DNA of 64,000 bases, taken from Myroides pelagicus. Its GTDB lineage: Bacteria; Bacteroidota; Bacteroidia; Flavobacteriales; Flavobacteriaceae. A program made the position numbers and the translations under genes. Below the pieces are notes generated by a model. That model had not been told where the DNA came from, ran no database searches, and was given only the letters and a program-made list of their open reading frames with translations. The stretch lies in contig NZ_WMJY01000001.1 of assembly GCF_009711055.1 (NCBI RefSeq), forward strand, positions 1-64,000. Direction: 5' to 3'. Below, piece after piece: positions 1-64,000 of the stretch. Within the stretch, counting starts at the first letter, position 1. Each line of letters opens with the position of its first letter.

Positions 1-39
1 TTTAAATGCTGTTGCATTTATTTGTTGAATCTAAGTACC

Positions 40-1143
40 TTAAATCTTGTCCCAATCTTTGAATGGGTGTTGATCTGCAGTCCAAAGTGGATAGAAATAC
101 CCATCTATCCATTCTTGTGAAATCTCTTCGAGTAAAGCAGGAGTCCATTGTGGGTTTTTATCTTTATCGATTAATAAGGCGCGAACTCCTTCTGGAAAGT
201 CTGGGTGCATGGCACATTGACAAGAGAGGTTTAGCTCCGTTTGAAAGGCAAAAGCAAGTGACTTTCCCTTATTGAGTTGAAGTTGTCTAAAGATAACAGC
301 TGCCGAACTGGGGGATCCGCTTTTAAAGATTTGATAACCAGCATCTATCCAAGCGTTATTTTTTGCTAGTTTTTCGATGGTTTCTTGAAAGGTAAGTACA
401 TCTGATACCTGTTCAAAGGATTCTATCGCTAGGCGATTCGCTTCTGCTTGAGAAGTAGTTTTATCCTTTAGCTCAAAGGCAGTTAAGCTTTCTTTTAGTT
501 GTTTATTTATATCTAGTTTAGGATCTAATTGAGTAAGCTTTTCAATTAATTGCTGCTTAACAAAAGAAGGCAATACATAGTCCGCAAGTCCTAAGTAGTG
601 AGCATCTGCTCCATTAATACGTGCTCCAGTCATTCCTAGGAATAAACCATAGGCAGATGGCATTTGATTAAGGAAAAAAGAAGCTCCTACATCGGGATAT
701 AATCCTATGCTAATTTCTGGCATAGCTAACAAGCTACGTTCTGTCACGATGCGGTGTGATGCACCAGCTAATAGTCCGAGTCCACCGCCCATAACAATGC
801 CATCTCCCCATACAACAATGGGCTTCGAATAGGTATGTATGGTGTAGTCCAAGGTGTATTCAGCGATAAAGAAAGTCTTGCATTTCTGTGGTATTTGAGT
901 GGGGTCTATGGCTGCTTGTTCTTCAATTCCTTGTCTCATCTCTCGAATGTCTCCTCCTGCACAGAAGGCTTTCTCACCACTGCCTTGTAAAAAGACACAA
1001 TGTATGGTATCGTTACTTCTCCATTGATCAAGTAATACTTGTATTTGATCTACCATGGGTTGAGACAGTGCATTAAGTGAACGCTCTGCATTGAGTGTAA
1101 TAATTCCTAGGTTGTTAATGATTTCACTTGTGATTAGGCTCAT
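40..1143 (-). CDS. Enoyl-CoA hydratase/isomerase family protein, 3-hydroxyisobutyryl-CoA hydrolase-like
   Basis: Crotonase-fold protein of about 367 residues, the usual length of the 3-hydroxyisobutyryl-CoA hydrolase branch and longer than simple enoyl-CoA hydratases (about 260). Visible signatures are CAGGDIREM near residue 60, the oxyanion-hole stretch GDGIVMGGGLGL near 115, and MPEISIGLYPDVGASFFL near 140, where the E and D match the catalytic pair of this branch. Known role of the family: freeing 3-hydroxyisobutyrate from its CoA ester in valine breakdown, in the cytoplasm. The frame stays open to a TTG at 1167, but the first ATG, at 1143, is the better start. It lies at the window edge with its own upstream region, so operon context is unknown. 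A closely related enoyl-CoA hydratase activity cannot be excluded. Confidence 0.82.
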   Translation of the reverse strand: MSLITSEIINNLGIITLNAERSLNALSQPMVDQIQVLLDQWRSNDTIHCVFLQGSGEKAFCAGGDIREMRQGIEEQAAIDPTQIPQKCKTFFIAEYTLDYTIHTYSKPIVVWGDGIVMGGGLGLLAGASHRIVTERSLLAMPEISIGLYPDVGASFFLNQMPSAYGLFLGMTGARINGADAHYLGLADYVLPSFVKQQLIEKLTQLDPKLDINKQLKESLTAFELKDKTTSQAEANRLAIESFEQVSDVLTFQETIEKLAKNNAWIDAGYQIFKSGSPSSAAVIFRQLQLNKGKSLAFAFQTELNLSCQCAMHPDFPEGVRALLIDKDKNPQWTPALLEEISQEWIDGYFYPLWTADQHPFKDWDKI

Positions 1144-1451
1144 ATTTATTGTTTTTATCGAAGCCAAAAGTTAAACATTTTTGTTCAGAGTAGCGAGGTT
1201 TAGTTCGCTTTATATAGGTCTAAAATTATTCATTCCGCTCTCTATATTCTTCTAAATTGTACTTAATTTCTGATTTCATTCAATTATTTTACGATTTTTC
1301 ACTAGTGTAATTTGTTTATTTTCAGTATTTTGCAATTAATATAGTGTATTTGTTTGAAAAAACTTCTCAGTGCGATGCAAGATTTGGTAAATATGGGGTT
1401 TATATAGTGTATAGTAAAAGAATATAGTTTGTAGTATTAATTTCGTAAACT

Positions 1452-2012
1452 ATGGTGTTAAGAAAAGTTATATTAAGTAAACTAACAAAAGTTCTAAGCA
1501 GTGTATTATTACTCAGTGCATTGGGTTGCGGTACATCTGAAGCGAACGATCTCACGATGCTAGACCGAGTTAGCTTGGATAGCGTTAATGGTGAGTATGT
1601 TAGTTTACTTAGTACTTTTCACAATCAATACAACGTATTCCTTACTGTAGATAAAGATAGTTTAGTGTTTAAAAACTTTCCGCTGTCTTCTCTGTTAGTG
1701 CATGCAAATGAATTAGAAGGAATAGCTGAAACCATTGGCTTCAGCATTAAGTATGATAGAGTGTTGACGGAGCACAAGATGGGAGTAGAGTTGTTTTTAG
1801 AACCGACGACTATAAAGATTAGTAAGAACAAAGAAACAGGTGGCGAAAAAGAAATAAATTTGTTGTTAGAATCAAAAGGAAAAGGACTATATATTGGTTC
1901 AGAGAAGAAGATTAAGTTTGACTTAAGATTAAAGAAAATTGTTGTAGATAATAAAATAAACATTCTCAAGACCCCTGTAGTTTTTTCAATAGAAACTGTT
2001 CTAAAGAAATAG
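1452..2012 (+). CDS. Putative lipoprotein of unknown function
   Basis: A 186-residue protein that I do not recognise. It starts with a basic stretch and a hydrophobic run ending in SALGC, a lipobox with the cysteine at residue 26, so it is probably a lipoprotein. The mature part is charged and beta-rich, with alternating hydrophobic residues in its last 60 residues (KIKFDLRLKKIVVDNKINIL) and no visible catalytic motif. It sits 48 bases before the sigma factor gene on the same strand and could share its transcript, which would suggest an envelope-stress role; that is inference. Start chosen because it is the first ATG and precedes the signal sequence directly. Confidence 0.6.
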   Translation: MVLRKVILSKLTKVLSSVLLLSALGCGTSEANDLTMLDRVSLDSVNGEYVSLLSTFHNQYNVFLTVDKDSLVFKNFPLSSLLVHANELEGIAETIGFSIKYDRVLTEHKMGVELFLEPTTIKISKNKETGGEKEINLLLESKGKGLYIGSEKKIKFDLRLKKIVVDNKINILKTPVVFSIETVLKK

Positions 2013-2060
2013 TAGGAGTATAGTTCTTTTTTTCCTTTTAAAGAGTTGTTTGTTAGATAG

Positions 2061-2621
2061 ATGTTATTAGAAGGTCAGGAGGAATCCTTAGTTTCTCGCT
2101 TACAAAAAAGAGAGCCAAAAGCTTGGAAGGAGTTTTATGACTTCTATTCGAGTAGCTTGACCTATGTCTGTATGCGATATATTATTAAGCAAGAAGATGT
2201 ACAAGATATATTGCAAGACAGTCTAGTAAAAATGTATCATGCGATAGAGAAATTTGAATACAAGGGAAAGGGAGCCTTACAAGCGTGGGCAACACGAATA
2301 GTGGTTAATGAGTCATTGAAGTTTCTAAGAAAAGAAAAATATAACTTCACTGTCGATGAAGAGCTGATAGAAGATGTAGTAGAGGAAGAAACATCAGACT
2401 TTGAAGGGGTGTCTCAAGAAGATATTTTTGAGATGATACGCAGTCTGCCCGATGGGTATAGAGCAGTATTTAACCTTTATGTCTTTGAACAAAAAAGCCA
2501 TAAAGAGATTGGACAATTACTTGGAATTGCGGAGAATTCATCAGCTTCACAGTTTCACAGGGCGAAAGGAATATTATCCCAAAGAATAAAAGAGTTTAAA
2601 AAACTAAAAGTAGCGTTATGA
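2061..2621 (+). CDS. RNA polymerase sigma factor, ECF-type sigma-70 family
   Basis: A 186-residue two-domain sigma factor. Region 2 covers about residues 15-90 (FYDFYSSSLTYVCMRYI, then EDVQDILQDSLVKMYHAIEKFEYKG and WATRIVVNES). Region 4 covers about 125-180, with the helix-turn-helix stretch KSHKEIGQLLGIAENSSASQ. Regions 1.1 and 3 are absent, as expected for the ECF class. It directs core RNA polymerase to a special promoter set. Its stop overlaps the start of the next gene (ATGA), so the two are translationally coupled, and the partner probably controls its activity. The target promoters cannot be read from the window. Confidence 0.9.
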   Translation: MLLEGQEESLVSRLQKREPKAWKEFYDFYSSSLTYVCMRYIIKQEDVQDILQDSLVKMYHAIEKFEYKGKGALQAWATRIVVNESLKFLRKEKYNFTVDEELIEDVVEEETSDFEGVSQEDIFEMIRSLPDGYRAVFNLYVFEQKSHKEIGQLLGIAENSSASQFHRAKGILSQRIKEFKKLKVAL

Positions 2622-3925
2622 GTAAAGAATGGAATGAAGAGCTGCGGAAAAAAATGAAAGGTTTTAGTCATCAGGCACCTGTTGACGTTTGGGATAATGT
2701 AGAGAAGATAATATTTGAGGATAAAAAGAAGGCAGTAATCCTACCTTTGATTCCACAAAAACCTTGGTTCAAACAACCTGTTGTCCTTTATAGAGGAGGT
2801 CTATTGATTGGCGCAGCAACAGTTGCTCTGATGTTGTTTGTCAAACCCTCGGTTAATGAGCATATTACAAAACCGATAAAGGAAAAGGTTAGCTCAAAAG
2901 TTAATGCAGTCGCTACAGCGATAGAACGTCAAGATGCTGAGGTTGTCGAACAACGTACAATAGCACCAAAGCAAGCATTGATCGCTAAAGTAGAAAGAGA
3001 AAAGCAGTCCACACTGTTTAATCATAACTACTTAAATGAACATACGGAAAGACATCAAATAGCTGGTGAGAGAGCAGTCGCTTTTACTGAAGTAGCAGTT
3101 ACTTTTGCTGGAGATACAAATACGGAGCCTATTAGTCTAGAAGAGTTAATAGAGAAAGAAAAGGCTTTTTGGGAACAAGAAGAGTTAATCGCTACGTCTA
3201 ATAACAAACTAAAGAGTAAAAGAAAAGGTTGGGATGCTGCGGTACATACGAATGGTATTTTTGCAAAATCACAACAGACTATTCCGGGTTATGCAACGAT
3301 GAACGGAACGACTCTGGGTATAGATTCAGAAATAGTACAAAGTATCAATGGAGGTACTAATGCTTTTTCTGATATATTCAAAGCAAATCGAATAGAAGAT
3401 GTAGTAACGAATGTTACGCATAAAGCACCGATCACAGCAGGAGTGTCTATTGGGTATGGATTAAGTGATCGATGGAGTGTATCAACGGGATTAACTTATA
3501 CGATCATGTCATCTGAGCTAGAATCAGGACAAAAGTATAATCGAATGGTTAGTAAACAGACGTTACACTTCTTAGGAGTTCCTTTACAAGTGAATTATCG
3601 TATGTTTAATTTATCAAAAGTTAATACATATGTAACAGCTGGCACGCTATTTGAAAAGACTATATCTGGCAACACGAAGACAGATTATATTGTAAATGAT
3701 CAGCTTAGTAAGCAAGTGGATAGTCGTACAAATATTAAGGAAGTACAGTTGTCGCTTAATGCAGGAGTAGGAATGGAATATCGCGTGTCTGATTTGATAG
3801 GGATCTATGTAGAACCAGGGGTTCAATATCATGTCAAAGACAACAGTGAAATTGGGGTTTTTTATAAAGAGAAGCCTTTTAATTTTAACCTTAAAGCAGG
3901 TTTACGCTTTAATTTATCAAAATAG
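2618..3925 (+). CDS. Inner-membrane-anchored protein with C-terminal outer-membrane beta-barrel, probable anti-sigma partner
   Basis: A 435-residue protein overlapping the sigma gene by four bases. The first 60 or so residues are polar and begin MSKEWNEELRKKMKGF, followed by a single membrane segment (about 66-83, LLIGAATVALMLFV). Then comes a long charged, probably periplasmic linker. The last 180 residues look like an eight-strand barrel of the PorT/OmpA type: ITAGVSIGYGLSDRWSVSTGLTY, then VNYRMFNL, and finally FNLKAGLRFNL, ending close to the C-terminus as barrels do. Sigma genes followed by such proteins are common in Bacteroidetes. That the N-terminus binds the sigma factor is inference from coupling and topology, since no ZAS zinc motif is present. 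Confidence 0.72.
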   Translation: MSKEWNEELRKKMKGFSHQAPVDVWDNVEKIIFEDKKKAVILPLIPQKPWFKQPVVLYRGGLLIGAATVALMLFVKPSVNEHITKPIKEKVSSKVNAVATAIERQDAEVVEQRTIAPKQALIAKVEREKQSTLFNHNYLNEHTERHQIAGERAVAFTEVAVTFAGDTNTEPISLEELIEKEKAFWEQEELIATSNNKLKSKRKGWDAAVHTNGIFAKSQQTIPGYATMNGTTLGIDSEIVQSINGGTNAFSDIFKANRIEDVVTNVTHKAPITAGVSIGYGLSDRWSVSTGLTYTIMSSELESGQKYNRMVSKQTLHFLGVPLQVNYRMFNLSKVNTYVTAGTLFEKTISGNTKTDYIVNDQLSKQVDSRTNIKEVQLSLNAGVGMEYRVSDLIGIYVEPGVQYHVKDNSEIGVFYKEKPFNFNLKAGLRFNLSK

Positions 3926-3958
3926 AACATACTTTAACTATTATTAATAACCTTTAGG

Positions 3959-3983
3959 AGCCAGACGATTTTATTGTCTGGCT
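3959..3983 (+). terminator. Hairpin after the sigma/barrel operon
   Basis: An 8-base perfect stem, AGCCAGAC at 3959-3966 and GTCTGGCT at 3976-3983, with a 9-base loop. The T-run is weak, so termination may be partial. The 3' arm is the start of the 47-base repeat that follows. Confidence 0.55.
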
Positions 3984-4079
3984 TCTATGCTTTAGACTAC
4001 TTGGATAGTTGCGAAGTTTATTGTCTGGCTTCTATGCTTTAGACTACTTGGATAGTTGCGAAGTTTATTGTCTGGCTTC
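3971..4079. repeat. 47-base tandem direct repeat, 2.3 copies
   Basis: Units begin at 3971, 4018 and 4065 with TTATTGTCTGGCTTC. The first two are 47 bases long and look identical; the third is cut after about 15 bases. The array fills the gap between the convergent sigma-operon barrel gene and the MFS gene, ending four bases from the MFS stop codon. Each unit repeats the GTCTGGCT arm of the hairpin at 3959. Confidence 0.9.
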
Positions 4080-4083
4080 ACTT

Positions 4084-5313
4084 TTATCTTCTGTTTCTCG
4101 TTACTAAGCGGTTTACTCTTGCCATAAGTAGAATGCCTAATATTCCAATAGCTGTTACGACATATCCTACGATATCGTAATTCATTAAGGGAGAGTTTTC
4201 TGTATCTTGGAAGACAATAAAACCGGCAACGGCAGATGCTATCCCTCCCGCAATCTGTTGTAATGAGGCATTGATACTCATAAATGCACCTCTGTCCTTA
4301 GGCTGTGGAACAGCACTTGTTAACGCTTGCGAAGGAACCATACGACTCATTATACCTATCATTAATAAGATGTTTAGCAACATGACTAACCATAAGGGTA
4401 CAGCAAATAGATTGGTATAGATAATACAAATCAATAACATCCAGAGTGTTGCTATAACAAATAGTTTATACTTGTCCATCTGATCGCTCAGCTTACCAAT
4501 AAAAGGCATGATAAGCAGGGAACAGGTTCCAGAGGCCATAAACAAGAAAGGGAGTTCTTCCGGAAGTACACCTAAGTTATTTACGGCGAAGATTGTACCA
4601 AAAGGCATCATCATAAAGCCTCCAATAGACAGAAATACTGTAGCTAAAAAGCCTATGCGATAGTCTTTGTTTTGTATGGTATGCCAAAGATGAAGAAGTG
4701 GCTTTTTATCGTTTGGTATTTTCAAATGTTCATTGACAGGTTTTAACTTAAAGGCAATAGCAAAAGCGATGCAAATCGATAAACCAACAATCATCAGAAA
4801 GGGTGTCTCCCACGTATATTTGTTGGCGATGTATAGCCCTATCGGAATACCAAGTACTTGACTAGCTCCAAAGCCCATCTGGACAAAGCCCATGACACGA
4901 CCTCTCTGTTGTAGGGTGAATAAATCGGTTATAATAGCCATTGAAATAGAACCTATCACTCCACCAAACAACCCTGTTATAATACGTGCCATAACTAATG
5001 TAGAGTAGGAGTTGGCTAGTCCGCAAAGGAATGTCCCGATAATAAAACCACTATAAAAAACTAATAACAGCCGTTTGCGGTCAAACTTATCTGCAAATCC
5101 AGCAGTGAGTAGTCCTGATATGCCAGCACTAAAGGCATATGCTGAAACGACTATACCGAAGTCTGTGGGATTGATGTGTAAGTCTTTTAATAGTAAGTCT
5201 CCTAGTGGAGCCATGACCATGAAGTCAAGTATAATAGTGAATTGTGTAATAGCGAGTATGAAAACTACGAACTTGTCATAGTTAGAAAACCCTGCTTTGT
5301 TTTCTATTGTCAT
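4084..5313 (-). CDS. MFS transporter, drug-efflux-like
   Basis: A 409-residue protein with about twelve hydrophobic segments in two halves split by a polar loop near residue 195-215 (KLKPVNEHLKIPNDKKPLL). The loop between segments 2 and 3 carries the MFS signature in the form GFADKFDRKRLLL (about 75-88), and RIITGLFGG follows in segment 4. Length and pattern fit the 12-segment drug:proton antiporter group of the inner membrane. The substrate cannot be told. It ends against the 47-base repeat. A possible -7 box (TATCTTTG on the minus strand) lies at 5336-5343, about 25 bases upstream of the ATG. Confidence 0.82.
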   Translation of the reverse strand: MTIENKAGFSNYDKFVVFILAITQFTIILDFMVMAPLGDLLLKDLHINPTDFGIVVSAYAFSAGISGLLTAGFADKFDRKRLLLVFYSGFIIGTFLCGLANSYSTLVMARIITGLFGGVIGSISMAIITDLFTLQQRGRVMGFVQMGFGASQVLGIPIGLYIANKYTWETPFLMIVGLSICIAFAIAFKLKPVNEHLKIPNDKKPLLHLWHTIQNKDYRIGFLATVFLSIGGFMMMPFGTIFAVNNLGVLPEELPFLFMASGTCSLLIMPFIGKLSDQMDKYKLFVIATLWMLLICIIYTNLFAVPLWLVMLLNILLMIGIMSRMVPSQALTSAVPQPKDRGAFMSINASLQQIAGGIASAVAGFIVFQDTENSPLMNYDIVGYVVTAIGILGILLMARVNRLVTRNRR

Positions 5314-5335
5314 TTGAATTGGGTTTGTTTGTAAA

Positions 5336-5343
5336 CAAAGATA
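5336..5343 (-). promoter_or_regulatory. -7 box candidate for the MFS gene
   Basis: Minus-strand TATCTTTG, fitting the Bacteroidetes TAnnTTTG consensus. No TTG stands at the right distance upstream, so only the -7 part is supported. Confidence 0.4.
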
Positions 5344-5400
5344 AGGCTTTATGTTAGCTATTTAGAATATTTCTATACTAATGGCTTTTGTATGGTAACA

Positions 5401-5443
5401 AAAAAGCCCACTTATCTAATTAAATTAGGCAAGTGGACTTTTT
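5401..5443 (-). terminator. Terminator of the SDR gene, bidirectional in form
   Basis: Imperfect stem in which CCCACTT pairs with AAGTGGA and TCTAATT with AATTAGG, flanked by A-run and T-run so that it could work on either strand. It lies between two minus-strand genes and ends transcription of the upstream dehydrogenase. Confidence 0.75.
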
Positions 5444-5457
5444 ACTATGTTGGTTAT

Positions 5458-6183
5458 TTAGGCGTCTTGTTTGGTATCTGAGATAATTAATTCTCTCAAT
5501 AACACACTTTGAGGTAAGTCATAAGCAAACTTAATCGTACGAGCTACGTCAATTGCTTGAATGCGGTTTGCACCAGATGACTGCATCCATTGCTTGTATC
5601 CGTCTTTGATTTGGTCACTTGTCGTATGTCCAAGTAGTTCAGTTGCTACTGCTCCTGGCTCTACTGCGATTACACGTACATTAAACGGACTTAGCTCCAA
5701 ACGCGCTGTTTGTGTCACTCCTCTTACGGCATATTTACTGGCACAGTATGCAGCGTGATTAGGGAAGGGTAGTACCCCAGCAATAGAAGAAATATTGATA
5801 ATTGTACCTCCTTGTCTTTCTTTCATATCACCCATTACAGCTTGCATTCCATTCATTACTCCAAGTACATTGATATCCATCATCTGTTTCCACTCTTTCG
5901 GGTTTTGTGTAGCCAAATCACCCAGTAGCATAACTCCAGCATTGTTAATTAACAAATCAGTCTTTCCATATACTTGTTCTGCTTCGCGAATAGCTTGTTC
6001 AAAAGCTCCTTTGTCGCTTACATCTACACTTTTGCAAATAGTGTTTGGAAGATTTAAGGCTTCCATTTTATCAAGTCTTCTCGCTAATAATAACAAAGGA
6101 TGACCACTATTTGAGAATTCTTTTGCTAGTTCCATTCCAAATCCTGAACTAGCGCCTGTGATTACTACTAATTTTTTTTCCAT
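5458..6183 (-). CDS. Short-chain dehydrogenase/reductase (SDR)
   Basis: A 241-residue classical SDR of normal length. The Rossmann glycine motif TGASSGFG is at residues 9-16, NNAG near 81, the catalytic serine in INISSIAG near 135, and the YCASK catalytic tyrosine-lysine pair near 150. ARRLDK after the second strand suggests NADP preference. The C-terminal LLRELIISDT resembles the YdfG group, which oxidises serine or 3-hydroxy acids, but the substrate is not certain. It has its own terminator and no co-directional close neighbour, so it is probably a single-gene unit. Confidence 0.88.
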   Translation of the reverse strand: MEKKLVVITGASSGFGMELAKEFSNSGHPLLLLARRLDKMEALNLPNTICKSVDVSDKGAFEQAIREAEQVYGKTDLLINNAGVMLLGDLATQNPKEWKQMMDINVLGVMNGMQAVMGDMKERQGGTIINISSIAGVLPFPNHAAYCASKYAVRGVTQTARLELSPFNVRVIAVEPGAVATELLGHTTSDQIKDGYKQWMQSSGANRIQAIDVARTIKFAYDLPQSVLLRELIISDTKQDA

Positions 6184-6421
6184 TTCTTTCTTTATTTTTA
6201 CATTGCAAAGTACGTAGAAATCTGCTTTTGTAATGTGTTTTCTTGAGTAATTTTCACTATAAATTGTATTTTTATGATTTTATTAAGTATATTTAATATA
6301 TGGTGTATAAGGGAAGGGTTGCTTAATAAAAATGAGAAGTTAAATATCTTTTACTTTTCTACTTTATAATGTGGTAATAAAAATTTAACTTACTATTTTT
6401 ACGCAAAATAATCAGTTGACT

Positions 6422-7105
6422 ATGGCTAATACGGTATTATCCCTTAATGGTGTAGATATTTTTCAAAATAAACACAAAGTGCTTTCAAACATCAATTTGA
6501 AAGTAAATAAAGGTGACTTTCTTTATATAATTGGAAAGACTGGAGCAGGTAAAAGTAGCTTTATGAAGACGCTTTATGCTGACCTTCCTTTGACTGAAGG
6601 ACATGGGACGATTGTTGACTATAATCTAAGAGAGTTGCGCGAGAAGGATATTCCTTATTTGCGTCGTTCTTTAGGAATTGTTTTTCAAGACTTTAAATTA
6701 CTTCCTGATCGTACTGTATTCGGCAATTTACACTTTGCTCTTAAAGCTACTGGTTGGAATGAGAAAGAAGAAATTAATAGAAAAATAGAGGAAGTACTTG
6801 AAAAGGTAGGTATGAGTAGTCATATTGAAAAGATGCCTCATCAACTTTCAGGAGGGGAACAACAGCGTATTGCTATTGCTAGAGCGTTGTTAAATGATCC
6901 TGATTTAATCTTAGCGGATGAGCCTACGGGTAATTTGGACCCTCAGACGAGTGTAGAGGTAATGGAGTTACTTAAAGAAATCAATGCAAACGGTAAGACG
7001 ATCATCATGGTGACGCACGACTATGCTCTGTTGCTGAAGTATCCTTATAAAACATTAAAATGCGAGGACGGTACGCTATTTGAAGTGGTGTACAAAACAA
7101 CATAA
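6422..7105 (+). CDS. ftsE: Cell-division ABC transporter ATP-binding protein FtsE-like
   Basis: A 227-residue ABC ATPase. Walker A is GKTGAGKSS (about 40-48), the Q-loop [10 protein letters not shown] lies near 85, the signature LSGGEQQR near 140, Walker [14 protein letters not shown] near 160, and the switch histidine VTHD near 195. The sequence fits FtsE, the ATPase that works with FtsX at the division septum to activate cell-wall hydrolases, including [10 protein letters not shown] after the Q-loop. No ftsX gene is adjacent. The frame is open to a TTG at 6416, but the ATG at 6422 gives [11 protein letters not shown] and is preferred. A LolD-like role is the main alternative. Confidence 0.85.
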
Positions 7106-7108
7106 ATT

Positions 7109-7148
7109 ACAAAGAGGCTATTTCTGGTAAAGGAAATAGCCTCTTTGT
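7109..7148. terminator. Bidirectional terminator between ftsE and the CYTH gene
   Basis: A perfect 16-base stem, ACAAAGAGGCTATTTC at 7109-7124 and its complement at 7133-7148, separates two convergent genes. T-rich flanks on both sides suit both strands. Confidence 0.9.
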
Positions 7149-7673
7149 TTATTTTGCCTTTGCTAACTTCAAATCGCTATATGATTGATCAATTAGCTGA
7201 TCTGTTCTAAGGTGAAAGTACTGGAAGTAGTAGTCACATTGAGCTTGCAATTCTTCAGGCGTTTTGTCGTTTCCGGCATTGCATGCTTCTACTTCTATAA
7301 AGCTTCCTAGTCCATCTACTTCGTCTAAGTGAATACTTATATTTTCCTCTGGCTTATAAACCTTTCGCGTTTTAGCTACTTTTACTTTAATGCCAAACTG
7401 CATTTCTAGTATAGCTACTAAGGCTGTATTGGGCTCATGTTTGTAGTAAATTACATCAGATTGTTTTGCTCCTGCCTGATTTTCGCGATGGTAATAAATA
7501 AGCGAACTATAATCACCATATTCTCTTAATTTTACTCGTCCAATAGGCACATTATAGTAGGTATCGACTTGTGTGTAAATACCTTCTAAAGTGACTTGTG
7601 CTCGCTTGAGTTTGTCTTCTAAAGGAAGAATAGAATCCACGCTAGCTTTAAACTCTATATTCTTTAATTCCAA
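7149..7673 (-). CDS. CYTH domain protein (class IV adenylate cyclase / triphosphatase fold)
   Basis: A 174-residue protein with the CYTH layout: IEFKA at residues 6-10 in place of the usual ExExK entry strand, YYNVPIGRVKLRE near 41-52, SLIYYHRE, YKHEP, then KTRKVY and HLDEVDGLGSFIEVEA near 107-132. These acidic and basic residues line the triphosphate tunnel in the family. The start is a TTG at 7673; no in-frame ATG lies near, and a good promoter 29 bases upstream supports this position. Whether it makes cAMP or hydrolyses thiamine or inorganic triphosphate cannot be told. Confidence 0.75.
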   Translation of the reverse strand: MELKNIEFKASVDSILPLEDKLKRAQVTLEGIYTQVDTYYNVPIGRVKLREYGDYSSLIYYHRENQAGAKQSDVIYYKHEPNTALVAILEMQFGIKVKVAKTRKVYKPEENISIHLDEVDGLGSFIEVEACNAGNDKTPEELQAQCDYYFQYFHLRTDQLIDQSYSDLKLAKAK

Positions 7674-7701
7674 TGGGGGAGTTGTTTATTAGGTTAATGG
7701 A

Positions 7702-7732
7702 CAAAACTATTAAAACTGATAGTTTGTCCCAA
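7702..7732 (-). promoter_or_regulatory. Promoter of the CYTH gene with overlapping palindrome
   Basis: On the minus strand, TTG at 7732-7730, a 20-base spacer and TAGTTTTG at 7709-7702 match the Bacteroidetes promoter. An inverted repeat (GGACAAAACTAT at 7700-7711 and ATAGTTTGTCC at 7719-7729, one base bulged) covers the -7 box and spacer and could be an operator. Confidence 0.6.
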
Positions 7733-7746
7733 TAGAAAAACAGAAT

Positions 7747-8694
7747 TTATTCTGCCGAATAATCTCCTAGCATATCTAGGGTAGGTACAAAAAACAACGC
7801 TCCAGTTACAGCTTTTGAATAATCCAAGATACGGTCATAATTACCCACTGGATTACCGATAAACATATTTTTTAGCATCTTATTTGTAGTGCTAAAAGTA
7901 CTAGCATAAGAGATAAAGTAGGTCCCTACTTCTCCCTTTGATGGATTTCCAAATGGCATATTGTCTCGAACAATTTTCAATGCTTCGCCATTTTCGTCTT
8001 TGACATTCGTCAGGGCAGAATGAGAGTTGTTTGGCTTTACCTTATCAGTCATCTCTATATCAGACATTTTATATCGACCGATTACTTTTTCTTGTTCTTC
8101 TATAGGCAGTTTGTTCCAGTCTGTCATATCGTGAATGTATTTTTGTACGAATAGGTAACTACCTCCCTTATATGTTGCATCTTCCTCTCCTACAATTCCG
8201 TAGAATTCGCGATCTTGACCCTGAGGATTTTCTGTTCCATCGACAAAACCAATGATTGAACGACCATCCCAATATCTGAATCCATGCACTTCATCTAAGC
8301 ACTCACTCACAGGGATTAATACTTCTGATAGTGCCATTGCCATATCAAAGCATGCAGACATACTTTTTCCTCTTAAGTGGAAGTGTAAATCTCCTGGTGT
8401 TGATACTGCTTTGTGTTTATCTCCTTGTATTGATTTAAAAGGCGTTAATTCTTTCGGCATGGGCTGGGGCATACCTAAGCGTAGCCATGCATCATAGCCT
8501 ATTCCCATGACACAACTTGTCTGTGTCTCTGGTAGTCGAGTTTGAAAAGAGTTGTTGAAATTTTCAATAAGTCCACATACGCGTTCAAAAGCCTCGCTTA
8601 CTTCTATATTTTCTTTAAATTTCCAAGTTGTAAAGATTGTATTCACATTAGGTGCATCAGTTACATTCTGTGCGTTAAATTCTTGTTTATTCAT
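7747..8694 (-). CDS. Dyp-type heme peroxidase
   Basis: A 315-residue dye-decolourising peroxidase. The hallmark GFVDGTENPQG (about 149-159) holds the distal-side aspartate. The haem-binding histidine is probably the one in NSHSAL near 225, followed by RDNMPFG near 244 with the conserved arginine. FKSIQGD and DLHFHLRGKS near 85-107 also fit. No Tat or Sec signal is present, so it is cytoplasmic or possibly an encapsulin cargo, though no encapsulin gene is in view. It stands divergent from a TonB-dependent receptor, which suggests an iron or haem link; that link is inference. Confidence 0.88.
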   Translation of the reverse strand: MNKQEFNAQNVTDAPNVNTIFTTWKFKENIEVSEAFERVCGLIENFNNSFQTRLPETQTSCVMGIGYDAWLRLGMPQPMPKELTPFKSIQGDKHKAVSTPGDLHFHLRGKSMSACFDMAMALSEVLIPVSECLDEVHGFRYWDGRSIIGFVDGTENPQGQDREFYGIVGEEDATYKGGSYLFVQKYIHDMTDWNKLPIEEQEKVIGRYKMSDIEMTDKVKPNNSHSALTNVKDENGEALKIVRDNMPFGNPSKGEVGTYFISYASTFSTTNKMLKNMFIGNPVGNYDRILDYSKAVTGALFFVPTLDMLGDYSAE

Positions 8695-8788
8695 AAAAAT
8701 ATCCTTTGCAATAAAGATAATAATATATTGAAAAATAACGGGTGTTTCCTTGTTTTTAATTATTGAGTTTTCTTTGATATAGTATATA

Positions 8789-8820
8789 TTGGCATTCGCT
8801 GTATTTTTAGATTAACTTTG
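8789..8820 (+). promoter_or_regulatory. Promoter of the TonB-dependent receptor
   Basis: TTG at 8789-8791, a 21-base spacer and TAACTTTG at 8813-8820, followed by a leader of about 30 bases to the ATG at 8853. Confidence 0.65.
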
Positions 8821-8852
8821 TCGCAATTTACTAACGCGAACACTATACTAAC

Positions 8853-10980
8853 ATGAAGTATTATCTAGTACACTTAGCTTTAAGTTGTATTCCTTTATAT
8901 TTGGCACAGGCTCAAGATTCTTTAGCCATACATTCGATAGAGGAAGTGATTATTCAAGCCAAACTTCCAGAGAGGAGTTTTTCTTCTAAAATGCCTTTAA
9001 CAAGTTTGGAGACTCCTCAGTCGTATGATCTGATTCAGTCTAGTACTTTAGAAAAACAAGTTACGACTAACTTAAAAGATGCCTTAAAAAATGCTACGGG
9101 TATTGCCAGAGCATGGGAATCTACAGGAGTTGGAGTTATGGGGGGGAGAATATTATACTCTAAGAGGCTTTGCCCTTCAACCTAATTTACTCAATGGGTT
9201 ACCTAGTTTGAATAATGGCGCACTAGAAATGGCCAATGTTGAACAAGTGGAAGTGATTAAAGGGCCAAATGGAACGTTGTATGGAGGGAGTGTAGTGGGG
9301 TATGGAGGACTGATCAATGTGATTACCAAAAAACCACATGATACGTTTGCTTCTTCTATGACCTATACTGTGGGTAGTAATCAATACAATCGTTTCGCCC
9401 TTGATTTAAATACGCCTGTTAGTGAGTCTTTCCTGACTCGATTAAATGTATCCTACCAAAAGGAGAATAGTTTTAAAGATGCAGGTTTTAAAGAGTCTTT
9501 TTTTGTGGCTCCATCAATGGAATACAAGATCAACAAGCGCGCGACGCTATCTTTTGATTTTCAATATGCGCTGTCACAGGCAGTTCATGTGCCAATGATG
9601 TTTGTATCTACAGCAGTTCCAGTTGGTTTTAATACGCTTGATTTGTTTGAGTCAAATTATAAGAATTCATATACTACAAATGATATTGCCATCAAGAATC
9701 CAACACTAACTGGTCAGTTGAAGTTTGCTTATGACCTCGCTGAGGGCTGGGTTAATACAACTGTAGTTAGTAAAAATCAAACGCTAGCAAATGGTTATTA
9801 TCAAGTCTTAGATGATAGGGGAGATAGCGATCATTTTCAGCGATTTATTACTCGTATAGATTCTAAGTCAAAGGTATTGTCTGTGCAGAATAATCTTACG
9901 GGAAACTATCAAATTGGCTCATGGAAGAATAAGCTTTTAATAGGTGTTGATTATTTGTCTAAAGAATTTATTAGTCGAAATACGGATTATGTGGCAATGG
10001 GAGTAGTTTCTTTGGTAGAGCAGACAGATAGTGGTAATCTGAGTTTATCGGCGATTGATCGTCAATTGGAGCAGGCATTATATGTCGATAATCAGGCAAA
10101 AATGCAGACCTAAAGTGCGTATCTGTCTAATGTGACTGACTTGTCAGAAAGGCTTTCAATGATGATGAGTATTCGTCTGGATCATCTCGTCGGAAGTACA
10201 TCGACCTTTGAAGCAGAGAAAGTTTATCAAACAACTTATTCCCCTAAGTTTGGATTAGTATATCAATTAATGCCTGATCGCTGGGTCGTTTTTGCCAATT
10301 ATCTTAACGGATTTGTATTCTTGGATCCGGCTATTACTTCAGATCCTGACGGTACAAATAGGCGCATTAAACCTTTTGATCCAGAACAAGCAAATCAATT
10401 TGAAATAGGAACTAAAGCAAAGCTCTTTGCTAACCGACTAGAGGCTACCCTGAGCCTATATACAATAGATGTGTATAATAAGTTGATGACCGATATTACC
10501 AATACTCAAAATTTCAAACAAGGAGGAAAAGTAAACAGCAAAGGAATAGAGCTTACCCTACACGGTACGCCACTACCGGGGCTGACCATAATAGGCGGTT
10601 ATAGTCACAACTATAATCAAGTAACTAAGTCTGAACCTTCTGATGCCAATTTAGGACTAAGGCCTGAGGAAGCAGGGCCAGCTAATCTTTTTAATGCATG
10701 GATAGATTATGAGATACAGGCTGGTACTTTCAAGAATCTAAATATTGGAATGGGGGTTTTTGGTGCGAGTAGCCAACGATCATTAAATCGCTTGACTTTA
10801 GGCGCGATGAAATTGCCTAGTTATACTTTTTTAAATGGGGTAATAGGCTATCAACTGGATCAATACAACGTTCGCTTTAAGATTGACAATATGTTGAATA
10901 GAAAGTATTTTACAGGAAATGCTACTGTCAATCCACAGGCTTTGCGAACCTTTCTTGTATCGTTTAATTATTCCTTTTAG
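8853..10980 (+). pseudogene. TonB-dependent siderophore receptor, broken by a frameshift and a stop
   Basis: Read through, this would be a receptor of about 708 residues. It has a signal peptide ending LAQAQDS, a plug domain with EEVIIQAK, RGFALQPN, VEVIKGPNGTLYGG and GLINVITKKP, then a 22-strand-type barrel ending in FLVSFNYSF with the terminal aromatic residue. Two lesions are visible. At the G7 run 9140-9146 the frame shifts: six Gs would give GVMGGEYYTLRGF, the expected plug motif, while seven lead to a stop at 9185. A single in-frame TAA at 10111-10113 (KMQT-stop-SAYLS) then interrupts the barrel. Known role of intact relatives: outer-membrane uptake of ferric siderophores. As written it cannot make a full receptor; sequencing error, decay or on/off switching at the G run are the options. 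Confidence 0.85.
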
Positions 10981-11137
10981 TCGATATAGTGTATTGAAGG
11001 AAGTAATCAGGAGTGATAAGTCTTCCTAAAGGAATGACAAAGTGTTTAAAAATTGATTTTAATTAAGCAGAGTAACCTATATTTGCCTTAGGCATCTCAG
11101 CGAAGAAGTCTGTGTTAAAGAAAAAATAGATAAGACT

Positions 11138-11455
11138 ATGCAGGACAGTGAAAAAGAACTATTGAAAAAGCGAACCAAGCGAGCAATACTGATTGATATT
11201 ACACTTTTTGTCCTGTGTACAATTAACTTGACCTTATGGCTTATCCGTGCTAGTTATGTAACGGGAGTTATGGATCACTCAGTCGCTATTTGGGTCTATG
11301 AACAGCTGTTTACGCCTATGTATTATGCTTTATATGCTTTACCTATACTATTGGTACTTAGTTTTATTAACCGACGAATCACCTTTGATTCTTTTTCTTT
11401 TCTATCGGTTAAGTGTTTGGCGATTACTTACTTTTTGATTTTTACTGTTAGTTAG
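11138..11455 (+). CDS. Small integral membrane protein of unknown function
   Basis: A 105-residue protein with a charged N-terminus (KELLKKRTKRA) and three hydrophobic segments at about 17-37, 60-80 and 88-104. I recognise no family. It follows the broken receptor gene by 157 bases on the same strand. Flavobacterial receptors are sometimes followed by small membrane proteins, so a link to uptake is possible but unproven. Its 3' end overlaps a possible minus-strand gene remnant by a few bases. Confidence 0.55.
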   Translation: MQDSEKELLKKRTKRAILIDITLFVLCTINLTLWLIRASYVTGVMDHSVAIWVYEQLFTPMYYALYALPILLVLSFINRRITFDSFSFLSVKCLAITYFLIFTVS

Positions 11456-11660
11456 TAAAGTTTCTTCTAAAGAAGATGTCATAAGCATAGTCATCGTTAG
11501 GTGTTGCGAGGATTGTAGTTTTGTCTATGATGCGTGCAGAATACGAACAGTATGCTTGAGGTTTTCTTGCCAAGAAAGCCCTTCTGGGGGACTAAAGGCG
11601 AAGAATACTGCACTTATACCCCAAGCTTGGAAACAAAAAGACCCTAAACAAAAGGAATTT
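11448..11660 (-). pseudogene. Possible remnant of a minus-strand gene, frameshifted
   Basis: Two minus-strand reading stretches join with a shift near 11540. The upstream one reads AVFFAFSPPEGLSWQENL and continues KHTVRIL; the downstream one reads ARIIDKTTILATPNDDYAY and then DIFFRRNFTN before a TAA at 11448. Residue use looks like protein, but I recognise no family and the fragment is only about 70 residues. It may be chance. Confidence 0.3.
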
Positions 11661-11687
11661 GCCCCCCTCTAAGAATATGTAGAGTAT

Positions 11688-11722
11688 AAAAAAAACAGCG
11701 CCCGTACCCAGAGTGCTGTTTT
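11688..11722 (-). terminator. Terminator-like hairpin, minus strand
   Basis: AAAACAGC at 11692-11699 pairs with GCTGTTTT at 11715-11722, followed on the minus strand by a run of eight Ts. No coding gene is seen upstream on the minus strand, so it may end an unseen short RNA or be part of a leader structure. Confidence 0.55.
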
Positions 11723-11930
11723 AACTAACTAACCAACAGAATAATGAATCTTTTTATCTTCAAATTTTCTGATGTAAAAGTACTATATGTGTATTAGGGA
11801 AATATTAAGGCAAGGTTATCAAAGTGATAATGTTTTAGTTAAGCTAAAAAAGAAGAGTGCATTCCAAATGGTTTATTTGGAAATGTTAAAGAAATAGATA
11901 AAATAAGAAATAACAACTGTAGGGTTAGTC

Positions 11931-11938
11931 TACTTTTG
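11931..11938 (+). promoter_or_regulatory. -7 box candidate for lrgAB
   Basis: TACTTTTG, matching TAnnTTTG, lies 28 bases before the lrgA ATG. No TTG at the expected upstream distance. Confidence 0.4.
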
Positions 11939-11965
11939 TAATTTTGCACTAAATTATTTGTAATT

Positions 11966-12310
11966 ATGAACTTGATTAAACAGGTAGCTATTGTGATTGG
12001 CTGTCTTGCTTTTGGGGAATTGGTCGTTTACCTAACAGCAGTCAAACTTCCAGCAAGCATTATTGGCTTAATACTCTTGTGGATACTCCTCAAAGTGGAA
12101 TGGGTAAAAGTAGAATCTATAAGTGGAATAACTGATTTTTTATTGAAAAACATGGGGATATTCTTTGTGCCTCCTTGTGTAGCAATGCTCAACTATTTTG
12201 GATTGCTTAGTGCGTCTATTGTTCCGATAATTGTAGCGACCTTAGTCAGCACCATCTTAGTTATTTTTGTCACTGGACTTAGTCATCAAATTTTAAGAAA
12301 GAAAAAATGA
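11966..12310 (+). CDS. lrgA: LrgA/CidA family holin-like membrane protein
   Basis: A 114-residue protein with four membrane segments. The family pattern GELVVYLTAVKLPASIIGLILL (broken here as GELVVYLTAV and KLPASIIGLI) occupies residues 17-38, followed by MGIFFVPPCVAML near 64-76, which is typical of LrgA/CidA. The family works with LrgB in the inner membrane. It was first described as holin/antiholin-like in murein hydrolase control, and relatives export or import small carboxylates such as pyruvate. It overlaps lrgB by four bases, so the two are co-translated. Confidence 0.87.
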   Translation: MNLIKQVAIVIGCLAFGELVVYLTAVKLPASIIGLILLWILLKVEWVKVESISGITDFLLKNMGIFFVPPCVAMLNYFGLLSASIVPIIVATLVSTILVIFVTGLSHQILRKKK

Positions 12311-13008
12311 GTTTTCTCAATAACCCCACCTTTTTGTTATTTCTTACCTTAGCTTTGTATGCGATGGGTATTTATTTGACAAGTAAGAAAAAATGGATTA
12401 TTTTCAATCCAATAATATTTGCGACAGCGATTCTAATCAGTTATTTATTAGTGTTAGAAATACCGTATGACAATTATGCTCAGGCAGGACGTTATATAGA
12501 TTTCTTTTTACAGCCTTCCATTGTAGCACTGGCGATACCGCTGTATCTGCAATGGGATAAAATCAAAAAACAACTTTTCCCGATTGTATGTAGTCAGTTT
12601 ATCGGATGCCTAGTTGGAGTGATCTCAGTAGTCTTGTTAGCCAAGTGGACAGGTGCTGATCGAGAGATAATTTTGTCATTAGCTCCTAAAAGCGTTAGTA
12701 CCCCGATTGCTTTGGAAATTTCAAAGACGGTAGGGGGGATTCCTTCAATAACAGCAGCGGCGGTGATGATAGCGGGAATATTCGGAAGTATGATAGGTTT
12801 TAAGTTTCTAAATATGTCGCGAATTACCAATCCAATGTCACAAGGAATAGCGATGGGGACGTCATCACATGCGATGGGAACCATGAAAGCTATGGAAATC
12901 AGTGAAAAATATGGAGCCTTTGCTAGTGTTGGAATGATTTTTAATGGAATTTTAACAGCGATACTTGCGCCTATCATTCTCAATTTTTTAATGCCCTACA
13001 TATCTTAG
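12307..13008 (+). CDS. lrgB: LrgB family membrane protein
   Basis: A 233-residue protein with about six to seven membrane segments, overlapping lrgA by ATGA. The family core is clear: LAPKSVSTPIALEIS near 126-140, GGIPSITAAAVMIAGIFG near 143-160, and the GTSSHAMGTMKAME stretch near 184-197. It is the partner of LrgA in the inner membrane. No LytTR or LysR-type regulator lies next to the pair, unlike in Firmicutes. Confidence 0.92.
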   Translation: MSFLNNPTFLLFLTLALYAMGIYLTSKKKWIIFNPIIFATAILISYLLVLEIPYDNYAQAGRYIDFFLQPSIVALAIPLYLQWDKIKKQLFPIVCSQFIGCLVGVISVVLLAKWTGADREIILSLAPKSVSTPIALEISKTVGGIPSITAAAVMIAGIFGSMIGFKFLNMSRITNPMSQGIAMGTSSHAMGTMKAMEISEKYGAFASVGMIFNGILTAILAPIILNFLMPYIS

Positions 13009-13081
13009 AAAAAGTTAGTAAAATAAAGGCTTTACCTGTGCAATATATTGCTAAAAAATATGTTTTAATTAGTATATTAAA

Positions 13082-13089
13082 TATATTTG
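13082..13089 (+). promoter_or_regulatory. -7 box candidate for the TPR gene
   Basis: TATATTTG lies 22 bases before the ATG at 13112. No clear TTG at 19-21 bases upstream. Confidence 0.4.
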
Positions 13090-13111
13090 GCAATAAATAA
13101 AATAAACTCAA

Positions 13112-16100
13112 ATGCGCAAGAATATAAGATTAGCCTATTTAGTTATGGCTTTGGGGACCATGACCATGAGTGCTCAACAGTCAGCAGTATATAATAATGA
13201 ATATCAGGAGTTTGAACATGCGGTGCGTCTATTTAATGAAGAACAATACTTAGCGGCACAATTAATTTTTCAAAAGGTTAAAAATACACAGTTTGCACAG
13301 AATAAAGAAATGGAAGCAGATTGTGCTTATTATATAGCCAATTGTGCTATTCGCTTAGATCAAAGTACTGCTGAGCAAAAGATCGATGATTTTGTAAATA
13401 AATATCCGACTAGTGCAAAACAGCATCAAGCTTATCTAGATGTGACGGACTACTATTTTTCAAAAGGAGATTATAGAAAGGCACTTCACTACGCAACCAA
13501 AATACAGGATCCTAAGTATGTAGGGGATTTAGCAGAAGATAAATATAACTTTCAAAAAGGATATAGCTTTTTTTATGTAAAAAACATGAAAGAAGCAAAG
13601 CGTACCTTGCGCAAAGTACGTCCAGGAAGTGAGTGGGGGGATCAAGCCTCTTATTATTTGGGGTATATGGCATATGATTCGGATAATGTAGAAGATGCAG
13701 AGAAATTATTTGAAAAAGTAGGAGACAAATCTAAATACCAAGAGCGCATTGGCTATTACCGTGCTGATATGAATTTTAAGTCTGGTAACTTTGAGAAAGC
13801 TATTGCTGAAGGCCTTGGACAACTAGATAAAACAGAAGATGAAGCACAGCGCTCTGAACTGCAAAAAATAGTAGGTGAAAGTTACTTTAATACTTCTCAG
13901 TTTGAAAATGCTTTGCCTTATTTGTTATCTTATGAAGGAAAAGAGGGCAAGTGGAGTAATACTGATTACTATCAATTGGGGTATGCGTATTACAAGCAAA
14001 ATGACTACGAACAAGCAATAGAGCAATTTAACAAAATTATCTCAGGTAAAGATGCTGTAGCGCAAAATGCTTACTACCATTTAGGCGAAAGTTATTTGCG
14101 TACAGATAAGAAAGTACAAGCGCTGAACGCGTTTAAGAATGCTTCAGAGATGAGTTTTAACAGGGATATTCAAGAAGATGCTTTCTTGAATTATGCTAAA
14201 TTGAGCTATGAAATAGGGAATGCTTTTGAGAGTGCCCCTACTGTATTAAATGCCTTTATCACAAAATATCCAAGATCTACTCATAAACAAGAGATAGAAA
14301 ACTTACTGATAGACTCATACGTAACTTCAAAGAACTATGAAGACGCGTTAACAATTCTAGAGAATAGTCGCGGAAATGACAATGCAGAAGTATATCAGAA
14401 AGTGTTGTTTTTGAGAGGTATTGAGTTGTATTCAACCCAACAATATAGCCAGGCTTTAAAGTTGTTTAACCGAGCAGCAGGAGAACATCACAATCAACGC
14501 ATGACAGCTTTGGCGAACTATTGGCGTGCAGAGTCATTATTTGCATTGGGTAGGTATGATGAATCTATACGAGGGTTTGACGACTTTAAGAAAAGTGAAG
14601 GCGCTGGCTTGACAAATGAGTACAAACAAGTGGATTATAGCATTGGTTATGCCTACTTTAAGTTGAAAAAATACGAACAAGCTATTGGAGCGTTTACTGC
14701 TTTTACAAAGCTTGGAGGTGTAGATAAAAACAAGCTAAACGATGCTAATCTACGCATTGGTGATGCTAATTTTGCAATAGGTAAATATTGGCCAGCGATG
14801 GATGCGTATAATTTGGTTATTAACAGTGGTTCGCTTGATGTAGAATATGCTAAGTTTCAAAAGGCAATTTCATATGGATTTGTCGATAGAAACCAGAAAA
14901 AAGTAGAAGACTTACTCGCTTTTGTAAGCGATCATCCATTGTCAAATTTGGCTGATAAAGCACAATATGAAATTGGAGTATCTTATGACCTGCTCAATCA
15001 AAAAGATAAAGCATTAGGTGCTTATACAGCGTTAATTAATTCTTTTCCAACTTCAAATTACCGCACACGAGCTGTGTTGCGTCAGGGATTGATTTATTAT
15101 AGTATAGGAAAGAATGATGTAGCTTTATCTAAGTTTAAAGAGGTAGTATCAGACGCACCCAATACGCCGGAGGCTTTAGAAGCTGTGCAGAATGCTCGTC
15201 TGATTTATGTTGACAATGGACAGATGGATCAATATGCTAATTGGGTGAAGGGGTTAGACTTCGTAGAAGTGAGTCAAGAAGAGTTGGATAGCGATACGTT
15301 CGAATCAGCAGAAAGACAATATATTCAAAACAATAAAGAAGAAGCAATTAGAGGCTATGAGCAATACCTTAAGAGCTTCCCAAATGGGCAGAAGGCATTA
15401 CAATCTCATTATTACCTAGCACAATTGTATGCAGGACAAGGGCAAGACAACAAGTCATTGCAACACTATGAGGCGGTATTGAGAGCTGGACAAAGTGAAT
15501 ACTCAGAAGTTGCTTTAGTACGTGCTATTGAAATGTATCTGAAAGCAAATGATGAAGGTAAGGCAATCGATCGATTGAAGCGATTAGAAAAAGAAGCAAT
15601 ACAAGAGCAAAATAAAGTATATGCAATGTCTAATTTGATGAAGCTATATTACGAGCAAAAGAATTATACTCAAGCATTAACTTATTCAGAGCAAGTAAAT
15701 GAAAAGCAAGGAGTTGATAGTCGAATCAAGAATGATGCACAGGTTATTATCGCTAGAACATCACTTTCAACAGGAAATGAGGTAAAGGCCAAACAAGCAT
15801 ATGCAGAAGTATTAAAAAGTGCTAGAGGTGAAGTTGCAGCAGAAGCTTTATACTACGATGCTTACTTCAAAAATAAAGAAGGACAATACGAATCGTCCAA
15901 TGAAGCAGTTCAGAAATTAGCAAAAGAATATTCATCGTATAAATATTACGGTGCTAAGGGTTTGGTCCTAATGGCAGAGAACTTCTATGCACTCAATGAC
16001 AGTTATCAAGCAACTTATATATTGGAAAGTGTGATGAAGAATTTTGGAGATTATGTAGATGTAAAAGCTCAAGCTCAGAAAAAACTGAATCAGATAAAAG

Positions 16101-16138
16101 AAGAAGAAGCTAAGCATAATTCATCAATTGCTAACTAG
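13112..16138 (+). CDS. Large secreted tetratricopeptide-repeat protein
   Basis: A 1008-residue protein with a signal peptide (LVMALGTMTMSAQQ) and tandem TPR-like units along nearly its whole length. Examples are YYLGYMAYDSDNVEDAEKLF near 185, YYQLGYAYYKQNDYEQAIEQF near 290 (as YYQLGYAYYK then QNDYEQAIEQF), YSIGYAYFKLKKYEQAIGAF near 510 and AQYEIGVSYDLLNQKDKAL near 620. It is periplasmic, perhaps attached to the outer membrane. Such repeats bind other proteins; no catalytic domain is visible. It is followed after 21 bases by an outer-membrane barrel gene, so the two probably act together in the envelope, the TPR protein as scaffold. The partner's cargo is unknown. Confidence 0.82.
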   Translation: MRKNIRLAYLVMALGTMTMSAQQSAVYNNEYQEFEHAVRLFNEEQYLAAQLIFQKVKNTQFAQNKEMEADCAYYIANCAIRLDQSTAEQKIDDFVNKYPTSAKQHQAYLDVTDYYFSKGDYRKALHYATKIQDPKYVGDLAEDKYNFQKGYSFFYVKNMKEAKRTLRKVRPGSEWGDQASYYLGYMAYDSDNVEDAEKLFEKVGDKSKYQERIGYYRADMNFKSGNFEKAIAEGLGQLDKTEDEAQRSELQKIVGESYFNTSQFENALPYLLSYEGKEGKWSNTDYYQLGYAYYKQNDYEQAIEQFNKIISGKDAVAQNAYYHLGESYLRTDKKVQALNAFKNASEMSFNRDIQEDAFLNYAKLSYEIGNAFESAPTVLNAFITKYPRSTHKQEIENLLIDSYVTSKNYEDALTILENSRGNDNAEVYQKVLFLRGIELYSTQQYSQALKLFNRAAGEHHNQRMTALANYWRAESLFALGRYDESIRGFDDFKKSEGAGLTNEYKQVDYSIGYAYFKLKKYEQAIGAFTAFTKLGGVDKNKLNDANLRIGDANFAIGKYWPAMDAYNLVINSGSLDVEYAKFQKAISYGFVDRNQKKVEDLLAFVSDHPLSNLADKAQYEIGVSYDLLNQKDKALGAYTALINSFPTSNYRTRAVLRQGLIYYSIGKNDVALSKFKEVVSDAPNTPEALEAVQNARLIYVDNGQMDQYANWVKGLDFVEVSQEELDSDTFESAERQYIQNNKEEAIRGYEQYLKSFPNGQKALQSHYYLAQLYAGQGQDNKSLQHYEAVLRAGQSEYSEVALVRAIEMYLKANDEGKAIDRLKRLEKEAIQEQNKVYAMSNLMKLYYEQKNYTQALTYSEQVNEKQGVDSRIKNDAQVIIARTSLSTGNEVKAKQAYAEVLKSARGEVAAEALYYDAYFKNKEGQYESSNEAVQKLAKEYSSYKYYGAKGLVLMAENFYALNDSYQATYILESVMKNFGDYVDVKAQAQKKLNQIKEEEAKHNSSIAN

Positions 16139-16159
16139 ATTTTTTGATAAGGAAGAAAT

Positions 16160-17926
16160 ATGAAAAATAGAAATATATATATAGCCCTAACTGCCTTTGT
16201 GGCTTCTGTTGTGTCTGTACAAGCACAGAATAAAAAACCAGATTTGGGAACTGAAGTGGTTAATGTAGTTAGGAATTATGAAGGAAAGGTAGCTGATGCT
16301 GATAAGATGACAGAGCTGCCTAAAGAAGATAAAGATATTGTAACAGAGAAAAAAACAGTAGAGTACAATATTAATTCTTACCCGGTAGAGTCAACCTTTG
16401 TACCAGAGAAAGGAGAAGTCGCAGAAGTAGAAAAACGCGAACCACTAAAGACGTTTAACAACTATGCGCTAGGTTCATTTGGATCTTATACAACGATTAA
16501 TGGGGAGGTGTTTTTGAGTCATAAATTCAAAAACAATAGTTATGTGGCAGGATTTGCAAACTATATGTCTTCACAGGGAGGGTTAAAAGATTTATTATTA
16601 GAAGACAATTACTCAAAGACAAGTGCTAGTGCTCACTATGGAGGACAAAAAGGGAACTTTAGCTGGACAACTGAGTTAGGAGGAAGTTTTCAATCGAGTC
16701 ATTGGTATGGTTTGCCAATGGAGGAGGTAAACTTCAACAGAGGAGATATTCAAGGAGTAGATTCCCAACAGCGCTATAAAGATATTTACTTCAATGGTAA
16801 TTTTGAGTTTAAGCAATCTCCATTCACCAATCTAGACGTAAAGTTTGACCGTTTTTGGGACGACTACAGTTCTACGGAGAATAGATTTTCTATTAAACCG
16901 CAAATATCTACGCGTATTGGCTTTATGAGTAATGCTAATTTAGGGATAGTATTGGACTATGTAAGTACAGAATTTAAAGATCACTTGGTGACACAAACAA
17001 CGCAAAAGACCACCCACTTCAATATCGGATTAGAGCCTAACGTCGCGTTTAAAGGAGATAAATATTTTGTACAATTAGGGTTAGGTATTTACTATAACGA
17101 TGGTAAAGTAGCTAATCAGAGTGATGGAAAATTCTACGTATATCCACAAATAAAGGGTACTTATAACTTAGTGCCTAATCTATTAAGTGTTTATGCCGGT
17201 ATAGAAGGAGGGTTGCAACAGAATTCATATAAGGAATTAGTAGAGGTTAATCCATTTGTAGCGCCTAATTTACTAATCACTCCGACGAGTAAGAACTACG
17301 ATATTTATGTAGGAATGCGTGGAAAGTTAGATCATAATATTTCCTATAATGTAAAAGGGTCGTATATGAATGAGTCCGATAAGTTGTTGTTTATTCATAC
17401 CCCTTATTCGACCAATACGGCAAAAGTACCATTTGGTTTTGGAAACTCATTCGCGACAGAGTCACAAAAAGTAAAGACTTTTTCGTTGTTAGGAGAACTG
17501 AAATATGAATTTAATAAAGAGGCTTCCATTGGAGCTTATGCACAGTGGAGCAACTATGATACAGACGGAGAAAAAGCATGGAATTTACCAACTACAAAGT
17601 TTGGGGCAAATCTAGACTTATCGTTTAGTCAAGCGTGGTATGCTAATCTTGACCTCTACTATGTCGGTAGTCGCTATGATGCATTCTCGATTTCAGATAT
17701 AGAAGGGACGATTGTAGGTGATCCAGAAGCTCTTCAAATGAATAAGGTGCGAGAGCTAGACGGTTATGTAGATTTGAATTTACAAGTAGGATATCGAATT
17801 ACGAAAAACTGGACAGCCTTTGCAAAGCTGAACAATGTATTAAATAATCAATACGATAAATGGGATAATTATAAGGTACAAGGATTCCAAGCAGTAGGAG
17901 GAGTGATGTATAAGTTCGATTTTTGA
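16160..17926 (+). CDS. Outer-membrane beta-barrel protein, TonB-receptor-like without a clear plug
   Basis: A 588-residue protein with a signal peptide ending VSVQAQ. After a charged linker (EKREPLKTF) the rest is a string of amphipathic strands such as GEVFLSHKFKNNSYVAGF, KYFVQLGLGIYYNDG and LDLYYVGSRYDAF, ending VGGVMYKFDF with a terminal phenylalanine, as in outer-membrane barrels. TKNWTAFAKLNNVLNNQYD near the end is the usual last-strand pattern of TonB-dependent receptors, but the plug motifs are not seen and the length is short. It may be a plugless derivative that pairs with the TPR protein encoded just upstream; the pair is probably one operon. Confidence 0.72.
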   Translation: MKNRNIYIALTAFVASVVSVQAQNKKPDLGTEVVNVVRNYEGKVADADKMTELPKEDKDIVTEKKTVEYNINSYPVESTFVPEKGEVAEVEKREPLKTFNNYALGSFGSYTTINGEVFLSHKFKNNSYVAGFANYMSSQGGLKDLLLEDNYSKTSASAHYGGQKGNFSWTTELGGSFQSSHWYGLPMEEVNFNRGDIQGVDSQQRYKDIYFNGNFEFKQSPFTNLDVKFDRFWDDYSSTENRFSIKPQISTRIGFMSNANLGIVLDYVSTEFKDHLVTQTTQKTTHFNIGLEPNVAFKGDKYFVQLGLGIYYNDGKVANQSDGKFYVYPQIKGTYNLVPNLLSVYAGIEGGLQQNSYKELVEVNPFVAPNLLITPTSKNYDIYVGMRGKLDHNISYNVKGSYMNESDKLLFIHTPYSTNTAKVPFGFGNSFATESQKVKTFSLLGELKYEFNKEASIGAYAQWSNYDTDGEKAWNLPTTKFGANLDLSFSQAWYANLDLYYVGSRYDAFSISDIEGTIVGDPEALQMNKVRELDGYVDLNLQVGYRITKNWTAFAKLNNVLNNQYDKWDNYKVQGFQAVGGVMYKFDF

Positions 17927-17998
17927 GAAAAAAAGCTTAATAAAAGTTTAAATTTTGACTATTTGATTGTTTTTTTGCTCGACAAGCATACAAATATG

Positions 17999-18029
17999 TT
18001 GTATTCATAGGTCTAAAGGCTTACTTTTG
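17999..18029 (+). promoter_or_regulatory. Promoter of the GreA/GreB-like gene
   Basis: TTG at 17999-18001, a 20-base spacer and TACTTTTG at 18022-18029. Because the -7 box ends at 18029, a GTG at that base cannot be the translation start. Confidence 0.7.
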
Positions 18030-18067
18030 TGTCACAAAACAACAATAATCAGACTCCAGATAGGAGA

Positions 18068-18535
18068 ATGTATAAAACATTAATGATGACACTAAAAGAA
18101 AGACTTAAAACAATTTGTATCCAGCGGTTAGAGGATAAAATTAGTGCATTTCGAACTATCGTCAGTGATATGTCAGCAGATGCTCAGACCGATGCGAAAA
18201 GCTCAGCAGGAGATAAACATGAGACGGGATTGGCGATGATGCACATCGAACAAGAAAACTTAAGTAAGAAGATTAAAGAAAACTTAGATATTTTGGAAGT
18301 AGTTTCTAAGATAGACGAGAAGAAAGTAAGTGATAAAGTAGAATTTGGAAGTGTAGTTAAGATTAACTCCGTTACTTTATTTTTCAGTGCAGCTTTGCCT
18401 AAAATAGTTTTAGACGATATGTCAGTTATGGCAATTTCTAATGATGCTCCGATAGCTAAGGAGCTTCTAGGTAGAAAGTTAAATGAGACATTTGTATTCA
18501 ACAATTGTGAGTTTAAAGTAAATTATATAGAATAA
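18068..18535 (+). CDS. GreA/GreB-like transcription elongation factor family protein
   Basis: A 155-residue protein with an N-terminal helical part (residues 1-80) and a C-terminal beta-rich part. KSSAGDKHETG near 46-56 is a motif of the Gre-like proteins of this phylum. The C-terminal half (VEFGSVVKIN, AISNDAPIAKELLGRKLNETF) follows the GreA FKBP-like domain, including the 'PIAkeLLGrk' stretch. True Gre factors rescue backtracked RNA polymerase through acidic residues at a coiled-coil tip; whether this one does is unclear. The frame is open to a GTG at 18029, but that codon lies within the -7 box, so the ATG at 18068 is chosen. Confidence 0.7.
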   Translation: MYKTLMMTLKERLKTICIQRLEDKISAFRTIVSDMSADAQTDAKSSAGDKHETGLAMMHIEQENLSKKIKENLDILEVVSKIDEKKVSDKVEFGSVVKINSVTLFFSAALPKIVLDDMSVMAISNDAPIAKELLGRKLNETFVFNNCEFKVNYIE

Positions 18536-18554
18536 GCTTTTTTAGATACGATGT

Positions 18555-18587
18555 AAAAACGCAAGAGTAGCCCTCTTGCGTTTTTTT
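18555..18587 (+). terminator. Terminator after the GreA/GreB-like gene
   Basis: Stem AAAAACGCAAGAG at 18555-18567 pairs with CTCTTGCG plus a run of seven Ts (18573-18587). Confidence 0.9.
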
Positions 18588-18631
18588 ATCGAAAAAAACA
18601 GAGAAAAAGAAGGGTTAAAAACTGCGAATAA

Positions 18632-20638
<2,007 letters not shown>

Positions 20639-20649
20639 TAACTTATACT

Positions 20650-20683
20650 AAAAGGTCATGCATTTTTGTATTGACCTTTTTTT
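20650..20683 (+). terminator. Terminator of gyrB
   Basis: AAAAGGTCA at 20650-20658 pairs with TGACCTTTT at 20672-20680, followed by a T-run. Confidence 0.88.
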
Positions 20684-20705
20684 AATCACTAAAAAATATT
20701 AACGT

Positions 20706-21641
20706 ATGAAAGTTTCAGTAATTGGAGCAGGAAATGTAGGAGCAACCTGCGCAGAAGTAATTGCAAACAAACAAATTGCTAGTGAAGTAGTTCTAGTGGA
20801 TATTGTAGAGGGATATGCTGAGGGTAAGGCAATGGATATAATGCAGTGTGCTGCTACTTCAGGATTTGGTACTGTAGTATCAGGAGCTACTAATCAATAC
20901 GAGAAGACAGCAAATAGTAATGTGATCGTTATCACTTCGGGTATTCCTAGAAAACCAGGAATGACTAGAGAAGAGCTAATAGGAACTAATGCGTCTATTG
21001 TAAAGACAGTTATCAATAATTCATTAAAATATTCGCCTGAAGCAATCTTCGTTATTGTTACTAATCCATTAGACACAATGGCTTTAGCAGCAATGAAAGT
21101 AACAGGATTGCCAAAGAATAGAATCATCGGTATGGGGGGAGCATTAGACTCTTCTCGTTTTAGATATTTCTTGAGTCAGAAATTTAATAAACCAATTGCA
21201 GATATCGAAGGCATGGTAGTGGGTGGACACGGAGATACTACTATGATTCCACTAACTCGTTTTGCAACGTATAAAGGTATCCCATTATCAACACTTGTCA
21301 GTGAAGAGGAATTAGAAGAAGTAGCTAAGCAAACAATGGTTGGAGGAGCAACTTTAACTAAGTTATTAGGAACATCGGCTTGGTATGCACCAGGAGCATC
21401 TGTAGCCTATTTAGTAGATAGTATACTTAGTGATCGCAAACGCATGATACCATGTTCAGCCTATTTAGAAGGAGAGTATGGAAAAAAAGACCTATTTATT
21501 GGTGTACCATGTGTGATCGGTAAAAACGGTATTGAGAAAATAGTAGAGTTGTCTTTCAATGAGTTAGAGCAATCAAAGTTTGATGCAAGTGTAGAAGCGA
21601 TATTAGAAACGAACAAAGAGTTAACAAATTTTTTATCTTAA
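20706..21641 (+). CDS. mdh: Malate dehydrogenase
   Basis: A 311-residue NAD-dependent malate dehydrogenase of the LDH-like type. GAGNVGATCAEVI at 7-19 is the dinucleotide site, and the aspartate in VLVDIVEG near 32 selects NAD. SGIPRKPGMTREEL near 80 carries the substrate-binding arginine region, TNPLDTM is near 120, and the catalytic histidine is in VVGGHGDTTMIPL near 173. It interconverts malate and oxaloacetate in the TCA cycle, in the cytoplasm. The Arg in place of Gln in the mobile loop (PRKPGMTR) favours malate over lactate. Confidence 0.95.
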   Translation: MKVSVIGAGNVGATCAEVIANKQIASEVVLVDIVEGYAEGKAMDIMQCAATSGFGTVVSGATNQYEKTANSNVIVITSGIPRKPGMTREELIGTNASIVKTVINNSLKYSPEAIFVIVTNPLDTMALAAMKVTGLPKNRIIGMGGALDSSRFRYFLSQKFNKPIADIEGMVVGGHGDTTMIPLTRFATYKGIPLSTLVSEEELEEVAKQTMVGGATLTKLLGTSAWYAPGASVAYLVDSILSDRKRMIPCSAYLEGEYGKKDLFIGVPCVIGKNGIEKIVELSFNELEQSKFDASVEAILETNKELTNFLS

Positions 21642-21707
21642 GGGATTGAAATGTTAAAATAAAGTGATACTTTGTGCATCGTTTTGCCGATATTCTCTCG
21701 TAAAGTG

Positions 21708-21739
21708 TTGGTAAAGTATCACGCAATATTTTATATTTG
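21708..21739 (+). promoter_or_regulatory. Promoter of secDF
   Basis: TTG at 21708-21710, a 21-base spacer and TATATTTG at 21732-21739, about 40 bases before the ATG. Confidence 0.68.
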
Positions 21740-21778
21740 CTCGTTTTTAAAGTAATAAATAATTAATTTTTAATAATA

Positions 21779-24766
21779 ATGCAGAACAAAGGACTCGTTA
21801 AATTTTTCGCAGTAATATTTGCATTGGTAAGTATTTACCAACTTTCATTCACCTTTGTTACCAACCATTATGAGGATAAGGCAAAAGCATTTGCTGGTGG
21901 AGACGCTACAAAAGAGTTGCTATACCTTGATTCAATTGGTAATCAAACGGTATTTTTAGGACAGACATTTAATGAAGTAAGAGCTAAGCAAATCAAGAAA
22001 GGATTAGACTTAGAAGGGGGGATTAGTGTGACTTTACAGATATCTATTAAAGATATTTTGAAAGGTTTATCTAATAACTCTAAAAATGCTGTTTTTAACC
22101 AGGCATTAGCGAATGCTGAATCTAAAAGACAAGGGAACCAAACATTCTTAGAAGGTTTCTATCAAGCTTTCGAGGAAGCGTCTAATGGTACAGTAGGATT
22201 AGCTTCACCTGATATCTTCGCTAATAGAAATCTAAGTGAGATTACTATTGGAATGCCAGATAGCCAAGTGAAAACAATTCTTGAAAAAAAGGTAACAGAA
22301 TCTGTAGAGAGTGCTTACCGTGTATTCAGAGAGCGTATCGACAAGTTTGGTGTTACTCAACCTACAATTCAGTTGTTAGGAAATTCTGGACGTATATTAG
22401 TTGAGTTACCTGGGGCTAAAGATATTGACCGTATCAAAAACCTTTTACAGAGTACTGCACAACTAGAGTTCTGGGAAACCTATAAAAATAATGAAATTAG
22501 AGGTTTTGTATATGCAGCTAATTCTTATTTACAGACCACTGAGAAATCGGAAGAGCCTAAAAAAGAAGTAGTTGAAGCTTCAGCGGAAAGCTCTGAAATT
22601 GATGCAATCCTAGGAGGTGTTAAAAAGGATAGTGTTGCAGCAGAACCGACTTCTAGAGGGCCATTATTAGATTTAATGATCGGAGAAGGTAATCCTGAGG
22701 GACCTATCGTAGCTTACTTCCACACAAAAGATACTATTAAAGTAAACACTTATTTAAAACGTCAAGATGTACGTAATTTATTAAGTGCTGATAAGAAATA
22801 TGCTCGTTTCGTATGGGGTAAACCAGCGAAGAAAAACGAAGGTGTTGTTGAATTATACGCTTTAAAAACAAACCGTGAAGGAATACCTCCACTAAGTGGA
22901 AGTGTAGTAACGGGAGCTCAAGATGAGTTTGATCAATTTGGACGTCCAGTAGTTGGAATGCAAATGAGTCCAAAAGGAGCTAAAATATGGGAAGAACTTA
23001 CAGGTAAAGCATTCAGAGAGAAATCACAAATTGCTATTGTTCTTGATAACGTAGTATATTCTGCGCCTGGAGTAACTACAGGGCCTATTACAGGGGGTAG
23101 ATCATCTATTTCAGGAGACTTTACAATCGCAGATTCTAAAGACTTAGCAAATATCTTAAGAGCTGGTAAGCTACCAGCTGGAGCAGATATTGTTCAGTCA
23201 GAGGTTGTAGGACCATCATTAGGACAAGAAGCTATTGATGCAGGTATGTTGTCAGCAATTGCTGGTCTTATCATCGTAGCTGGTTGGATGGCTTTCTATT
23301 ACGGTAGAGCAGGTTGGTATGCTAACGTAGCATTATTGGCTAACTTATTATTCTTATTTGGTATCTTGGCTAGTTTAGGTGCTGTGTTAACTTTACCTGG
23401 TATTGCCGGTATTGTATTAACAATGGGTACTGCAGTAGATGCGAATATTATTATTTCTGAACGAGCGAAGGAGTGTCTGCGCAAGGGCATGAGCTTACCA
23501 GAGACAATTAAAGAGTCTTATAGCTGGCAAGGTGCTATGCGTCCAATCGTTGATGCTAACGTTACACATATTTTGACAGGGGTTATCTTATTTGCTTTTG
23601 GAGCTGGACCTATTAAAGGATTTGCTACTACTTTATTAATTGGTATCGGTACATCTTTATTTACTTCGATCTTTATCGCTCGTATTTTTATGGATAAGGA
23701 TATTATTAAAGGTAGAACACTTGCTTTCTGTACAAATATCACTAAGAACTGGTTTACTAATTTTAACTTTGATTTCTTAAAAGTTAAAAAGGTGACTTAT
23801 GGTATTTCTGCTGTTATCGTTATCGTTTCTTTTGTATCTTTCTTTACTAATGGATTTGATGAAGGAACTGACTTTGTAGGAGGAAGAACATTCCAGGTTA
23901 GGTTTGACCAACCTGTAGAAGCTAGTGAAGTAGGAGACCACTTAGGTGATGTATTCGGAGTGAATGTAGAGGCTAAAACCTTTGGTAATAAAGAGCAACT
24001 TAAAATTACTACTAAATACAAAGTAGATGAAGAAGGTGCTGCTGTTGACAAAGAGGTTAATGAAAAAATGTACGAAGGACTTAAGTCTTATTATAAAAAT
24101 GAATTGACTTACATTGAGTTTGTAAATACAGGTGAAGGTAAAAGTTTAGGTATTATTCAAGCTTCTAAGATTGGACCTAGTATGGCAAAAGACGTTAAGC
24201 AAAATGCTTACTGGGCTGTGTTAGGATCGATGGTAGCTATTTTTATCTACTTAATCATTTCTTTCCGCAAATGGCAGTATTCATTAGGAGCTATTATTTC
24301 AGTAGCACACGACGTTATCTTTGTATTGGGTATTTACTCTCTTACTTATAAGATTATGCCATGGCACATGGAGATTGATCAGCACTTTATCGCTGCAATC
24401 TTGACAGTGATTGGTTACTCGATGAATGATACCGTAATTGTTTTTGACCGTGTACGTGAATATATCGCTGGAAAAACAAAAGGTGATTTCAACAAGATCG
24501 TTAATGACTCTGTAAATACTACAATCTCTCGTACAATTAATACTTCTGTTACTTTATTAATGGTATTGTTAATTATGTTCATCTTCGGTGGTGATTCTAT
24601 GAGAGGGTTTGTATTCGCGATGTTAATCGGTATCTTAGTAGGTACTTATTCATCTTTATTCTTGGCTACACCGGTATTAGTGGATACTATGCCACGTAAA
24701 GACAAGGAGGCTATTGAAAAAAGACACCAAGAAGCTCAAGAAGAACTAGCAGCTGAAAACGCTTAA
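21779..24766 (+). CDS. secDF: Protein translocase SecDF, fused subunits
   Basis: A 995-residue fusion of SecD and SecF with about twelve membrane segments. SecD half: first segment near 8-28, GLDLEGGISV near 79-88, FRERIDKFGVTQP near 182-194, a periplasmic head, then GTAVDANIIISERAKE near 552 with the proton-relay aspartate. SecF half: from about 670, GTDFVGGRTFQVRF near 700 and GYSMNDTVIVFDRVRE near 880. It uses the proton gradient to finish export of proteins through SecYEG. Fusion into one chain is usual in Bacteroidetes. A low-complexity linker (EEPKKEVVEASAESSE) near 260-280 interrupts the SecD periplasmic domain. Confidence 0.96.
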   Translation: MQNKGLVKFFAVIFALVSIYQLSFTFVTNHYEDKAKAFAGGDATKELLYLDSIGNQTVFLGQTFNEVRAKQIKKGLDLEGGISVTLQISIKDILKGLSNNSKNAVFNQALANAESKRQGNQTFLEGFYQAFEEASNGTVGLASPDIFANRNLSEITIGMPDSQVKTILEKKVTESVESAYRVFRERIDKFGVTQPTIQLLGNSGRILVELPGAKDIDRIKNLLQSTAQLEFWETYKNNEIRGFVYAANSYLQTTEKSEEPKKEVVEASAESSEIDAILGGVKKDSVAAEPTSRGPLLDLMIGEGNPEGPIVAYFHTKDTIKVNTYLKRQDVRNLLSADKKYARFVWGKPAKKNEGVVELYALKTNREGIPPLSGSVVTGAQDEFDQFGRPVVGMQMSPKGAKIWEELTGKAFREKSQIAIVLDNVVYSAPGVTTGPITGGRSSISGDFTIADSKDLANILRAGKLPAGADIVQSEVVGPSLGQEAIDAGMLSAIAGLIIVAGWMAFYYGRAGWYANVALLANLLFLFGILASLGAVLTLPGIAGIVLTMGTAVDANIIISERAKECLRKGMSLPETIKESYSWQGAMRPIVDANVTHILTGVILFAFGAGPIKGFATTLLIGIGTSLFTSIFIARIFMDKDIIKGRTLAFCTNITKNWFTNFNFDFLKVKKVTYGISAVIVIVSFVSFFTNGFDEGTDFVGGRTFQVRFDQPVEASEVGDHLGDVFGVNVEAKTFGNKEQLKITTKYKVDEEGAAVDKEVNEKMYEGLKSYYKNELTYIEFVNTGEGKSLGIIQASKIGPSMAKDVKQNAYWAVLGSMVAIFIYLIISFRKWQYSLGAIISVAHDVIFVLGIYSLTYKIMPWHMEIDQHFIAAILTVIGYSMNDTVIVFDRVREYIAGKTKGDFNKIVNDSVNTTISRTINTSVTLLMVLLIMFIFGGDSMRGFVFAMLIGILVGTYSSLFLATPVLVDTMPRKDKEAIEKRHQEAQEELAAENA

Positions 24767-24794
24767 TTACTTCTTAGCTTAATAGTATAAAAAT

Positions 24795-24827
24795 AAAACG
24801 ACCACTCCGAATGGAGTGGTCGTTTTT
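24795..24827. terminator. Terminator between secDF and the methyltransferase gene
   Basis: A perfect 14-base stem, AAAACGACCACTCC at 24795-24808 and its complement at 24813-24826, with T-runs on both sides; it serves two convergent genes. Confidence 0.92.
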
Positions 24828-24861
24828 ATTTTTAGCAACGGTAGTTGTTTAGTTTTTCTTA

Positions 24862-27003
24862 TTAATGTTTTCTTTGACTGTGTATAAAGCGAAATAAGGC
24901 TATTAACAAATGCGCATCAGTCAATTTGTCAATATTATCTATTAGTTCGTCTAATTTTACCCAATGCAGGTGTTCACTTGCCTTAGCCAGTGTTACAACA
25001 TAAGGATATACTTGCTCTGGAGTCACACCAATACTCGGAAAGTATTTCTGACCTAGCGTTTTAAATGCTTTGATAGGTGAACCTTCAACAATTAGTTTTT
25101 CTAAGTATTGCTCTAGATCCCATAAATCCTCTATTTTCTTGGATAATCTAAAAGCAGGTATGGTCAATAGAAGGCTATTGTCTTGATGGAGTTGTGGAAC
25201 AGGTAAGCTGCGTTGTTCTAACCCTATATAGACTTCTTGATTGTATTTATATACTGGAAGAACAGTAACTGTATTGATGCTGTAGTTCGTGGGATAGGTG
25301 TATTCTAAGACTACATTACTATTGTCAATACCACGTTCGGCGAATACTGCACGACGAGTCGTTAGAAAGTTAACAGTTTCTGCTGTTGGGATATATTCCT
25401 TTGCGCGTTGATCAAGTATATCAGATAAGTTTGTCACCGATAAATCATCAATTTGCTCAGGCGTGAGCTGTTCTCCCAGCCATTTAGGCAATTCTACTTT
25501 CTTCTGGGCTAGTAAATAGTATATATTTAATTCCAATCGGGCTTCGACCAATGCTCCTGTCTGAGCAGTGTTGAGCAGTTGAATAGCGTCGTATTGTTTT
25601 AAACATCCCATGTCTTTAAATCCTGTTCTTGCTTTTGGCAATCCGCTTGGTTTAAAGTTGAAGTTGTCCGTTAAGGGCAAATACTGAGCAACTACTCGTT
25701 CATTGATCCCTCCAGGAGAAGTATAATAACTCAATCCTTGTTCTGCTGCTAGATAGTGTTTAGCCATAATATTAAAGCGCTGGGCTACCTCCTCAGCCCA
25801 ATCTGCACTATCAGCCAAGGCTAGAGCCTCAGGAATATAACCACTATAGCGTTTGCCGTCAAGTATTTGTCCGCTTTCTGTCAAAATACACAGTGGGCGG
25901 GGATAACCGTGCTTAGCAATAACTTTAAGATTGTTCTCAATCCATTGATAAGGGAGAATATCTACTACTTGATTTGGACGTTTTACTAAGTCAAATACTT
26001 GTTTGTTTTTTACGTTTAAAAAGGAGCTATATTCTAAATAAGGGGTTGAAAGTAAAGGAAGGTGTCTGGTTAATTGCAACTGTTTAGCTCCAGTAACTTT
26101 TTCTCCTGCAATTAAGTAATTCGTTGGAGGTAGTCCAATGTCATTTCCTTCTAAATCATATATAGTAAAGGCTCCTTTATATCTATTATTGATAATCCAC
26201 TGATTGTAAATAGGAGTAGAGACAATGATGCGCAATCCTAAATCGCGAAAGGTATCTTCAAATTCTTTTTGCGTAAAGTAACCATATTCTTCTTGTAATT
26301 CAATATCCCAGTTTGCATAATAATCCTTTCGACGTATAAATTCAACTACATCTGTATAAAATGCCTTAAAACGTTTAGTATTGGATTTTAAGGTTTGTAC
26401 TTCTTCTATAGGAAACCCCTTGTTTGTGGATAAGCAGCGAGCCGTTTGGCTAAACTGTATAAATAAATCCGTATCACTTGGCCGGTCTTCTTTAGCAAGG
26501 GTAGAGAGTTCTAAGATTACTTCTTTTTCCTCTACTTTGACAAAGTCGCGTACCACGAGTACTCCTTTGTCTTGCAGTAATTCAACCTGTCTCTTTAAAG
26601 TATTGAGTGCTCGGTTGTTGTCATAGTCGTTATAGGAGGTGATGTGATGTATCGCTGAGCAATTAAAGAAGCCGCTAACTTTGTTTTCTGTAAAGCTCGT
26701 CAAGGTTTCTCCATCATCTTCGCGAAAGCTAAGATTTGGTAATTGATAGGTTTTTTGAGCTATATTGACCATTTTTGGGTTAATATCTACACCGATTACT
26801 TGTAAGTGAGGAAATAGTTCTGCTAGAATAGCAGTACTAGTACCGGAAGCCATACCAACATCAACCAACACATTACCTTGTTTGCTATGAAAAAACACAC
26901 TGGCTGAAGCTACTTTTTCGATGGCTATCGCATCCATGGCTTCTAGGTATTGTTGGTACTGTTTTTTATCTCCTCTGTCCTGAGTGGTGTATTTTGTAGA
27001 CAT
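24862..27003 (-). CDS. Class I SAM-dependent methyltransferase fused to a long C-terminal region, possibly Nudix-like at the end
   Basis: A 713-residue protein. Residues 45-170 form a methyltransferase fold: VLVDVGMASGTST (motif I), IGVDINPKMV (motif II), FREDDGETL, and FFNCSAIHHI in the motif IV region, where the dipeptide usually ends in an aromatic. The middle 300 residues are unlike anything I recognise and include GYIPEALALADSADWAEEV and YYTSPGGINERVV. The last 130 residues (VTVLPVYKYNQEVYIGLEQRS broken as VTVLPVYKYN and EVYIGLEQRS, then HLHWVKLDEL) have a Nudix-like outline, but the Nudix box with its glutamates is missing. It would therefore be a binding, not a hydrolysing, domain. Substrate unknown. 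Single-gene unit. Confidence 0.62.
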   Translation of the reverse strand: MSTKYTTQDRGDKKQYQQYLEAMDAIAIEKVASASVFFHSKQGNVLVDVGMASGTSTAILAELFPHLQVIGVDINPKMVNIAQKTYQLPNLSFREDDGETLTSFTENKVSGFFNCSAIHHITSYNDYDNNRALNTLKRQVELLQDKGVLVVRDFVKVEEKEVILELSTLAKEDRPSDTDLFIQFSQTARCLSTNKGFPIEEVQTLKSNTKRFKAFYTDVVEFIRRKDYYANWDIELQEEYGYFTQKEFEDTFRDLGLRIIVSTPIYNQWIINNRYKGAFTIYDLEGNDIGLPPTNYLIAGEKVTGAKQLQLTRHLPLLSTPYLEYSSFLNVKNKQVFDLVKRPNQVVDILPYQWIENNLKVIAKHGYPRPLCILTESGQILDGKRYSGYIPEALALADSADWAEEVAQRFNIMAKHYLAAEQGLSYYTSPGGINERVVAQYLPLTDNFNFKPSGLPKARTGFKDMGCLKQYDAIQLLNTAQTGALVEARLELNIYYLLAQKKVELPKWLGEQLTPEQIDDLSVTNLSDILDQRAKEYIPTAETVNFLTTRRAVFAERGIDNSNVVLEYTYPTNYSINTVTVLPVYKYNQEVYIGLEQRSLPVPQLHQDNSLLLTIPAFRLSKKIEDLWDLEQYLEKLIVEGSPIKAFKTLGQKYFPSIGVTPEQVYPYVVTLAKASEHLHWVKLDELIDNIDKLTDAHLLIALFRFIHSQRKH

Positions 27004-27132
27004 AATATATAGGGCGTGTTTGATTCTTTTTTGATTTGATATTTTTGGCTATGATCTAATGTGAAAGATAGTGTTTATTTGAGCAAGTTTAAATAGGTTT
27101 ATTTATATATTTGGGTATGTTAAACTATTATT

Positions 27133-27322
27133 ATGAAAAGATTTGAAAAAAATAATTGAAGTCAAGCTAAAAGGCATGTTGAATCCTGATTTAGATGTCT
27201 TAAAAGCAGAAAAAGAGCTCAATAACTTAGGTATGCAAGGGTGGGAGTTGGTTAGTGTAACTCCTAATATAAATTCTGGGACAACGTATAAACAGTATTG
27301 TACATTCAAAAGAGCATTATAA
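27133..27322 (+). pseudogene. DUF4177-like small protein gene, frameshifted at an A7 run
   Basis: Starting from the ATG at 27133, MKRFEKNN stops at once. One base later the frame reads IIEVKLKGMLNPDLDVLKA, then NNLGMQGWELVSVTPNINSG and TYKQYCTFKRAL, ending at 27322. The GWELVSVTP core followed by a YxxYxTFKR end is the DUF4177 pattern of about 60-residue proteins. The shift lies in the A7 run at 27146-27152; six As (or nine) would restore one frame of about 62 residues. Role unknown. It has its own terminator, which suggests that it was, or is, an expressed gene. Sequencing error is a real alternative. Confidence 0.7.
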
Positions 27323-27323
27323 A

Positions 27324-27363
27324 CAAAAAGAGCTAATCAATAGTATTTGATTAGCTCTTTTTG
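27324..27363. terminator. Bidirectional terminator between the DUF4177-like gene and lgt
   Basis: ACAAAAAGAGCTAATCAA and its complement flank a short loop, with T-runs on both strands, between convergent genes. Confidence 0.9.
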
Positions 27364-27380
27364 TTATAATGAAGATACGC

Positions 27381-28307
27381 TTATTCATATCGTCTATTTT
27401 TTGCAGTTGCCCAGAAGTAAATTCCTATAATGATAAAAGGAATACTTAACCATTGGCCGGTAGAGAACACCCCTAATACATCTTCAAAACCTCCTTGACT
27501 ATCTTTGACAAATTCAACAATAAAGCGAACTGTCCAAAGAAGTACTAAGAATACGCCAAACAATAATCCTAAATGTTTTCGTGCATCTGTTTTCCAATAC
27601 ATATAGTATAGAATGATAAAGACAAAGATATAACCAAATGCTTCATATAGCTGTGCTGGGTGCTTCGGTGTGACATAAGCAAGTGCTTCAGCAAATTGAG
27701 GATTGGTCTCAATTGCATTATATGCTTGGTTGTGATCTGTAAGCCCTGTTAACTGTCGCGCTTGGTTTGGTGTAAACTTATCGCGAATAAAACGAACGCC
27801 CAGTGATGCTGTTGTTTCGTGTCCTACTATTTCTGAGTTGAAGAAATTACCAATACGCACAAACACACCACCAATACTAACAGGAATAGTTATTCTATCT
27901 AAAATCCAAAGCATAGGTTTGTGTACAATATTTTTGCTGTAATAATACATTACAATAATAATAGAAATAGCAGCACCATGACTGGCTAATCCACTAAAAC
28001 CAACGATTTCAAACTTAGGTGAAAAACGTACTGGTGATATAATTTCGAATAAATGATCCTTGTAATAATCCCAATCATAGAAGAATACGTGCCCTAATCG
28101 CGCACCAACAAGAGTAGCTAGTACTGTATAGATAAACAGTTTGTCTAATTTTTCGGTTGACTCGCCTTCGCGGTCAAAAATTTTCTTTGTCAAAAACCAG
28201 CCTAATCCAAAGGCAATGACAAACATTAAACTATAAAATCGCAGGGTTATAGGTCCAAGGTTAAAACCTTCTGAGGGATTCCAAATCATATTCAATGAGT
28301 AAATCAT
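27381..28307 (-). CDS. lgt: Prolipoprotein diacylglyceryl transferase
   Basis: A 308-residue inner-membrane enzyme with about seven membrane segments. Family marks are ARLGHVFFYDW near 70-80, GLASHGAAISI near 105, the signature GGVFVRIGNFFNSEIVG near 146-162 with its essential arginine, and HPAQLYEA near 216. It moves diacylglycerol from phosphatidylglycerol to the lipobox cysteine of prelipoproteins, the first step for the several lipoproteins predicted in this window. The start could also be at the second methionine (MIWNPSEG), six codons on. Confidence 0.95.
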   Translation of the reverse strand: MIYSLNMIWNPSEGFNLGPITLRFYSLMFVIAFGLGWFLTKKIFDREGESTEKLDKLFIYTVLATLVGARLGHVFFYDWDYYKDHLFEIISPVRFSPKFEIVGFSGLASHGAAISIIIVMYYYSKNIVHKPMLWILDRITIPVSIGGVFVRIGNFFNSEIVGHETTASLGVRFIRDKFTPNQARQLTGLTDHNQAYNAIETNPQFAEALAYVTPKHPAQLYEAFGYIFVFIILYYMYWKTDARKHLGLLFGVFLVLLWTVRFIVEFVKDSQGGFEDVLGVFSTGQWLSIPFIIIGIYFWATAKNRRYE

Positions 28308-28371
28308 AGTTATTGTATCGTGTTAAAGGATAAATGTAAATATTTTTTGACAAATAAGCGTCAAATATTTG

Positions 28372-28596
28372 TTAAGGCACAGGATCATATCCTTTACCTC
28401 CCCAAGGCCCACAGCTACTAATTCGCTTAATTGCCAACCAACCTCCTTTGAATAATCCATGCTTTTTTAAGGCCTCTAATGTGTACTGAGAGCACGTAGG
28501 GCTATATCGACAAGCAGGTGGAAAAAAAGGGGAGATGGCTACTTGATAAAATCGAACAAGTAGAACAAAAGGAAAGATTAATATTTTCTTTAACAT
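28372..28596 (-). CDS. yidD: Membrane protein insertion efficiency factor YidD
   Basis: A 74-residue protein with an amphipathic N-terminus ([14 protein letters not shown]) and the YidD core [15 protein letters not shown] near 31-45, then [15 protein letters not shown] at the C-terminus. Known role: helps insertion of inner-membrane proteins together with YidC, acting at the membrane. It lies 64 bases before lgt on the same strand, so the two may be co-transcribed. A terminator separates it from cysS upstream. Confidence 0.93.
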
Positions 28597-28612
28597 GGGA
28601 GCTATATGAATG

Positions 28613-28645
28613 AAAAGCTATAAGAGAAGACCCTTATAGCTTTTT
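28613..28645 (-). terminator. Terminator of cysS
   Basis: AAAAGCTATAAG at 28613-28624 pairs with CTTATAGCTTTT at 28633-28644; on the minus strand it ends in a T-run. Confidence 0.85.
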
Positions 28646-28655
28646 GATTATTGTA

Positions 28656-30134
28656 TTATATAGAGAAGGAAGTTCCTTCTTTTCCATCTTTTAATTGGAT
28701 GCCTAGCTTTGCTAGTTCATCTCTAATGTGATCAGACATGGCGAAATCTTTATTCGCTCTAGCTTCATTTCGCATACTAATTAGCATATTAACTACACCT
28801 TCTAGTTTTGCGTTGTCTTGACCTGTAGCTTCTTCTTGTTCTAGCCCTAGAATATCAAAGACAAAGGCATTTAGACTTGTTTTTAATTCTTCTAAATCGA
28901 CAGCAGAGATGGTTTCTTTACCTTCTTTAATAAGGTTAATCATCTTCACTGCGTCAAATAGATGAGCGATTAAGATAGGACTGTTGAAGTCATCGTTCAT
29001 CGCATCATAACAAGTCTGCTTCCATGCTGCGATATTAACCGTAGAACTAGCAGAGACTGGTAAATCTTTTAAAGCTTTGATCGCTTCCATCAATCGGTGG
29101 AAACCTTTTTCAGAAGCCATGATTGCGTCATCAGAAAAGTCAAGAATACTTCTATAATGTGCTTGCATAATGAAGAAACGAGTTACTGCTGGCGAAAAAG
29201 CTTTTTTTAAAATTGAATTATCTCCTGAGAACAATTCATTGGGTAGAATATTGTTGCCAGTAGATTTAGACATCTTTTTACCATTTAAGGTAAGCATATT
29301 TGCGTGCATCCAATAGTTAACTGGAGAGTTACCCGTAGAAGCTTCATTCTGTGCAATTTCACACTCGTGGTGTGGGAATTTTAAGTCCATTCCTCCTCCG
29401 TGAATATCAAAGTGTTTGCCTAAATACTTTGTACTCATCGCTGTACACTCTAAGTGCCAACCTGGAAACCCATCTCCCCAAGGAGAAGGCCAACGCATGA
29501 TGTGTTGAGGCTCTGCATTTTTCCAAAGAGCGAAGTCTAATGGATTGCGCTTGTCTGATTGTCCGTCTAACTCTCTTGTGTTAGCCAACATATCTTCAAT
29601 CTTACGACCACTTAGCACACCATAGTTGTGCGATTGGTTGTATTTCACGACATCAAAATATACCGAACCGTTTACCTCATAGGCAAATCCATTGGCTATA
29701 ATTTCTTCAATAATGCGAATTTGCTCGATAATATGACCGGTTGCCGTAGGCTCTATACTCGGTGGAAGATTGTTGAATTGCTTTAAGATATTGTGGAAGT
29801 TCAATGTGTACTTCTGTACAATTTCCATTGGCTCTATCTGTTCGATACGAGCTCGTTTAGCAATTTTATCTTCTCCTTCATCTACATCATCTACGATATG
29901 ACCTACGTCAGTGATATTACGAACATAGCGCACTTGATATCCCAAGTGTTTCAAATAACGATATACCAAGTCAAAAGAAATAAACGTACGACAGTTTCCA
30001 AGGTGTACATAGTTGTAAACGGTAGGTCCACAAACATACATCCCTACTTTTCCTTCATGGATAGGTGTGAAAATCTCTTTTTCTCCTGTTATGGAGTTGT
30101 ACATTTTTAACTGTTGATTTTGATATAATGTCAT
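28656..30134 (-). CDS. cysS: Cysteinyl-tRNA synthetase
   Basis: A 492-residue class I synthetase. [18 protein letters not shown] near 33-50 carries the zinc-ligand cysteine and the HIGH-like motif (here HLGN). LECTAMS and [14 protein letters not shown] near 230-260 give the other zinc ligands, and KMSKSTGN near 288 is the KMSKS loop. It charges tRNA-Cys. It starts 19 bases after the folE stop and probably shares its transcript. Confidence 0.96.
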
Positions 30135-30153
30135 TTTAATCTATATTAATGGA

Positions 30154-30828
30154 TTAGAACTTTGTTTCTAATTTTATGTATTCTAAAAATTCTTTGCGAA
30201 CGCTTTCCTCTTGGAATTTTCCTCCAAATTCAGCAGTCACTGTGCTACTCTCGATATCGCGGATACCACGTGAGTTTACACATAAGTGTTTTGCATCGAT
30301 AATACATGCTACGTCCTCTGTATTCAATACTCGTTTTAATTCATTTACAATTTGAATAGTTAAACGCTCTTGTACCTGAGGTCTTTTAGCATAAAAATCT
30401 ACGATACGATTCATTTTAGACAAACCTACAACTGTACCATTAGAGATATAAGCTACGTGTGCACGTCCTACGATAGGAAGTAAATGGTGCTCACAAGTAG
30501 AGTAAACAACGATGTTTTTCTCTACCAACATTTCACTGTACTTGTATTTATTGTCAAAAGTTGAAGAGCTAGGTTTCTTAGCAGGGTTTAGCCCTCCAAA
30601 AATTTCCTTAACAAACATCTTAGCTACACGGTTAGGCGTTCCTTTCAAACTGTCGTCTGTAAGATCTAAACCTAAAGTATTCAAAATGCTTTCAACATCT
30701 TTCTTTATCAATTCTATTTTTTCATCATCTGTGCGGTCAAACGCATCACTTCTCAGAGGAGTAGCATCAGTACCAGAACCAATGTGGTTATCTCCCATGT
30801 CGTCGTGAAATTTTTCGTCTGTATTCAT
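30154..30828 (-). CDS. folE: GTP cyclohydrolase I
   Basis: A 224-residue enzyme; the first 35 residues are a variable, acidic tail. The core shows STCEHHLLPIVGRAHVAYI near 110-128, with the zinc-binding cysteine and histidines, then RPQVQERLTIQI and the second zinc cysteine in DAKHLCVNSRGI near 180. It converts GTP to dihydroneopterin triphosphate, the first step of folate synthesis. It is first in a probable folE-cysS unit. A -7 box (TATATTTG, minus strand) lies at 30866-30873. Confidence 0.95.
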   Translation of the reverse strand: MNTDEKFHDDMGDNHIGSGTDATPLRSDAFDRTDDEKIELIKKDVESILNTLGLDLTDDSLKGTPNRVAKMFVKEIFGGLNPAKKPSSSTFDNKYKYSEMLVEKNIVVYSTCEHHLLPIVGRAHVAYISNGTVVGLSKMNRIVDFYAKRPQVQERLTIQIVNELKRVLNTEDVACIIDAKHLCVNSRGIRDIESSTVTAEFGGKFQEESVRKEFLEYIKLETKF

Positions 30829-30865
30829 TTATATTTGTTTTAATACATATTGTTTTTATCGGATA

Positions 30866-30873
30866 CAAATATA
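30866..30873 (-). promoter_or_regulatory. -7 box candidate for folE
   Basis: Minus-strand TATATTTG, 38 bases upstream of the folE ATG. No TTG at the expected distance. Confidence 0.4.
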
Positions 30874-31206
30874 AGTAATAAATGCAGACGAAAGAGTCGT
30901 CTATTAGATAAATGTACAATAGCAGCATAGGTGTATTCTATTGCAATTGTTTTGAGTGAGTTAAAGGACTTATTTGTTATTTGTTAGCGCTTTTTTATTG
31001 TTTTTTTGGGTTCATTTTACTGTCTTTTAGTATGTATAGTTCAACTTTATTGCTTACCAATAGTATTCTTTTAAGTTTACTTATTTCTTTTACACATTTA
31101 GAATTGATTTGCTACTAAGCGATGATAGTATGATACAGTGTATCTATTGGCCTATTGCCAATATTTGAATTGTTTATTTCAAATGAAAAGCACATGACCT
31201 ATAGAT

Positions 31207-31492
31207 GTGTTTTTTACTATTCGCAAAACATAAGGTTCTTTTGGTTGAAAAAATCAGTTCTACAACTACCGAACTATCGATGAGTTCAATGTATTCAGTG
31301 CTTTCTAAGTTACTTCTTCGAGTCATCTTCGAAAGGAATGCCTAAAATAGGGGCTTTTACCGAAGATGACTCGAAGAAGTATCGGTTAATGCCTTGTAAA
31401 TATTGGGATTTGCTACGTTTTAGATCAGTTTTTTAATAAAAATGAGAAGACAAAATGAGAAAATAAAACACCTAGAGTATTGGTGTTTTTTA
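31207..31492 (-). repeat. Structured interspersed element, copy 1 (inverted relative to copy 2)
   Basis: Read on the minus strand, this copy matches 44185-44460 in order and spacing. It has a T-rich hairpin (AAAACACC at 31465-31472 with GGTGTTTT at 31482-31489), a conserved TTTTCTCATTTTG, then 91 bases from the hairpin to a long palindrome, and a conserved end including GTAAAAAACAC. Here the palindrome has 21-base perfect arms at 31311-31331 and 31361-31381 around a 29-base loop. It lies between folE and the HxlR gene. Confidence 0.75.
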
Positions 31493-31857
31493 TTGGGTGT
31501 GAAAGTATTTTCTATGCTTTGAATTGCTTTACTTTCAAAATCTTCTGTATCAGCTATACAGGCTGATTTTGTACAAAATAAGAATTTAGACAAAAAGATT
31601 AAATAGTTTTAAACCTTTTGTTTTTAAAGAATAAGACTAGCGTTAGAAGGTTCTACAAAAACTGTAATATGATCTTTAAAAAGCGGTAAGTTGACGTGCT
31701 AAAAGTTATTTCTTTTACTCTTTTAAGTAGAATATGTCAAAAACTCTATCTATATATAATTAATAAATAAACACACCCAACAGTCTGTAGGCAAGAGAAA
31801 TGAGAAGCAAAACAATCATATAGTGATAAAAAAGACACTAACAGAGTGATAATAGTT

Positions 31858-31865
31858 TAACTTTG
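31858..31865 (+). promoter_or_regulatory. -7 box of the HxlR gene
   Basis: TAACTTTG ends at base 31865, where an in-frame GTG begins; that GTG is therefore unlikely to be the start. No matching TTG upstream. Confidence 0.45.
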
Positions 31866-31882
31866 TGATTAAATCATTTTTT

Positions 31883-32233
31883 ATGTGTGCTTATAAATCC
31901 AAAGATATTTATGAATCTTATAGCGTTCGATTGGCTTTAGATATTCTCTCTAAAAGCTGGAATGCATGGATTTTAATGGAGTTAGAGTTAGGGCCACTTG
32001 GTCTGAGTGAATTGCATCGGCTAATAGAAGTAGCCCCTAGACGCGTATTGACCAAGCAAATAGGAGAATTGGAACAAGCAGGCTTATTGACTAAACAAGT
32101 ATTTCCAGAAGTGCCTTTGCGCGTTGAGTACAGTCTTTCAAGTCGAGGACAAGAATTGGTATATATCATTAAGCAATTAAAGCTGTGGAGTAATAAGTAT
32201 AAAAAAGATTTAATAGCAATAATGGTAGACTAA
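31883..32233 (+). CDS. HxlR-type winged helix transcriptional regulator
   Basis: A 116-residue regulator starting MCAYKSKD, with the family's N-terminal cysteine at residue 2. The winged helix covers about 18-95: LALDILSKSWNAWILMELE, PLGLSELHRLIEVAPRRVLTKQ (helix-turn-helix, given here as two parts) and the wing VPLRVEYSLSSRGQEL. HxlR proteins often sense electrophiles or oxidants through the cysteine and control a neighbour. The nearest downstream gene is an acetyltransferase 39 bases away on the same strand, a possible co-transcribed target. The ATG at 31883 is chosen because the upstream GTG lies in the -7 box. Confidence 0.85.
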   Translation: MCAYKSKDIYESYSVRLALDILSKSWNAWILMELELGPLGLSELHRLIEVAPRRVLTKQIGELEQAGLLTKQVFPEVPLRVEYSLSSRGQELVYIIKQLKLWSNKYKKDLIAIMVD

Positions 32234-32272
32234 TCCAATAGGATTGGTCTTTTTAATTTAAATAAGATCACC

Positions 32273-32752
32273 ATGAATAGAGTTTATTTAAGAGATTTTG
32301 AATTAATCGATGCAGAGGCTTTATTTGAGATATATTCAGATAAAGAGGCTATGAAATATAGAAATACGTTACCATTCGAAACAATGGAGCAGGCTATTGC
32401 TTATGTAGAAAATACAGCTGCAGGTAATAATAAGCTTAAAAGTTATCGTTGGGTGGCGATACACAAAGAAGAAAAGGCAGTTATGGGTACAGCTTTTTAC
32501 AAATTTGTCAGAGATAAACAAACGGTTGAAGTTGGAGTATCAATAGGAAGAGCATTCTGGAGTGGTGGCTTTGGTAGAGAAATATTACAGTTATTAGTCG
32601 ATACAATAAAACAAGAGTTGCCTCAAGTCAAAACGATAGTAGCTGTAGTTAATAAAGAAAACATATCATCTGTTAAAATGATTACACGCGTCGGCTTTAA
32701 GCTTGCCGAAGATAAAGGAATTAAGAGTCAATTCGAGTATAAAGTCAAGTAA
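32273..32752 (+). CDS. GNAT family N-acetyltransferase
   Basis: A 159-residue GNAT protein of the RimJ/RimL-like group. LRDFELIDAEALFEIYSD at 6-23 is the typical entry, VEVGVSIGRAFWSGGFGRE near 84-102 is the acetyl-CoA loop with the G-x-G at its end, and VNKENISSVKMITRVGFKL near 126-144 is the C-terminal core. It transfers an acetyl group from acetyl-CoA to an amine, but the substrate is unknown. It follows the HxlR gene closely and may be in its operon. Confidence 0.83.
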   Translation: MNRVYLRDFELIDAEALFEIYSDKEAMKYRNTLPFETMEQAIAYVENTAAGNNKLKSYRWVAIHKEEKAVMGTAFYKFVRDKQTVEVGVSIGRAFWSGGFGREILQLLVDTIKQELPQVKTIVAVVNKENISSVKMITRVGFKLAEDKGIKSQFEYKVK

Positions 32753-32820
32753 AGAATAATTACTATATCCTATTTATATAAGGTAAATTGAGTAAATTCA
32801 ACGCGCAAACAGTACAAAGC

Positions 32821-35709
32821 ATGAATGCAAAACAACAGTTGTCAGAATTAGAACTAACTATAGCAGATGGAGATGTTGCAGCAACATTAGCCTTGTTAAA
32901 ATCTGTAGGTGAGACAGAGCGGTTTTCTTGGAGTAAGTCTATTGGAAAATTAGTAAAACACTACAGTGAGATTATAGCGTTAGACGACACTAATAGACGC
33001 TTTGGAGCCAGAGGAAGTCAATCACAACTAACAGCAGTAGATACAGCAGCTTTAGTTTGTATGAGTTACAAAGATATCAAAGCAGTGCGAATAGCTGATA
33101 AACAGGTATATGAATCTGTTTTAGCATGGTATGTACCAGATTGGTTACCACAACGGATCAATGATGCTATCGGAAAAGACTTTATTAGTCCACCATTTCA
33201 CGATATTGCGTTTTGCTATGAATTAATAAAGCGCATTGGGCGTGAAGATGAAGTTAAAGAAGAAACTTGGGCTAAGATTTTAGCTACACACCCAGATCTA
33301 CAATTAGCGGATCGCTATCCTACCTTCTTTTTTAAACATATCTGGCATATGTTTGCTTATGAGACAAGTATATGCTATTCTCATAAACGTATAGATGATC
33401 AATTAATTAATTGGCAATTCATCATTCAGCAATTGGTGGACGATGGGCGATTGGATCGAATAAAGGTGGTTGAAGCAATGATAAAAGGGGCGGTAGCTTT
33501 TAATAAAACACCTTTAAATAATTGGTTTGCAGAGATGATATCGTTTCTATTAACTGACAAAGAAGCGATCTTGGTTATGCAAGAGCCATTGCAGGGAATG
33601 CTATTGAGTCCATATTCTAAAGTGGTTAATACCTCGCTTAATTTGCTATTATCTGTTGTTCATGATCCGTCATTTGACGATAAGAGTTGTATTGCAGCTA
33701 TGTCAATGGTTTTTAATTCAACAGTGAAGACCGTATTAAATGAAGGAATAAAATTAGTTACTCAACTAGTCAAAAAAGATAAGTCAAAGAATCAAGAGTG
33801 TGCAATAGTATTGCTAGCAGGGTTTAGTATGCAAGACCAGACTATGCAGAAAAAGCTAGCTAAGCTATTAATAAAACTCGTCACGCCTAGTCAACCTATA
33901 AAAGAAGGATTACATCCTTATCACTCTTTACTACTAAGTGATACGAAAGCCTTGTTAAAGGATTATATAGTAGAACTACAAGAAGTAGGTTTGCCTGAAA
34001 AAGGAATAGAAGAAGACAGCGAAGACAGATTTATCAATCCAATTGATAATGCAGAAGATTTAGTCTTTTATCTTACCAGTGCATGGGGAAGTGCGACTAT
34101 ATACACCTTTGAATATGCTGTTGATGCTATCCTGCATTTCATACCTACTATGCAGCAAGAAGATTTTGATAAGCTTCTGCCTGTATTTGATAAGGCGTAT
34201 AAGGTAATAGGCAATATATGGAGTGCAAGTCATAGAGATATGCTCTTAGGTATGTGGCTGATAGAGTGGAGTCGTTTATTGAGGCAAGATTCGAGATTTA
34301 AGATAGAAGCTTTAGAGAAAATATATCAAAAGCACTTAAAAAGCAATAAGTTAGGAGATAACTTTGGGTTTACCTTAGAGACAATATCATTAGTGTCAGA
34401 AGGAAATATGAGGCACTTTTATGTAAATGTACGCTTGTGGTTGCCGATTTATTACCACAGTTTAAAGATGGTAACAGAAGGAGTTTATTATCCTGTGCTT
34501 TGCGTACCAAGTGTTGAGCCGTTTTATTTAGATGCTAAAGCATTAATTAAGCGCCTAGCTCTGTATCAAAAAGGAGGCTATCTGTTTGATTCAATAGATC
34601 TACAATTAGCGATAAGTCGTCTGTATGTAAAGGACCTACAAGATAAAACAGAAGCAATAGCACTAGCTAAAGAAGTGCTAAACGAGGATTGTTTGGCTTT
34701 AATACGTTATGTATTAGGAAGCACAATACAAATAAAAGGAAGCAAAGAATTGATTGATGTATGGAGGTATGCTGCTTCTATTCGTTTTCCTGAAACCTTT
34801 GAGGAAACTCTTGGAGGTGATGACTACACAGAGCAAGAATACCTATATTGTACCAGCTGGTCTAAAAGTTGGGATTCAATAGATGAGCCCTATACTTATA
34901 CTGCTTGGGATGCCAAAAGCAAAGAGATGAAGCCAAAGACGGTATATAACAAGAAGATTGTAATTCAACCATTATCATTGAGTGTTGATTCCTCTGTTAT
35001 TTTTTCACGTATTAATCAGGCATTTGATGTTAGTGGAGTAGGGCATTCTTTTAAAAGCACAAATCTAATGGCTTTACTCTCTTATCAATTAGCAGAGCAG
35101 CGCTATAGTGTAGATGGTGATTTGATAGCGTATACACCAAGGAATATTGATGTGGTATTAGTTAAAGTAATTCAACAAGCACTATCTTATGGAGGGAGTA
35201 GTACATACGAAGTAGCAGAAAAAAAATTGCTTCAAGGTCTTTTGGTTAATATATTGCAATTCAAAAGTATTCAACATACAGAAGCTTATTATTTATTCTT
35301 GGCTTTAGCGCTAATAACAGAAGATAGGGTATCTCGAGCGTTAGCAGCTGAATTGTGGATTAAAGAAGTCGCAGACTTAGATCAAAAAGTGCTTGGAATA
35401 TATTTGGCTAAAATACAGCGCAATGAGTTTGCTAATCTAAAGCGATTAACGGATACTATTCAAAATACTTTTATTCACATTAGTCAGCAGCATACTACTG
35501 CCTTGCAAGTTATGTTAGAATCAATGATAGCTCATATGGGACATGAGCCAATAAAAGGATTTAAGACAATACTTGAACAATACTTCGAAATAATAAATAA
35601 ACAGGGGTCGGCATTGACTGATGATGGGGTAATTGAGAAATTGTCGAGTTGGTCATCAGTTACTGCAACTAAGAAAATTATTAAATCGTTATTAGCATTG
35701 AAAAAATGA
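32821..35709 (+). CDS. Large helical protein of unknown function
   Basis: A 962-residue, almost entirely helical protein with no signal peptide and no membrane segment, so cytoplasmic. The N-terminus (QQLSELELTIADGDVAATL, ALLKSVGETERF) recalls the DUF6493 type found beside SWIM zinc-finger and AAA genes in other bacteria, but I am not sure, and those partners are absent here. HEAT-like helical pairs run through 200-420. A TTG at 32788 would add 11 residues; the ATG at 32821 is preferred. It overlaps the next gene (ATGA), so the two products are made together. A scaffold or binding role is likely; nothing enzymatic is visible. Confidence 0.5.
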   Translation: MNAKQQLSELELTIADGDVAATLALLKSVGETERFSWSKSIGKLVKHYSEIIALDDTNRRFGARGSQSQLTAVDTAALVCMSYKDIKAVRIADKQVYESVLAWYVPDWLPQRINDAIGKDFISPPFHDIAFCYELIKRIGREDEVKEETWAKILATHPDLQLADRYPTFFFKHIWHMFAYETSICYSHKRIDDQLINWQFIIQQLVDDGRLDRIKVVEAMIKGAVAFNKTPLNNWFAEMISFLLTDKEAILVMQEPLQGMLLSPYSKVVNTSLNLLLSVVHDPSFDDKSCIAAMSMVFNSTVKTVLNEGIKLVTQLVKKDKSKNQECAIVLLAGFSMQDQTMQKKLAKLLIKLVTPSQPIKEGLHPYHSLLLSDTKALLKDYIVELQEVGLPEKGIEEDSEDRFINPIDNAEDLVFYLTSAWGSATIYTFEYAVDAILHFIPTMQQEDFDKLLPVFDKAYKVIGNIWSASHRDMLLGMWLIEWSRLLRQDSRFKIEALEKIYQKHLKSNKLGDNFGFTLETISLVSEGNMRHFYVNVRLWLPIYYHSLKMVTEGVYYPVLCVPSVEPFYLDAKALIKRLALYQKGGYLFDSIDLQLAISRLYVKDLQDKTEAIALAKEVLNEDCLALIRYVLGSTIQIKGSKELIDVWRYAASIRFPETFEETLGGDDYTEQEYLYCTSWSKSWDSIDEPYTYTAWDAKSKEMKPKTVYNKKIVIQPLSLSVDSSVIFSRINQAFDVSGVGHSFKSTNLMALLSYQLAEQRYSVDGDLIAYTPRNIDVVLVKVIQQALSYGGSSTYEVAEKKLLQGLLVNILQFKSIQHTEAYYLFLALALITEDRVSRALAAELWIKEVADLDQKVLGIYLAKIQRNEFANLKRLTDTIQNTFIHISQQHTTALQVMLESMIAHMGHEPIKGFKTILEQYFEIINKQGSALTDDGVIEKLSSWSSVTATKKIIKSLLALKK

Positions 35710-36212
35710 AATTAAGAGCAGAGATACTTCCAAACTTTGAAGTGGCTAAAGAGCGGTATGACGAAGTCTTGAAGCAAATACTTGACTATACGGCGTACTG
35801 TGATGAGTATGAAGATCAAGATCAGATAATTTATAATAAAATAGCTGCATATTTGGCTGAAATAACTGGTAAAGACATATCTGTTTACAATCTTTATGAG
35901 TGGTGGGAAGAGGAAGAAGCACAAGTATTAGCATTTAGGATAGCCTTACCAGCTCCGATAACTCTTAGTGATATTACAATGGAAGAATTACGTGCAGTAA
36001 TATCAAAGATTAGAACATTTGATACCTTTGAGCAGGAAGGAGAAAACCTTACCTTTGAACAAGAGTTTAGTCTTTATTTAGATGACTATTACCACGCGTG
36101 GTTAAAGCTAAATTTCAAAAAATACAAGTATTCTCTATTTAACCGATATAAGAATTCAAAAGGAGAATACCTTGAATACAGTATAGATGAATTAGTCAAT
36201 TTTATTTACTAA
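35706..36212 (+). CDS. Small acidic protein of unknown function
   Basis: A 168-residue soluble, strongly acidic protein that overlaps the large helical protein gene by four bases. It is rich in aromatic and acidic residues (YNLYEWWEEEEAQ near 61, FEQEFSLYLDDYYHAWLKL near 118). No family is recognised. The size, acidity and tight coupling would suit a partner or inhibitor of the 962-residue protein; that is inference from position only. Confidence 0.5.
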   Translation: MKLRAEILPNFEVAKERYDEVLKQILDYTAYCDEYEDQDQIIYNKIAAYLAEITGKDISVYNLYEWWEEEEAQVLAFRIALPAPITLSDITMEELRAVISKIRTFDTFEQEGENLTFEQEFSLYLDDYYHAWLKLNFKKYKYSLFNRYKNSKGEYLEYSIDELVNFIY

Positions 36213-36245
36213 AAGAATAAACAAGTGAATTATACAAAAGTATAG

Positions 36246-36728
36246 ATGAAAGAAATAAAAAAAATAGAGATTGAGTTATTTGATAAGGCAGTAGCTCTTC
36301 TTAGTCAAGAGTTCACAATGACCAAATGGAAGTTGACCAAAACTGGAGAAGCTAATTTTATTCGAAATTTTGGAGAAGAGGTGGGAAGCTTCTTTATTAA
36401 TCATTCGTATCAATCAGGTTGGCGATTTGGGAAGAATTCTTTCTCTCAAGTCTATCAGTTGCATGGATTTAATTACAACAAGAGTAATAAAGCAATTTAT
36501 AAAAGAGGTTATTATATCATCGGAAGTGGACTACACAATGATCCTATTGTGTTTAACACAAATACAGGTACCGTAGGGTTTATAGATTCGGATTTGTTTT
36601 ATCGCTCAGAACAAGAGATTGATATAGAAGATTTATTCAAAGATACTGGTTTAGATATGGGGACATTTTATTACCGATCAATCGTAGAAGGAGATAAGTT
36701 TTATGGTAGGGCAAGTGATCTTGTTTGA
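36246..36728 (+). CDS. Small protein resembling SMI1/KNR4 (SUKH-like) immunity proteins
   Basis: A 160-residue soluble protein 33 bases after the acidic protein gene on the same strand. The stretch NDPIVFNTNTGTVGFIDSD near 114-132 has the SUKH pattern of a 'D-P-I' strand followed by a turn and a second strand ending in an acidic residue. SUKH proteins are often immunity proteins against nuclease toxins, but also occur as orphan partners. No toxin with a recognisable nuclease domain is in view. The assignment is tentative. Confidence 0.4.
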   Translation: MKEIKKIEIELFDKAVALLSQEFTMTKWKLTKTGEANFIRNFGEEVGSFFINHSYQSGWRFGKNSFSQVYQLHGFNYNKSNKAIYKRGYYIIGSGLHNDPIVFNTNTGTVGFIDSDLFYRSEQEIDIEDLFKDTGLDMGTFYYRSIVEGDKFYGRASDLV

Positions 36729-36916
36729 ATCACATAAAGGCTTTGCAAAGGATAGTTTATAGAAAAGACAATCCTTTTGTTGTTCTAAGGCAATTTAAGG
36801 CTTTATTTTATCCGAAAGCTATTCGGGTTACGAAAACAATAGATAAATGAATACAAAGGGTGTAAATGATTTAAATAGACAACTTGTTTAGTTTTGTTAA
36901 AAGTATTTAATGTAAA

Positions 36917-36950
36917 AGGTAGTTTCATAGTGAAGCTACCTTTTTCTTTT
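36917..36950 (+). terminator. Terminator downstream of the three-gene unknown cluster
   Basis: AGGTAGTTTCA at 36917-36927 pairs with TGAAGCTACCT at 36931-36941 with one G-U pair, followed by TTTTCTTTTT. It lies about 190 bases after the last stop codon. Confidence 0.8.
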
Positions 36951-37650
36951 TGAAAAGAATTGAGCTTAGCCTCGAAAATTTGAAAAGGAACATCGTTGTA
37001 TTACTTACATTCAAAAGGGAATAAAAAGTAAGGTTTAAAAAATGAAGAAGATAAGTCTAAAGAAGGTGTTGATTGAAATGTAAAAAAGACAATTGTAATC
37101 TATAGCAATTGGTAAACTTTCCCTTTTTTAAGTACTTCAAAAAGACAGCTTGTCACTTATTAAAACAAAAGTGAAAAAAGGCAGTAAGCGATCAAATAGG
37201 GTGGAGTAGATGCTTTAGAAGTAAACTATTCAAATCAGTAATCTTTGATTAAAATATAAGCGTCTTTTTCACTAATTTATTTACTGACTAATATTACAAT
37301 GGTGTATTTTATATTTGGATAGGTGAGTCTCATTATTTAAAGCTTTACTTTAAGTATTCGTTTTTGAATGGTGTAGCTAATTAATGTATCAGTAGTTTAT
37401 TAAGCTATTACTGAAGCAAAGGTGTGTTTTGTCAAAATGTCAGTATTTTAATTATCTAAATAATATCTTAAAATACAGCTTAGATGATAAAATTGTTGAT
37501 ATAATTAATCAAATACTTTGTTTATGGCTTGTTTTGAAAAGTTTAAATATATCTTTAAGTTAAACTTTAATTAATTTGATATAACTAACTGATTTGTAGT
37601 TGATATTAATTTGATTTTAAATTAACAATCTAATTTATTTTTAATTACCT

Positions 37651-37680
37651 TTGTTTATGTTGTCGTGATTACTATATTTG
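37651..37680 (+). promoter_or_regulatory. Promoter of the DinB-like gene
   Basis: TTG at 37651-37653, a 19-base spacer and TATATTTG at 37673-37680, followed by a 19-base gap to the ATG. Confidence 0.65.
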
Positions 37681-37699
37681 CAACAACAAAATAATTGAA

Positions 37700-38233
37700 A
37701 TGAGAACAATACAAGACAATTACAATAGGTTTTTAGAGGTCTATAACCAGTGGGAAATAGCTTTAAAAATGTACTCAGACGACCAAATATGCCAACCGAC
37801 TTCAGTAGACTCCTGGACAATTGGACAAGTTTACAACCACTTAATTCAATCCGTAACTGAGTTTCAGGCACCTGCTATTTTAGCTTGTTTAAATAGTAAA
37901 AAAGACGTTTTTACTAATAAGAATATTAAAGGTGTTTTAGTCTTTAAAGTGCTGAATAAATTTCCTCCAGCAAAGATAAAAGTACCTGCTTCGGACGACT
38001 ATACGCCTAAAGCTCCAAAGTCTAAAAAAGAAGTCAGTGAGGGTATGCTTCAAGTGCTGGATTTAATGAGTAAACTAAAGGATCAAATCGCTTCAACTAG
38101 CAGTGGAAAAACACCACATCCTGCCTTTGGTTATCTCAATGCAGAGGAATGGTATCAGTTAATTGTGATGCACTGGGTACATCATTTAAGACAGAAAAAA
38201 GAACTAGATAAAGTACTTTTTTCTAATCAATAA
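37700..38233 (+). CDS. DinB-like (YfiT-type) four-helix protein
   Basis: A 177-residue protein with the DinB fold outline. The metal-ligand histidine of helix 2 is in WTIGQVYNHLIQS near 39-51. The second and third histidines come from MHWVHHLRQKKEL near 156-168 in the last helix. Helix 1 carries FLEVYNQWEIALKM. Members of this family are often thiol-dependent metal enzymes using bacillithiol or similar; the substrate is unknown. It precedes a MarR-type regulator by 22 bases, so the two probably form one operon. Confidence 0.72.
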   Translation: MRTIQDNYNRFLEVYNQWEIALKMYSDDQICQPTSVDSWTIGQVYNHLIQSVTEFQAPAILACLNSKKDVFTNKNIKGVLVFKVLNKFPPAKIKVPASDDYTPKAPKSKKEVSEGMLQVLDLMSKLKDQIASTSSGKTPHPAFGYLNAEEWYQLIVMHWVHHLRQKKELDKVLFSNQ

Positions 38234-38255
38234 AAACATACTAAAGAAGAGAACT

Positions 38256-38717
38256 ATGAATGAACCAGTCGATTTTCACTTCAATGTACCAGAAGAGAGT
38301 TCAGGGTATTTATTATGGCAAGTCACCATGGCTTGGCAACGCTCAATGAAGCGCAAGCTTGATGAGTTAGATATTACGCATACGCAGTTTGTTATTTTAG
38401 CTGCTTTGGCTTGGTTGAGTAAAGAACAGGAAGCTGTTTCCCAAGTTGATATAGCTCAACACAGCAATACCGATCGTATGATGGTCTCAAAAGTGTTGAG
38501 AACTTTAGAAGACAAGAAGTTAGTCGTTAGGGAAGACCACCCTATAGATACTAGGGCGAAAATTATTAAATTAAGCCCTTTAGGAGGTGATTTATTAAAA
38601 AAAGCACTAGTAGTAGTTAAGGCTGTAGATGATGCTTTTTTTGACACCTTAGGGCCTTATAGAGGGGTGTTAGATCTAAATATGAAAGCTCTTTGGGATA
38701 AAAGTAAAGATGTTTAA
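38256..38717 (+). CDS. MarR family transcriptional regulator
   Basis: A 153-residue MarR-type repressor. Winged helix: THTQFVILAALAWLS near 41-55, VSQVDIAQHSNTDRMMVSKVLRTLE near 63-87 (recognition helix, shown as VSQVDIAQHS and MMVSKVLRTLE), and the wing LVVREDHPIDTRAKIIKLSPLG near 91-112. Such proteins bind palindromic sites as dimers and release DNA on binding phenolic ligands or oxidation. It is the second gene of the DinB-like unit and probably controls it. Confidence 0.88.
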   Translation: MNEPVDFHFNVPEESSGYLLWQVTMAWQRSMKRKLDELDITHTQFVILAALAWLSKEQEAVSQVDIAQHSNTDRMMVSKVLRTLEDKKLVVREDHPIDTRAKIIKLSPLGGDLLKKALVVVKAVDDAFFDTLGPYRGVLDLNMKALWDKSKDV

Positions 38718-38815
38718 ATGCCTTTTGCCTGGTTGTGTTATAGAAAGTAACTATAGGATTTGCTCAACTTGTACAGTATAGCTATGTTTGGTGTTTATTT
38801 ATAAACCAAAAACAA

Positions 38816-39379
38816 ATGAAAAAAATAGTACTACTTCTAGCGCTTAGCTTTACTTCTTTTATTGGAAATGCTCAAGAGCAAGCAAATCAGTCAGCTCCAA
38901 AGGCATTTATGCAACAATTGTGTCAATTGGTGGGGAAAGCTTTTAAAGGAAATATCGTATCTACACCTGTTCCCAATGACTTTAAGGACAAAGAATTGAT
39001 TATGTATGTGATGAGTTGTCAAGATAATCAGATTAAAATACCTTTTTTTGTAGGTGAAGATCTCTCTAGGACATGGGTTTTTACTCAGGATGATAGAACA
39101 ATAGAACTTAAGCACGATCATAGACATGAAGACGGCAGTCCAGATAAGCTGACAATGTATGGAGGTAAAGCAACGAATACAGGGATGTCTGATATACAGT
39201 TTTTTCCAGCTGATCAACAGACAGTAGATATGCTGCCTAGTATTGCCGGTAATGTATGGTACGTGACTGTGAATAAGCAGACTTTTACTTATAACTTAAA
39301 ACGCGTAGATAGAACCTCTCAGTTTAGTGTAGAGTTTGATTTAACCAAACCTGTAATAACAGATAAAAGACCTTGGTAA
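38816..39379 (+). CDS. Secreted protein of unknown function
   Basis: A 187-residue protein with a clean signal peptide (KKIVLLLALSFTSFIGNAQ) and no lipobox, so periplasmic or released. The mature part is beta-rich, with QDNQIKIPFFVGEDLSRTW near 70-88 and RTIELKHDHRHEDGSPDKL near 95-113, a cluster of histidines and acids that could bind metal. I recognise no named family. It is a single gene with a strong terminator. Confidence 0.6.
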   Translation: MKKIVLLLALSFTSFIGNAQEQANQSAPKAFMQQLCQLVGKAFKGNIVSTPVPNDFKDKELIMYVMSCQDNQIKIPFFVGEDLSRTWVFTQDDRTIELKHDHRHEDGSPDKLTMYGGKATNTGMSDIQFFPADQQTVDMLPSIAGNVWYVTVNKQTFTYNLKRVDRTSQFSVEFDLTKPVITDKRPW

Positions 39380-39400
39380 AAAAAGATTTAATTTTTAAGA

Positions 39401-39427
39401 GCCCGTGAAAACTTCACGGGCTTTTTT
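39401..39427 (+). terminator. Terminator of the secreted protein gene
   Basis: GCCCGTGAA at 39401-39409 pairs with TTCACGGGC at 39413-39421, followed by six Ts. Confidence 0.93.
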
Positions 39428-39468
39428 AATGTTATCTGTGAATTGTACTGTTTTGTATGTGATATAGG

Positions 39469-39501
39469 TTGCTGTTTAGCCATGGGCTTGTATTACTTTT
39501 G
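39469..39501 (+). promoter_or_regulatory. Promoter candidate of the DUF2938 gene
   Basis: TTG at 39469-39471 and TACTTTTG at 39494-39501. The 22-base spacer is slightly long. Confidence 0.5.
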
Positions 39502-39526
39502 TTTCTGTAATTAAAAACAGCTACAA

Positions 39527-40021
39527 ATGAATAACTTATTAATTTACGCTATATTTATTGGTATAGGTGCAACCATTGTTATGGACTTGTTTGCCTTGTT
39601 ACTGTTGAAAATCTTTGGTATTCCTTCTTTGAATTATGCTCTTGTAGGAAGGTGGATAGGAGGGTTTAGTCAAGGAAAATTTACTTGTCCCAATATTATA
39701 CAAGCCCATAGTGTGAGAGGAGAACACGCTATAGGTTGGGCTGCACATTATAGTATAGGTATTGCTTTTGCACTTGTGTTATTGTTGATTGAAGGACTCC
39801 AGTGGGTAGATCAACCAACATTGCTACCCGCTTTGATTGTTGGAGTATTGACTACGGTTGCTCCTTTCTTTATTATGCAGCCTGCCTTTGGCTTTGGATT
39901 TGCTGCTTCAAAGACACCAAAGCCTACAATAGCAAGACTACGCAGTCTTCAGGCTCATACAGTTTATGGAGTTGGACTTTATTTAGCAGGTTTACTATTG
40001 AGTATGCTTATCAAATATTGA
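39527..40021 (+). CDS. DUF2938 family membrane protein
   Basis: A 164-residue inner-membrane protein with four hydrophobic segments (about 5-28, 71-90, 100-122, 140-160). The pattern ATIVMDLFALLLLK near the start, RWIGGFSQGKF, GEHAIGWAAHYSIGIAFAL and FGFGFAASKTPKP matches DUF2938. The role of this family is unknown. It precedes an AraC-type regulator by 86 bases on the same strand. Confidence 0.78.
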   Translation: MNNLLIYAIFIGIGATIVMDLFALLLLKIFGIPSLNYALVGRWIGGFSQGKFTCPNIIQAHSVRGEHAIGWAAHYSIGIAFALVLLLIEGLQWVDQPTLLPALIVGVLTTVAPFFIMQPAFGFGFAASKTPKPTIARLRSLQAHTVYGVGLYLAGLLLSMLIKY

Positions 40022-40107
40022 GTAAGTTAGGTGGACTTACTGTATCTTTGTAAGAAAGGCTGTATAAATAGATAGTCATTTTAGTCGAATTTTGATCAGT
40101 ATTTGTG

Positions 40108-41067
40108 ATGGAGGAAGAAGAGAAGTTTAAAGAGGTAAAGAATCCACAGGAGTTTATAGATATGTATTTTCCCGAGTCGGAGAGTGCGACTAGTTGTATT
40201 GATTGTGATAAGCTGGCATACGATAATAAAGCAGGCTTCTTAGAGCTGTTTTCCTTAAATGACCTTCGCGCTATTAAGCAGTCGTATCTGAATAGTCAGA
40301 CGCGTAAACTCTTTTATACAATGGTGCTTATAACAAGAGGGGAGGCAACTGAGGTTATAGGTCATCATCGCTATACTTTTTCTGCTAATCAAATGTATTT
40401 TATTGCAGAAAATCAATTGCATGCTATAGAATCTTGGAGTGATGACTTAAAAGGTATTATGTGTCTATTTGATGCTGACTATTTTCTCCTGTGTTTAAAA
40501 CATCAGATTAAGTTAAACAACTTTCCTTTTTTTCAAATAGGACAGCTTCCTTTTATCAATCTTTCGCAGAGAGAATCAACGATGATGGAGCACTTGTTTT
40601 GGAAACTGCAAAGTGAAGTGGCTTTAAAAGCTACGTTTAACGATGACTTACTTGTGCGTATGTTCTTAAATATTATCTTATTAGAATCGGAGCGAATCTA
40701 CAACTTTCGAACACCTGAGCGCATCTATGTATTGTCTAGAAAAGAACAGTTGGCAGCAAAGTTTCAGTTGCTAGTTAATCAAAAAGCAATTCAACTGAGA
40801 AAGGTTAGTGATTATGCTAGTCTGCTGAATATTCACCCACATTATCTAAATGACACAGTCAAGGAAATTGTAGGAGCTTCGGCTAGTGCATACATCTACA
40901 AAGTAATTGCAGAAGAAGCTAAATCTAGATTAATTCAAACAAGTGATACGATAAGTATGATAGCTGAGGAGTTAAACTTTACAGACGAATCATATTTTAG
41001 TCGTTTTTTTAAAAAACAAACAGGGATTACACCATTGCAATATAGAAAGAAACACAAGCAGCATTAA
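40108..41067 (+). CDS. AraC family transcriptional regulator
   Basis: A 319-residue regulator. Residues 60-190 form a cupin-like sensor part (ITRGEATEVIGHHRYTF, MYFIAENQLHAI). The last 100 residues hold the two helix-turn-helix units: LRKVSDYASLLNIHPHYLND near 231-250, and ISMIAEELNFTDESYFSRFF with KKQTGITPLQYRK near 288-315. It binds DNA to activate or repress transcription. The preceding DUF2938 gene is a likely target or partner. A GTG at 40105 directly before the ATG at 40108 is an alternative start that hardly changes the protein. Confidence 0.88.
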   Translation: MEEEEKFKEVKNPQEFIDMYFPESESATSCIDCDKLAYDNKAGFLELFSLNDLRAIKQSYLNSQTRKLFYTMVLITRGEATEVIGHHRYTFSANQMYFIAENQLHAIESWSDDLKGIMCLFDADYFLLCLKHQIKLNNFPFFQIGQLPFINLSQRESTMMEHLFWKLQSEVALKATFNDDLLVRMFLNIILLESERIYNFRTPERIYVLSRKEQLAAKFQLLVNQKAIQLRKVSDYASLLNIHPHYLNDTVKEIVGASASAYIYKVIAEEAKSRLIQTSDTISMIAEELNFTDESYFSRFFKKQTGITPLQYRKKHKQH

Positions 41068-41120
41068 CTGTTCTTATCTATGGTTTATCTCTTGTAATAG
41101 CTGCTTGAAAATAGTTGTGA

Positions 41121-41149
41121 AAAAAGCACAGAATATTTCTGTGCTTTTT
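41121..41149. terminator. Bidirectional terminator between the AraC and DUF2007 genes
   Basis: AAAAAGCACAGAA at 41121-41133 pairs perfectly with its complement at 41137-41149 around a 3-base loop; it serves two convergent genes. Confidence 0.92.
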
Positions 41150-41155
41150 GTTTTT

Positions 41156-41374
41156 CTAATCTTCAATATTATTTTCTTTTAATAAAGTTTTAGCTCTATC
41201 TAAATCAGTTTCTTCAACAAAGACATTAACAGCCTTACCTAACGTGCCGTATCCTGCAGCGATACCAGATTCTATATCGTCACGGATGATATAGCCTATG
41301 TTGTGGTCTTCTAATAAGTTTCTGACAGCTAGCACCATTACTTCGCTTCCAGCATATAGTTTTTTATGACTCAT
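41156..41374 (-). CDS. DUF2007 family small protein
   Basis: A 72-residue protein with the DUF2007 pattern: KLYAGSEVMVLAVRNLLED at 5-23, then IGYIIRDDIESG, and VFVEETDLDRAKTLLKE near the C-terminus. The fold is ACT/GlnB-like, and members are often called putative signal-transducing proteins; the function is unproven. Single gene between terminators. Confidence 0.82.
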   Translation of the reverse strand: MSHKKLYAGSEVMVLAVRNLLEDHNIGYIIRDDIESGIAAGYGTLGKAVNVFVEETDLDRAKTLLKENNIED

Positions 41375-41490
41375 AATAGTAGTTTTTATATTCTCTAAAT
41401 TAAACTATTTTTGATTAATAACCTTTTAAAAGGTAAATTATTCGGTAAAAACTTACTGCCTTCTTATGATTGTAGTCTTTAATAAATACA

Positions 41491-41526
41491 AAAGATCCAA
41501 TAGTTAAGTACAACTATTGGATCTTT
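41491..41526 (-). terminator. Terminator of the coiled-coil protein gene
   Basis: AAAGATCCAATAGTT at 41491-41505 pairs with its complement at 41512-41526. Confidence 0.88.
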
Positions 41527-41544
41527 TATAAGTATAATTGACAA

Positions 41545-42120
41545 TTATGCCTGTTTATTCTTATTTATTTCGTCTTGTAATTGACGACGTATTTTTTGTT
41601 CTCTTTCCAGTGAGCTCCTTCTCAGTTCTTCTAGTTCTAACTCTGTGTCATCTAGTTTCTTGATAGCATCTTTAATATCTGTATGGCTCTTCTTATAGCG
41701 GAAAAAAATAATCCCTAACCCAATAAGCAATAGGCCAATGATAGCAGATACTATGGTTTGATAAGTAGATTTTTCTGTAATAGTACCAAATACTTCAAAG
41801 CTATTTTCTTTTTGCAAGGCTAGATCAAGGTCTCCTTGTATGGTATTTAGCTTATTAGATAACGAATCTACCGTTGAACTTTGTTCTTTTATTTGGTTGT
41901 TTACCTGATCAATGTTCTTTTGAAGAGCTTCAATAGAGTCTCCTACATTCTTCTGTAGATTATATAGCCTTTCTTTCGAAACAACTTTATATGATTGATA
42001 ATTAGTTGATTCTTCTAAAAGGGTAGTAAACTGATTATTTATACTATTCTTATTGTCCTGTGCGAAGGTAATGGTTGATAATGTTAGTAAGGAAACGGTA
42101 AGAATAATTTGTTTTTTCAT
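41545..42120 (-). CDS. Secreted/inner-membrane coiled-coil protein of unknown function
   Basis: A 191-residue protein with a signal peptide (ILTVSLLTLSTITFAQ), a periplasmic coiled coil at about 50-110 (heptad-like ALQKNIDQVNNQIKEQ and VDSLSNKLNTIQGDL), a single membrane segment near 124-142 (VSAIIGLLLIGLGIIFF), and a charged cytoplasmic helix rich in E, L and R to the end. So it probably crosses the inner membrane once, with coiled coils on both sides, and may link periplasmic and cytoplasmic partners. No family name is assigned. Confidence 0.65.
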   Translation of the reverse strand: MKKQIILTVSLLTLSTITFAQDNKNSINNQFTTLLEESTNYQSYKVVSKERLYNLQKNVGDSIEALQKNIDQVNNQIKEQSSTVDSLSNKLNTIQGDLDLALQKENSFEVFGTITEKSTYQTIVSAIIGLLLIGLGIIFFRYKKSHTDIKDAIKKLDDTELELEELRRSSLEREQKIRRQLQDEINKNKQA

Positions 42121-42275
42121 TAAGTGATTTAATTTATGTAAATAATACTAATAGCAGGGCTAATATAAGACTATATTTCATTTTAAGCCTAGTAAATTCA
42201 AGCCTTTTTAATAAAAAGAAGTCCTTTTTGTTTTTATTTTTTTACAAATGAATATTTTGTAATGTTTTCTTAACA

Positions 42276-42307
42276 AAACACCCTCAATTCGAGAATTGAA
42301 GGTGTTT
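42276..42307 (-). terminator. Terminator of the glycosyltransferase gene
   Basis: AAACACC and TCAATTC pair with GAATTGA and GGTGTTT with one unpaired base in each arm. The minus-strand T-run is short but present. Confidence 0.78.
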
Positions 42308-42337
42308 GAAGTAATCAATATATAAGCAAAAGTACAT

Positions 42338-43738
42338 CTAACCTCTTGTTAGCCATCCTCGCTTACTTGCGGTAGCGATTGCGTATGGCGTAATCCAGAA
42401 AAGTGTAAATGTATAGAATATACTATATGGATAAGCCCAGAATGACTCTAATACATTATAGCGTTTTGAATAGAATAAAACTTGAATACTAGAGAAAACA
42501 AATATTCCGGCTAATGTTGATACAATAAATAATACAGGGTGTGTAGTTATGAACAGCAACATCATGATCAAAATAGGGTAGGCCATTATTACTTTGATCC
42601 ACTGATTGATAAGTAATATTCTCGGACCTATTTTTGAACCTTCTCTAAAGTTCTTGAAGGCAAAAGTACTCATCATAATATTCTCTCTAACATTACTTCG
42701 TTCCCAACGAATAAACATCTTGTAAAGGTTTTTGTATCGCTCAGGAGTATTGGTAAACACATAGGCATTGCGTTGAAATAAAACGTGGTAACCTTGTTTT
42801 AAAATCATGTTCGTCATCGCTCTATCTTCACCAATATCTGAAGGCTGCCCCATGAATGTCTGGTTAATCCAGTCTTCTAAGCAATTCATTACAGCCTCTC
42901 TTCGATACCCTGCTAGTGCTCCTGGTGTACATAATACTGATCCTAAGGCACTCTGCGCAGAGCGAATGAACTCAAAACTAAAGACAAAGCTTACATTTAG
43001 CATCTTTGGAATCATTGCGTCCTTACTGTTTAGTACTTGAACGTTTCCACCAACTGCTCCACATTCCTTATTTGTAACAAATGGAGAGACTAAGTTTCTC
43101 AATGTTTCTGGGGTTACGATGGAATCACTGTCAACAGTTACAAACACTTCTCCTTTACCTATCTTGAAGGCGCGATACAATGCATGTCTTTTTCCCATAT
43201 TCTTTGGCTGTTGATAGATATCTATTCGATCTCCCAGTTCTTCTTTTGCTTTAAGCATCCATTGCCAAGTGTCATCTTTACTTCCGTCATCTATCGAGAT
43301 AATTTGTAATTTATCAACTGGATATTGGCTGTCGGCTAAGCTATATAGTGTTTCATAAACTAACTTTCCTTCATTATAGGCAGGAACAATGACTGTACAA
43401 GTAGGTAGTTCTTCATCTGATACAGATGAGATTGGCTTGTACTTCATGTATAATACAACGATAAACAACAAGAAAGCCATTTGGATGCACAATAAGGCGA
43501 AAGTGACGTTTAAGAATATTCCTCCCCAAATGGTATTGAGTCTTTCTTGGTGAAGTTGATCAAAATAAGGCTTTAGTTCAAAGAATAAAAAAGCAGAACC
43601 AATCATGGCAACAAAAGTAAGTGCTAAGACTATAAGGTCTTTTTTCCTATTTGTTCCTGGTTGGAAAAGGCGGCTAATTCTTTTGGTAAAGCCTTCAGTA
43701 GATTTCCTATTTTCTGGAGTTGTTTTGATTGTTTGCAT
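42338..43738 (-). CDS. Processive family 2 glycosyltransferase, hyaluronan/cellulose synthase-like
   Basis: A 466-residue inner-membrane enzyme. Two membrane segments come first (about 34-52 and 75-98), then the GT-A domain: PAYNEGKLV near 120, the UDP-binding SIDDGSKDDTW near 148, the metal-binding TVDSDSIV near 200, the acceptor-site GEDRAM near 303, and the processive-enzyme motif IRWERS near 340 in place of QxxRW. Further membrane segments follow. It would make and export a polysaccharide such as poly-N-acetylglucosamine or hyaluronan-like chains. No partner genes for such a polymer are adjacent, so the product is unknown. Confidence 0.83.
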   Translation of the reverse strand: MQTIKTTPENRKSTEGFTKRISRLFQPGTNRKKDLIVLALTFVAMIGSAFLFFELKPYFDQLHQERLNTIWGGIFLNVTFALLCIQMAFLLFIVVLYMKYKPISSVSDEELPTCTVIVPAYNEGKLVYETLYSLADSQYPVDKLQIISIDDGSKDDTWQWMLKAKEELGDRIDIYQQPKNMGKRHALYRAFKIGKGEVFVTVDSDSIVTPETLRNLVSPFVTNKECGAVGGNVQVLNSKDAMIPKMLNVSFVFSFEFIRSAQSALGSVLCTPGALAGYRREAVMNCLEDWINQTFMGQPSDIGEDRAMTNMILKQGYHVLFQRNAYVFTNTPERYKNLYKMFIRWERSNVRENIMMSTFAFKNFREGSKIGPRILLINQWIKVIMAYPILIMMLLFITTHPVLFIVSTLAGIFVFSSIQVLFYSKRYNVLESFWAYPYSIFYTFTLFWITPYAIATASKRGWLTRG

Positions 43739-43842
43739 ATTTCAAGTGTTTTGTAGATTACGATCAATCAATACTGATTGGAATTCTTTATTTAGAATAA
43801 GTAATCTTATTGGGTACTAAATGTATTTCAATATGCGTGCCA

Positions 43843-44043
43843 ATGGCTCAGAATGCCTTATATCCCTGTTTTTACTATAAAATAGATGGACAGGTTGTGG
43901 AATTTAGCCACAATATGAGAGGGGATAAAACAGTGAAACAGGTAATCGATATCTTTATAAAGAAGGCAAGTGTTTTAAGTAGAAAAGAATTAACGCTAGA
44001 CAAAGACACATTAAGTAGAGATTATAGTTTAGTCAATCAGTAA
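43843..44043 (+). CDS. Small open frame of unknown status, possibly a remnant
   Basis: A 66-codon frame beginning MAQNALYPC, continuing FYYKIDGQVVEFSHNMRG, DKTVKQVIDIFIKKASVLS and ending DYSLVNQ. The alternating hydrophobic pattern and residue use look protein-like. It resembles no family I know and could be the tail of a lost gene. A TTG at 43810 would lengthen it by 11 codons. It is divergent from the glycosyltransferase gene. Confidence 0.35.
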   Translation: MAQNALYPCFYYKIDGQVVEFSHNMRGDKTVKQVIDIFIKKASVLSRKELTLDKDTLSRDYSLVNQ

Positions 44044-44184
44044 GGTGGATATATCAAAAACGATTTAATGAAAATTAAAGCGTTTTTGATAAAAAGTAGT
44101 ATCTATTGCATTAGGCTTGTGTGATAAGAAAAGAATTTCTAAGAAATACACTAATCAAAGTATCTAAATCAACTTATCTTTTTA

Positions 44185-44460
44185 AGTAAAAAACATCAAT
44201 ACCTAAGGTGTTTTGTTTTCTCATTTTGCCTTATTGACTTTTCTCTAAAACACTATTAAAACATTACTGAAGTCAGTATTTGTAAGGCTTTACCCGATAC
44301 TTCTGCGAGTCGTGTTCGGTAACTCCCTTAATTTTCGGGACTTCTACCGAAGACGACTCGAACAAGACTTACATAAATAATGTTTAAGCCTTGTTTTATA
44401 AGTTGCAAACTAACTTTTAAGCCAGGATCATTGGTTCGTTTTGAGAATGGTAAAAAACAC
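44185..44460 (+). repeat. Structured interspersed element, copy 2
   Basis: Plus-strand copy of the element found inverted at 31207-31492. Parts in order: hairpin AAAACATC at 44190-44197 with GGTGTTTT at 44207-44214 (one G-U pair), TTTTCTCATTTTG, 91 bases to the palindrome, arms CGAGTCGTGTTCGGTA at 44306-44321 and TACCGAAGACGACTCG at 44345-44360 (one mismatch), and a conserved end with GTTTTGAGAATGG and TAAAAAACAC. The distance from hairpin to palindrome equals that in copy 1. Confidence 0.75.
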
Positions 44461-44667
44461 TATATTTCACTTAGCGTATCAGGTCAAACTTACGTATATC
44501 AAAGATGAACTACCTAGGAATATTAACAGCTATTGTGGTCAATCATAGATATTAGCTTTGGTAGATCAATAGCTATAGTGTTTAAGATCATCGACTATTG
44601 TATAGTGTGAGATTGTATGTCGTGTATTTAACCACTTCAAACAAAAGTGGTTAGTGTGTATATCTCT

Positions 44668-45516
44668 TTAGGATTTTCGCTTGCTAAATAAGGTAGTGCC
44701 TATACTTGCACTTACTACACACAGTATAGAAAGCCATTGTACTAAACTTAGTTTTTCACTCAAAAACAACAGACCGGACAGCGCTGCAAAGGCAGGCTGT
44801 AAGCTAGTTAGAATACTAAAAGTATTGGCGGGTAACTGCTTTAAGGCTAATAAATCGAGGCTAAAAGGCAATGCACTTGACAGTATGGCTACCAATAGCC
44901 CTAAGCCAAATGTAGTCCAGGTCAAATGCTCTAAACCACCAGCGTATAAGCCTATCGGTATAATGATCAGTGTTGCAAATACCAAACCGACAGATACGGC
45001 CTCATTGGTGTTCATCTCTTTGGAAACTTTGCTTCCCATAAAGATATAACATGCCCAAAATACACCAGCCAAAAAAGCTAATCCTAAACCAAGTAAGTCA
45101 ACATGGTCAGTTTTCCATGGAACGATTAATAAAATACCTATTCCGGCCAGTAGCGCCCACAGAATATCTAATAGCTTTCTAGAGAGTACTAAAGCTAAAA
45201 ATAAGGGACCTATAAACTCTATAGTCACACCCAGTCCCAAAGGTATGCGCTGTATCGCTAGATAAAAAATAGTATTCATCAATGCGATCGATCCACCGTA
45301 ATAAAAACAATACAACCATTGCTTGCGAGAAAATTGTGAAATCTTAGGTCTATTAATAAGGTTTAATAAGATAGCTGAAAGACCAATACGCAAAGTCGTC
45401 GTTCCGGTAGCACCAACAAGGGGAAATAAGCTCTTAGCTACAGAAGCACCGCCCTGTACACATGCCATAGACAGTAAAGCTGCACTTACTGCAGAGCCTT
45501 TTGGTGTTTTTTTCAT
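44668..45516 (-). CDS. EamA/DMT family exporter, RhtA-like
   Basis: A 282-residue inner-membrane protein with ten hydrophobic segments in two EamA halves (about 8-130 and 140-280). LFPLVGATGTTTLRIGLSA near 31-49, RIPLGLGVTIEFIGPLFLAL near 91-110 and LQPAFAALSGLLFLSEKLSL near 237-256 match the RhtA group. That group exports threonine, homoserine and related amino acids; the true substrate here is unknown. Single gene, no regulator adjacent. Confidence 0.83.
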   Translation of the reverse strand: MKKTPKGSAVSAALLSMACVQGGASVAKSLFPLVGATGTTTLRIGLSAILLNLINRPKISQFSRKQWLYCFYYGGSIALMNTIFYLAIQRIPLGLGVTIEFIGPLFLALVLSRKLLDILWALLAGIGILLIVPWKTDHVDLLGLGLAFLAGVFWACYIFMGSKVSKEMNTNEAVSVGLVFATLIIIPIGLYAGGLEHLTWTTFGLGLLVAILSSALPFSLDLLALKQLPANTFSILTSLQPAFAALSGLLFLSEKLSLVQWLSILCVVSASIGTTLFSKRKS

Positions 45517-45795
45517 TAATTGTAGTGTTTTGGAGTTAGGATTGTTATTTTAATCTTTGGGATTAAACAATCAAAAATAGATTAAATTAAACTGTTGTCA
45601 AAACACAGAGCAACAAAAACGGCTCCTAGCATCAAAAATAGAGTGGGTGGCCTAGTTTATTCTTTTTACTCTACTATTTCTATCAACAGCGTATAGTCAC
45701 TACTTGTGGTCTGTAAAAGATTAACTCTTTCTTTATTGGTCAGAATATTGTAAATTTGATTTATACTTGACAGCGGTATTTAAATAAACTTGATT

Positions 45796-46902
45796 ATGAA
45801 AAAATACATATTATTTTTATTGATTAGTGGAAGTGCATTTGCCCAGCATACAGAAGGCAAAAATACCTCTATCTGGACAAGAGAACTACGTCACGTAAAA
45901 GATATAGCGTATATTCAATATAGTAGAGTGGAAGATGATAGTTTGAAAATCGAGCGAAGAGTTTCAAATTTTGCTGATGCTAATACATCAGTACCAGATG
46001 AGTTAGCAGCGCTACAACTTGATCATTCCGCAAAAGAATATATTTACAAAAACAACAAACAGCAAACACTGTTTTATGCAGTCTATCAAAACGATGCAGT
46101 GGTAAGTGGTATTGTCTTAGACACACTTTCGTTTGGCAAAGATAAAAACAGATATACATTCTATCAGAATAATCAACCTAGTCAAGTATATGTTTTCGAT
46201 AGAGATAAGCATTACCTATCTTTTCTGACCTCTAGTGTACACGCTAATAAAAAAGCATTAGATTATTTTTATAGTTTACCCGTAGGGGCTGTTTCTCCTA
46301 CAATAGAAAGCTTTTCTGACCCAGAAGGTTTTCGCATTAAAGAGAGTAAAACAAGTAAACAACTAATTTCGTCAGAAGACACTTTAAATTTTGTTTTTTC
46401 GGATACAGAAGATTTCTTTACCTTGACAATTCACAAACCTAAGAGTATAGAGTACTATGCCGTGTTGAGAAAGGGAAATACAATTACAATTAACAGTATT
46501 TCGTATGATAATGAACAGAAAGAAGAGGGAGTATTAACTAAAGCGACTATATCTAATGTAGGGTTAGAACAGAAAAGAGCAATAACAACGACCGCTGAAG
46601 GCAAGGGGGTATGGGACGCATATCTAGAAAACTACGCACTTGAAGATTGGCAGGTCAAAAATCAATTGGTCTTTAAGTATAAAAGAGGCAGAGAAAAAAA
46701 ACCACTACACATGCGCATTGTCGTCGGGGAGTCTATTGATAAGGAGAGTTACCTCTATCATTTAGTTGTCAGTATAATGCGATCTCCAGAGCTTTTTAGA
46801 AGAGATGTTATTTTAAAAGACTTTGATTATACGCAAATAGTCTCATCAAATCAATTGATTCTTAAGCCTGAAAAGGAGAGTAAATATACGGTGTTGGAAT
46901 AA
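45796..46902 (+). CDS. Secreted protein of unknown function
   Basis: A 368-residue protein with a signal peptide (MKKYILFLLISGSAFAQ) and no lipobox. The mature part is beta-rich and highly charged, with no catalytic motif I recognise; two similar regions of short strands lie at about 60-140 and 200-280. A TTG at 45790 is an alternative start, but the ATG at 45796 begins the signal peptide properly. It stands alone, divergent from the EamA gene. Confidence 0.6.
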   Translation: MKKYILFLLISGSAFAQHTEGKNTSIWTRELRHVKDIAYIQYSRVEDDSLKIERRVSNFADANTSVPDELAALQLDHSAKEYIYKNNKQQTLFYAVYQNDAVVSGIVLDTLSFGKDKNRYTFYQNNQPSQVYVFDRDKHYLSFLTSSVHANKKALDYFYSLPVGAVSPTIESFSDPEGFRIKESKTSKQLISSEDTLNFVFSDTEDFFTLTIHKPKSIEYYAVLRKGNTITINSISYDNEQKEEGVLTKATISNVGLEQKRAITTTAEGKGVWDAYLENYALEDWQVKNQLVFKYKRGREKKPLHMRIVVGESIDKESYLYHLVVSIMRSPELFRRDVILKDFDYTQIVSSNQLILKPEKESKYTVLE

Positions 46903-47030
46903 GCGTGTTTCAAAATGAACACATTATATCATATAATAAGCTCTAGGTCTGTGCATTGGCATTTTAACAAAAATACTTGTGTCTAGTTTATAGCATTTTG
47001 TACCTTTAGCTTGAAAAATTTATTTTAGAA

Positions 47031-48809
47031 ATGACATATTTAGAGAAATTATCAGCGATCCGTCTTTTGATGAAAGAGAAGGGAATAGATGGTTATATTA
47101 TTCCTTCTTCAGATCCACATATCAGTGAGTACTTACCCGATTATTATAAGTGTATTGCATGGACTTCAGGATTTACAGGTTCAGCAGGAACATTAGCTAT
47201 TACACAAGACTTTGCTGGACTGTGGACGGACTCAAGATATTTTGTCCAAGCGAAAGAACAACTAGAGGACTCTGGATTTGAGTTAGTAAAACTTAAAGTT
47301 CAACACGCTCCAGAATATGTAACTTGGTTAGGAGAGCAGCTTCCTACTGGAGCAACTGTGGCATTTGATGGGAATCTAGCTTCTCTAGCTGTAGCGAATG
47401 CAGTTAAATCAACTTTAGAGCCAATAGGAGTAAAAGTAAATGGTCATGTTGACTTATTAGACCCTATATGGAAGGGGAGACCGAGTTTGCCAACAGAACA
47501 AGCATATACTTTGCCAATATCCACTACAGGTCAATCTACTACTGAAAAGATAGCAGCTGTACGTCAAGTATTAAAGCAAAAACGAGCTACTGCTCATTTG
47601 ATTTCTTCTCTAGACGACTTAGCTTGGCTATTCAATATTAGAGGAACAGATGTAAAATGTAACCCTGTTACTCTAGGCTTTGCTTTTATTAATGAGTCAA
47701 AAGCGATTTTGTTTATTGATGCTGTTAAGTTATCTCAAGAAGTTAAAGCAGAGTTAGCTTCTCATGGAGTAGAAATAAAAGGATATACAGAAGTTCAAGA
47801 CTATCTAAAAACATTGACAGCTTCTGATGTTATTCTACTCGATCCTAAGCGCACTTGTTTTGCTACATACGATTCAGTAGCTAAAGGTACGTCAATCTTA
47901 GAGGATATAAATCCTTCTACAATGTTGAAAGCGATAAAGAATGAGGTAGAGATCAACCACCAGCGCAAAGCGATGATTAACGATGGGGTAGCTTTGACTA
48001 AATTCTTTAAGTGGATAGAAGAGAATGTGGCATCAGCAGAGTTGTCAGAAATGAGTATTGCAGACTACTTAAGAGATTTACGTGCAGAACAACCAGGGTT
48101 TAAGGATATCAGCTTTGACACTATCGCTGGATACAAAGACCACGGAGCATTGCCTCACTATAAAGCTGAGCCGCATAGCAATTATACATTAAAACCAGAA
48201 GGTCTTCTTTTAGTAGATTCAGGAGGTCAATACGAAACAGGGACAACCGATATTACGCGTGTTGTATCATTAGGTAAGCTTACGCAGGAAGAGAAAGAAG
48301 ATTATACTATTACTTTAAAAGGAACAATAGAAGGCTCAATGGCAATCTATCCAAAGGGTACTAGAGGGTATCAAATAGACGCAATTACTAGACGATCTAT
48401 CTGGGCTACAATGCGCAATTACGGACACGGTACGGGACATGGCGTTGGTTTCTTCTTGAATGTTCACGAGGGACCACATGTATTCAATCCAACACCAACA
48501 GATATCGCTATCGAAGTAGGGATGATTACTTCGATTGAGCCAGGGTTATATCGCGAAGGAAAGCACGGTATTCGAATAGAGAACTTAGTATTGTCGAAAG
48601 ATTTAGACACTAATCAGTTTGGAGAGTTTATGGACTTTGAGACACTGACTATTTGTTATATCGCAACAGACTTAGTGGATACTTCACTGTTAGAAAAGAC
48701 ACATATAGAGTGGTTGAACAATTACAATGCTTGGGTTTATGAATCTTTATCACCTAAATTAACTCAAGAAGAAGCAATTTGGTTAAAAGATAAAACAAAA
48801 GCAATCTAA
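47031..48809 (+). CDS. Xaa-Pro aminopeptidase P family metallopeptidase
   Basis: A 592-residue protein with the three-domain layout of aminopeptidase P: two creatinase-type N-terminal domains (KGIDGYIIPSSDPHISEY near 17-34, WTDSRYFVQA) and a C-terminal pita-bread domain. The dinuclear metal ligands are visible: D in LLLVDSGGQYE and D in TTDITR near 395-410, H in GTGHGVGFFLNVHEGP near 470, E in TSIEPGLY near 505 and E in GIRIENL near 518. It removes the first residue from peptides with proline second. No signal peptide, so cytoplasmic. Confidence 0.94.
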   Translation: MTYLEKLSAIRLLMKEKGIDGYIIPSSDPHISEYLPDYYKCIAWTSGFTGSAGTLAITQDFAGLWTDSRYFVQAKEQLEDSGFELVKLKVQHAPEYVTWLGEQLPTGATVAFDGNLASLAVANAVKSTLEPIGVKVNGHVDLLDPIWKGRPSLPTEQAYTLPISTTGQSTTEKIAAVRQVLKQKRATAHLISSLDDLAWLFNIRGTDVKCNPVTLGFAFINESKAILFIDAVKLSQEVKAELASHGVEIKGYTEVQDYLKTLTASDVILLDPKRTCFATYDSVAKGTSILEDINPSTMLKAIKNEVEINHQRKAMINDGVALTKFFKWIEENVASAELSEMSIADYLRDLRAEQPGFKDISFDTIAGYKDHGALPHYKAEPHSNYTLKPEGLLLVDSGGQYETGTTDITRVVSLGKLTQEEKEDYTITLKGTIEGSMAIYPKGTRGYQIDAITRRSIWATMRNYGHGTGHGVGFFLNVHEGPHVFNPTPTDIAIEVGMITSIEPGLYREGKHGIRIENLVLSKDLDTNQFGEFMDFETLTICYIATDLVDTSLLEKTHIEWLNNYNAWVYESLSPKLTQEEAIWLKDKTKAI

Positions 48810-48822
48810 GCTTACTATAATT

Positions 48823-48857
48823 AAAAAAGCCGATTACGCTACGTAATCGGCTTTTTT
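48823..48857. terminator. Bidirectional terminator between the aminopeptidase and AraC-like genes
   Basis: A 16-base perfect stem, AAAAAAGCCGATTACG at 48823-48838 and its complement at 48842-48857, between convergent genes. Confidence 0.95.
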
Positions 48858-48867
48858 AATTATATCC

Positions 48868-49725
48868 TTAGCAATGTGCATTTTTATTATAGCGAATTAG
48901 ATTATTCGTGTCAATATGAGGAATAGCATTTAGGTTAGTTAGTAATTGCTCCCCGTTTAAAAAACCATATTTATTAGCAATATCATCTATTTCATCAGAA
49001 GAGAATAGAATGAGTTCTAGGCTTTTTAGTAGACGTTCCTTTCTACAATGCTTCACCATCTCATCACCGTAGTAATACTTGAAATTATTGTTTAAAGTAG
49101 TTAGATCAAGCCCAATGCTATTAGCAATATTACTTGCAGAAGCCGTAGTACAATCATCTACTTTTATAAATTTCTCAAATACTTCTTTACAAATGGATCT
49201 ATCGATGGAAGGAGTAAATGAATTACTACTTGCTGGTCTAGCCTCTGTTTTTACTTCAATAATACAGAAGTTCAATGTTATATTATGTGTACGACTATTT
49301 AGGTAAGATGTACCAGAGATAATATACTTTTTGTCGTTTACCACATCTTTACAGAAGATTTTTTGATAGCTATCAGTCTCTTTTGTCGTGCGAATTTTCT
49401 CTAAATTATCCGCAAGGTACTTAGCTATCAACTGATGACTTGGATTCTGTTGGTTAAAGTCAATGGCACGAGTTAATTGATTGTTTTTGTCGAAAGACAA
49501 ACAGATATTATCTACGCTTTTGGGAACAACAACTGAGCTTTGGAACTGTACGTAATCTAAGTGATTAATAGAGCTAATCAAAGTATTCGTCATAGATGAG
49601 AAATAAGTGAAATAGAACTGTTCCCATGCTAAACCGTCATTGATTTTGTTAATTGGTATTTGTTCGAACTGTGCTATAAAGCTGTCAACTTTAGAGCATA
49701 GAACATCAAATAATTGTTGTTTCAT
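48868..49725 (-). CDS. Degenerate AraC-like helix-turn-helix protein
   Basis: A 285-residue protein whose last 95 residues follow the AraC DNA-binding outline: TTASASNIANSIGLDLTTLN near 192-211, YYYGDEMVKHCRKERLLKS near 216-234, and IDDIANKYGFLNGEQLLTN near 246-264 in place of the second helix-turn-helix. The usual F-R-xF-K-G-P ending is lost, so DNA binding may be changed. The N-terminal 180 residues are unlike cupins and unrecognised. It is divergent from the histidine kinase gene across 409 bases. Confidence 0.6.
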   Translation of the reverse strand: MKQQLFDVLCSKVDSFIAQFEQIPINKINDGLAWEQFYFTYFSSMTNTLISSINHLDYVQFQSSVVVPKSVDNICLSFDKNNQLTRAIDFNQQNPSHQLIAKYLADNLEKIRTTKETDSYQKIFCKDVVNDKKYIISGTSYLNSRTHNITLNFCIIEVKTEARPASSNSFTPSIDRSICKEVFEKFIKVDDCTTASASNIANSIGLDLTTLNNNFKYYYGDEMVKHCRKERLLKSLELILFSSDEIDDIANKYGFLNGEQLLTNLNAIPHIDTNNLIRYNKNAHC

Positions 49726-50134
49726 AATGTTTGTTGTTTTTGATTGTCGTTATGGAGTCACAATGTATATAAAAAAATATTCATAATCAATTGTTATGTG
49801 AATATTAATTTTTCAGATTGATTAATTAGAATAAAGCAAAATAGTGAGTTCTTTTTTTTCAAATTGTCAATTCAAAGCTTATAGGTGGTACATACTTTGC
49901 TATATTCTTATTTTAGGAATAATATTTTTCTTCAAACAGCGATTACTTTGAGTAAAGAATTAGAATAAATAGACTAAAGTGTAAAATTGTGACATAAAAA
50001 ATAGACAAGTTTATAAGATCTTTTAAAATAATTTATATTTACTCATGTTATAATTGTTTAAGTATGAATCTTAAAGATTTGTTTACTTTTGTATATGCCG
50101 TTGTATAAACAGCTAAGGCACTTATCGAGACAAT
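49726..50134. other. Divergent intergenic stretch of 409 bases
   Basis: Shared upstream region of the AraC-like gene and the histidine kinase gene; strongly AT-rich. Only a -7 box (TACTTTTG at 50084-50091) before the kinase gene is recognised. No gene or clear structure. Confidence 0.5.
50084..50091 (+). promoter_or_regulatory. -7 box candidate for the histidine kinase gene
   Basis: TACTTTTG, 43 bases before the ATG; the nearest TTG (50054-50056) is 27 bases away, too far for the standard form. Confidence 0.4.
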
Positions 50135-52156
50135 ATGGTTATCAATACATTAAAATATATACTTGGCATTCTTATTTTTATAACTCTCTTTAGTTGTGAA
50201 GGAAGAATAGATAAAAAAAACCAGCAGCTCCAAGAAATTGGTACTTATATCAATACATATAATCGATTTAGTGCAACTAATGAAACCAAACAAGCTGCTG
50301 ACTCAGTAGGTAAGTTGCTTTTAGCACAAGGAAGTACTGAAGAGGTTAGAAAGTTATTGCGCAACTATATTCTATTGATAGGAGCAGACCGATCATATAT
50401 CGATCAATTGTTTAAGTTGTCAAGGCGAAAAGGCGATTTAGAGAACGAAGCACATGCTTATTTCTTGTTAGGTAGGTATTTTAATAAACAATTTCAAACA
50501 GATAGTACCTTTTATAATTATACTAAGGCAGAGTATTTATTCAAAACTATTGGTGATTCTGTCCACTTAGAAGAAGTATATGCAGCAAAAGCAGTACTGC
50601 TGTTAAATCACAATATATTTACAGAAGGGCAGTCTCAAATCATAGAGGCAATGTCACTCAATAGAGAACACAAGAGTATTAAAGCAAAATATTCTGAAAG
50701 TTTGATCATGGCAAATGCATTAGCTGGTTTAGATCAATACGAAGAAGCATTAAAAGAATCAGCATACGCCCTGACTCTCCTAGAGAATAACGATATCAAG
50801 GCCTATTTCAACGCTGACGCCATTCGCCTAAATAAATTGACAATCTACACTACTATGGCAGAAGTGTATATCAAGCAGGGTAATTATGGTCAAGCCAAAG
50901 AGCTAATCAATAATACAATTAATAACTACATAGTCAATGAGTCTATGTATGATTCAGTGATGTTGGGACATTTGCTTTTTAATCTAGCGGAAGTAGACCT
51001 ACTAAGTCAAAATTATGCTCCGGTAGAAGCCAACTTAAAAAAGGCGATAGCGTTACAGCAAAAGTTTAACAACAAACAGGAACTCTATACTTATAAAGCC
51101 CTATTAGCGGAATACTATTATCAAAGTAATCAAGAGGACGTTGCTAGTGAGTTGCTCCAAGAGGTAATGAAGTATACTGAGACTACACATGACTTAATGT
51201 TAGAAAAAAAGGTGTTGACCGTTTACTTAAAGTATAGTAAAGAAAATTACAATCATAACTTTATGCGCTATGAAAGCATAAATAAACAGATTCTCAATGA
51301 GAATAATATGATCAAGAATACCTTTGCTCGATTGAGTTATGAAGCGGACAATTTACAACGTGTAAATGATAGTTTGCTAAGTCAGAAAAAGCTAATCACA
51401 CGCATTAGTGCAGTGTTGTTTTTCACTGCTATTGTAATCTTCTTTACTTTGTTATTTAAACAAAAATCTAAAGAAATAGCACTAGTTAAATTGTTTCAAA
51501 AAGATACAGAGAAGTTTTATGACTCTATATTAGATGCACAAAATGAATTAACCAAAGCAAGAGATTTAGAGCGCAAGGAGATCTCCAAAGAGATTCACGA
51601 TGGGGTATTAAATAAGCTATTTGTGACACGATTTTTATTAATGCAGACTGATAAAAACTCGGTTGATGAACACAAGGAAGCGCTTATTAATGAAGTCAAA
51701 GATGTAGAACTGTACTTGCGTGGTGTATCACATGCTCTAGCCAATAAAGAGGAGTTGCGCATCAATCGTTTTGAGCAATTAATACACGAATTAGTAGAGA
51801 TGCAAAATAGAAGTGAGCAAACTACATTTAGAGTAAGTTTAGCAGAAGACTTGTGTATTGAAGATTTAGATAATCAGTACAAAGTTCACATTTATAGAAT
51901 AATACAGGAATGCTTGCAGAATGTACATAAACATGCTAAAGCAACGCGATGTGATGTAACCATAAAGCAATATGGATCAAATAGTTTTAAAGTAATGATC
52001 AAAGACAATGGAGTAGGTTTTAAAACAAATCGCACAAATAGAGGAATAGGCTTCACTAATATAAAGGAGCGCATAACGGCAATGAATAGCAAGCTAGTCA
52101 TAGATAGTAAAGTGAATAAAGGAACTTCCGTGTCTTTTGTGATTGAGTGTTGCTAA
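50135..52156 (+). CDS. TPR-containing lipoprotein sensor histidine kinase, NarX/DesK-like
   Basis: A 673-residue sensor. A hydrophobic start ends in TLFSC (residue 23), a lipobox, so the N-terminus may be lipidated. Residues 30-390 are TPR-like helices in the periplasm (AHAYFLLGRYFNKQF, EVYIKQGNYGQAKELI). One membrane segment lies at about 424-443, followed by a coiled coil. The kinase is of the HisKA_3 type, with the phosphorylated histidine in KEISKEIHDGVLN near 487. The ATPase has IIQECLQNVHKHAKA (N box) near 590, DNGVGF and GIGFTNIKERI near 640. It signals to a NarL-type response regulator, but none is encoded nearby, so it is an orphan in this window. Confidence 0.88.
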   Translation: MVINTLKYILGILIFITLFSCEGRIDKKNQQLQEIGTYINTYNRFSATNETKQAADSVGKLLLAQGSTEEVRKLLRNYILLIGADRSYIDQLFKLSRRKGDLENEAHAYFLLGRYFNKQFQTDSTFYNYTKAEYLFKTIGDSVHLEEVYAAKAVLLLNHNIFTEGQSQIIEAMSLNREHKSIKAKYSESLIMANALAGLDQYEEALKESAYALTLLENNDIKAYFNADAIRLNKLTIYTTMAEVYIKQGNYGQAKELINNTINNYIVNESMYDSVMLGHLLFNLAEVDLLSQNYAPVEANLKKAIALQQKFNNKQELYTYKALLAEYYYQSNQEDVASELLQEVMKYTETTHDLMLEKKVLTVYLKYSKENYNHNFMRYESINKQILNENNMIKNTFARLSYEADNLQRVNDSLLSQKKLITRISAVLFFTAIVIFFTLLFKQKSKEIALVKLFQKDTEKFYDSILDAQNELTKARDLERKEISKEIHDGVLNKLFVTRFLLMQTDKNSVDEHKEALINEVKDVELYLRGVSHALANKEELRINRFEQLIHELVEMQNRSEQTTFRVSLAEDLCIEDLDNQYKVHIYRIIQECLQNVHKHAKATRCDVTIKQYGSNSFKVMIKDNGVGFKTNRTNRGIGFTNIKERITAMNSKLVIDSKVNKGTSVSFVIECC

Positions 52157-52598
52157 TTAATAGGATTAAAGAGTTGCTGATTTTCAAAAAAATAACGTTA
52201 GGTCTGTGAAGTACTAAATTTGGAGTAAATGGTTAAACTTAAGAGGTTATCAGACTTACCCTCTCTTTGCTCTTACCCCTTTGTTTATAATCAATCACAT
52301 GAATTAATTTTACAAATATTCAAAAGAGTTCTTTCATTATCCTTCGAAAAAAGTCTTAGTTTCTTGCGAAAAAAGGTTTTTTTATGAAAGAAGAGAGGAC
52401 TAAGACCAAAACGAGACTGGAAGATAATAAATTACTTTATAGTTAATAAGTATTAGCTCTTCAAACCTCCAAGACCTACCTTTATAGTCTATTAAATCTA
52501 TTTTGGTTAACTCTTGAGTCAAATATTATAGGGCTTGTAGTGAAATTAGCGAATATTTATTATATTGGCATTCTACAAAAAACTATAAAGTAAGAATT
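52157..52598. other. Intergenic stretch of about 440 bases
   Basis: No gene. It contains a loose inverted repeat (GTCTTAG at 52353-52359 with CTAAGAC at 52400-52406, plus CTTTCAT/ATGAAAG arms around it). No cobalamin riboswitch was recognised before icmF, although its product needs that cofactor. Confidence 0.5.
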
Positions 52599-55500
52599 AT
52601 GCAACAAAATATGCCTTATGCACCTAAGAATAAGGTGCGTATAGTTACAGCTGCGGCTCTATTTGACGGGCACGATGCAGCCATTAACATTATGCGCCGT
52701 ATTATTCAATCTACAGGATGTGAGGTGATCCATTTAGGACACGACAAGAGTGTGGAAGAAGTAGTAAATACAGCCATTCAAGAAGACGCTAATGCTATAG
52801 CAATGACTTCATACCAAGGAGGTCATAATGAGTACTTCAAATACATGTATGACCTTTTAAATGAAAAAGGAGCAGGACATATCCGAATTGTAGGAGGAGG
52901 AGGAGGAGTTATCCTTCCAAGTGAGATCAAAGAACTAATGGATTACGGAATTACTCGTTTGTATTCTCCAGACGATGGACGTGCTATGGGACTACAAGGC
53001 ATGATTAACGATATGGTAGAGAAGGCTGACTTCCCTACGATGGATCTACAGTTACCAGAAGGTAAAGATATTTATCAGTCTTTAGCAGATAAAGATGTAA
53101 CAACTATTTCTCGTTTAATCTCATTGGCAGAAAATAGAGAGGAAGACTTCCTTAAAGTATTCAAGTTTGACCAAGACAAACATAAACACACACCAGTATT
53201 AGGTATCACAGGAACAGGTGGTGCAGGTAAGTCGTCAATGGTAGATGAGTTAGTTCGTCGTTTCTTGATTGACTTCCCGGAGAAATCAGTAGCCTTAGTG
53301 TCTGTGGATCCTTCTAAACGTAAGACAGGAGGTGCTTTATTAGGTGATCGTATTCGCATGAACTCTATCAACAATCCTCGTGTATTTATGCGTTCGCTAG
53401 CTACTCGTCAATCTAACTTAGCATTATCGCGTTATGTTGAAGAAACACTTCAAGTACTTCAAGCAGCAAAATACGACTTAATTATCTTAGAGACTTCAGG
53501 AATTGGACAGTCAGACACAGAGATCTTAGACCATTCAGATGCTTCATTATACATCATGACACCAGAGTTTGGTGCGGCTACTCAGTTAGAGAAGATCGAT
53601 ATGCTTGACTTTGCAGATATCGTTGCCATCAATAAGTTTGATAAACGTGGGGCATTAGATGCTATCAGAGATGTGAAGAAACAATACCAACGCAACCATA
53701 ACTTGTGGGATGTAAACCCTGATGAGATGCCTGTGTTTGGTACGATTGCTTCTCAGTTTAACGATCCAGGAACTAATGCTTTGTACAAAGCTATTATGGA
53801 TAAGGTAGTAGAGAAGACAGGAGCAGACTTGAAAACTAACTTCGAAATCACGAAGGAGATGAGTGAGAAGGTGTTTGTTATCCCACCAAATCGTACGCGT
53901 TACTTATCAGAGATTGCCGAAAACAACCGAAAATACGATGAGACTGTACTAACTCAAAAAGAGGTGGCTCAGAAATTATACGGTATTTTCAAGACTGTAG
54001 AAACAGTAGCAGGTAAGCTACCAGAGATTGATAAGTCAGGAATAGTTGAAGAAAGCATAGCTTCTAAAGATGCAGATACACAATTGTTCATCAATTTGTT
54101 GTTGAAGGAATTTGACAAGGTGAAGATGAACTTAGACCCATACAATTGGGAAGTTATTTTGATGTGGGATCAGAAAGTAAATAAGTATAATACCCCAATA
54201 TATTCATTTAAAGTACGTGATAAAGAAATCAAGATTGCAACGCATTCAGAAAGTTTATCACACCTACAGATTCCTAAGATCGCCTTACCTAAGTATGAAG
54301 CTTGGGGAGATATTTTGCGTTGGTCATTACAAGAGAATGTACCGGGGGAGTTTCCATTCACTTCAGGGCTTTATCCTTTCAAACGCGAGGGAGAAGACCC
54401 TACGCGTATGTTTGCAGGAGAAGGAGGGCCAGAACGTACGAATAGACGTTTCCACTACGTATCTTTAGGGATGCCAGCCAAGCGATTATCGACTGCTTTT
54501 GACTCCGTTACCCTTTATGGTAACGATCCAGGACACCGTCCTGATATCTACGGAAAGATTGGTAATGCAGGAGTTTCTATCTGTTGTTTGGACGATGCTA
54601 AAAAGCTGTACTCAGGATTTAACCTTGCACACGCTTTGACTTCTGTGTCAATGACAATTAATGGACCTGCACCTATGTTATTAGGTTTCTTTATGAACGC
54701 AGCTATCGATCAGCAATGTGAAATCTATATCAAAGAAAATGGATTAGAGGCAGAGGTTCAAGCAAAGATTGCAGAAATATACAAAAATAAAGGGGTAGAG
54801 AGACCTCGTTATAATGGTGACTTACCAGAGGGTAATGATGGGTTAGGACTAATGCTTTTAGGAGTTACAGGAGACCAAGTACTACCTCAAGAAGTTTACC
54901 AAGAAATTAAAAAGAATACTTTATCACAAGTACGCGGTACAGTACAAGCTGATATTTTAAAAGAAGATCAAGCACAGAATACCTGTATCTTCTCTACAGA
55001 GTTTGCACTGCGTTTGATGGGAGATGTGCAAGAGTACTTTATCACAAAGAACGTGCGTAACTTCTACTCTGTATCTATCTCAGGATATCACATTGCCGAA
55101 GCAGGAGCGAACCCAATTACACAGTTGGCATTTACATTAGCTAATGGATTTACTTATGTAGAGTATTATTTAAGTAGAGGGATGAATATTAATGACTTTG
55201 GTCCTAATTTGTCGTTCTTCTTCTCTAATGGTATTGACCCAGAGTATGCAGTTATCGGACGTGTAGCTCGTCGTATTTGGGCAAAAGCACTGAAGAATAA
55301 ATATGGTGCCAATGAGCGTGCTCAGATGTTGAAGTACCACATTCAAACTTCAGGACGTTCACTTCACGCACAAGAAATAGACTTTAATGATATCCGTACT
55401 ACACTACAAGCACTTTACGCTATTTATGACAATTGTAACTCACTTCATACTAACGCGTACGACGAGGCCATAACAACTCCTACAGAAGAATCTGTACGTA

Positions 55501-56033
55501 GAGCAATGGCGATACAGTTAATCATCAATAAAGAACTAGGATTAGCTAAAAACGAGAACCCAATACAAGGGTCGTTCATCATTGAGGAATTAACCGACTT
55601 AGTAGAAGCAGCTGTATTAGCAGAGTTTGATCGAATCACAGAAAGAGGGGGAGTGCTAGGTGCGATGGAAACAATGTATCAACGTTCTAAAATTCAAGAG
55701 GAATCTTTGTACTACGAGACGTTGAAACACAATGGTACATTCCCTATTATCGGGGTAAATACTTTCTTGAGCTCCAAAGGATCTCCTACCGTTGTCCCAG
55801 CAGAGGTTATCCGAGCTACAGAAGAAGAGAAGTTGTTTCAGATCAAAACGAAAGAGAACTTAAACAAAGCAAATGAAGCTTTAGTGAAAGAAGAGTTAGA
55901 GCGCATTCAAGAAGTTGCTATTCAGAATGGCAATATCTTCGAAGCTTTAATGGATGCTTCTAAAGTTTGTTCGCTAGGTCAGATTACTTCAGCCTTATTT
56001 GAAGTAGGAGGACAGTATAGACGAAATATGTAA
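52599..56033 (+). CDS. icmF: Fused isobutyryl-CoA mutase with B12-binding and G-protein chaperone domains
   Basis: A 1144-residue fusion of three parts. B12-binding domain at about 12-140, with [11 protein letters not shown] holding the cobalt-ligand histidine and MTSYQGGH and VGGGGGVI after it. MeaB-like GTPase chaperone at about 195-420, with Walker [11 protein letters not shown] near 205 and NKFDKRG near 347. Acyl-CoA mutase barrel at about 560-1144, with [19 protein letters not shown] near 686 (given as [11 protein letters not shown]). It interconverts isobutyryl-CoA and n-butyryl-CoA, or a close branched acyl-CoA pair; the GTPase loads and protects the cofactor. Separate methylmalonyl-CoA mutase genes are not in view. 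Single gene with its own terminator. Confidence 0.94.
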
Positions 56034-56061
56034 TAATCGACAACTTAAATGATACAAATAG

Positions 56062-56090
56062 AGCACTTCTGAGTAATCAGGAGTGCTTTT
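56062..56090 (+). terminator. Terminator of icmF
   Basis: AGCACTTCTGA at 56062-56072 pairs with TCAGGAGTGCT at 56077-56087 with one G-U pair, then a T-run. Confidence 0.88.
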
Positions 56091-56333
56091 TATTGCAAAA
56101 ACAGTGTTAAAACATAAAATTTACTCATTATCATATTAAAGCATAGATTTACTATTCGTTTGTTTTTTATGATATTATTGTAGTTTTGATAAAAATAAAT
56201 ATAGTTTTATGAGAGAATAGTATTAATAAATAAAGTTAGTATATTGTGACAACGTAAAGAAATAAAAAAATCCTTACAAAATGTGAACAACCCTAACTTA
56301 ACTATAACTATATAATTGAAAAATTATATTACT

Positions 56334-56362
56334 AAAAAAGAGACTATAATAGTCTCTTTTTT
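56334..56362 (-). terminator. Terminator of the lipase gene
   Basis: GAGACTA and TAGTCTC arms flanked by A6 and T7 runs; works on the minus strand for the lipase gene and possibly on both. Confidence 0.88.
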
Positions 56363-56395
56363 TGGTTACTATAGGTATATCCGCTGTGTTAGGTT

Positions 56396-57487
56396 TTACA
56401 AATACTTATTTATTAAATACAGATAAGCCGGAGGATTGTGATGTGTCATTGTACTTTTTGAGGTATTAAACTTATCCATGTACTCTTGGTCGTTTATACC
56501 TTGTAAAATAACTGGGTTACCCACTCTGTGATAATTTGCATTTTTCATATATGTCGGTTCTTCTAAATGAGGTAGGTCCTTTTTAATCTGTTTAAAAATG
56601 AACGAGCCTAAATACTTATTATACTTGTGTACAGCTTTTTTAGAAGGTTTTTTAAGTCCTTTAAATAGACCTTGGGCAAACCAGCGTTTTGGCCAGCTAA
56701 TCTTTTTAAACATTGCATTAGTTTCTTCCTCTGCAAATGGGCTAATTTCATTAAAGTCGGTCAGCATTTGAGCTGTTGGAGGGACCTCTGGTACCCAGTC
56801 CAGGGTGTTAATCACACTATAACTCCAATTTCTAGTTGTCGCTTCATAGCTATAATTGAAATATAAATTTCCTGGTTTGGGTGGAGCTATAGCATAAGTC
56901 TTTACTATTAGGTCACTAGGTAATTGGTGTAATGCCTTTTGTTGATTTATTGCAGCTGTTAGTAAGTAAGCAATGGCAGCACCTTGGCTATGCCCAGAGA
57001 TGATTACTTCCCGAGCCCCTGTAGCTATTATACTGTCAAGTTTAGGTTGAATATCCTCTAATAAATATAATGTAGCTACTGTCCAGCCAGCATGTGTACC
57101 CGCTCTCGGATCATCCGATAAGCGATAGTTTACAATCTTATCTGTTTCTAGTTTAAGTGTTCCTTCAGCAGGAATCATTGCCGCATAATAATTAGCCATC
57201 CAGCTTAATCCTTTATTGACAGATCCACGGACAGCAATCTCATAGATATTTTGATCATTCTTATACAACGCCCATTTATTTGTCAAGCCTAATTCTTTTG
57301 ACTCATAAATACGCGTATAGTTAGTCAGTGTATACAGCGTATCCTTAGCAAAGGACTTATGAAGATCTTTTGCTAGTTCTAAACTATGTATAACCTCTTG
57401 TTTATCAAAGGAAGGTTTTAATTGTTGGCTATAAGTCACTAGACTAAAGAACAATAGTAAAGTCGCTAAGAGTGAATTTATTTTCAT
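56396..57487 (-). CDS. Secreted lipase class 3 family protein
   Basis: A 363-residue alpha/beta hydrolase with a signal peptide (LLATLLLFFSLVTYSQQ). The nucleophile elbow GHSQGAAIAYLL lies near 165-176 (G-x-S-x-G). An aspartate that could complete the triad is in NTLDWVPEVPP near 232, the usual position in class 3 lipases; the histidine is probably H339 or H351 near the C-terminus. TNKWALYKNDQNIYEIAVRGS near the start matches the family's N-terminal lid-side strands (given here as one motif at about 73-93, key residues W, Y and R). It cleaves acylglycerols or other esters outside the cytoplasm. Confidence 0.82.
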   Translation of the reverse strand: MKINSLLATLLLFFSLVTYSQQLKPSFDKQEVIHSLELAKDLHKSFAKDTLYTLTNYTRIYESKELGLTNKWALYKNDQNIYEIAVRGSVNKGLSWMANYYAAMIPAEGTLKLETDKIVNYRLSDDPRAGTHAGWTVATLYLLEDIQPKLDSIIATGAREVIISGHSQGAAIAYLLTAAINQQKALHQLPSDLIVKTYAIAPPKPGNLYFNYSYEATTRNWSYSVINTLDWVPEVPPTAQMLTDFNEISPFAEEETNAMFKKISWPKRWFAQGLFKGLKKPSKKAVHKYNKYLGSFIFKQIKKDLPHLEEPTYMKNANYHRVGNPVILQGINDQEYMDKFNTSKSTMTHHNPPAYLYLINKYL

Positions 57488-57595
57488 TTATACAGGATAT
57501 TATCTTAAATTTATAAAGAAGAATAGAATTAAACACAAATTTACATCTATTGATGGATATAATACGAATACTAGAATAAATTAAAAAACATAATT

Positions 57596-58240
57596 ATGGA
57601 ACATTTAAGTATCTTAAGACGTATCAGAAGTAGTATTAAGCACTGGTATATCCCTGTGCTATTGGGCGTCTTTTTTGTAGTTAGTGGTATTTATATTTTT
57701 AGTACTCCATTAACCTCTTACGTGGCATTAACGTCACTATTTAGTATCTTATTTTTATTCTCAGGAGTTTCAGAGCTAGTCTTTGCAATCGCCAACCGAA
57801 AAGAGTTAGATAACTGGGGATGGTTGTTATTCGCTGGTGTTATAGATACTTTATTAGGTATCGTACTAATTACTTCTCCTTTATTTTCTATGAGCGTATT
57901 ACCTATATATATAGGTATAACATTAATGTTTAAATCGTTTAGAGGAATGACACTTGCTTTCGAACTGAAAGATTATGGAGTTAAGAATTGGCTAGGAATC
58001 TTCTTACTTTCCTTATTGGGACTTATTTTCTCTTTTATGATGGTTGCTAACTTATCATTTGGAGCTTTTACCATTGTTTATTGGACAGCTTTTACATTTA
58101 TTTTTATAGGTATTTCAAGTATGGTCTATGGGTTTCAATTAAAAGGATTGAAAAAAAATGCGAAGAAAATAAGTGCAGAATTAGCCAAGCGTTATGAAGA
58201 TATTCAAGAAGAAGTAAAACGAGCATTGAACCAAGACTAG
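57596..58240 (+). CDS. HdeD family (DUF308) membrane protein
   Basis: A 214-residue inner-membrane protein with six hydrophobic segments in three pairs (about 17-36, 44-65, 72-92, 97-116, 128-148, 155-176), the HdeD pattern, followed by a charged tail (KKNAKKISAELAKRYEDIQ). HdeD of E. coli helps acid resistance; the role here is unproven. It precedes a lipoprotein gene by 78 bases on the same strand. Confidence 0.75.
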   Translation: MEHLSILRRIRSSIKHWYIPVLLGVFFVVSGIYIFSTPLTSYVALTSLFSILFLFSGVSELVFAIANRKELDNWGWLLFAGVIDTLLGIVLITSPLFSMSVLPIYIGITLMFKSFRGMTLAFELKDYGVKNWLGIFLLSLLGLIFSFMMVANLSFGAFTIVYWTAFTFIFIGISSMVYGFQLKGLKKNAKKISAELAKRYEDIQEEVKRALNQD

Positions 58241-58318
58241 ATTTTAAATTAAAGTTAATAAGTAGTATTTGTATACTAAAAAGACTACTTTAGAATTTGA
58301 AAATAAAAAAATGAAATT

Positions 58319-58915
58319 ATGAAGAAGTTTATTAGCGCAATCATCGCTCTTGTTTTAGGAGTAATAGCTGTAGGATGTACAGGTCCAGATGGACCACAAG
58401 GGGCTCCTGGAGTACCCGGACCTCTAACTAGAGTTTATGAAAAGAAAAATGTCTCTTTTCAATCAAGTCAGCAGGATCCTAAGGTAAGTGATTCGTACGC
58501 GATTGAACATCCGTATGATTTAGGTTTTGGAGACGCAGTCATGGTTTTCTTTTTAGATGGAGTAGAAGATGGAGCGCCCGTATGGACACCTCTTCCTCGA
58601 AGATATGACAACTTACTAATCAATGTAAATGGCCAACAAAAGCGTTCAGACCTTGACTATTATTATAACCTAGCACCTTTCTACATCGATTTATTTGCTA
58701 GAGGAGAAGATAACCTTATGTATTTTGACAAAGTATTTGGAAAGAATGGTTCGCTTAGTTATATAAAAGGATTGACCTTCCGCTTTGTATATATCTTAGG
58801 AGAAGATCCAATTCAATTAAAATCAACTAACTCAATTTCTTCACAACCGACTATGAGCTATGAAGAAGTAGTGAAAAAGTATAATATCAAAGAAGAAGAC
58901 GTAATCAATTTATAG
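58319..58915 (+). CDS. Lipoprotein with a short collagen-like segment, otherwise unknown
   Basis: A 198-residue protein. The signal sequence ends VIAVGC (cysteine at 20), a lipobox. Directly after it comes a short Gly-x-y run (GPDGPQGAPGVPGP, four to five triplets), a collagen-like piece that Bacteroidetes lipoproteins often carry as a spacer. The rest is a beta-rich domain (VMVFFLDGVEDGAPVWTPL near 70-88 and LTFRFVYILGED) seen in other uncharacterised Bacteroidetes lipoproteins. The role is unknown. Followed by a strong terminator. Confidence 0.7.
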   Translation: MKKFISAIIALVLGVIAVGCTGPDGPQGAPGVPGPLTRVYEKKNVSFQSSQQDPKVSDSYAIEHPYDLGFGDAVMVFFLDGVEDGAPVWTPLPRRYDNLLINVNGQQKRSDLDYYYNLAPFYIDLFARGEDNLMYFDKVFGKNGSLSYIKGLTFRFVYILGEDPIQLKSTNSISSQPTMSYEEVVKKYNIKEEDVINL

Positions 58916-58935
58916 AATTACGGTTCAAAGGCATT

Positions 58936-58969
58936 AAAACGACAGTCTAATTTTAGGCTGTCGTTTTTT
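58936..58969 (+). terminator. Terminator of the collagen-like lipoprotein gene
   Basis: AAAACGACAG at 58936-58945 pairs with CTGTCGTTTT at 58958-58967, then more Ts. Confidence 0.85.
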
Positions 58970-59005
58970 GTTTTTAATCAAAAATGCACATTTTGTATAA
59001 AGCAC

Positions 59006-59132
59006 GGGGTGTTTTAGGGGGGGTATGAATAGTAAGAAGTGTGATTTTAAAAATAAATTAAAAAAAACAAAGGGGGGTGTGATGTGTTTTTTTGAACTTT
59101 TACTTACATTTGCATCATTAATAGAGGGGGTG
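59006..59132 (+). promoter_or_regulatory. G-run boxes and -7 box before glnN
   Basis: Four G-rich boxes in an AT-rich region: GGGGTGT at 59006, GGGGGTAT at 59019, GGGGGTGT at 59073 and GGGGGTGC at 59126. The last three are about 53-54 bases apart. TACATTTG at 59105-59112 is the -7 box, so three boxes lie upstream and one in the leader. They may be sites for a nitrogen-responsive regulator. Confidence 0.5.
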
Positions 59133-59151
59133 CCTTCAAAAAACTATAATT

Positions 59152-61338
59152 ATGTCAACATTTCGTTTTCGAGCAATTGAGAAAGCAGCGTCAAGAGAAC
59201 CTGTTAAAGTAGAAGAGCTGGGTAGAAAATCATTAATTTTTGGTGACAATGTTTTTAATGATAAGTCTATGCGTCAATTCTTAACCCCTGAGGCTTACCA
59301 AGCCGTTAAGAATGCTCAGTTAGGTATCAAAATAGATAGAAGACTGGCGGACTATATCGCACTAGGTATGAAAGAGTGGGCTCTATCTAAAGGAGTTACT
59401 CATTACACACACTGGTTTCAGCCCTTAACAGGAACAACTGCAGAGAAGCATGATGCTTTCTTTGAAACTCAGTTTGACGGTGATCCTGTAGAAAAGTTTA
59501 ACGGTAGTCAATTAGTACAACAGGAGCCTGATGCTTCTAGTTTTCCTAATGGAGGAATTAGAAACACATTTGAAGCTCGTGGATATACAGCTTGGGATCC
59601 AACCTCTCCAGCGTTTATCTTTGGTTCTACACTGTGTATTCCTACTGTATTTATCGCTTATACTGGTGAAGCACTTGATAACAAGACTCCTCTATTAAAA
59701 GCAATTAACGCTATTGACGATGCAGCTACTGAGATTGCTAAGTTATTTGATAAAAATGTAAAAAAAGTAACACCAACACTAGGTTGGGAACAAGAATACT
59801 TCCTTGTTGATTCAGCTCTAGCAGAGTCTAGACCTGATATATTAACGACAGGAAGAACTTTATTAGGACATACTGCCGCTAAAGGACAACAGTTAGACGA
59901 CCATTACTTTGGATCAATTCCTACACGTGTATTGAATTATATGCACGATTTAGAGAATAACTGTATCTTATTAGGTATTCCGGTTAAAACAAGACATAAT
60001 GAGGTAGCTCCAAACCAATTTGAGTTAGCGCCTATTTTCGAAGAAACGAATCTAGCCGTGGATCACAACTCATTGTTGATGGACGTAATGAAGAAAGTTG
60101 CTGAGAAGCACCACTTCAAGGTGTTATTCCACGAAAAACCTTTTAAAGGAGTAAATGGTTCTGGAAAACACAACAACTGGTCGTTGGCAACGGATACTGG
60201 TGTTAATTTACTTAGTCCAAGCAAAACACCTAAGAGCAATTTACAATTCCTAACATTCTTTATTAATACTATTAAAGCAGTTAATGAGAATGAAGAACTA
60301 TTGAGATCAGCTATTGCATCTGCAAGTAATGATCACCGTCTAGGTGCTAATGAAGCTCCACCAGCTATTGTTTCAGTATTTATTGGTCAACAATTGACTA
60401 AAGTTTTAGAAGAACTGAAAGAAGTAACTGATGGTAAATTATCGCCAGAAGAGAAGACTGATTTAAAATTAAATGTAGTTGGTAAGATTCCAGATGTATT
60501 ATTAGACAATACCGATAGAAACAGAACATCTCCATTTGCTTTTACAGGAAATAAGTTTGAGTTTAGAGCAGTAGGATCAACAGCTAACTGTGCTGGACCA
60601 ATGACAGTACTTAATACAATCGTGGCTAAACAATTGAGAGACTTCAAAAAAGAAGTGGATCTATTGATGAATAATGACGGTTTGAAAAGAGATGAAGCTA
60701 TCTTCAATGTATTGAGAGAATATATCAAGCAAAGTGAGCGTATCTTGTTCGAAGGTGATGGATATAGTGAAGGATGGGAAAAAGAAGCTGAAAGAAGAGG
60801 GCTTAGCAATAACAAAACAACGCCAAAAGCACTGAAAGTTAAGAAATCAGAAGAGACTATTGCTCTTTTTGAAGAAATGCAAGTAATGACGCGTAAAGAA
60901 GTATTAGCGCGTTATGAAATAGAATTGGAAGAATACGTTAAACGTATCCAAATCGAAGGGCGTGTATTAGGTGATATTGCTAGAAACCACGTAATACCAA
61001 CAGCTATTCGCTACCAAAACTTAGTAATCGAAAATGTGAAAGGTTTGAAAGAAATCTTTGGAGATACTGATTTTAATAGTATTGCAAGTGAACAACTTCA
61101 AATTATTAAGAAAATCAGTTACCACATTGCCGAGATTAATGCAAAGGTTACGGATATGACCAACGCAAGAAAGAAAGCCAACAATATCGAAGATATTGAG
61201 GAGCAAGCACGCGTGTACTGTGAAGAGGTGAAGCCTTATTTTGATATCATTAGATACCACAGTGACAAATTAGAAATGAAAGTAGATAATGAGCTTTGGA
61301 CATTGACAAAGTACAGAGAATTACTTTTCACAAATTAA
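59152..61338 (+). CDS. glnN: Glutamine synthetase type III
   Basis: A 728-residue GSIII enzyme, the size and type common in Bacteroidetes. HYTHWFQPLTGTTAEKHDAF near 82-101 is the GSIII N-terminal signature. The catalytic core shows GWEQEYFLVD near 219 (metal glutamate), HNEVAPNQFELAP near 282, NGSGKHNNWSL near 335 (substrate and ATP) and NRTSPFAFTGNKFEFRAVG near 456. It joins ammonia and glutamate using ATP, the main route of nitrogen assimilation. Upstream G-run boxes suggest nitrogen control. Single-gene unit with promoter and terminator. Confidence 0.96.
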   Translation: MSTFRFRAIEKAASREPVKVEELGRKSLIFGDNVFNDKSMRQFLTPEAYQAVKNAQLGIKIDRRLADYIALGMKEWALSKGVTHYTHWFQPLTGTTAEKHDAFFETQFDGDPVEKFNGSQLVQQEPDASSFPNGGIRNTFEARGYTAWDPTSPAFIFGSTLCIPTVFIAYTGEALDNKTPLLKAINAIDDAATEIAKLFDKNVKKVTPTLGWEQEYFLVDSALAESRPDILTTGRTLLGHTAAKGQQLDDHYFGSIPTRVLNYMHDLENNCILLGIPVKTRHNEVAPNQFELAPIFEETNLAVDHNSLLMDVMKKVAEKHHFKVLFHEKPFKGVNGSGKHNNWSLATDTGVNLLSPSKTPKSNLQFLTFFINTIKAVNENEELLRSAIASASNDHRLGANEAPPAIVSVFIGQQLTKVLEELKEVTDGKLSPEEKTDLKLNVVGKIPDVLLDNTDRNRTSPFAFTGNKFEFRAVGSTANCAGPMTVLNTIVAKQLRDFKKEVDLLMNNDGLKRDEAIFNVLREYIKQSERILFEGDGYSEGWEKEAERRGLSNNKTTPKALKVKKSEETIALFEEMQVMTRKEVLARYEIELEEYVKRIQIEGRVLGDIARNHVIPTAIRYQNLVIENVKGLKEIFGDTDFNSIASEQLQIIKKISYHIAEINAKVTDMTNARKKANNIEDIEEQARVYCEEVKPYFDIIRYHSDKLEMKVDNELWTLTKYRELLFTN

Positions 61339-61998
61339 GAGCATTAATTAATCGCTATACAACACAACACTTACTAGAAAAAAGCCTTGTCTTCATTGAT
61401 AAGGCTTTTTTTATATGCTCATACTATCTTAATGATATATTAGTAGTGCCATTTTAGCAAATAAATAAAAAAACTATCAAACATGTGATTAAATTCTTTG
61501 AATAACTCTATTTGTTTTGTTTTAAGCTATTTAACGTATATAATATAGTATAAAACATGATTTTTTTTGCGCTATTTTAATAGTGTAGTAGCTTTTTATG
61601 TCTCTTTTGGCAATATTATTGATAGCTTAGACTCAATTAGTGAAGTAACACTAGAATTTGAGGATATAAACTGTTAATGATTTTTTATCTATTTCGGGTA
61701 TTTTTTATTAATCAAATGTTAAAACACGCTATTTTGTCATGAATAACATTTTATATAAAAGAGCTGAATTGATTGAATAATACCAACTAAATACCGAATA
61801 AGTAAACATAATATTTGATTAATGAGTCGATTTATACATAATTATGTGTTTTTAAATTGTTAAAATTCATAAAACACTTTGATTTGTATAACTGCAATTG
61901 ATTAAATGCGAAGTATCTTTGTAGTGAAATATCATACTGATTTAGTGAGAAGTATGATTGAAATTAAAAAGATTAGAAAAAATTAAAAATTGTGTAAA
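61339..61998. other. Intergenic stretch of about 660 bases
   Basis: After the glnN terminator, about 580 AT-rich bases carry no credible frame. A -7 box candidate (TATCTTTG at 61914-61921) lies before the CI-like gene. Nothing else is recognised. Confidence 0.5.
61378..61412 (+). terminator. Terminator of glnN
   Basis: AAAAAAGCCTT pairs with AAGGCTTTTTT around a 12-base loop. Confidence 0.88.
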
Positions 61999-62634
61999 AT
62001 GCAAAACGCTACTGCTGTAATCAAAAAGTTGAAAAAGATGCTAGGCATCAAGACTGACTTAGAATTATCTAATATTCTAAACGTAAAGCCAAATACAATC
62101 TCTTCTTGGAAAAAAAGAGATAGTCTGCAATACGATAGTATAATAGAATTATGTGAAAAGAACAAAATCAATTTAAATGATTTGTTTTATAGTGATTCAT
62201 CATGTTTGTTTCCTATTAATGACCAGAGTAGAACTGTTAAGGTAATTCCTGCAGATCATCACTTTGAGTATTTCTTGAATCCAGATAAAGCATTGGCTAG
62301 TGCGCCAACTTATATATTCCCAACAACTGAAGAAGTTGATACTGCTTTTCAAGTAATAACTGAGAATATGTATCCTACTATTAAAGTAAGTTCTTATGTT
62401 ATTACTAAAAAGATCACTCTGAGAGATCTTCACCCATGGCACTTGTACTTATTCACGTTAGAGAATAGAGGGATTATGATCTATCGCTTCAAAAGAACAT
62501 TAGAGAATGGTAAACTTTTGTTTATCAGTGATAATACAAATTTCGAAAACCTAGAGGTTAATCCTAAAGAGATAAAAGAACTATTCTGTGTACGCGGATC
62601 ATTCTTACCTAATTTTAAAAACTTAGGTGACTAA
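61999..62634 (+). CDS. CI-like (S24-type) regulator with a changed catalytic site
   Basis: A 211-residue protein. Residues 1-60 form a CI-type helix-turn-helix (KTDLELSNILNVKPNTISSW). Residues 110-205 have the LexA/CI C-terminal outline, but the usual S-M-x-P cleavage serine is an asparagine here (ENMYPTI near 132), so self-cleavage is unlikely. The FKRTLENGKLLFISDN stretch holds the region of the usual lysine. It probably binds DNA as a stable dimer. No phage genes surround it. A TTG at 61990 is a weaker start than the ATG at 61999. Confidence 0.72.
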   Translation: MQNATAVIKKLKKMLGIKTDLELSNILNVKPNTISSWKKRDSLQYDSIIELCEKNKINLNDLFYSDSSCLFPINDQSRTVKVIPADHHFEYFLNPDKALASAPTYIFPTTEEVDTAFQVITENMYPTIKVSSYVITKKITLRDLHPWHLYLFTLENRGIMIYRFKRTLENGKLLFISDNTNFENLEVNPKEIKELFCVRGSFLPNFKNLGD

Positions 62635-62660
62635 AGGGTATTTATTAGTTAGAGTAGTTG

Positions 62661-62690
62661 AAAAGATTAGCACTGTTGTCCTAATCTTTT
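62661..62690 (+). terminator. Terminator of the CI-like gene
   Basis: AAAAGATTAG at 62661-62670 pairs with CTAATCTTTT at 62681-62690, followed by further Ts. A TATTTTTG at 62692-62699 may be the -7 box of ung. Confidence 0.82.
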
Positions 62691-62720
62691 TTATTTTTGT
62701 CAATCTCAATACGATATGAC

Positions 62721-63389
62721 ATGAAAGAATTATTAAATAGCCAATGGAAAGAGATATTAGCAGAGGAATTTATACAGCCTTATTATAAATCTTTAGAAGC
62801 ATTTGTTGCAGCTGAGTATGCTTCAAAGAAAGTATACCCTCCTAAGGAACAAATCTTTAGTGCCTTAAATCTCTTACCTCTAAATGATGTGAAAGTAGTT
62901 ATTCTTGGGCAAGACCCTTATCACGGGCCTTTTCAAGCAAATGGACTTTCGTTTTCCGTGAGTAAAGGTGTAAAGCTGCCGCCTAGCTTAGTTAACATCT
63001 ACAAAGAACTACAAGACGACCTCGGTATTAATAACAAACTGAACGGTGATTTAACTCCTTGGGCTACTCAAGGTGTATTGCTTCTAAATGCTACGCTAAC
63101 AGTAGTTGAAAAGCAAGCAGGTGCTCATCAAAAAAAAGGCTGGGAAACTTTTACTGATGCAATTGTTAAAAAGATTGCAGAGGATAGAGAAGGAGTAGTA
63201 TTCATTTTATGGGGTAGTTATGCGCAGAAAAAAGGAAAGAGTATTGATCGATCAAAACACTTAGTTATAGAAACAGCACACCCGTCTCCTTTGTCTGTGT
63301 ATAGAGGATTCTATGGTAGTAAGCCTTTTTCGAAGACTAATGAATACTTAGTATCTAAAGGATTAAAAGCTATAGATTGGCAAGTATAA
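62721..63389 (+). CDS. ung: Uracil-DNA glycosylase
   Basis: A 222-residue family 1 enzyme. The water-activating motif GQDPYHGPFQANGLSFSV lies near 63-80, LLLNATLTV near 120, and the DNA-intercalating HPSPLSVYRGF near 187. It removes uracil from DNA to start base-excision repair. A TTG at 62697 would add eight residues but overlaps a possible -7 box (62692-62699), so the ATG at 62721 is chosen. Confidence 0.96.
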   Translation: MKELLNSQWKEILAEEFIQPYYKSLEAFVAAEYASKKVYPPKEQIFSALNLLPLNDVKVVILGQDPYHGPFQANGLSFSVSKGVKLPPSLVNIYKELQDDLGINNKLNGDLTPWATQGVLLLNATLTVVEKQAGAHQKKGWETFTDAIVKKIAEDREGVVFILWGSYAQKKGKSIDRSKHLVIETAHPSPLSVYRGFYGSKPFSKTNEYLVSKGLKAIDWQV

Positions 63390-63531
63390 TACTTTATAGC
63401 TTACTAGATACAGTCTACGACTAACGAGTCTTACATAAGACATTAAAATGATTATCTTGTTCTTGGTAGAATAGTTGAAGAATTGATCAATATTGAAAAC
63501 TAAAAATCTTTGATAATCACGTTCAATGATA

Positions 63532-63570
63532 AAAAACGGGAACCTAATTGATGACTAGGTTCCCGTTTTT
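63532..63570 (-). terminator. Terminator of the proline dehydrogenase gene
   Basis: A 15-base perfect stem, AAAAACGGGAACCTA at 63532-63546 and its complement at 63556-63570, with T-runs for both strands. Confidence 0.93.
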
Positions 63571-63592
63571 ATATATGAAAACTGGTAATTAA

Positions 63593-64000
63593 TTACAAGT
63601 TTCTTCTTTTCATTTCAGTTACGATAAGGTCTAATTCTCTATTTGTTTGACCTGCTACGGAAGTATTTTCTTCCGCACGTCTAATCAAGTAAGGTATTAC
63701 ATCGCGAACTGGTCCAAATGGAAGGTATTTAGCTACATTGTAATTAGCTTTTGCTAAGTTGAAGCTAATGTTGTCACTCATTCCGTATAATTGACCGAAG
63801 AACAAACGCTGATCATTGTGCATGATTTTGTACTGATTCATTAACTCCATGATTAAGTACGAGCTCTTTTCATTGTGTGTTCCAGCGAATAAAGCCATAC
63901 AATCCATATTTTCTAACATATATGTAACTGCTGCATCATAGTTGATGTCTGTAGCAGCTTTATCTACACAGATAGGAGATTTATACCCTTTTTCAGCAGC
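63593..64000 (-). CDS. Proline dehydrogenase, C-terminal part (cut by the window edge)
   Basis: The last 135 codons of a gene whose start lies beyond 64000; the frame stays open to the edge. The visible part has AAEKGYKSPICVDKAATD, MALFAGTHNEKSSYL, LFFGQLYGMSDNISFNLA, KYLPFGPVRDVIPYLIRRAEEN and TSVAGQTNRELDLI (the fourth listed here as key residues K, P, G and RRAEEN). These match the FAD-barrel end of proline dehydrogenase, where the RRAEEN region holds the arginine pair that binds the proline carboxylate. It oxidises proline to pyrroline-5-carboxylate. Whether it is fused to the second PutA enzyme cannot be seen, but the visible C-terminus makes that unlikely. Confidence 0.92.
   Translation of the reverse strand, partial: AAEKGYKSPICVDKAATDINYDAAVTYMLENMDCMALFAGTHNEKSSYLIMELMNQYKIMHNDQRLFFGQLYGMSDNISFNLAKANYNVAKYLPFGPVRDVIPYLIRRAEENTSVAGQTNRELDLIVTEMKRRNL

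Follow-up and report, generated by a model that had tools for sequence, protein, structure and literature searches.

A Dma/Reo-type sigma/anti-sigma pair with a DUF4840-like lipoprotein partner in Myroides pelagicus, a predicted switch between the outer membrane and transcription

The first 64,000 nucleotides of contig NZ_WMJY01000001.1 of Myroides pelagicus (the window) carry an ECF sigma factor gene and, overlapping with it, the gene of a 435-residue protein. The two belong to a known kind of system, Dma/Reo, of which they are a new member with another lipoprotein partner. That the pair functions as a membrane-spanning sigma/anti-sigma switch of this kind is likely, with a probability of roughly three in four. 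We computed the domain layout, the barrel fold, the gene coupling, the coevolving positions and the promoter conservation, and we infer the orientation of the Myroides copy, the inhibition, the signal, the release step, the promoter use and the output. In the proposed resting state, an N-terminal two-helix domain would keep the sigma factor bound on the cytoplasmic side of the inner membrane, covering its region 2.2 (where the β′ clamp of RNA polymerase binds) and in contact with the end of region 4. Next, the chain would cross the inner membrane once, continue as a loose periplasmic tether and end in an OmpA-like barrel placed in the outer membrane by BAM. Outer-membrane damage or an outer-membrane ligand would alter the barrel or the tether and free the sigma factor, which would transcribe at least its own operon, including the lipoprotein-type protein, from a TGCAAG...TTTA promoter.

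All genes of the operon lie on the forward strand. The sigma gene (2061-2621, 186 aa) and the anti-sigma gene (2618-3925, 435 aa) were confirmed as two open reading frames with a 4-bp overlap, ATGA. The sigma product matches Pfam Sigma70_r2 (6.6e-13) and Sigma70_r4_2 (1.1e-12), and together with the sigma tree described below this assigns it to the Das/EcfO type of ECF sigma factors; its match to TIGR02985 (Sig70_bacteroi1, 8.5e-24) lies under that model's own cut-off. The 435-residue protein matches two outer-membrane barrel families, OMP_b-brl_2 (residues 243-389, 1.1e-10) and OMP_b-brl (residues 269-431, 3.1e-10). The operon is opened by a lipoprotein-type, DUF4840-like gene (1452-2012, 186 aa), the product of which matches DUF4840 at a sub-threshold 0.0055. 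A protein search of the genome returned a single copy of the anti-sigma gene plus a weak 75-aa match elsewhere (E 0.09), and the module of anti-sigma domain and membrane helix had this gene as its sole match (E 0.01).

Two further observations concern the surroundings of the operon. Between its end and a convergent MFS gene, a 47-bp unit is repeated in 2.3 copies with no mismatch (3970-4079), and a hairpin recognized by eye at 3960-3982 (GCCAGAC...GTCTGGC), which the pattern scan did not list, contains the start of the first copy and may be a terminator. Further downstream, the gene of a TonB-dependent siderophore receptor (8853-10980) is split over different reading frames into three pieces, with plug parts at 8853-9185 and 9091-10113 and the barrel at 10132-10980, which is either a broken gene or a sequence error.

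An AlphaFold2 model of the 435-residue protein was built on a 22-row alignment (the structure alignment, A5, took in 21 of the 23 loci of the relatives search) and has a mean pLDDT of 66.9. Its N-terminal helices, residues 3-13 and 24-34 in blocks with pLDDT of 54-77, make up the predicted anti-sigma domain (residues 1-34, 2618-2719), which contains Trp25. A Trp is found within residues 16-45 in 323 of the 334 relatives, and a search of solved structures gave none convincingly similar to this domain. The hydropathy profile has a single segment, residues 55-73 (2780-2836), near which the model places a helix (62-74). Residues 74-204 (2837-3229) form a mostly disordered periplasmic tether with a helix at 174-194. 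As the pLDDT is below 50 across residues 35-68 and 70-169, confidence in the model is low for the membrane helix and the tether. Eight long strands follow within residues 205-432 (3230-3913), mostly confident, with blocks up to 96. Foldseek matched this barrel to OmpA, OprF, NspA, Ail and OmpW, and the best 50 of 977 rows (E <= 10) were by title all outer-membrane or designed transmembrane barrels. The hydrophobic alternation across the eight strands was equalled in 0 of 2000 shuffles. A soluble C-terminal fold is unlikely in view of these three results, and the structure prediction that the preliminary description had proposed as a check on the C-terminal part thus gave an OmpA-like barrel rather than a soluble periplasmic fold. 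The order given there, a cytoplasmic start, a membrane helix, a long linker and an outer-membrane barrel, agrees with the prediction, in which the helix has low confidence.

The orientation of the chain was examined by counting K and R residues in the 15 positions on either side of the helix. In the family (334 rows) the averages are 5.35 before the helix and 0.96 after it, with 322 relatives having more before, 10 equal numbers and 2 fewer. The Myroides copy is one of these two: it has 2 before and 3 after, which violates the positive-inside rule, and it also has R59 inside the helix. An N-terminus inside the cell is consequently suggested by the family and, for the Myroides copy with its 2 versus 3 charges, only weakly so. 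A signal peptide followed by an ordinary outer-membrane protein was rejected, as about 54 residues with a conserved fold stand before the helix.

All 334 relatives have no fewer than 124 residues between the end of the helix and strand 2 (median 223.5; 189 in the Myroides copy), a length that by our estimate suffices to cross the periplasm. The same stretch bears on the reading in which the anti-sigma factor is cleaved shortly after it has been assembled and its inner-membrane part and its outer-membrane barrel thereby become two proteins, held together by affinity or not. We regard such an early cut as unlikely. It would suit the disordered tether and the fact that the span is a prediction, and it is opposed by the preservation of the entire stretch in one frame in 334 of 334 relatives. 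The latter is a weak argument, since the barrel needs a long linker to reach BAM in any case.

The coupling between the two genes was then evaluated across relatives. Loci were picked via their match to two Dma-type alignments (A1 and A5), by score and by hand, with the sigma gene being no criterion, and counts over them are therefore not unbiased rates. The 401 loci contain 372 distinct barrel-matching frames, 335 of which encode a hydrophobic helix before the barrel and closely follow an ECF sigma gene. The remaining frames comprise 6 sigma fusions, 17 with a helix and no sigma gene by the rule used, 10 that have no helix, 3 truncated by the end of their locus and a last one, obtained by difference, that the domain-score filter removed. 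Several of the 27 frames lacking a sigma gene or a helix resemble plain secreted barrels, and some have no upstream DNA in their locus. In the 335 coupled cases, the gap between the two genes is -60 to 30 bp in 302 and the genes overlap in 202. At E 1e-5, the broad model A1 matched 131 genomes of the family out of 149 and 62 of 296 genomes of the phylum; for the genus, at E 1e-20, the figure was 93 of 121. Some of its weaker matches cover no more than the N-terminal module or the barrel, and the 131 of 149 are a count of matches rather than of confirmed architectures. Relatives of the Myroides sub-type itself were found in 5 of 398 genus genomes at E 1e-12, its own genome counted. Among named relatives, the nearest comes from Myroides albus (46% over the best segment, in a search that may omit own or very near genomes), and further close relatives are from Myroides and Chryseobacterium, and then from Bacteroidales.

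Evidence for a contact between the two proteins comes from mean-field direct-coupling analysis of 324 pairs (effective number 258; the 335 minus 11 dropped for length) over sigma, anti-sigma domain and barrel columns. The set rests on the first helix assignment and may contain at least two rows (L214 and L145) with the wrong segment taken as the helix. At z >6, there were 4 couplings in 6683 sigma/anti-sigma-domain pairs, 0 in 27221 sigma/barrel pairs and 0 in 6847 anti-sigma-domain/barrel pairs, and at z >4.5 the numbers were 10, 6 and 2. At z >3, the sigma/anti-sigma-domain pairs showed no excess over the sigma/barrel pairs (44 of 6683 versus 152 of 27221, p 0.19). Compared with the anti-sigma-domain/barrel pairs, the excess was not significant at z >5 (p 0.22) and borderline at z >6 (p 0.06). 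The strongest couplings connect sigma K169 with N6 of the anti-sigma domain (10.8), Q48 with P21 (9.0) and Q52 with I31 (7.5), followed by P19 with F33 (7.0) and D53 with N6 (5.8); V56 appears at 4.5. We take Q48, Q52, D53 and V56 to lie on one helix of region 2.2, the helix that presumably binds the β′ clamp of RNA polymerase. The anti-sigma domain coevolves with region 2.2 and with the end of region 4 of the sigma factor.

With the barrel columns left out, the real maximum was 10.55, compared with at most 5.04 in 60 partner shuffles, 40 of which were within sigma clusters. In three half-splits, the top pair ranked first or second in each half, and the next four ranked between 1st and 72nd of 6683. 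A smaller run with 212 pairs was weaker: z exceeded 5 in 5 of 6888 sigma/anti-sigma-domain pairs and in 3 of 27224 sigma/barrel pairs, and the largest sigma/barrel value (6.74) was greater than the largest sigma/anti-sigma-domain value (6.48). Taken as a signal in alignments, the coevolution supports a direct contact between the sigma factor and the anti-sigma domain and an occlusion of the former, and is no proof of inhibition. The coupling to the sigma factor that was postulated in the preliminary description appears sound in so far as the gene overlap and the coevolution of sigma and N-terminal domain point the same way.

The module consisting of the anti-sigma domain and the membrane helix also occurs with other C-terminal parts. 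It was surveyed in 12 genomes, picked partly for module-only matches, in which 30 of the 38 matches had loci. In 17 of these 30 the protein has no barrel by the models used (4 of the 17 are cut at the locus end), and a sigma gene is present in 29 of the 30. Four loci (L419, L420, L424 and L426) have the module beside an ECF sigma gene and a long non-barrel part in a frame cut at the locus end; the tail in L424 has CarboxypepD_reg-like and vWF_A domains, and those in L419, L420 and L426 look vWA-like on reading of their sequences. Another module protein, of 323 aa (L423:1444-2412), has an end (ATEKYGERGKKGVVIITTKNG) that by eye resembles part of the plug of a TonB receptor and has no Pfam match. 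The barrel hence seems to be one among several sensor modules.

These data can be set against the reading that the 435-residue protein is no sigma regulator at all, but an outer-membrane protein of the ordinary sort, with an unusual N-terminus, that is by chance a neighbor of a sigma gene. While its barrel does match general outer-membrane protein families, and the Myroides helix is weak and has an arginine inside, the N-terminal domain coevolves with the sigma factor, the module recurs beside ECF sigma genes without the barrel, and the published homologues are anti-sigma factors. A chance neighbor is accordingly very improbable.

FecI-FecR-FecA also conveys an outer-membrane signal to an ECF sigma factor, with three proteins that include a TonB receptor and the inner-membrane FecR. 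The Myroides system is similar in its predicted direction of signaling and differs from it in that one chain would span the distance. FecR-type signaling was rejected, as the three operon proteins have no FecR or TonB-receptor match in Pfam.

As the 435-residue protein has the published Dma/Reo architecture, its kind is already known. According to the accessible text of PMC13088901, Dma1 and Dma2 of Bacteroides thetaiotaomicron, with their sigma factors Das1 and Das2, have the same succession of an N-terminal sigma-binding domain, one membrane helix, a disordered tether and a C-terminal barrel next to an ECF sigma gene, and the Dma class is described as restricted to Bacteroidota. Sigma binding by the Myroides N-terminal domain is predicted from coevolution. 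The same text places a DUF4943 gene (BT_1557) in the Dma2 operon and a DUF4858 gene (BT_1556) in its vicinity, whereas the first gene here is DUF4840-like and no vesicle effect is known for the Myroides pair. The EcfO-Reo pair of Phocaeicola vulgatus and Bacteroides fragilis is similar too, its anti-sigma factor being described as reaching from the cytoplasm to the surface in the available parts of PMC9308784 and PMC13114119. By locus-tag numbers, nigD (03762) adjoins ecfO (03761) and reo (03760) there, and the NigD output is EcfO-dependent (PMC9308784, PMC13114119). The Myroides operon, unlike EcfO-Reo and Das1-Dma1, has no nigD and carries the DUF4840-like gene in that slot. Dma3 shares the barrel, the tether and the membrane helix with the Myroides protein, but its sigma domain is the N-terminus of the same chain rather than the product of a separate gene (PMC13088901, accessible text). 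Related literature, likewise seen in part, includes PMC11878027, PMC12596196, PMC12045153 and PMC8999054.

The mechanism, called poorly known in the preliminary description, is less obscure than that: according to the accessible parts of these sources, deletion phenotypes and regulons are on record for Dma1, Dma2 and EcfO-Reo, the last of which also has a published inducer (PMC13088901, PMC9308784, PMC13114119). Loss of Dma2 or Reo switches on the targets of the cognate sigma factor (PMC13088901, PMC13114119). The simultaneous spanning of both membranes is called predicted or proposed in the published accounts available to us.

The release step can be approached from relatives with a different arrangement. 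In six of the 372, sigma region 4 runs directly into the membrane helix with no anti-sigma domain. The disappearance of this domain where the sigma factor is covalently tied fits a holding role for it. At the same time, such relatives need cleavage or a sigma factor that is active at the membrane, which leaves unsupported the earlier suggestion that the signal passes without a protease cascade. The same Myroides protein might release its sigma factor by regulated proteolysis as in RseA: the chain would be cleaved first within the tether or close to the membrane and then by an RseP-like cut, and the barrel would do no more than guard the cleavage site. We consider this a serious possibility, if at somewhat less than even odds. 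Regulated proteolysis is the common route for membrane anti-sigma factors, the tether is disordered in the AlphaFold2 model, and in the six fusions cleavage alone would free a sigma factor that is not membrane-active. Against it, none of the three operon genes encodes a protease by Pfam, and the word stem 'proteol' occurs once in the accessible text of the Dma2 paper (PMC13088901), within a reference title. The six fusions and Dma3, as far as the latter is described in that text, are both sigma-bearing; the fusions have no separate anti-sigma domain, and orthology to Dma3 is not implied.

The lipoprotein-type gene distinguishes the Myroides operon from its published counterparts. Cys26 of its product is invariant in 9 rows, and its model is all-beta with a mean pLDDT of 80; a fold search with the DUF4840-like protein returned weak matches at best (E 4e-3) and no convincing solved structure. 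In relatives, the protein in the same slot matches DUF4840 above the cut-off in L127, L129 and L133 and is unmatched in L126. The slot is occupied by DUF4840 in a Prevotellaceae locus (L143); in two Bacteroidales loci, L135 and L139, it is occupied by NigD, and the L135 protein fits the NigD1/NigD2 model with 2.7e-62. The Myroides sigma factor falls inside a clade of 37 tips with support 1.0 in a sigma tree that has 324 tips and holds no named EcfO, Das1 or Dma reference genes. The slot holds DUF4840 in 16 of the 37, NigD in 14 and no such gene in 3, while 3 have too little flank and 1 is unassigned. Over all 334 rows, the counts are 14 for NigD, 17 for DUF4840, 252 for none and 51 for too little flank, so nearly all NigD and DUF4840 cases belong to this clade. 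Its operons are mostly led by a lipoprotein-type gene, NigD in Bacteroidales and DUF4840 in Myroides and Chryseobacterium, and the deeper nodes uniting the two parts have poor support (0.38 and 0.14). A remote homology of NigD and DUF4840 was rejected, as their profiles share an alignable stretch only in the lipoprotein signal region (22 columns, 33% probability), and judged by these profiles the two are apparently unrelated. In the open literature, we found no paper on DUF4840 or on Myroides together with an anti-sigma factor.

Both kinds of lipoprotein-type gene are preceded by a shared sequence. The pattern TGCAAGRTT-N12-15-GNTTTA was derived from 20 regions upstream of NigD or DUF4840 genes, 18 of which have TGCAAG. 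In the 64-kb window it has one match (0.03 expected), a candidate promoter at 1376-1402 on the forward strand that the sigma factor itself would read, consisting of TGCAAGATTT and then GGGGTTTA, with 49 bp from its end to the ATG of the lipoprotein-type gene. In 431 loci (1.89 Mb) there are 24 matches: 23 have a NigD or DUF4840 gene starting 3-58 bp further on, and the 24th (L135:2695) precedes another lipoprotein-type gene between nigD and sigma. These 24 include repeats, as the locus of the Myroides window enters four times and L124 seems to duplicate L130; the pattern-bearing loci outside the discovery set are L123, L163, L193, L412 and L413. The recognition sequence of B. fragilis EcfO has already been published (PMC7366714, seen in part), and we do not claim the motif as new.

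Eight genomes bearing the operon of the clade have 9 matches, 7 of them 45-58 bp upstream of a DUF4840 gene. The other two are G000:C2:13423 and one in G721:C109 (L450), where the next frame of at least 60 aa begins 498 bp further on. The Myroides genome itself has 2 strict matches, that of the operon and C2:13423, and the strict pattern is absent from G020, the bearer genome that has the closest relative in the genus search. In one of the bearers (G552, L446), tandem DUF4840 genes are found with the strict pattern 53 bp before the first and a TGCAAG near-match before the second; the matched gene is an extra copy upstream of the operon's own DUF4840 gene. A scan of 33 genomes found the pattern in controls too, often within an unrelated repeat, and counts per genome do not part bearers from controls for this reason. 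One such repeat, ending in AAACCTTGTAGGTTT, seems unrelated to the operon; it contributes all three pattern matches of G033, 7 of the 8 in G042 and 2 of the 3 in G057.

A more specific proposal is that the anti-sigma factor itself senses outer-membrane assembly, its barrel depending on BAM for folding while its opposite end binds the sigma factor: a barrel left unassembled, because BAM fails or the outer membrane is torn, would free the sigma factor, and the NigD or DUF4840 surface lipoprotein would be the interchangeable output of one conserved promoter. We consider this rather doubtful. It draws, indirectly, on the available accounts of P. vulgatus, where the pair responds to toxin treatment, which the authors read as envelope stress, and where the treated cells induce other genes as well, many of which a BamA inhibitor is known to induce. 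If it were true, one chain would report BAM capacity directly.

How Bacteroidota relay signals from their outer membrane to transcription is an open question; for the Dma/Reo class, the open literature available to us deals with a few gut Bacteroidales. The Myroides copy extends this class, and the coevolution indicates where the two proteins are likely to be in contact. The predicted sigma/anti-sigma contacts can be mutated residue by residue and the promoter sequence can be used in a reporter, so the mechanism of the switch is directly testable. That the same promoter type precedes NigD in some of these operons and DUF4840 in others suggests that they have conserved the output of a lipoprotein and not its fold.
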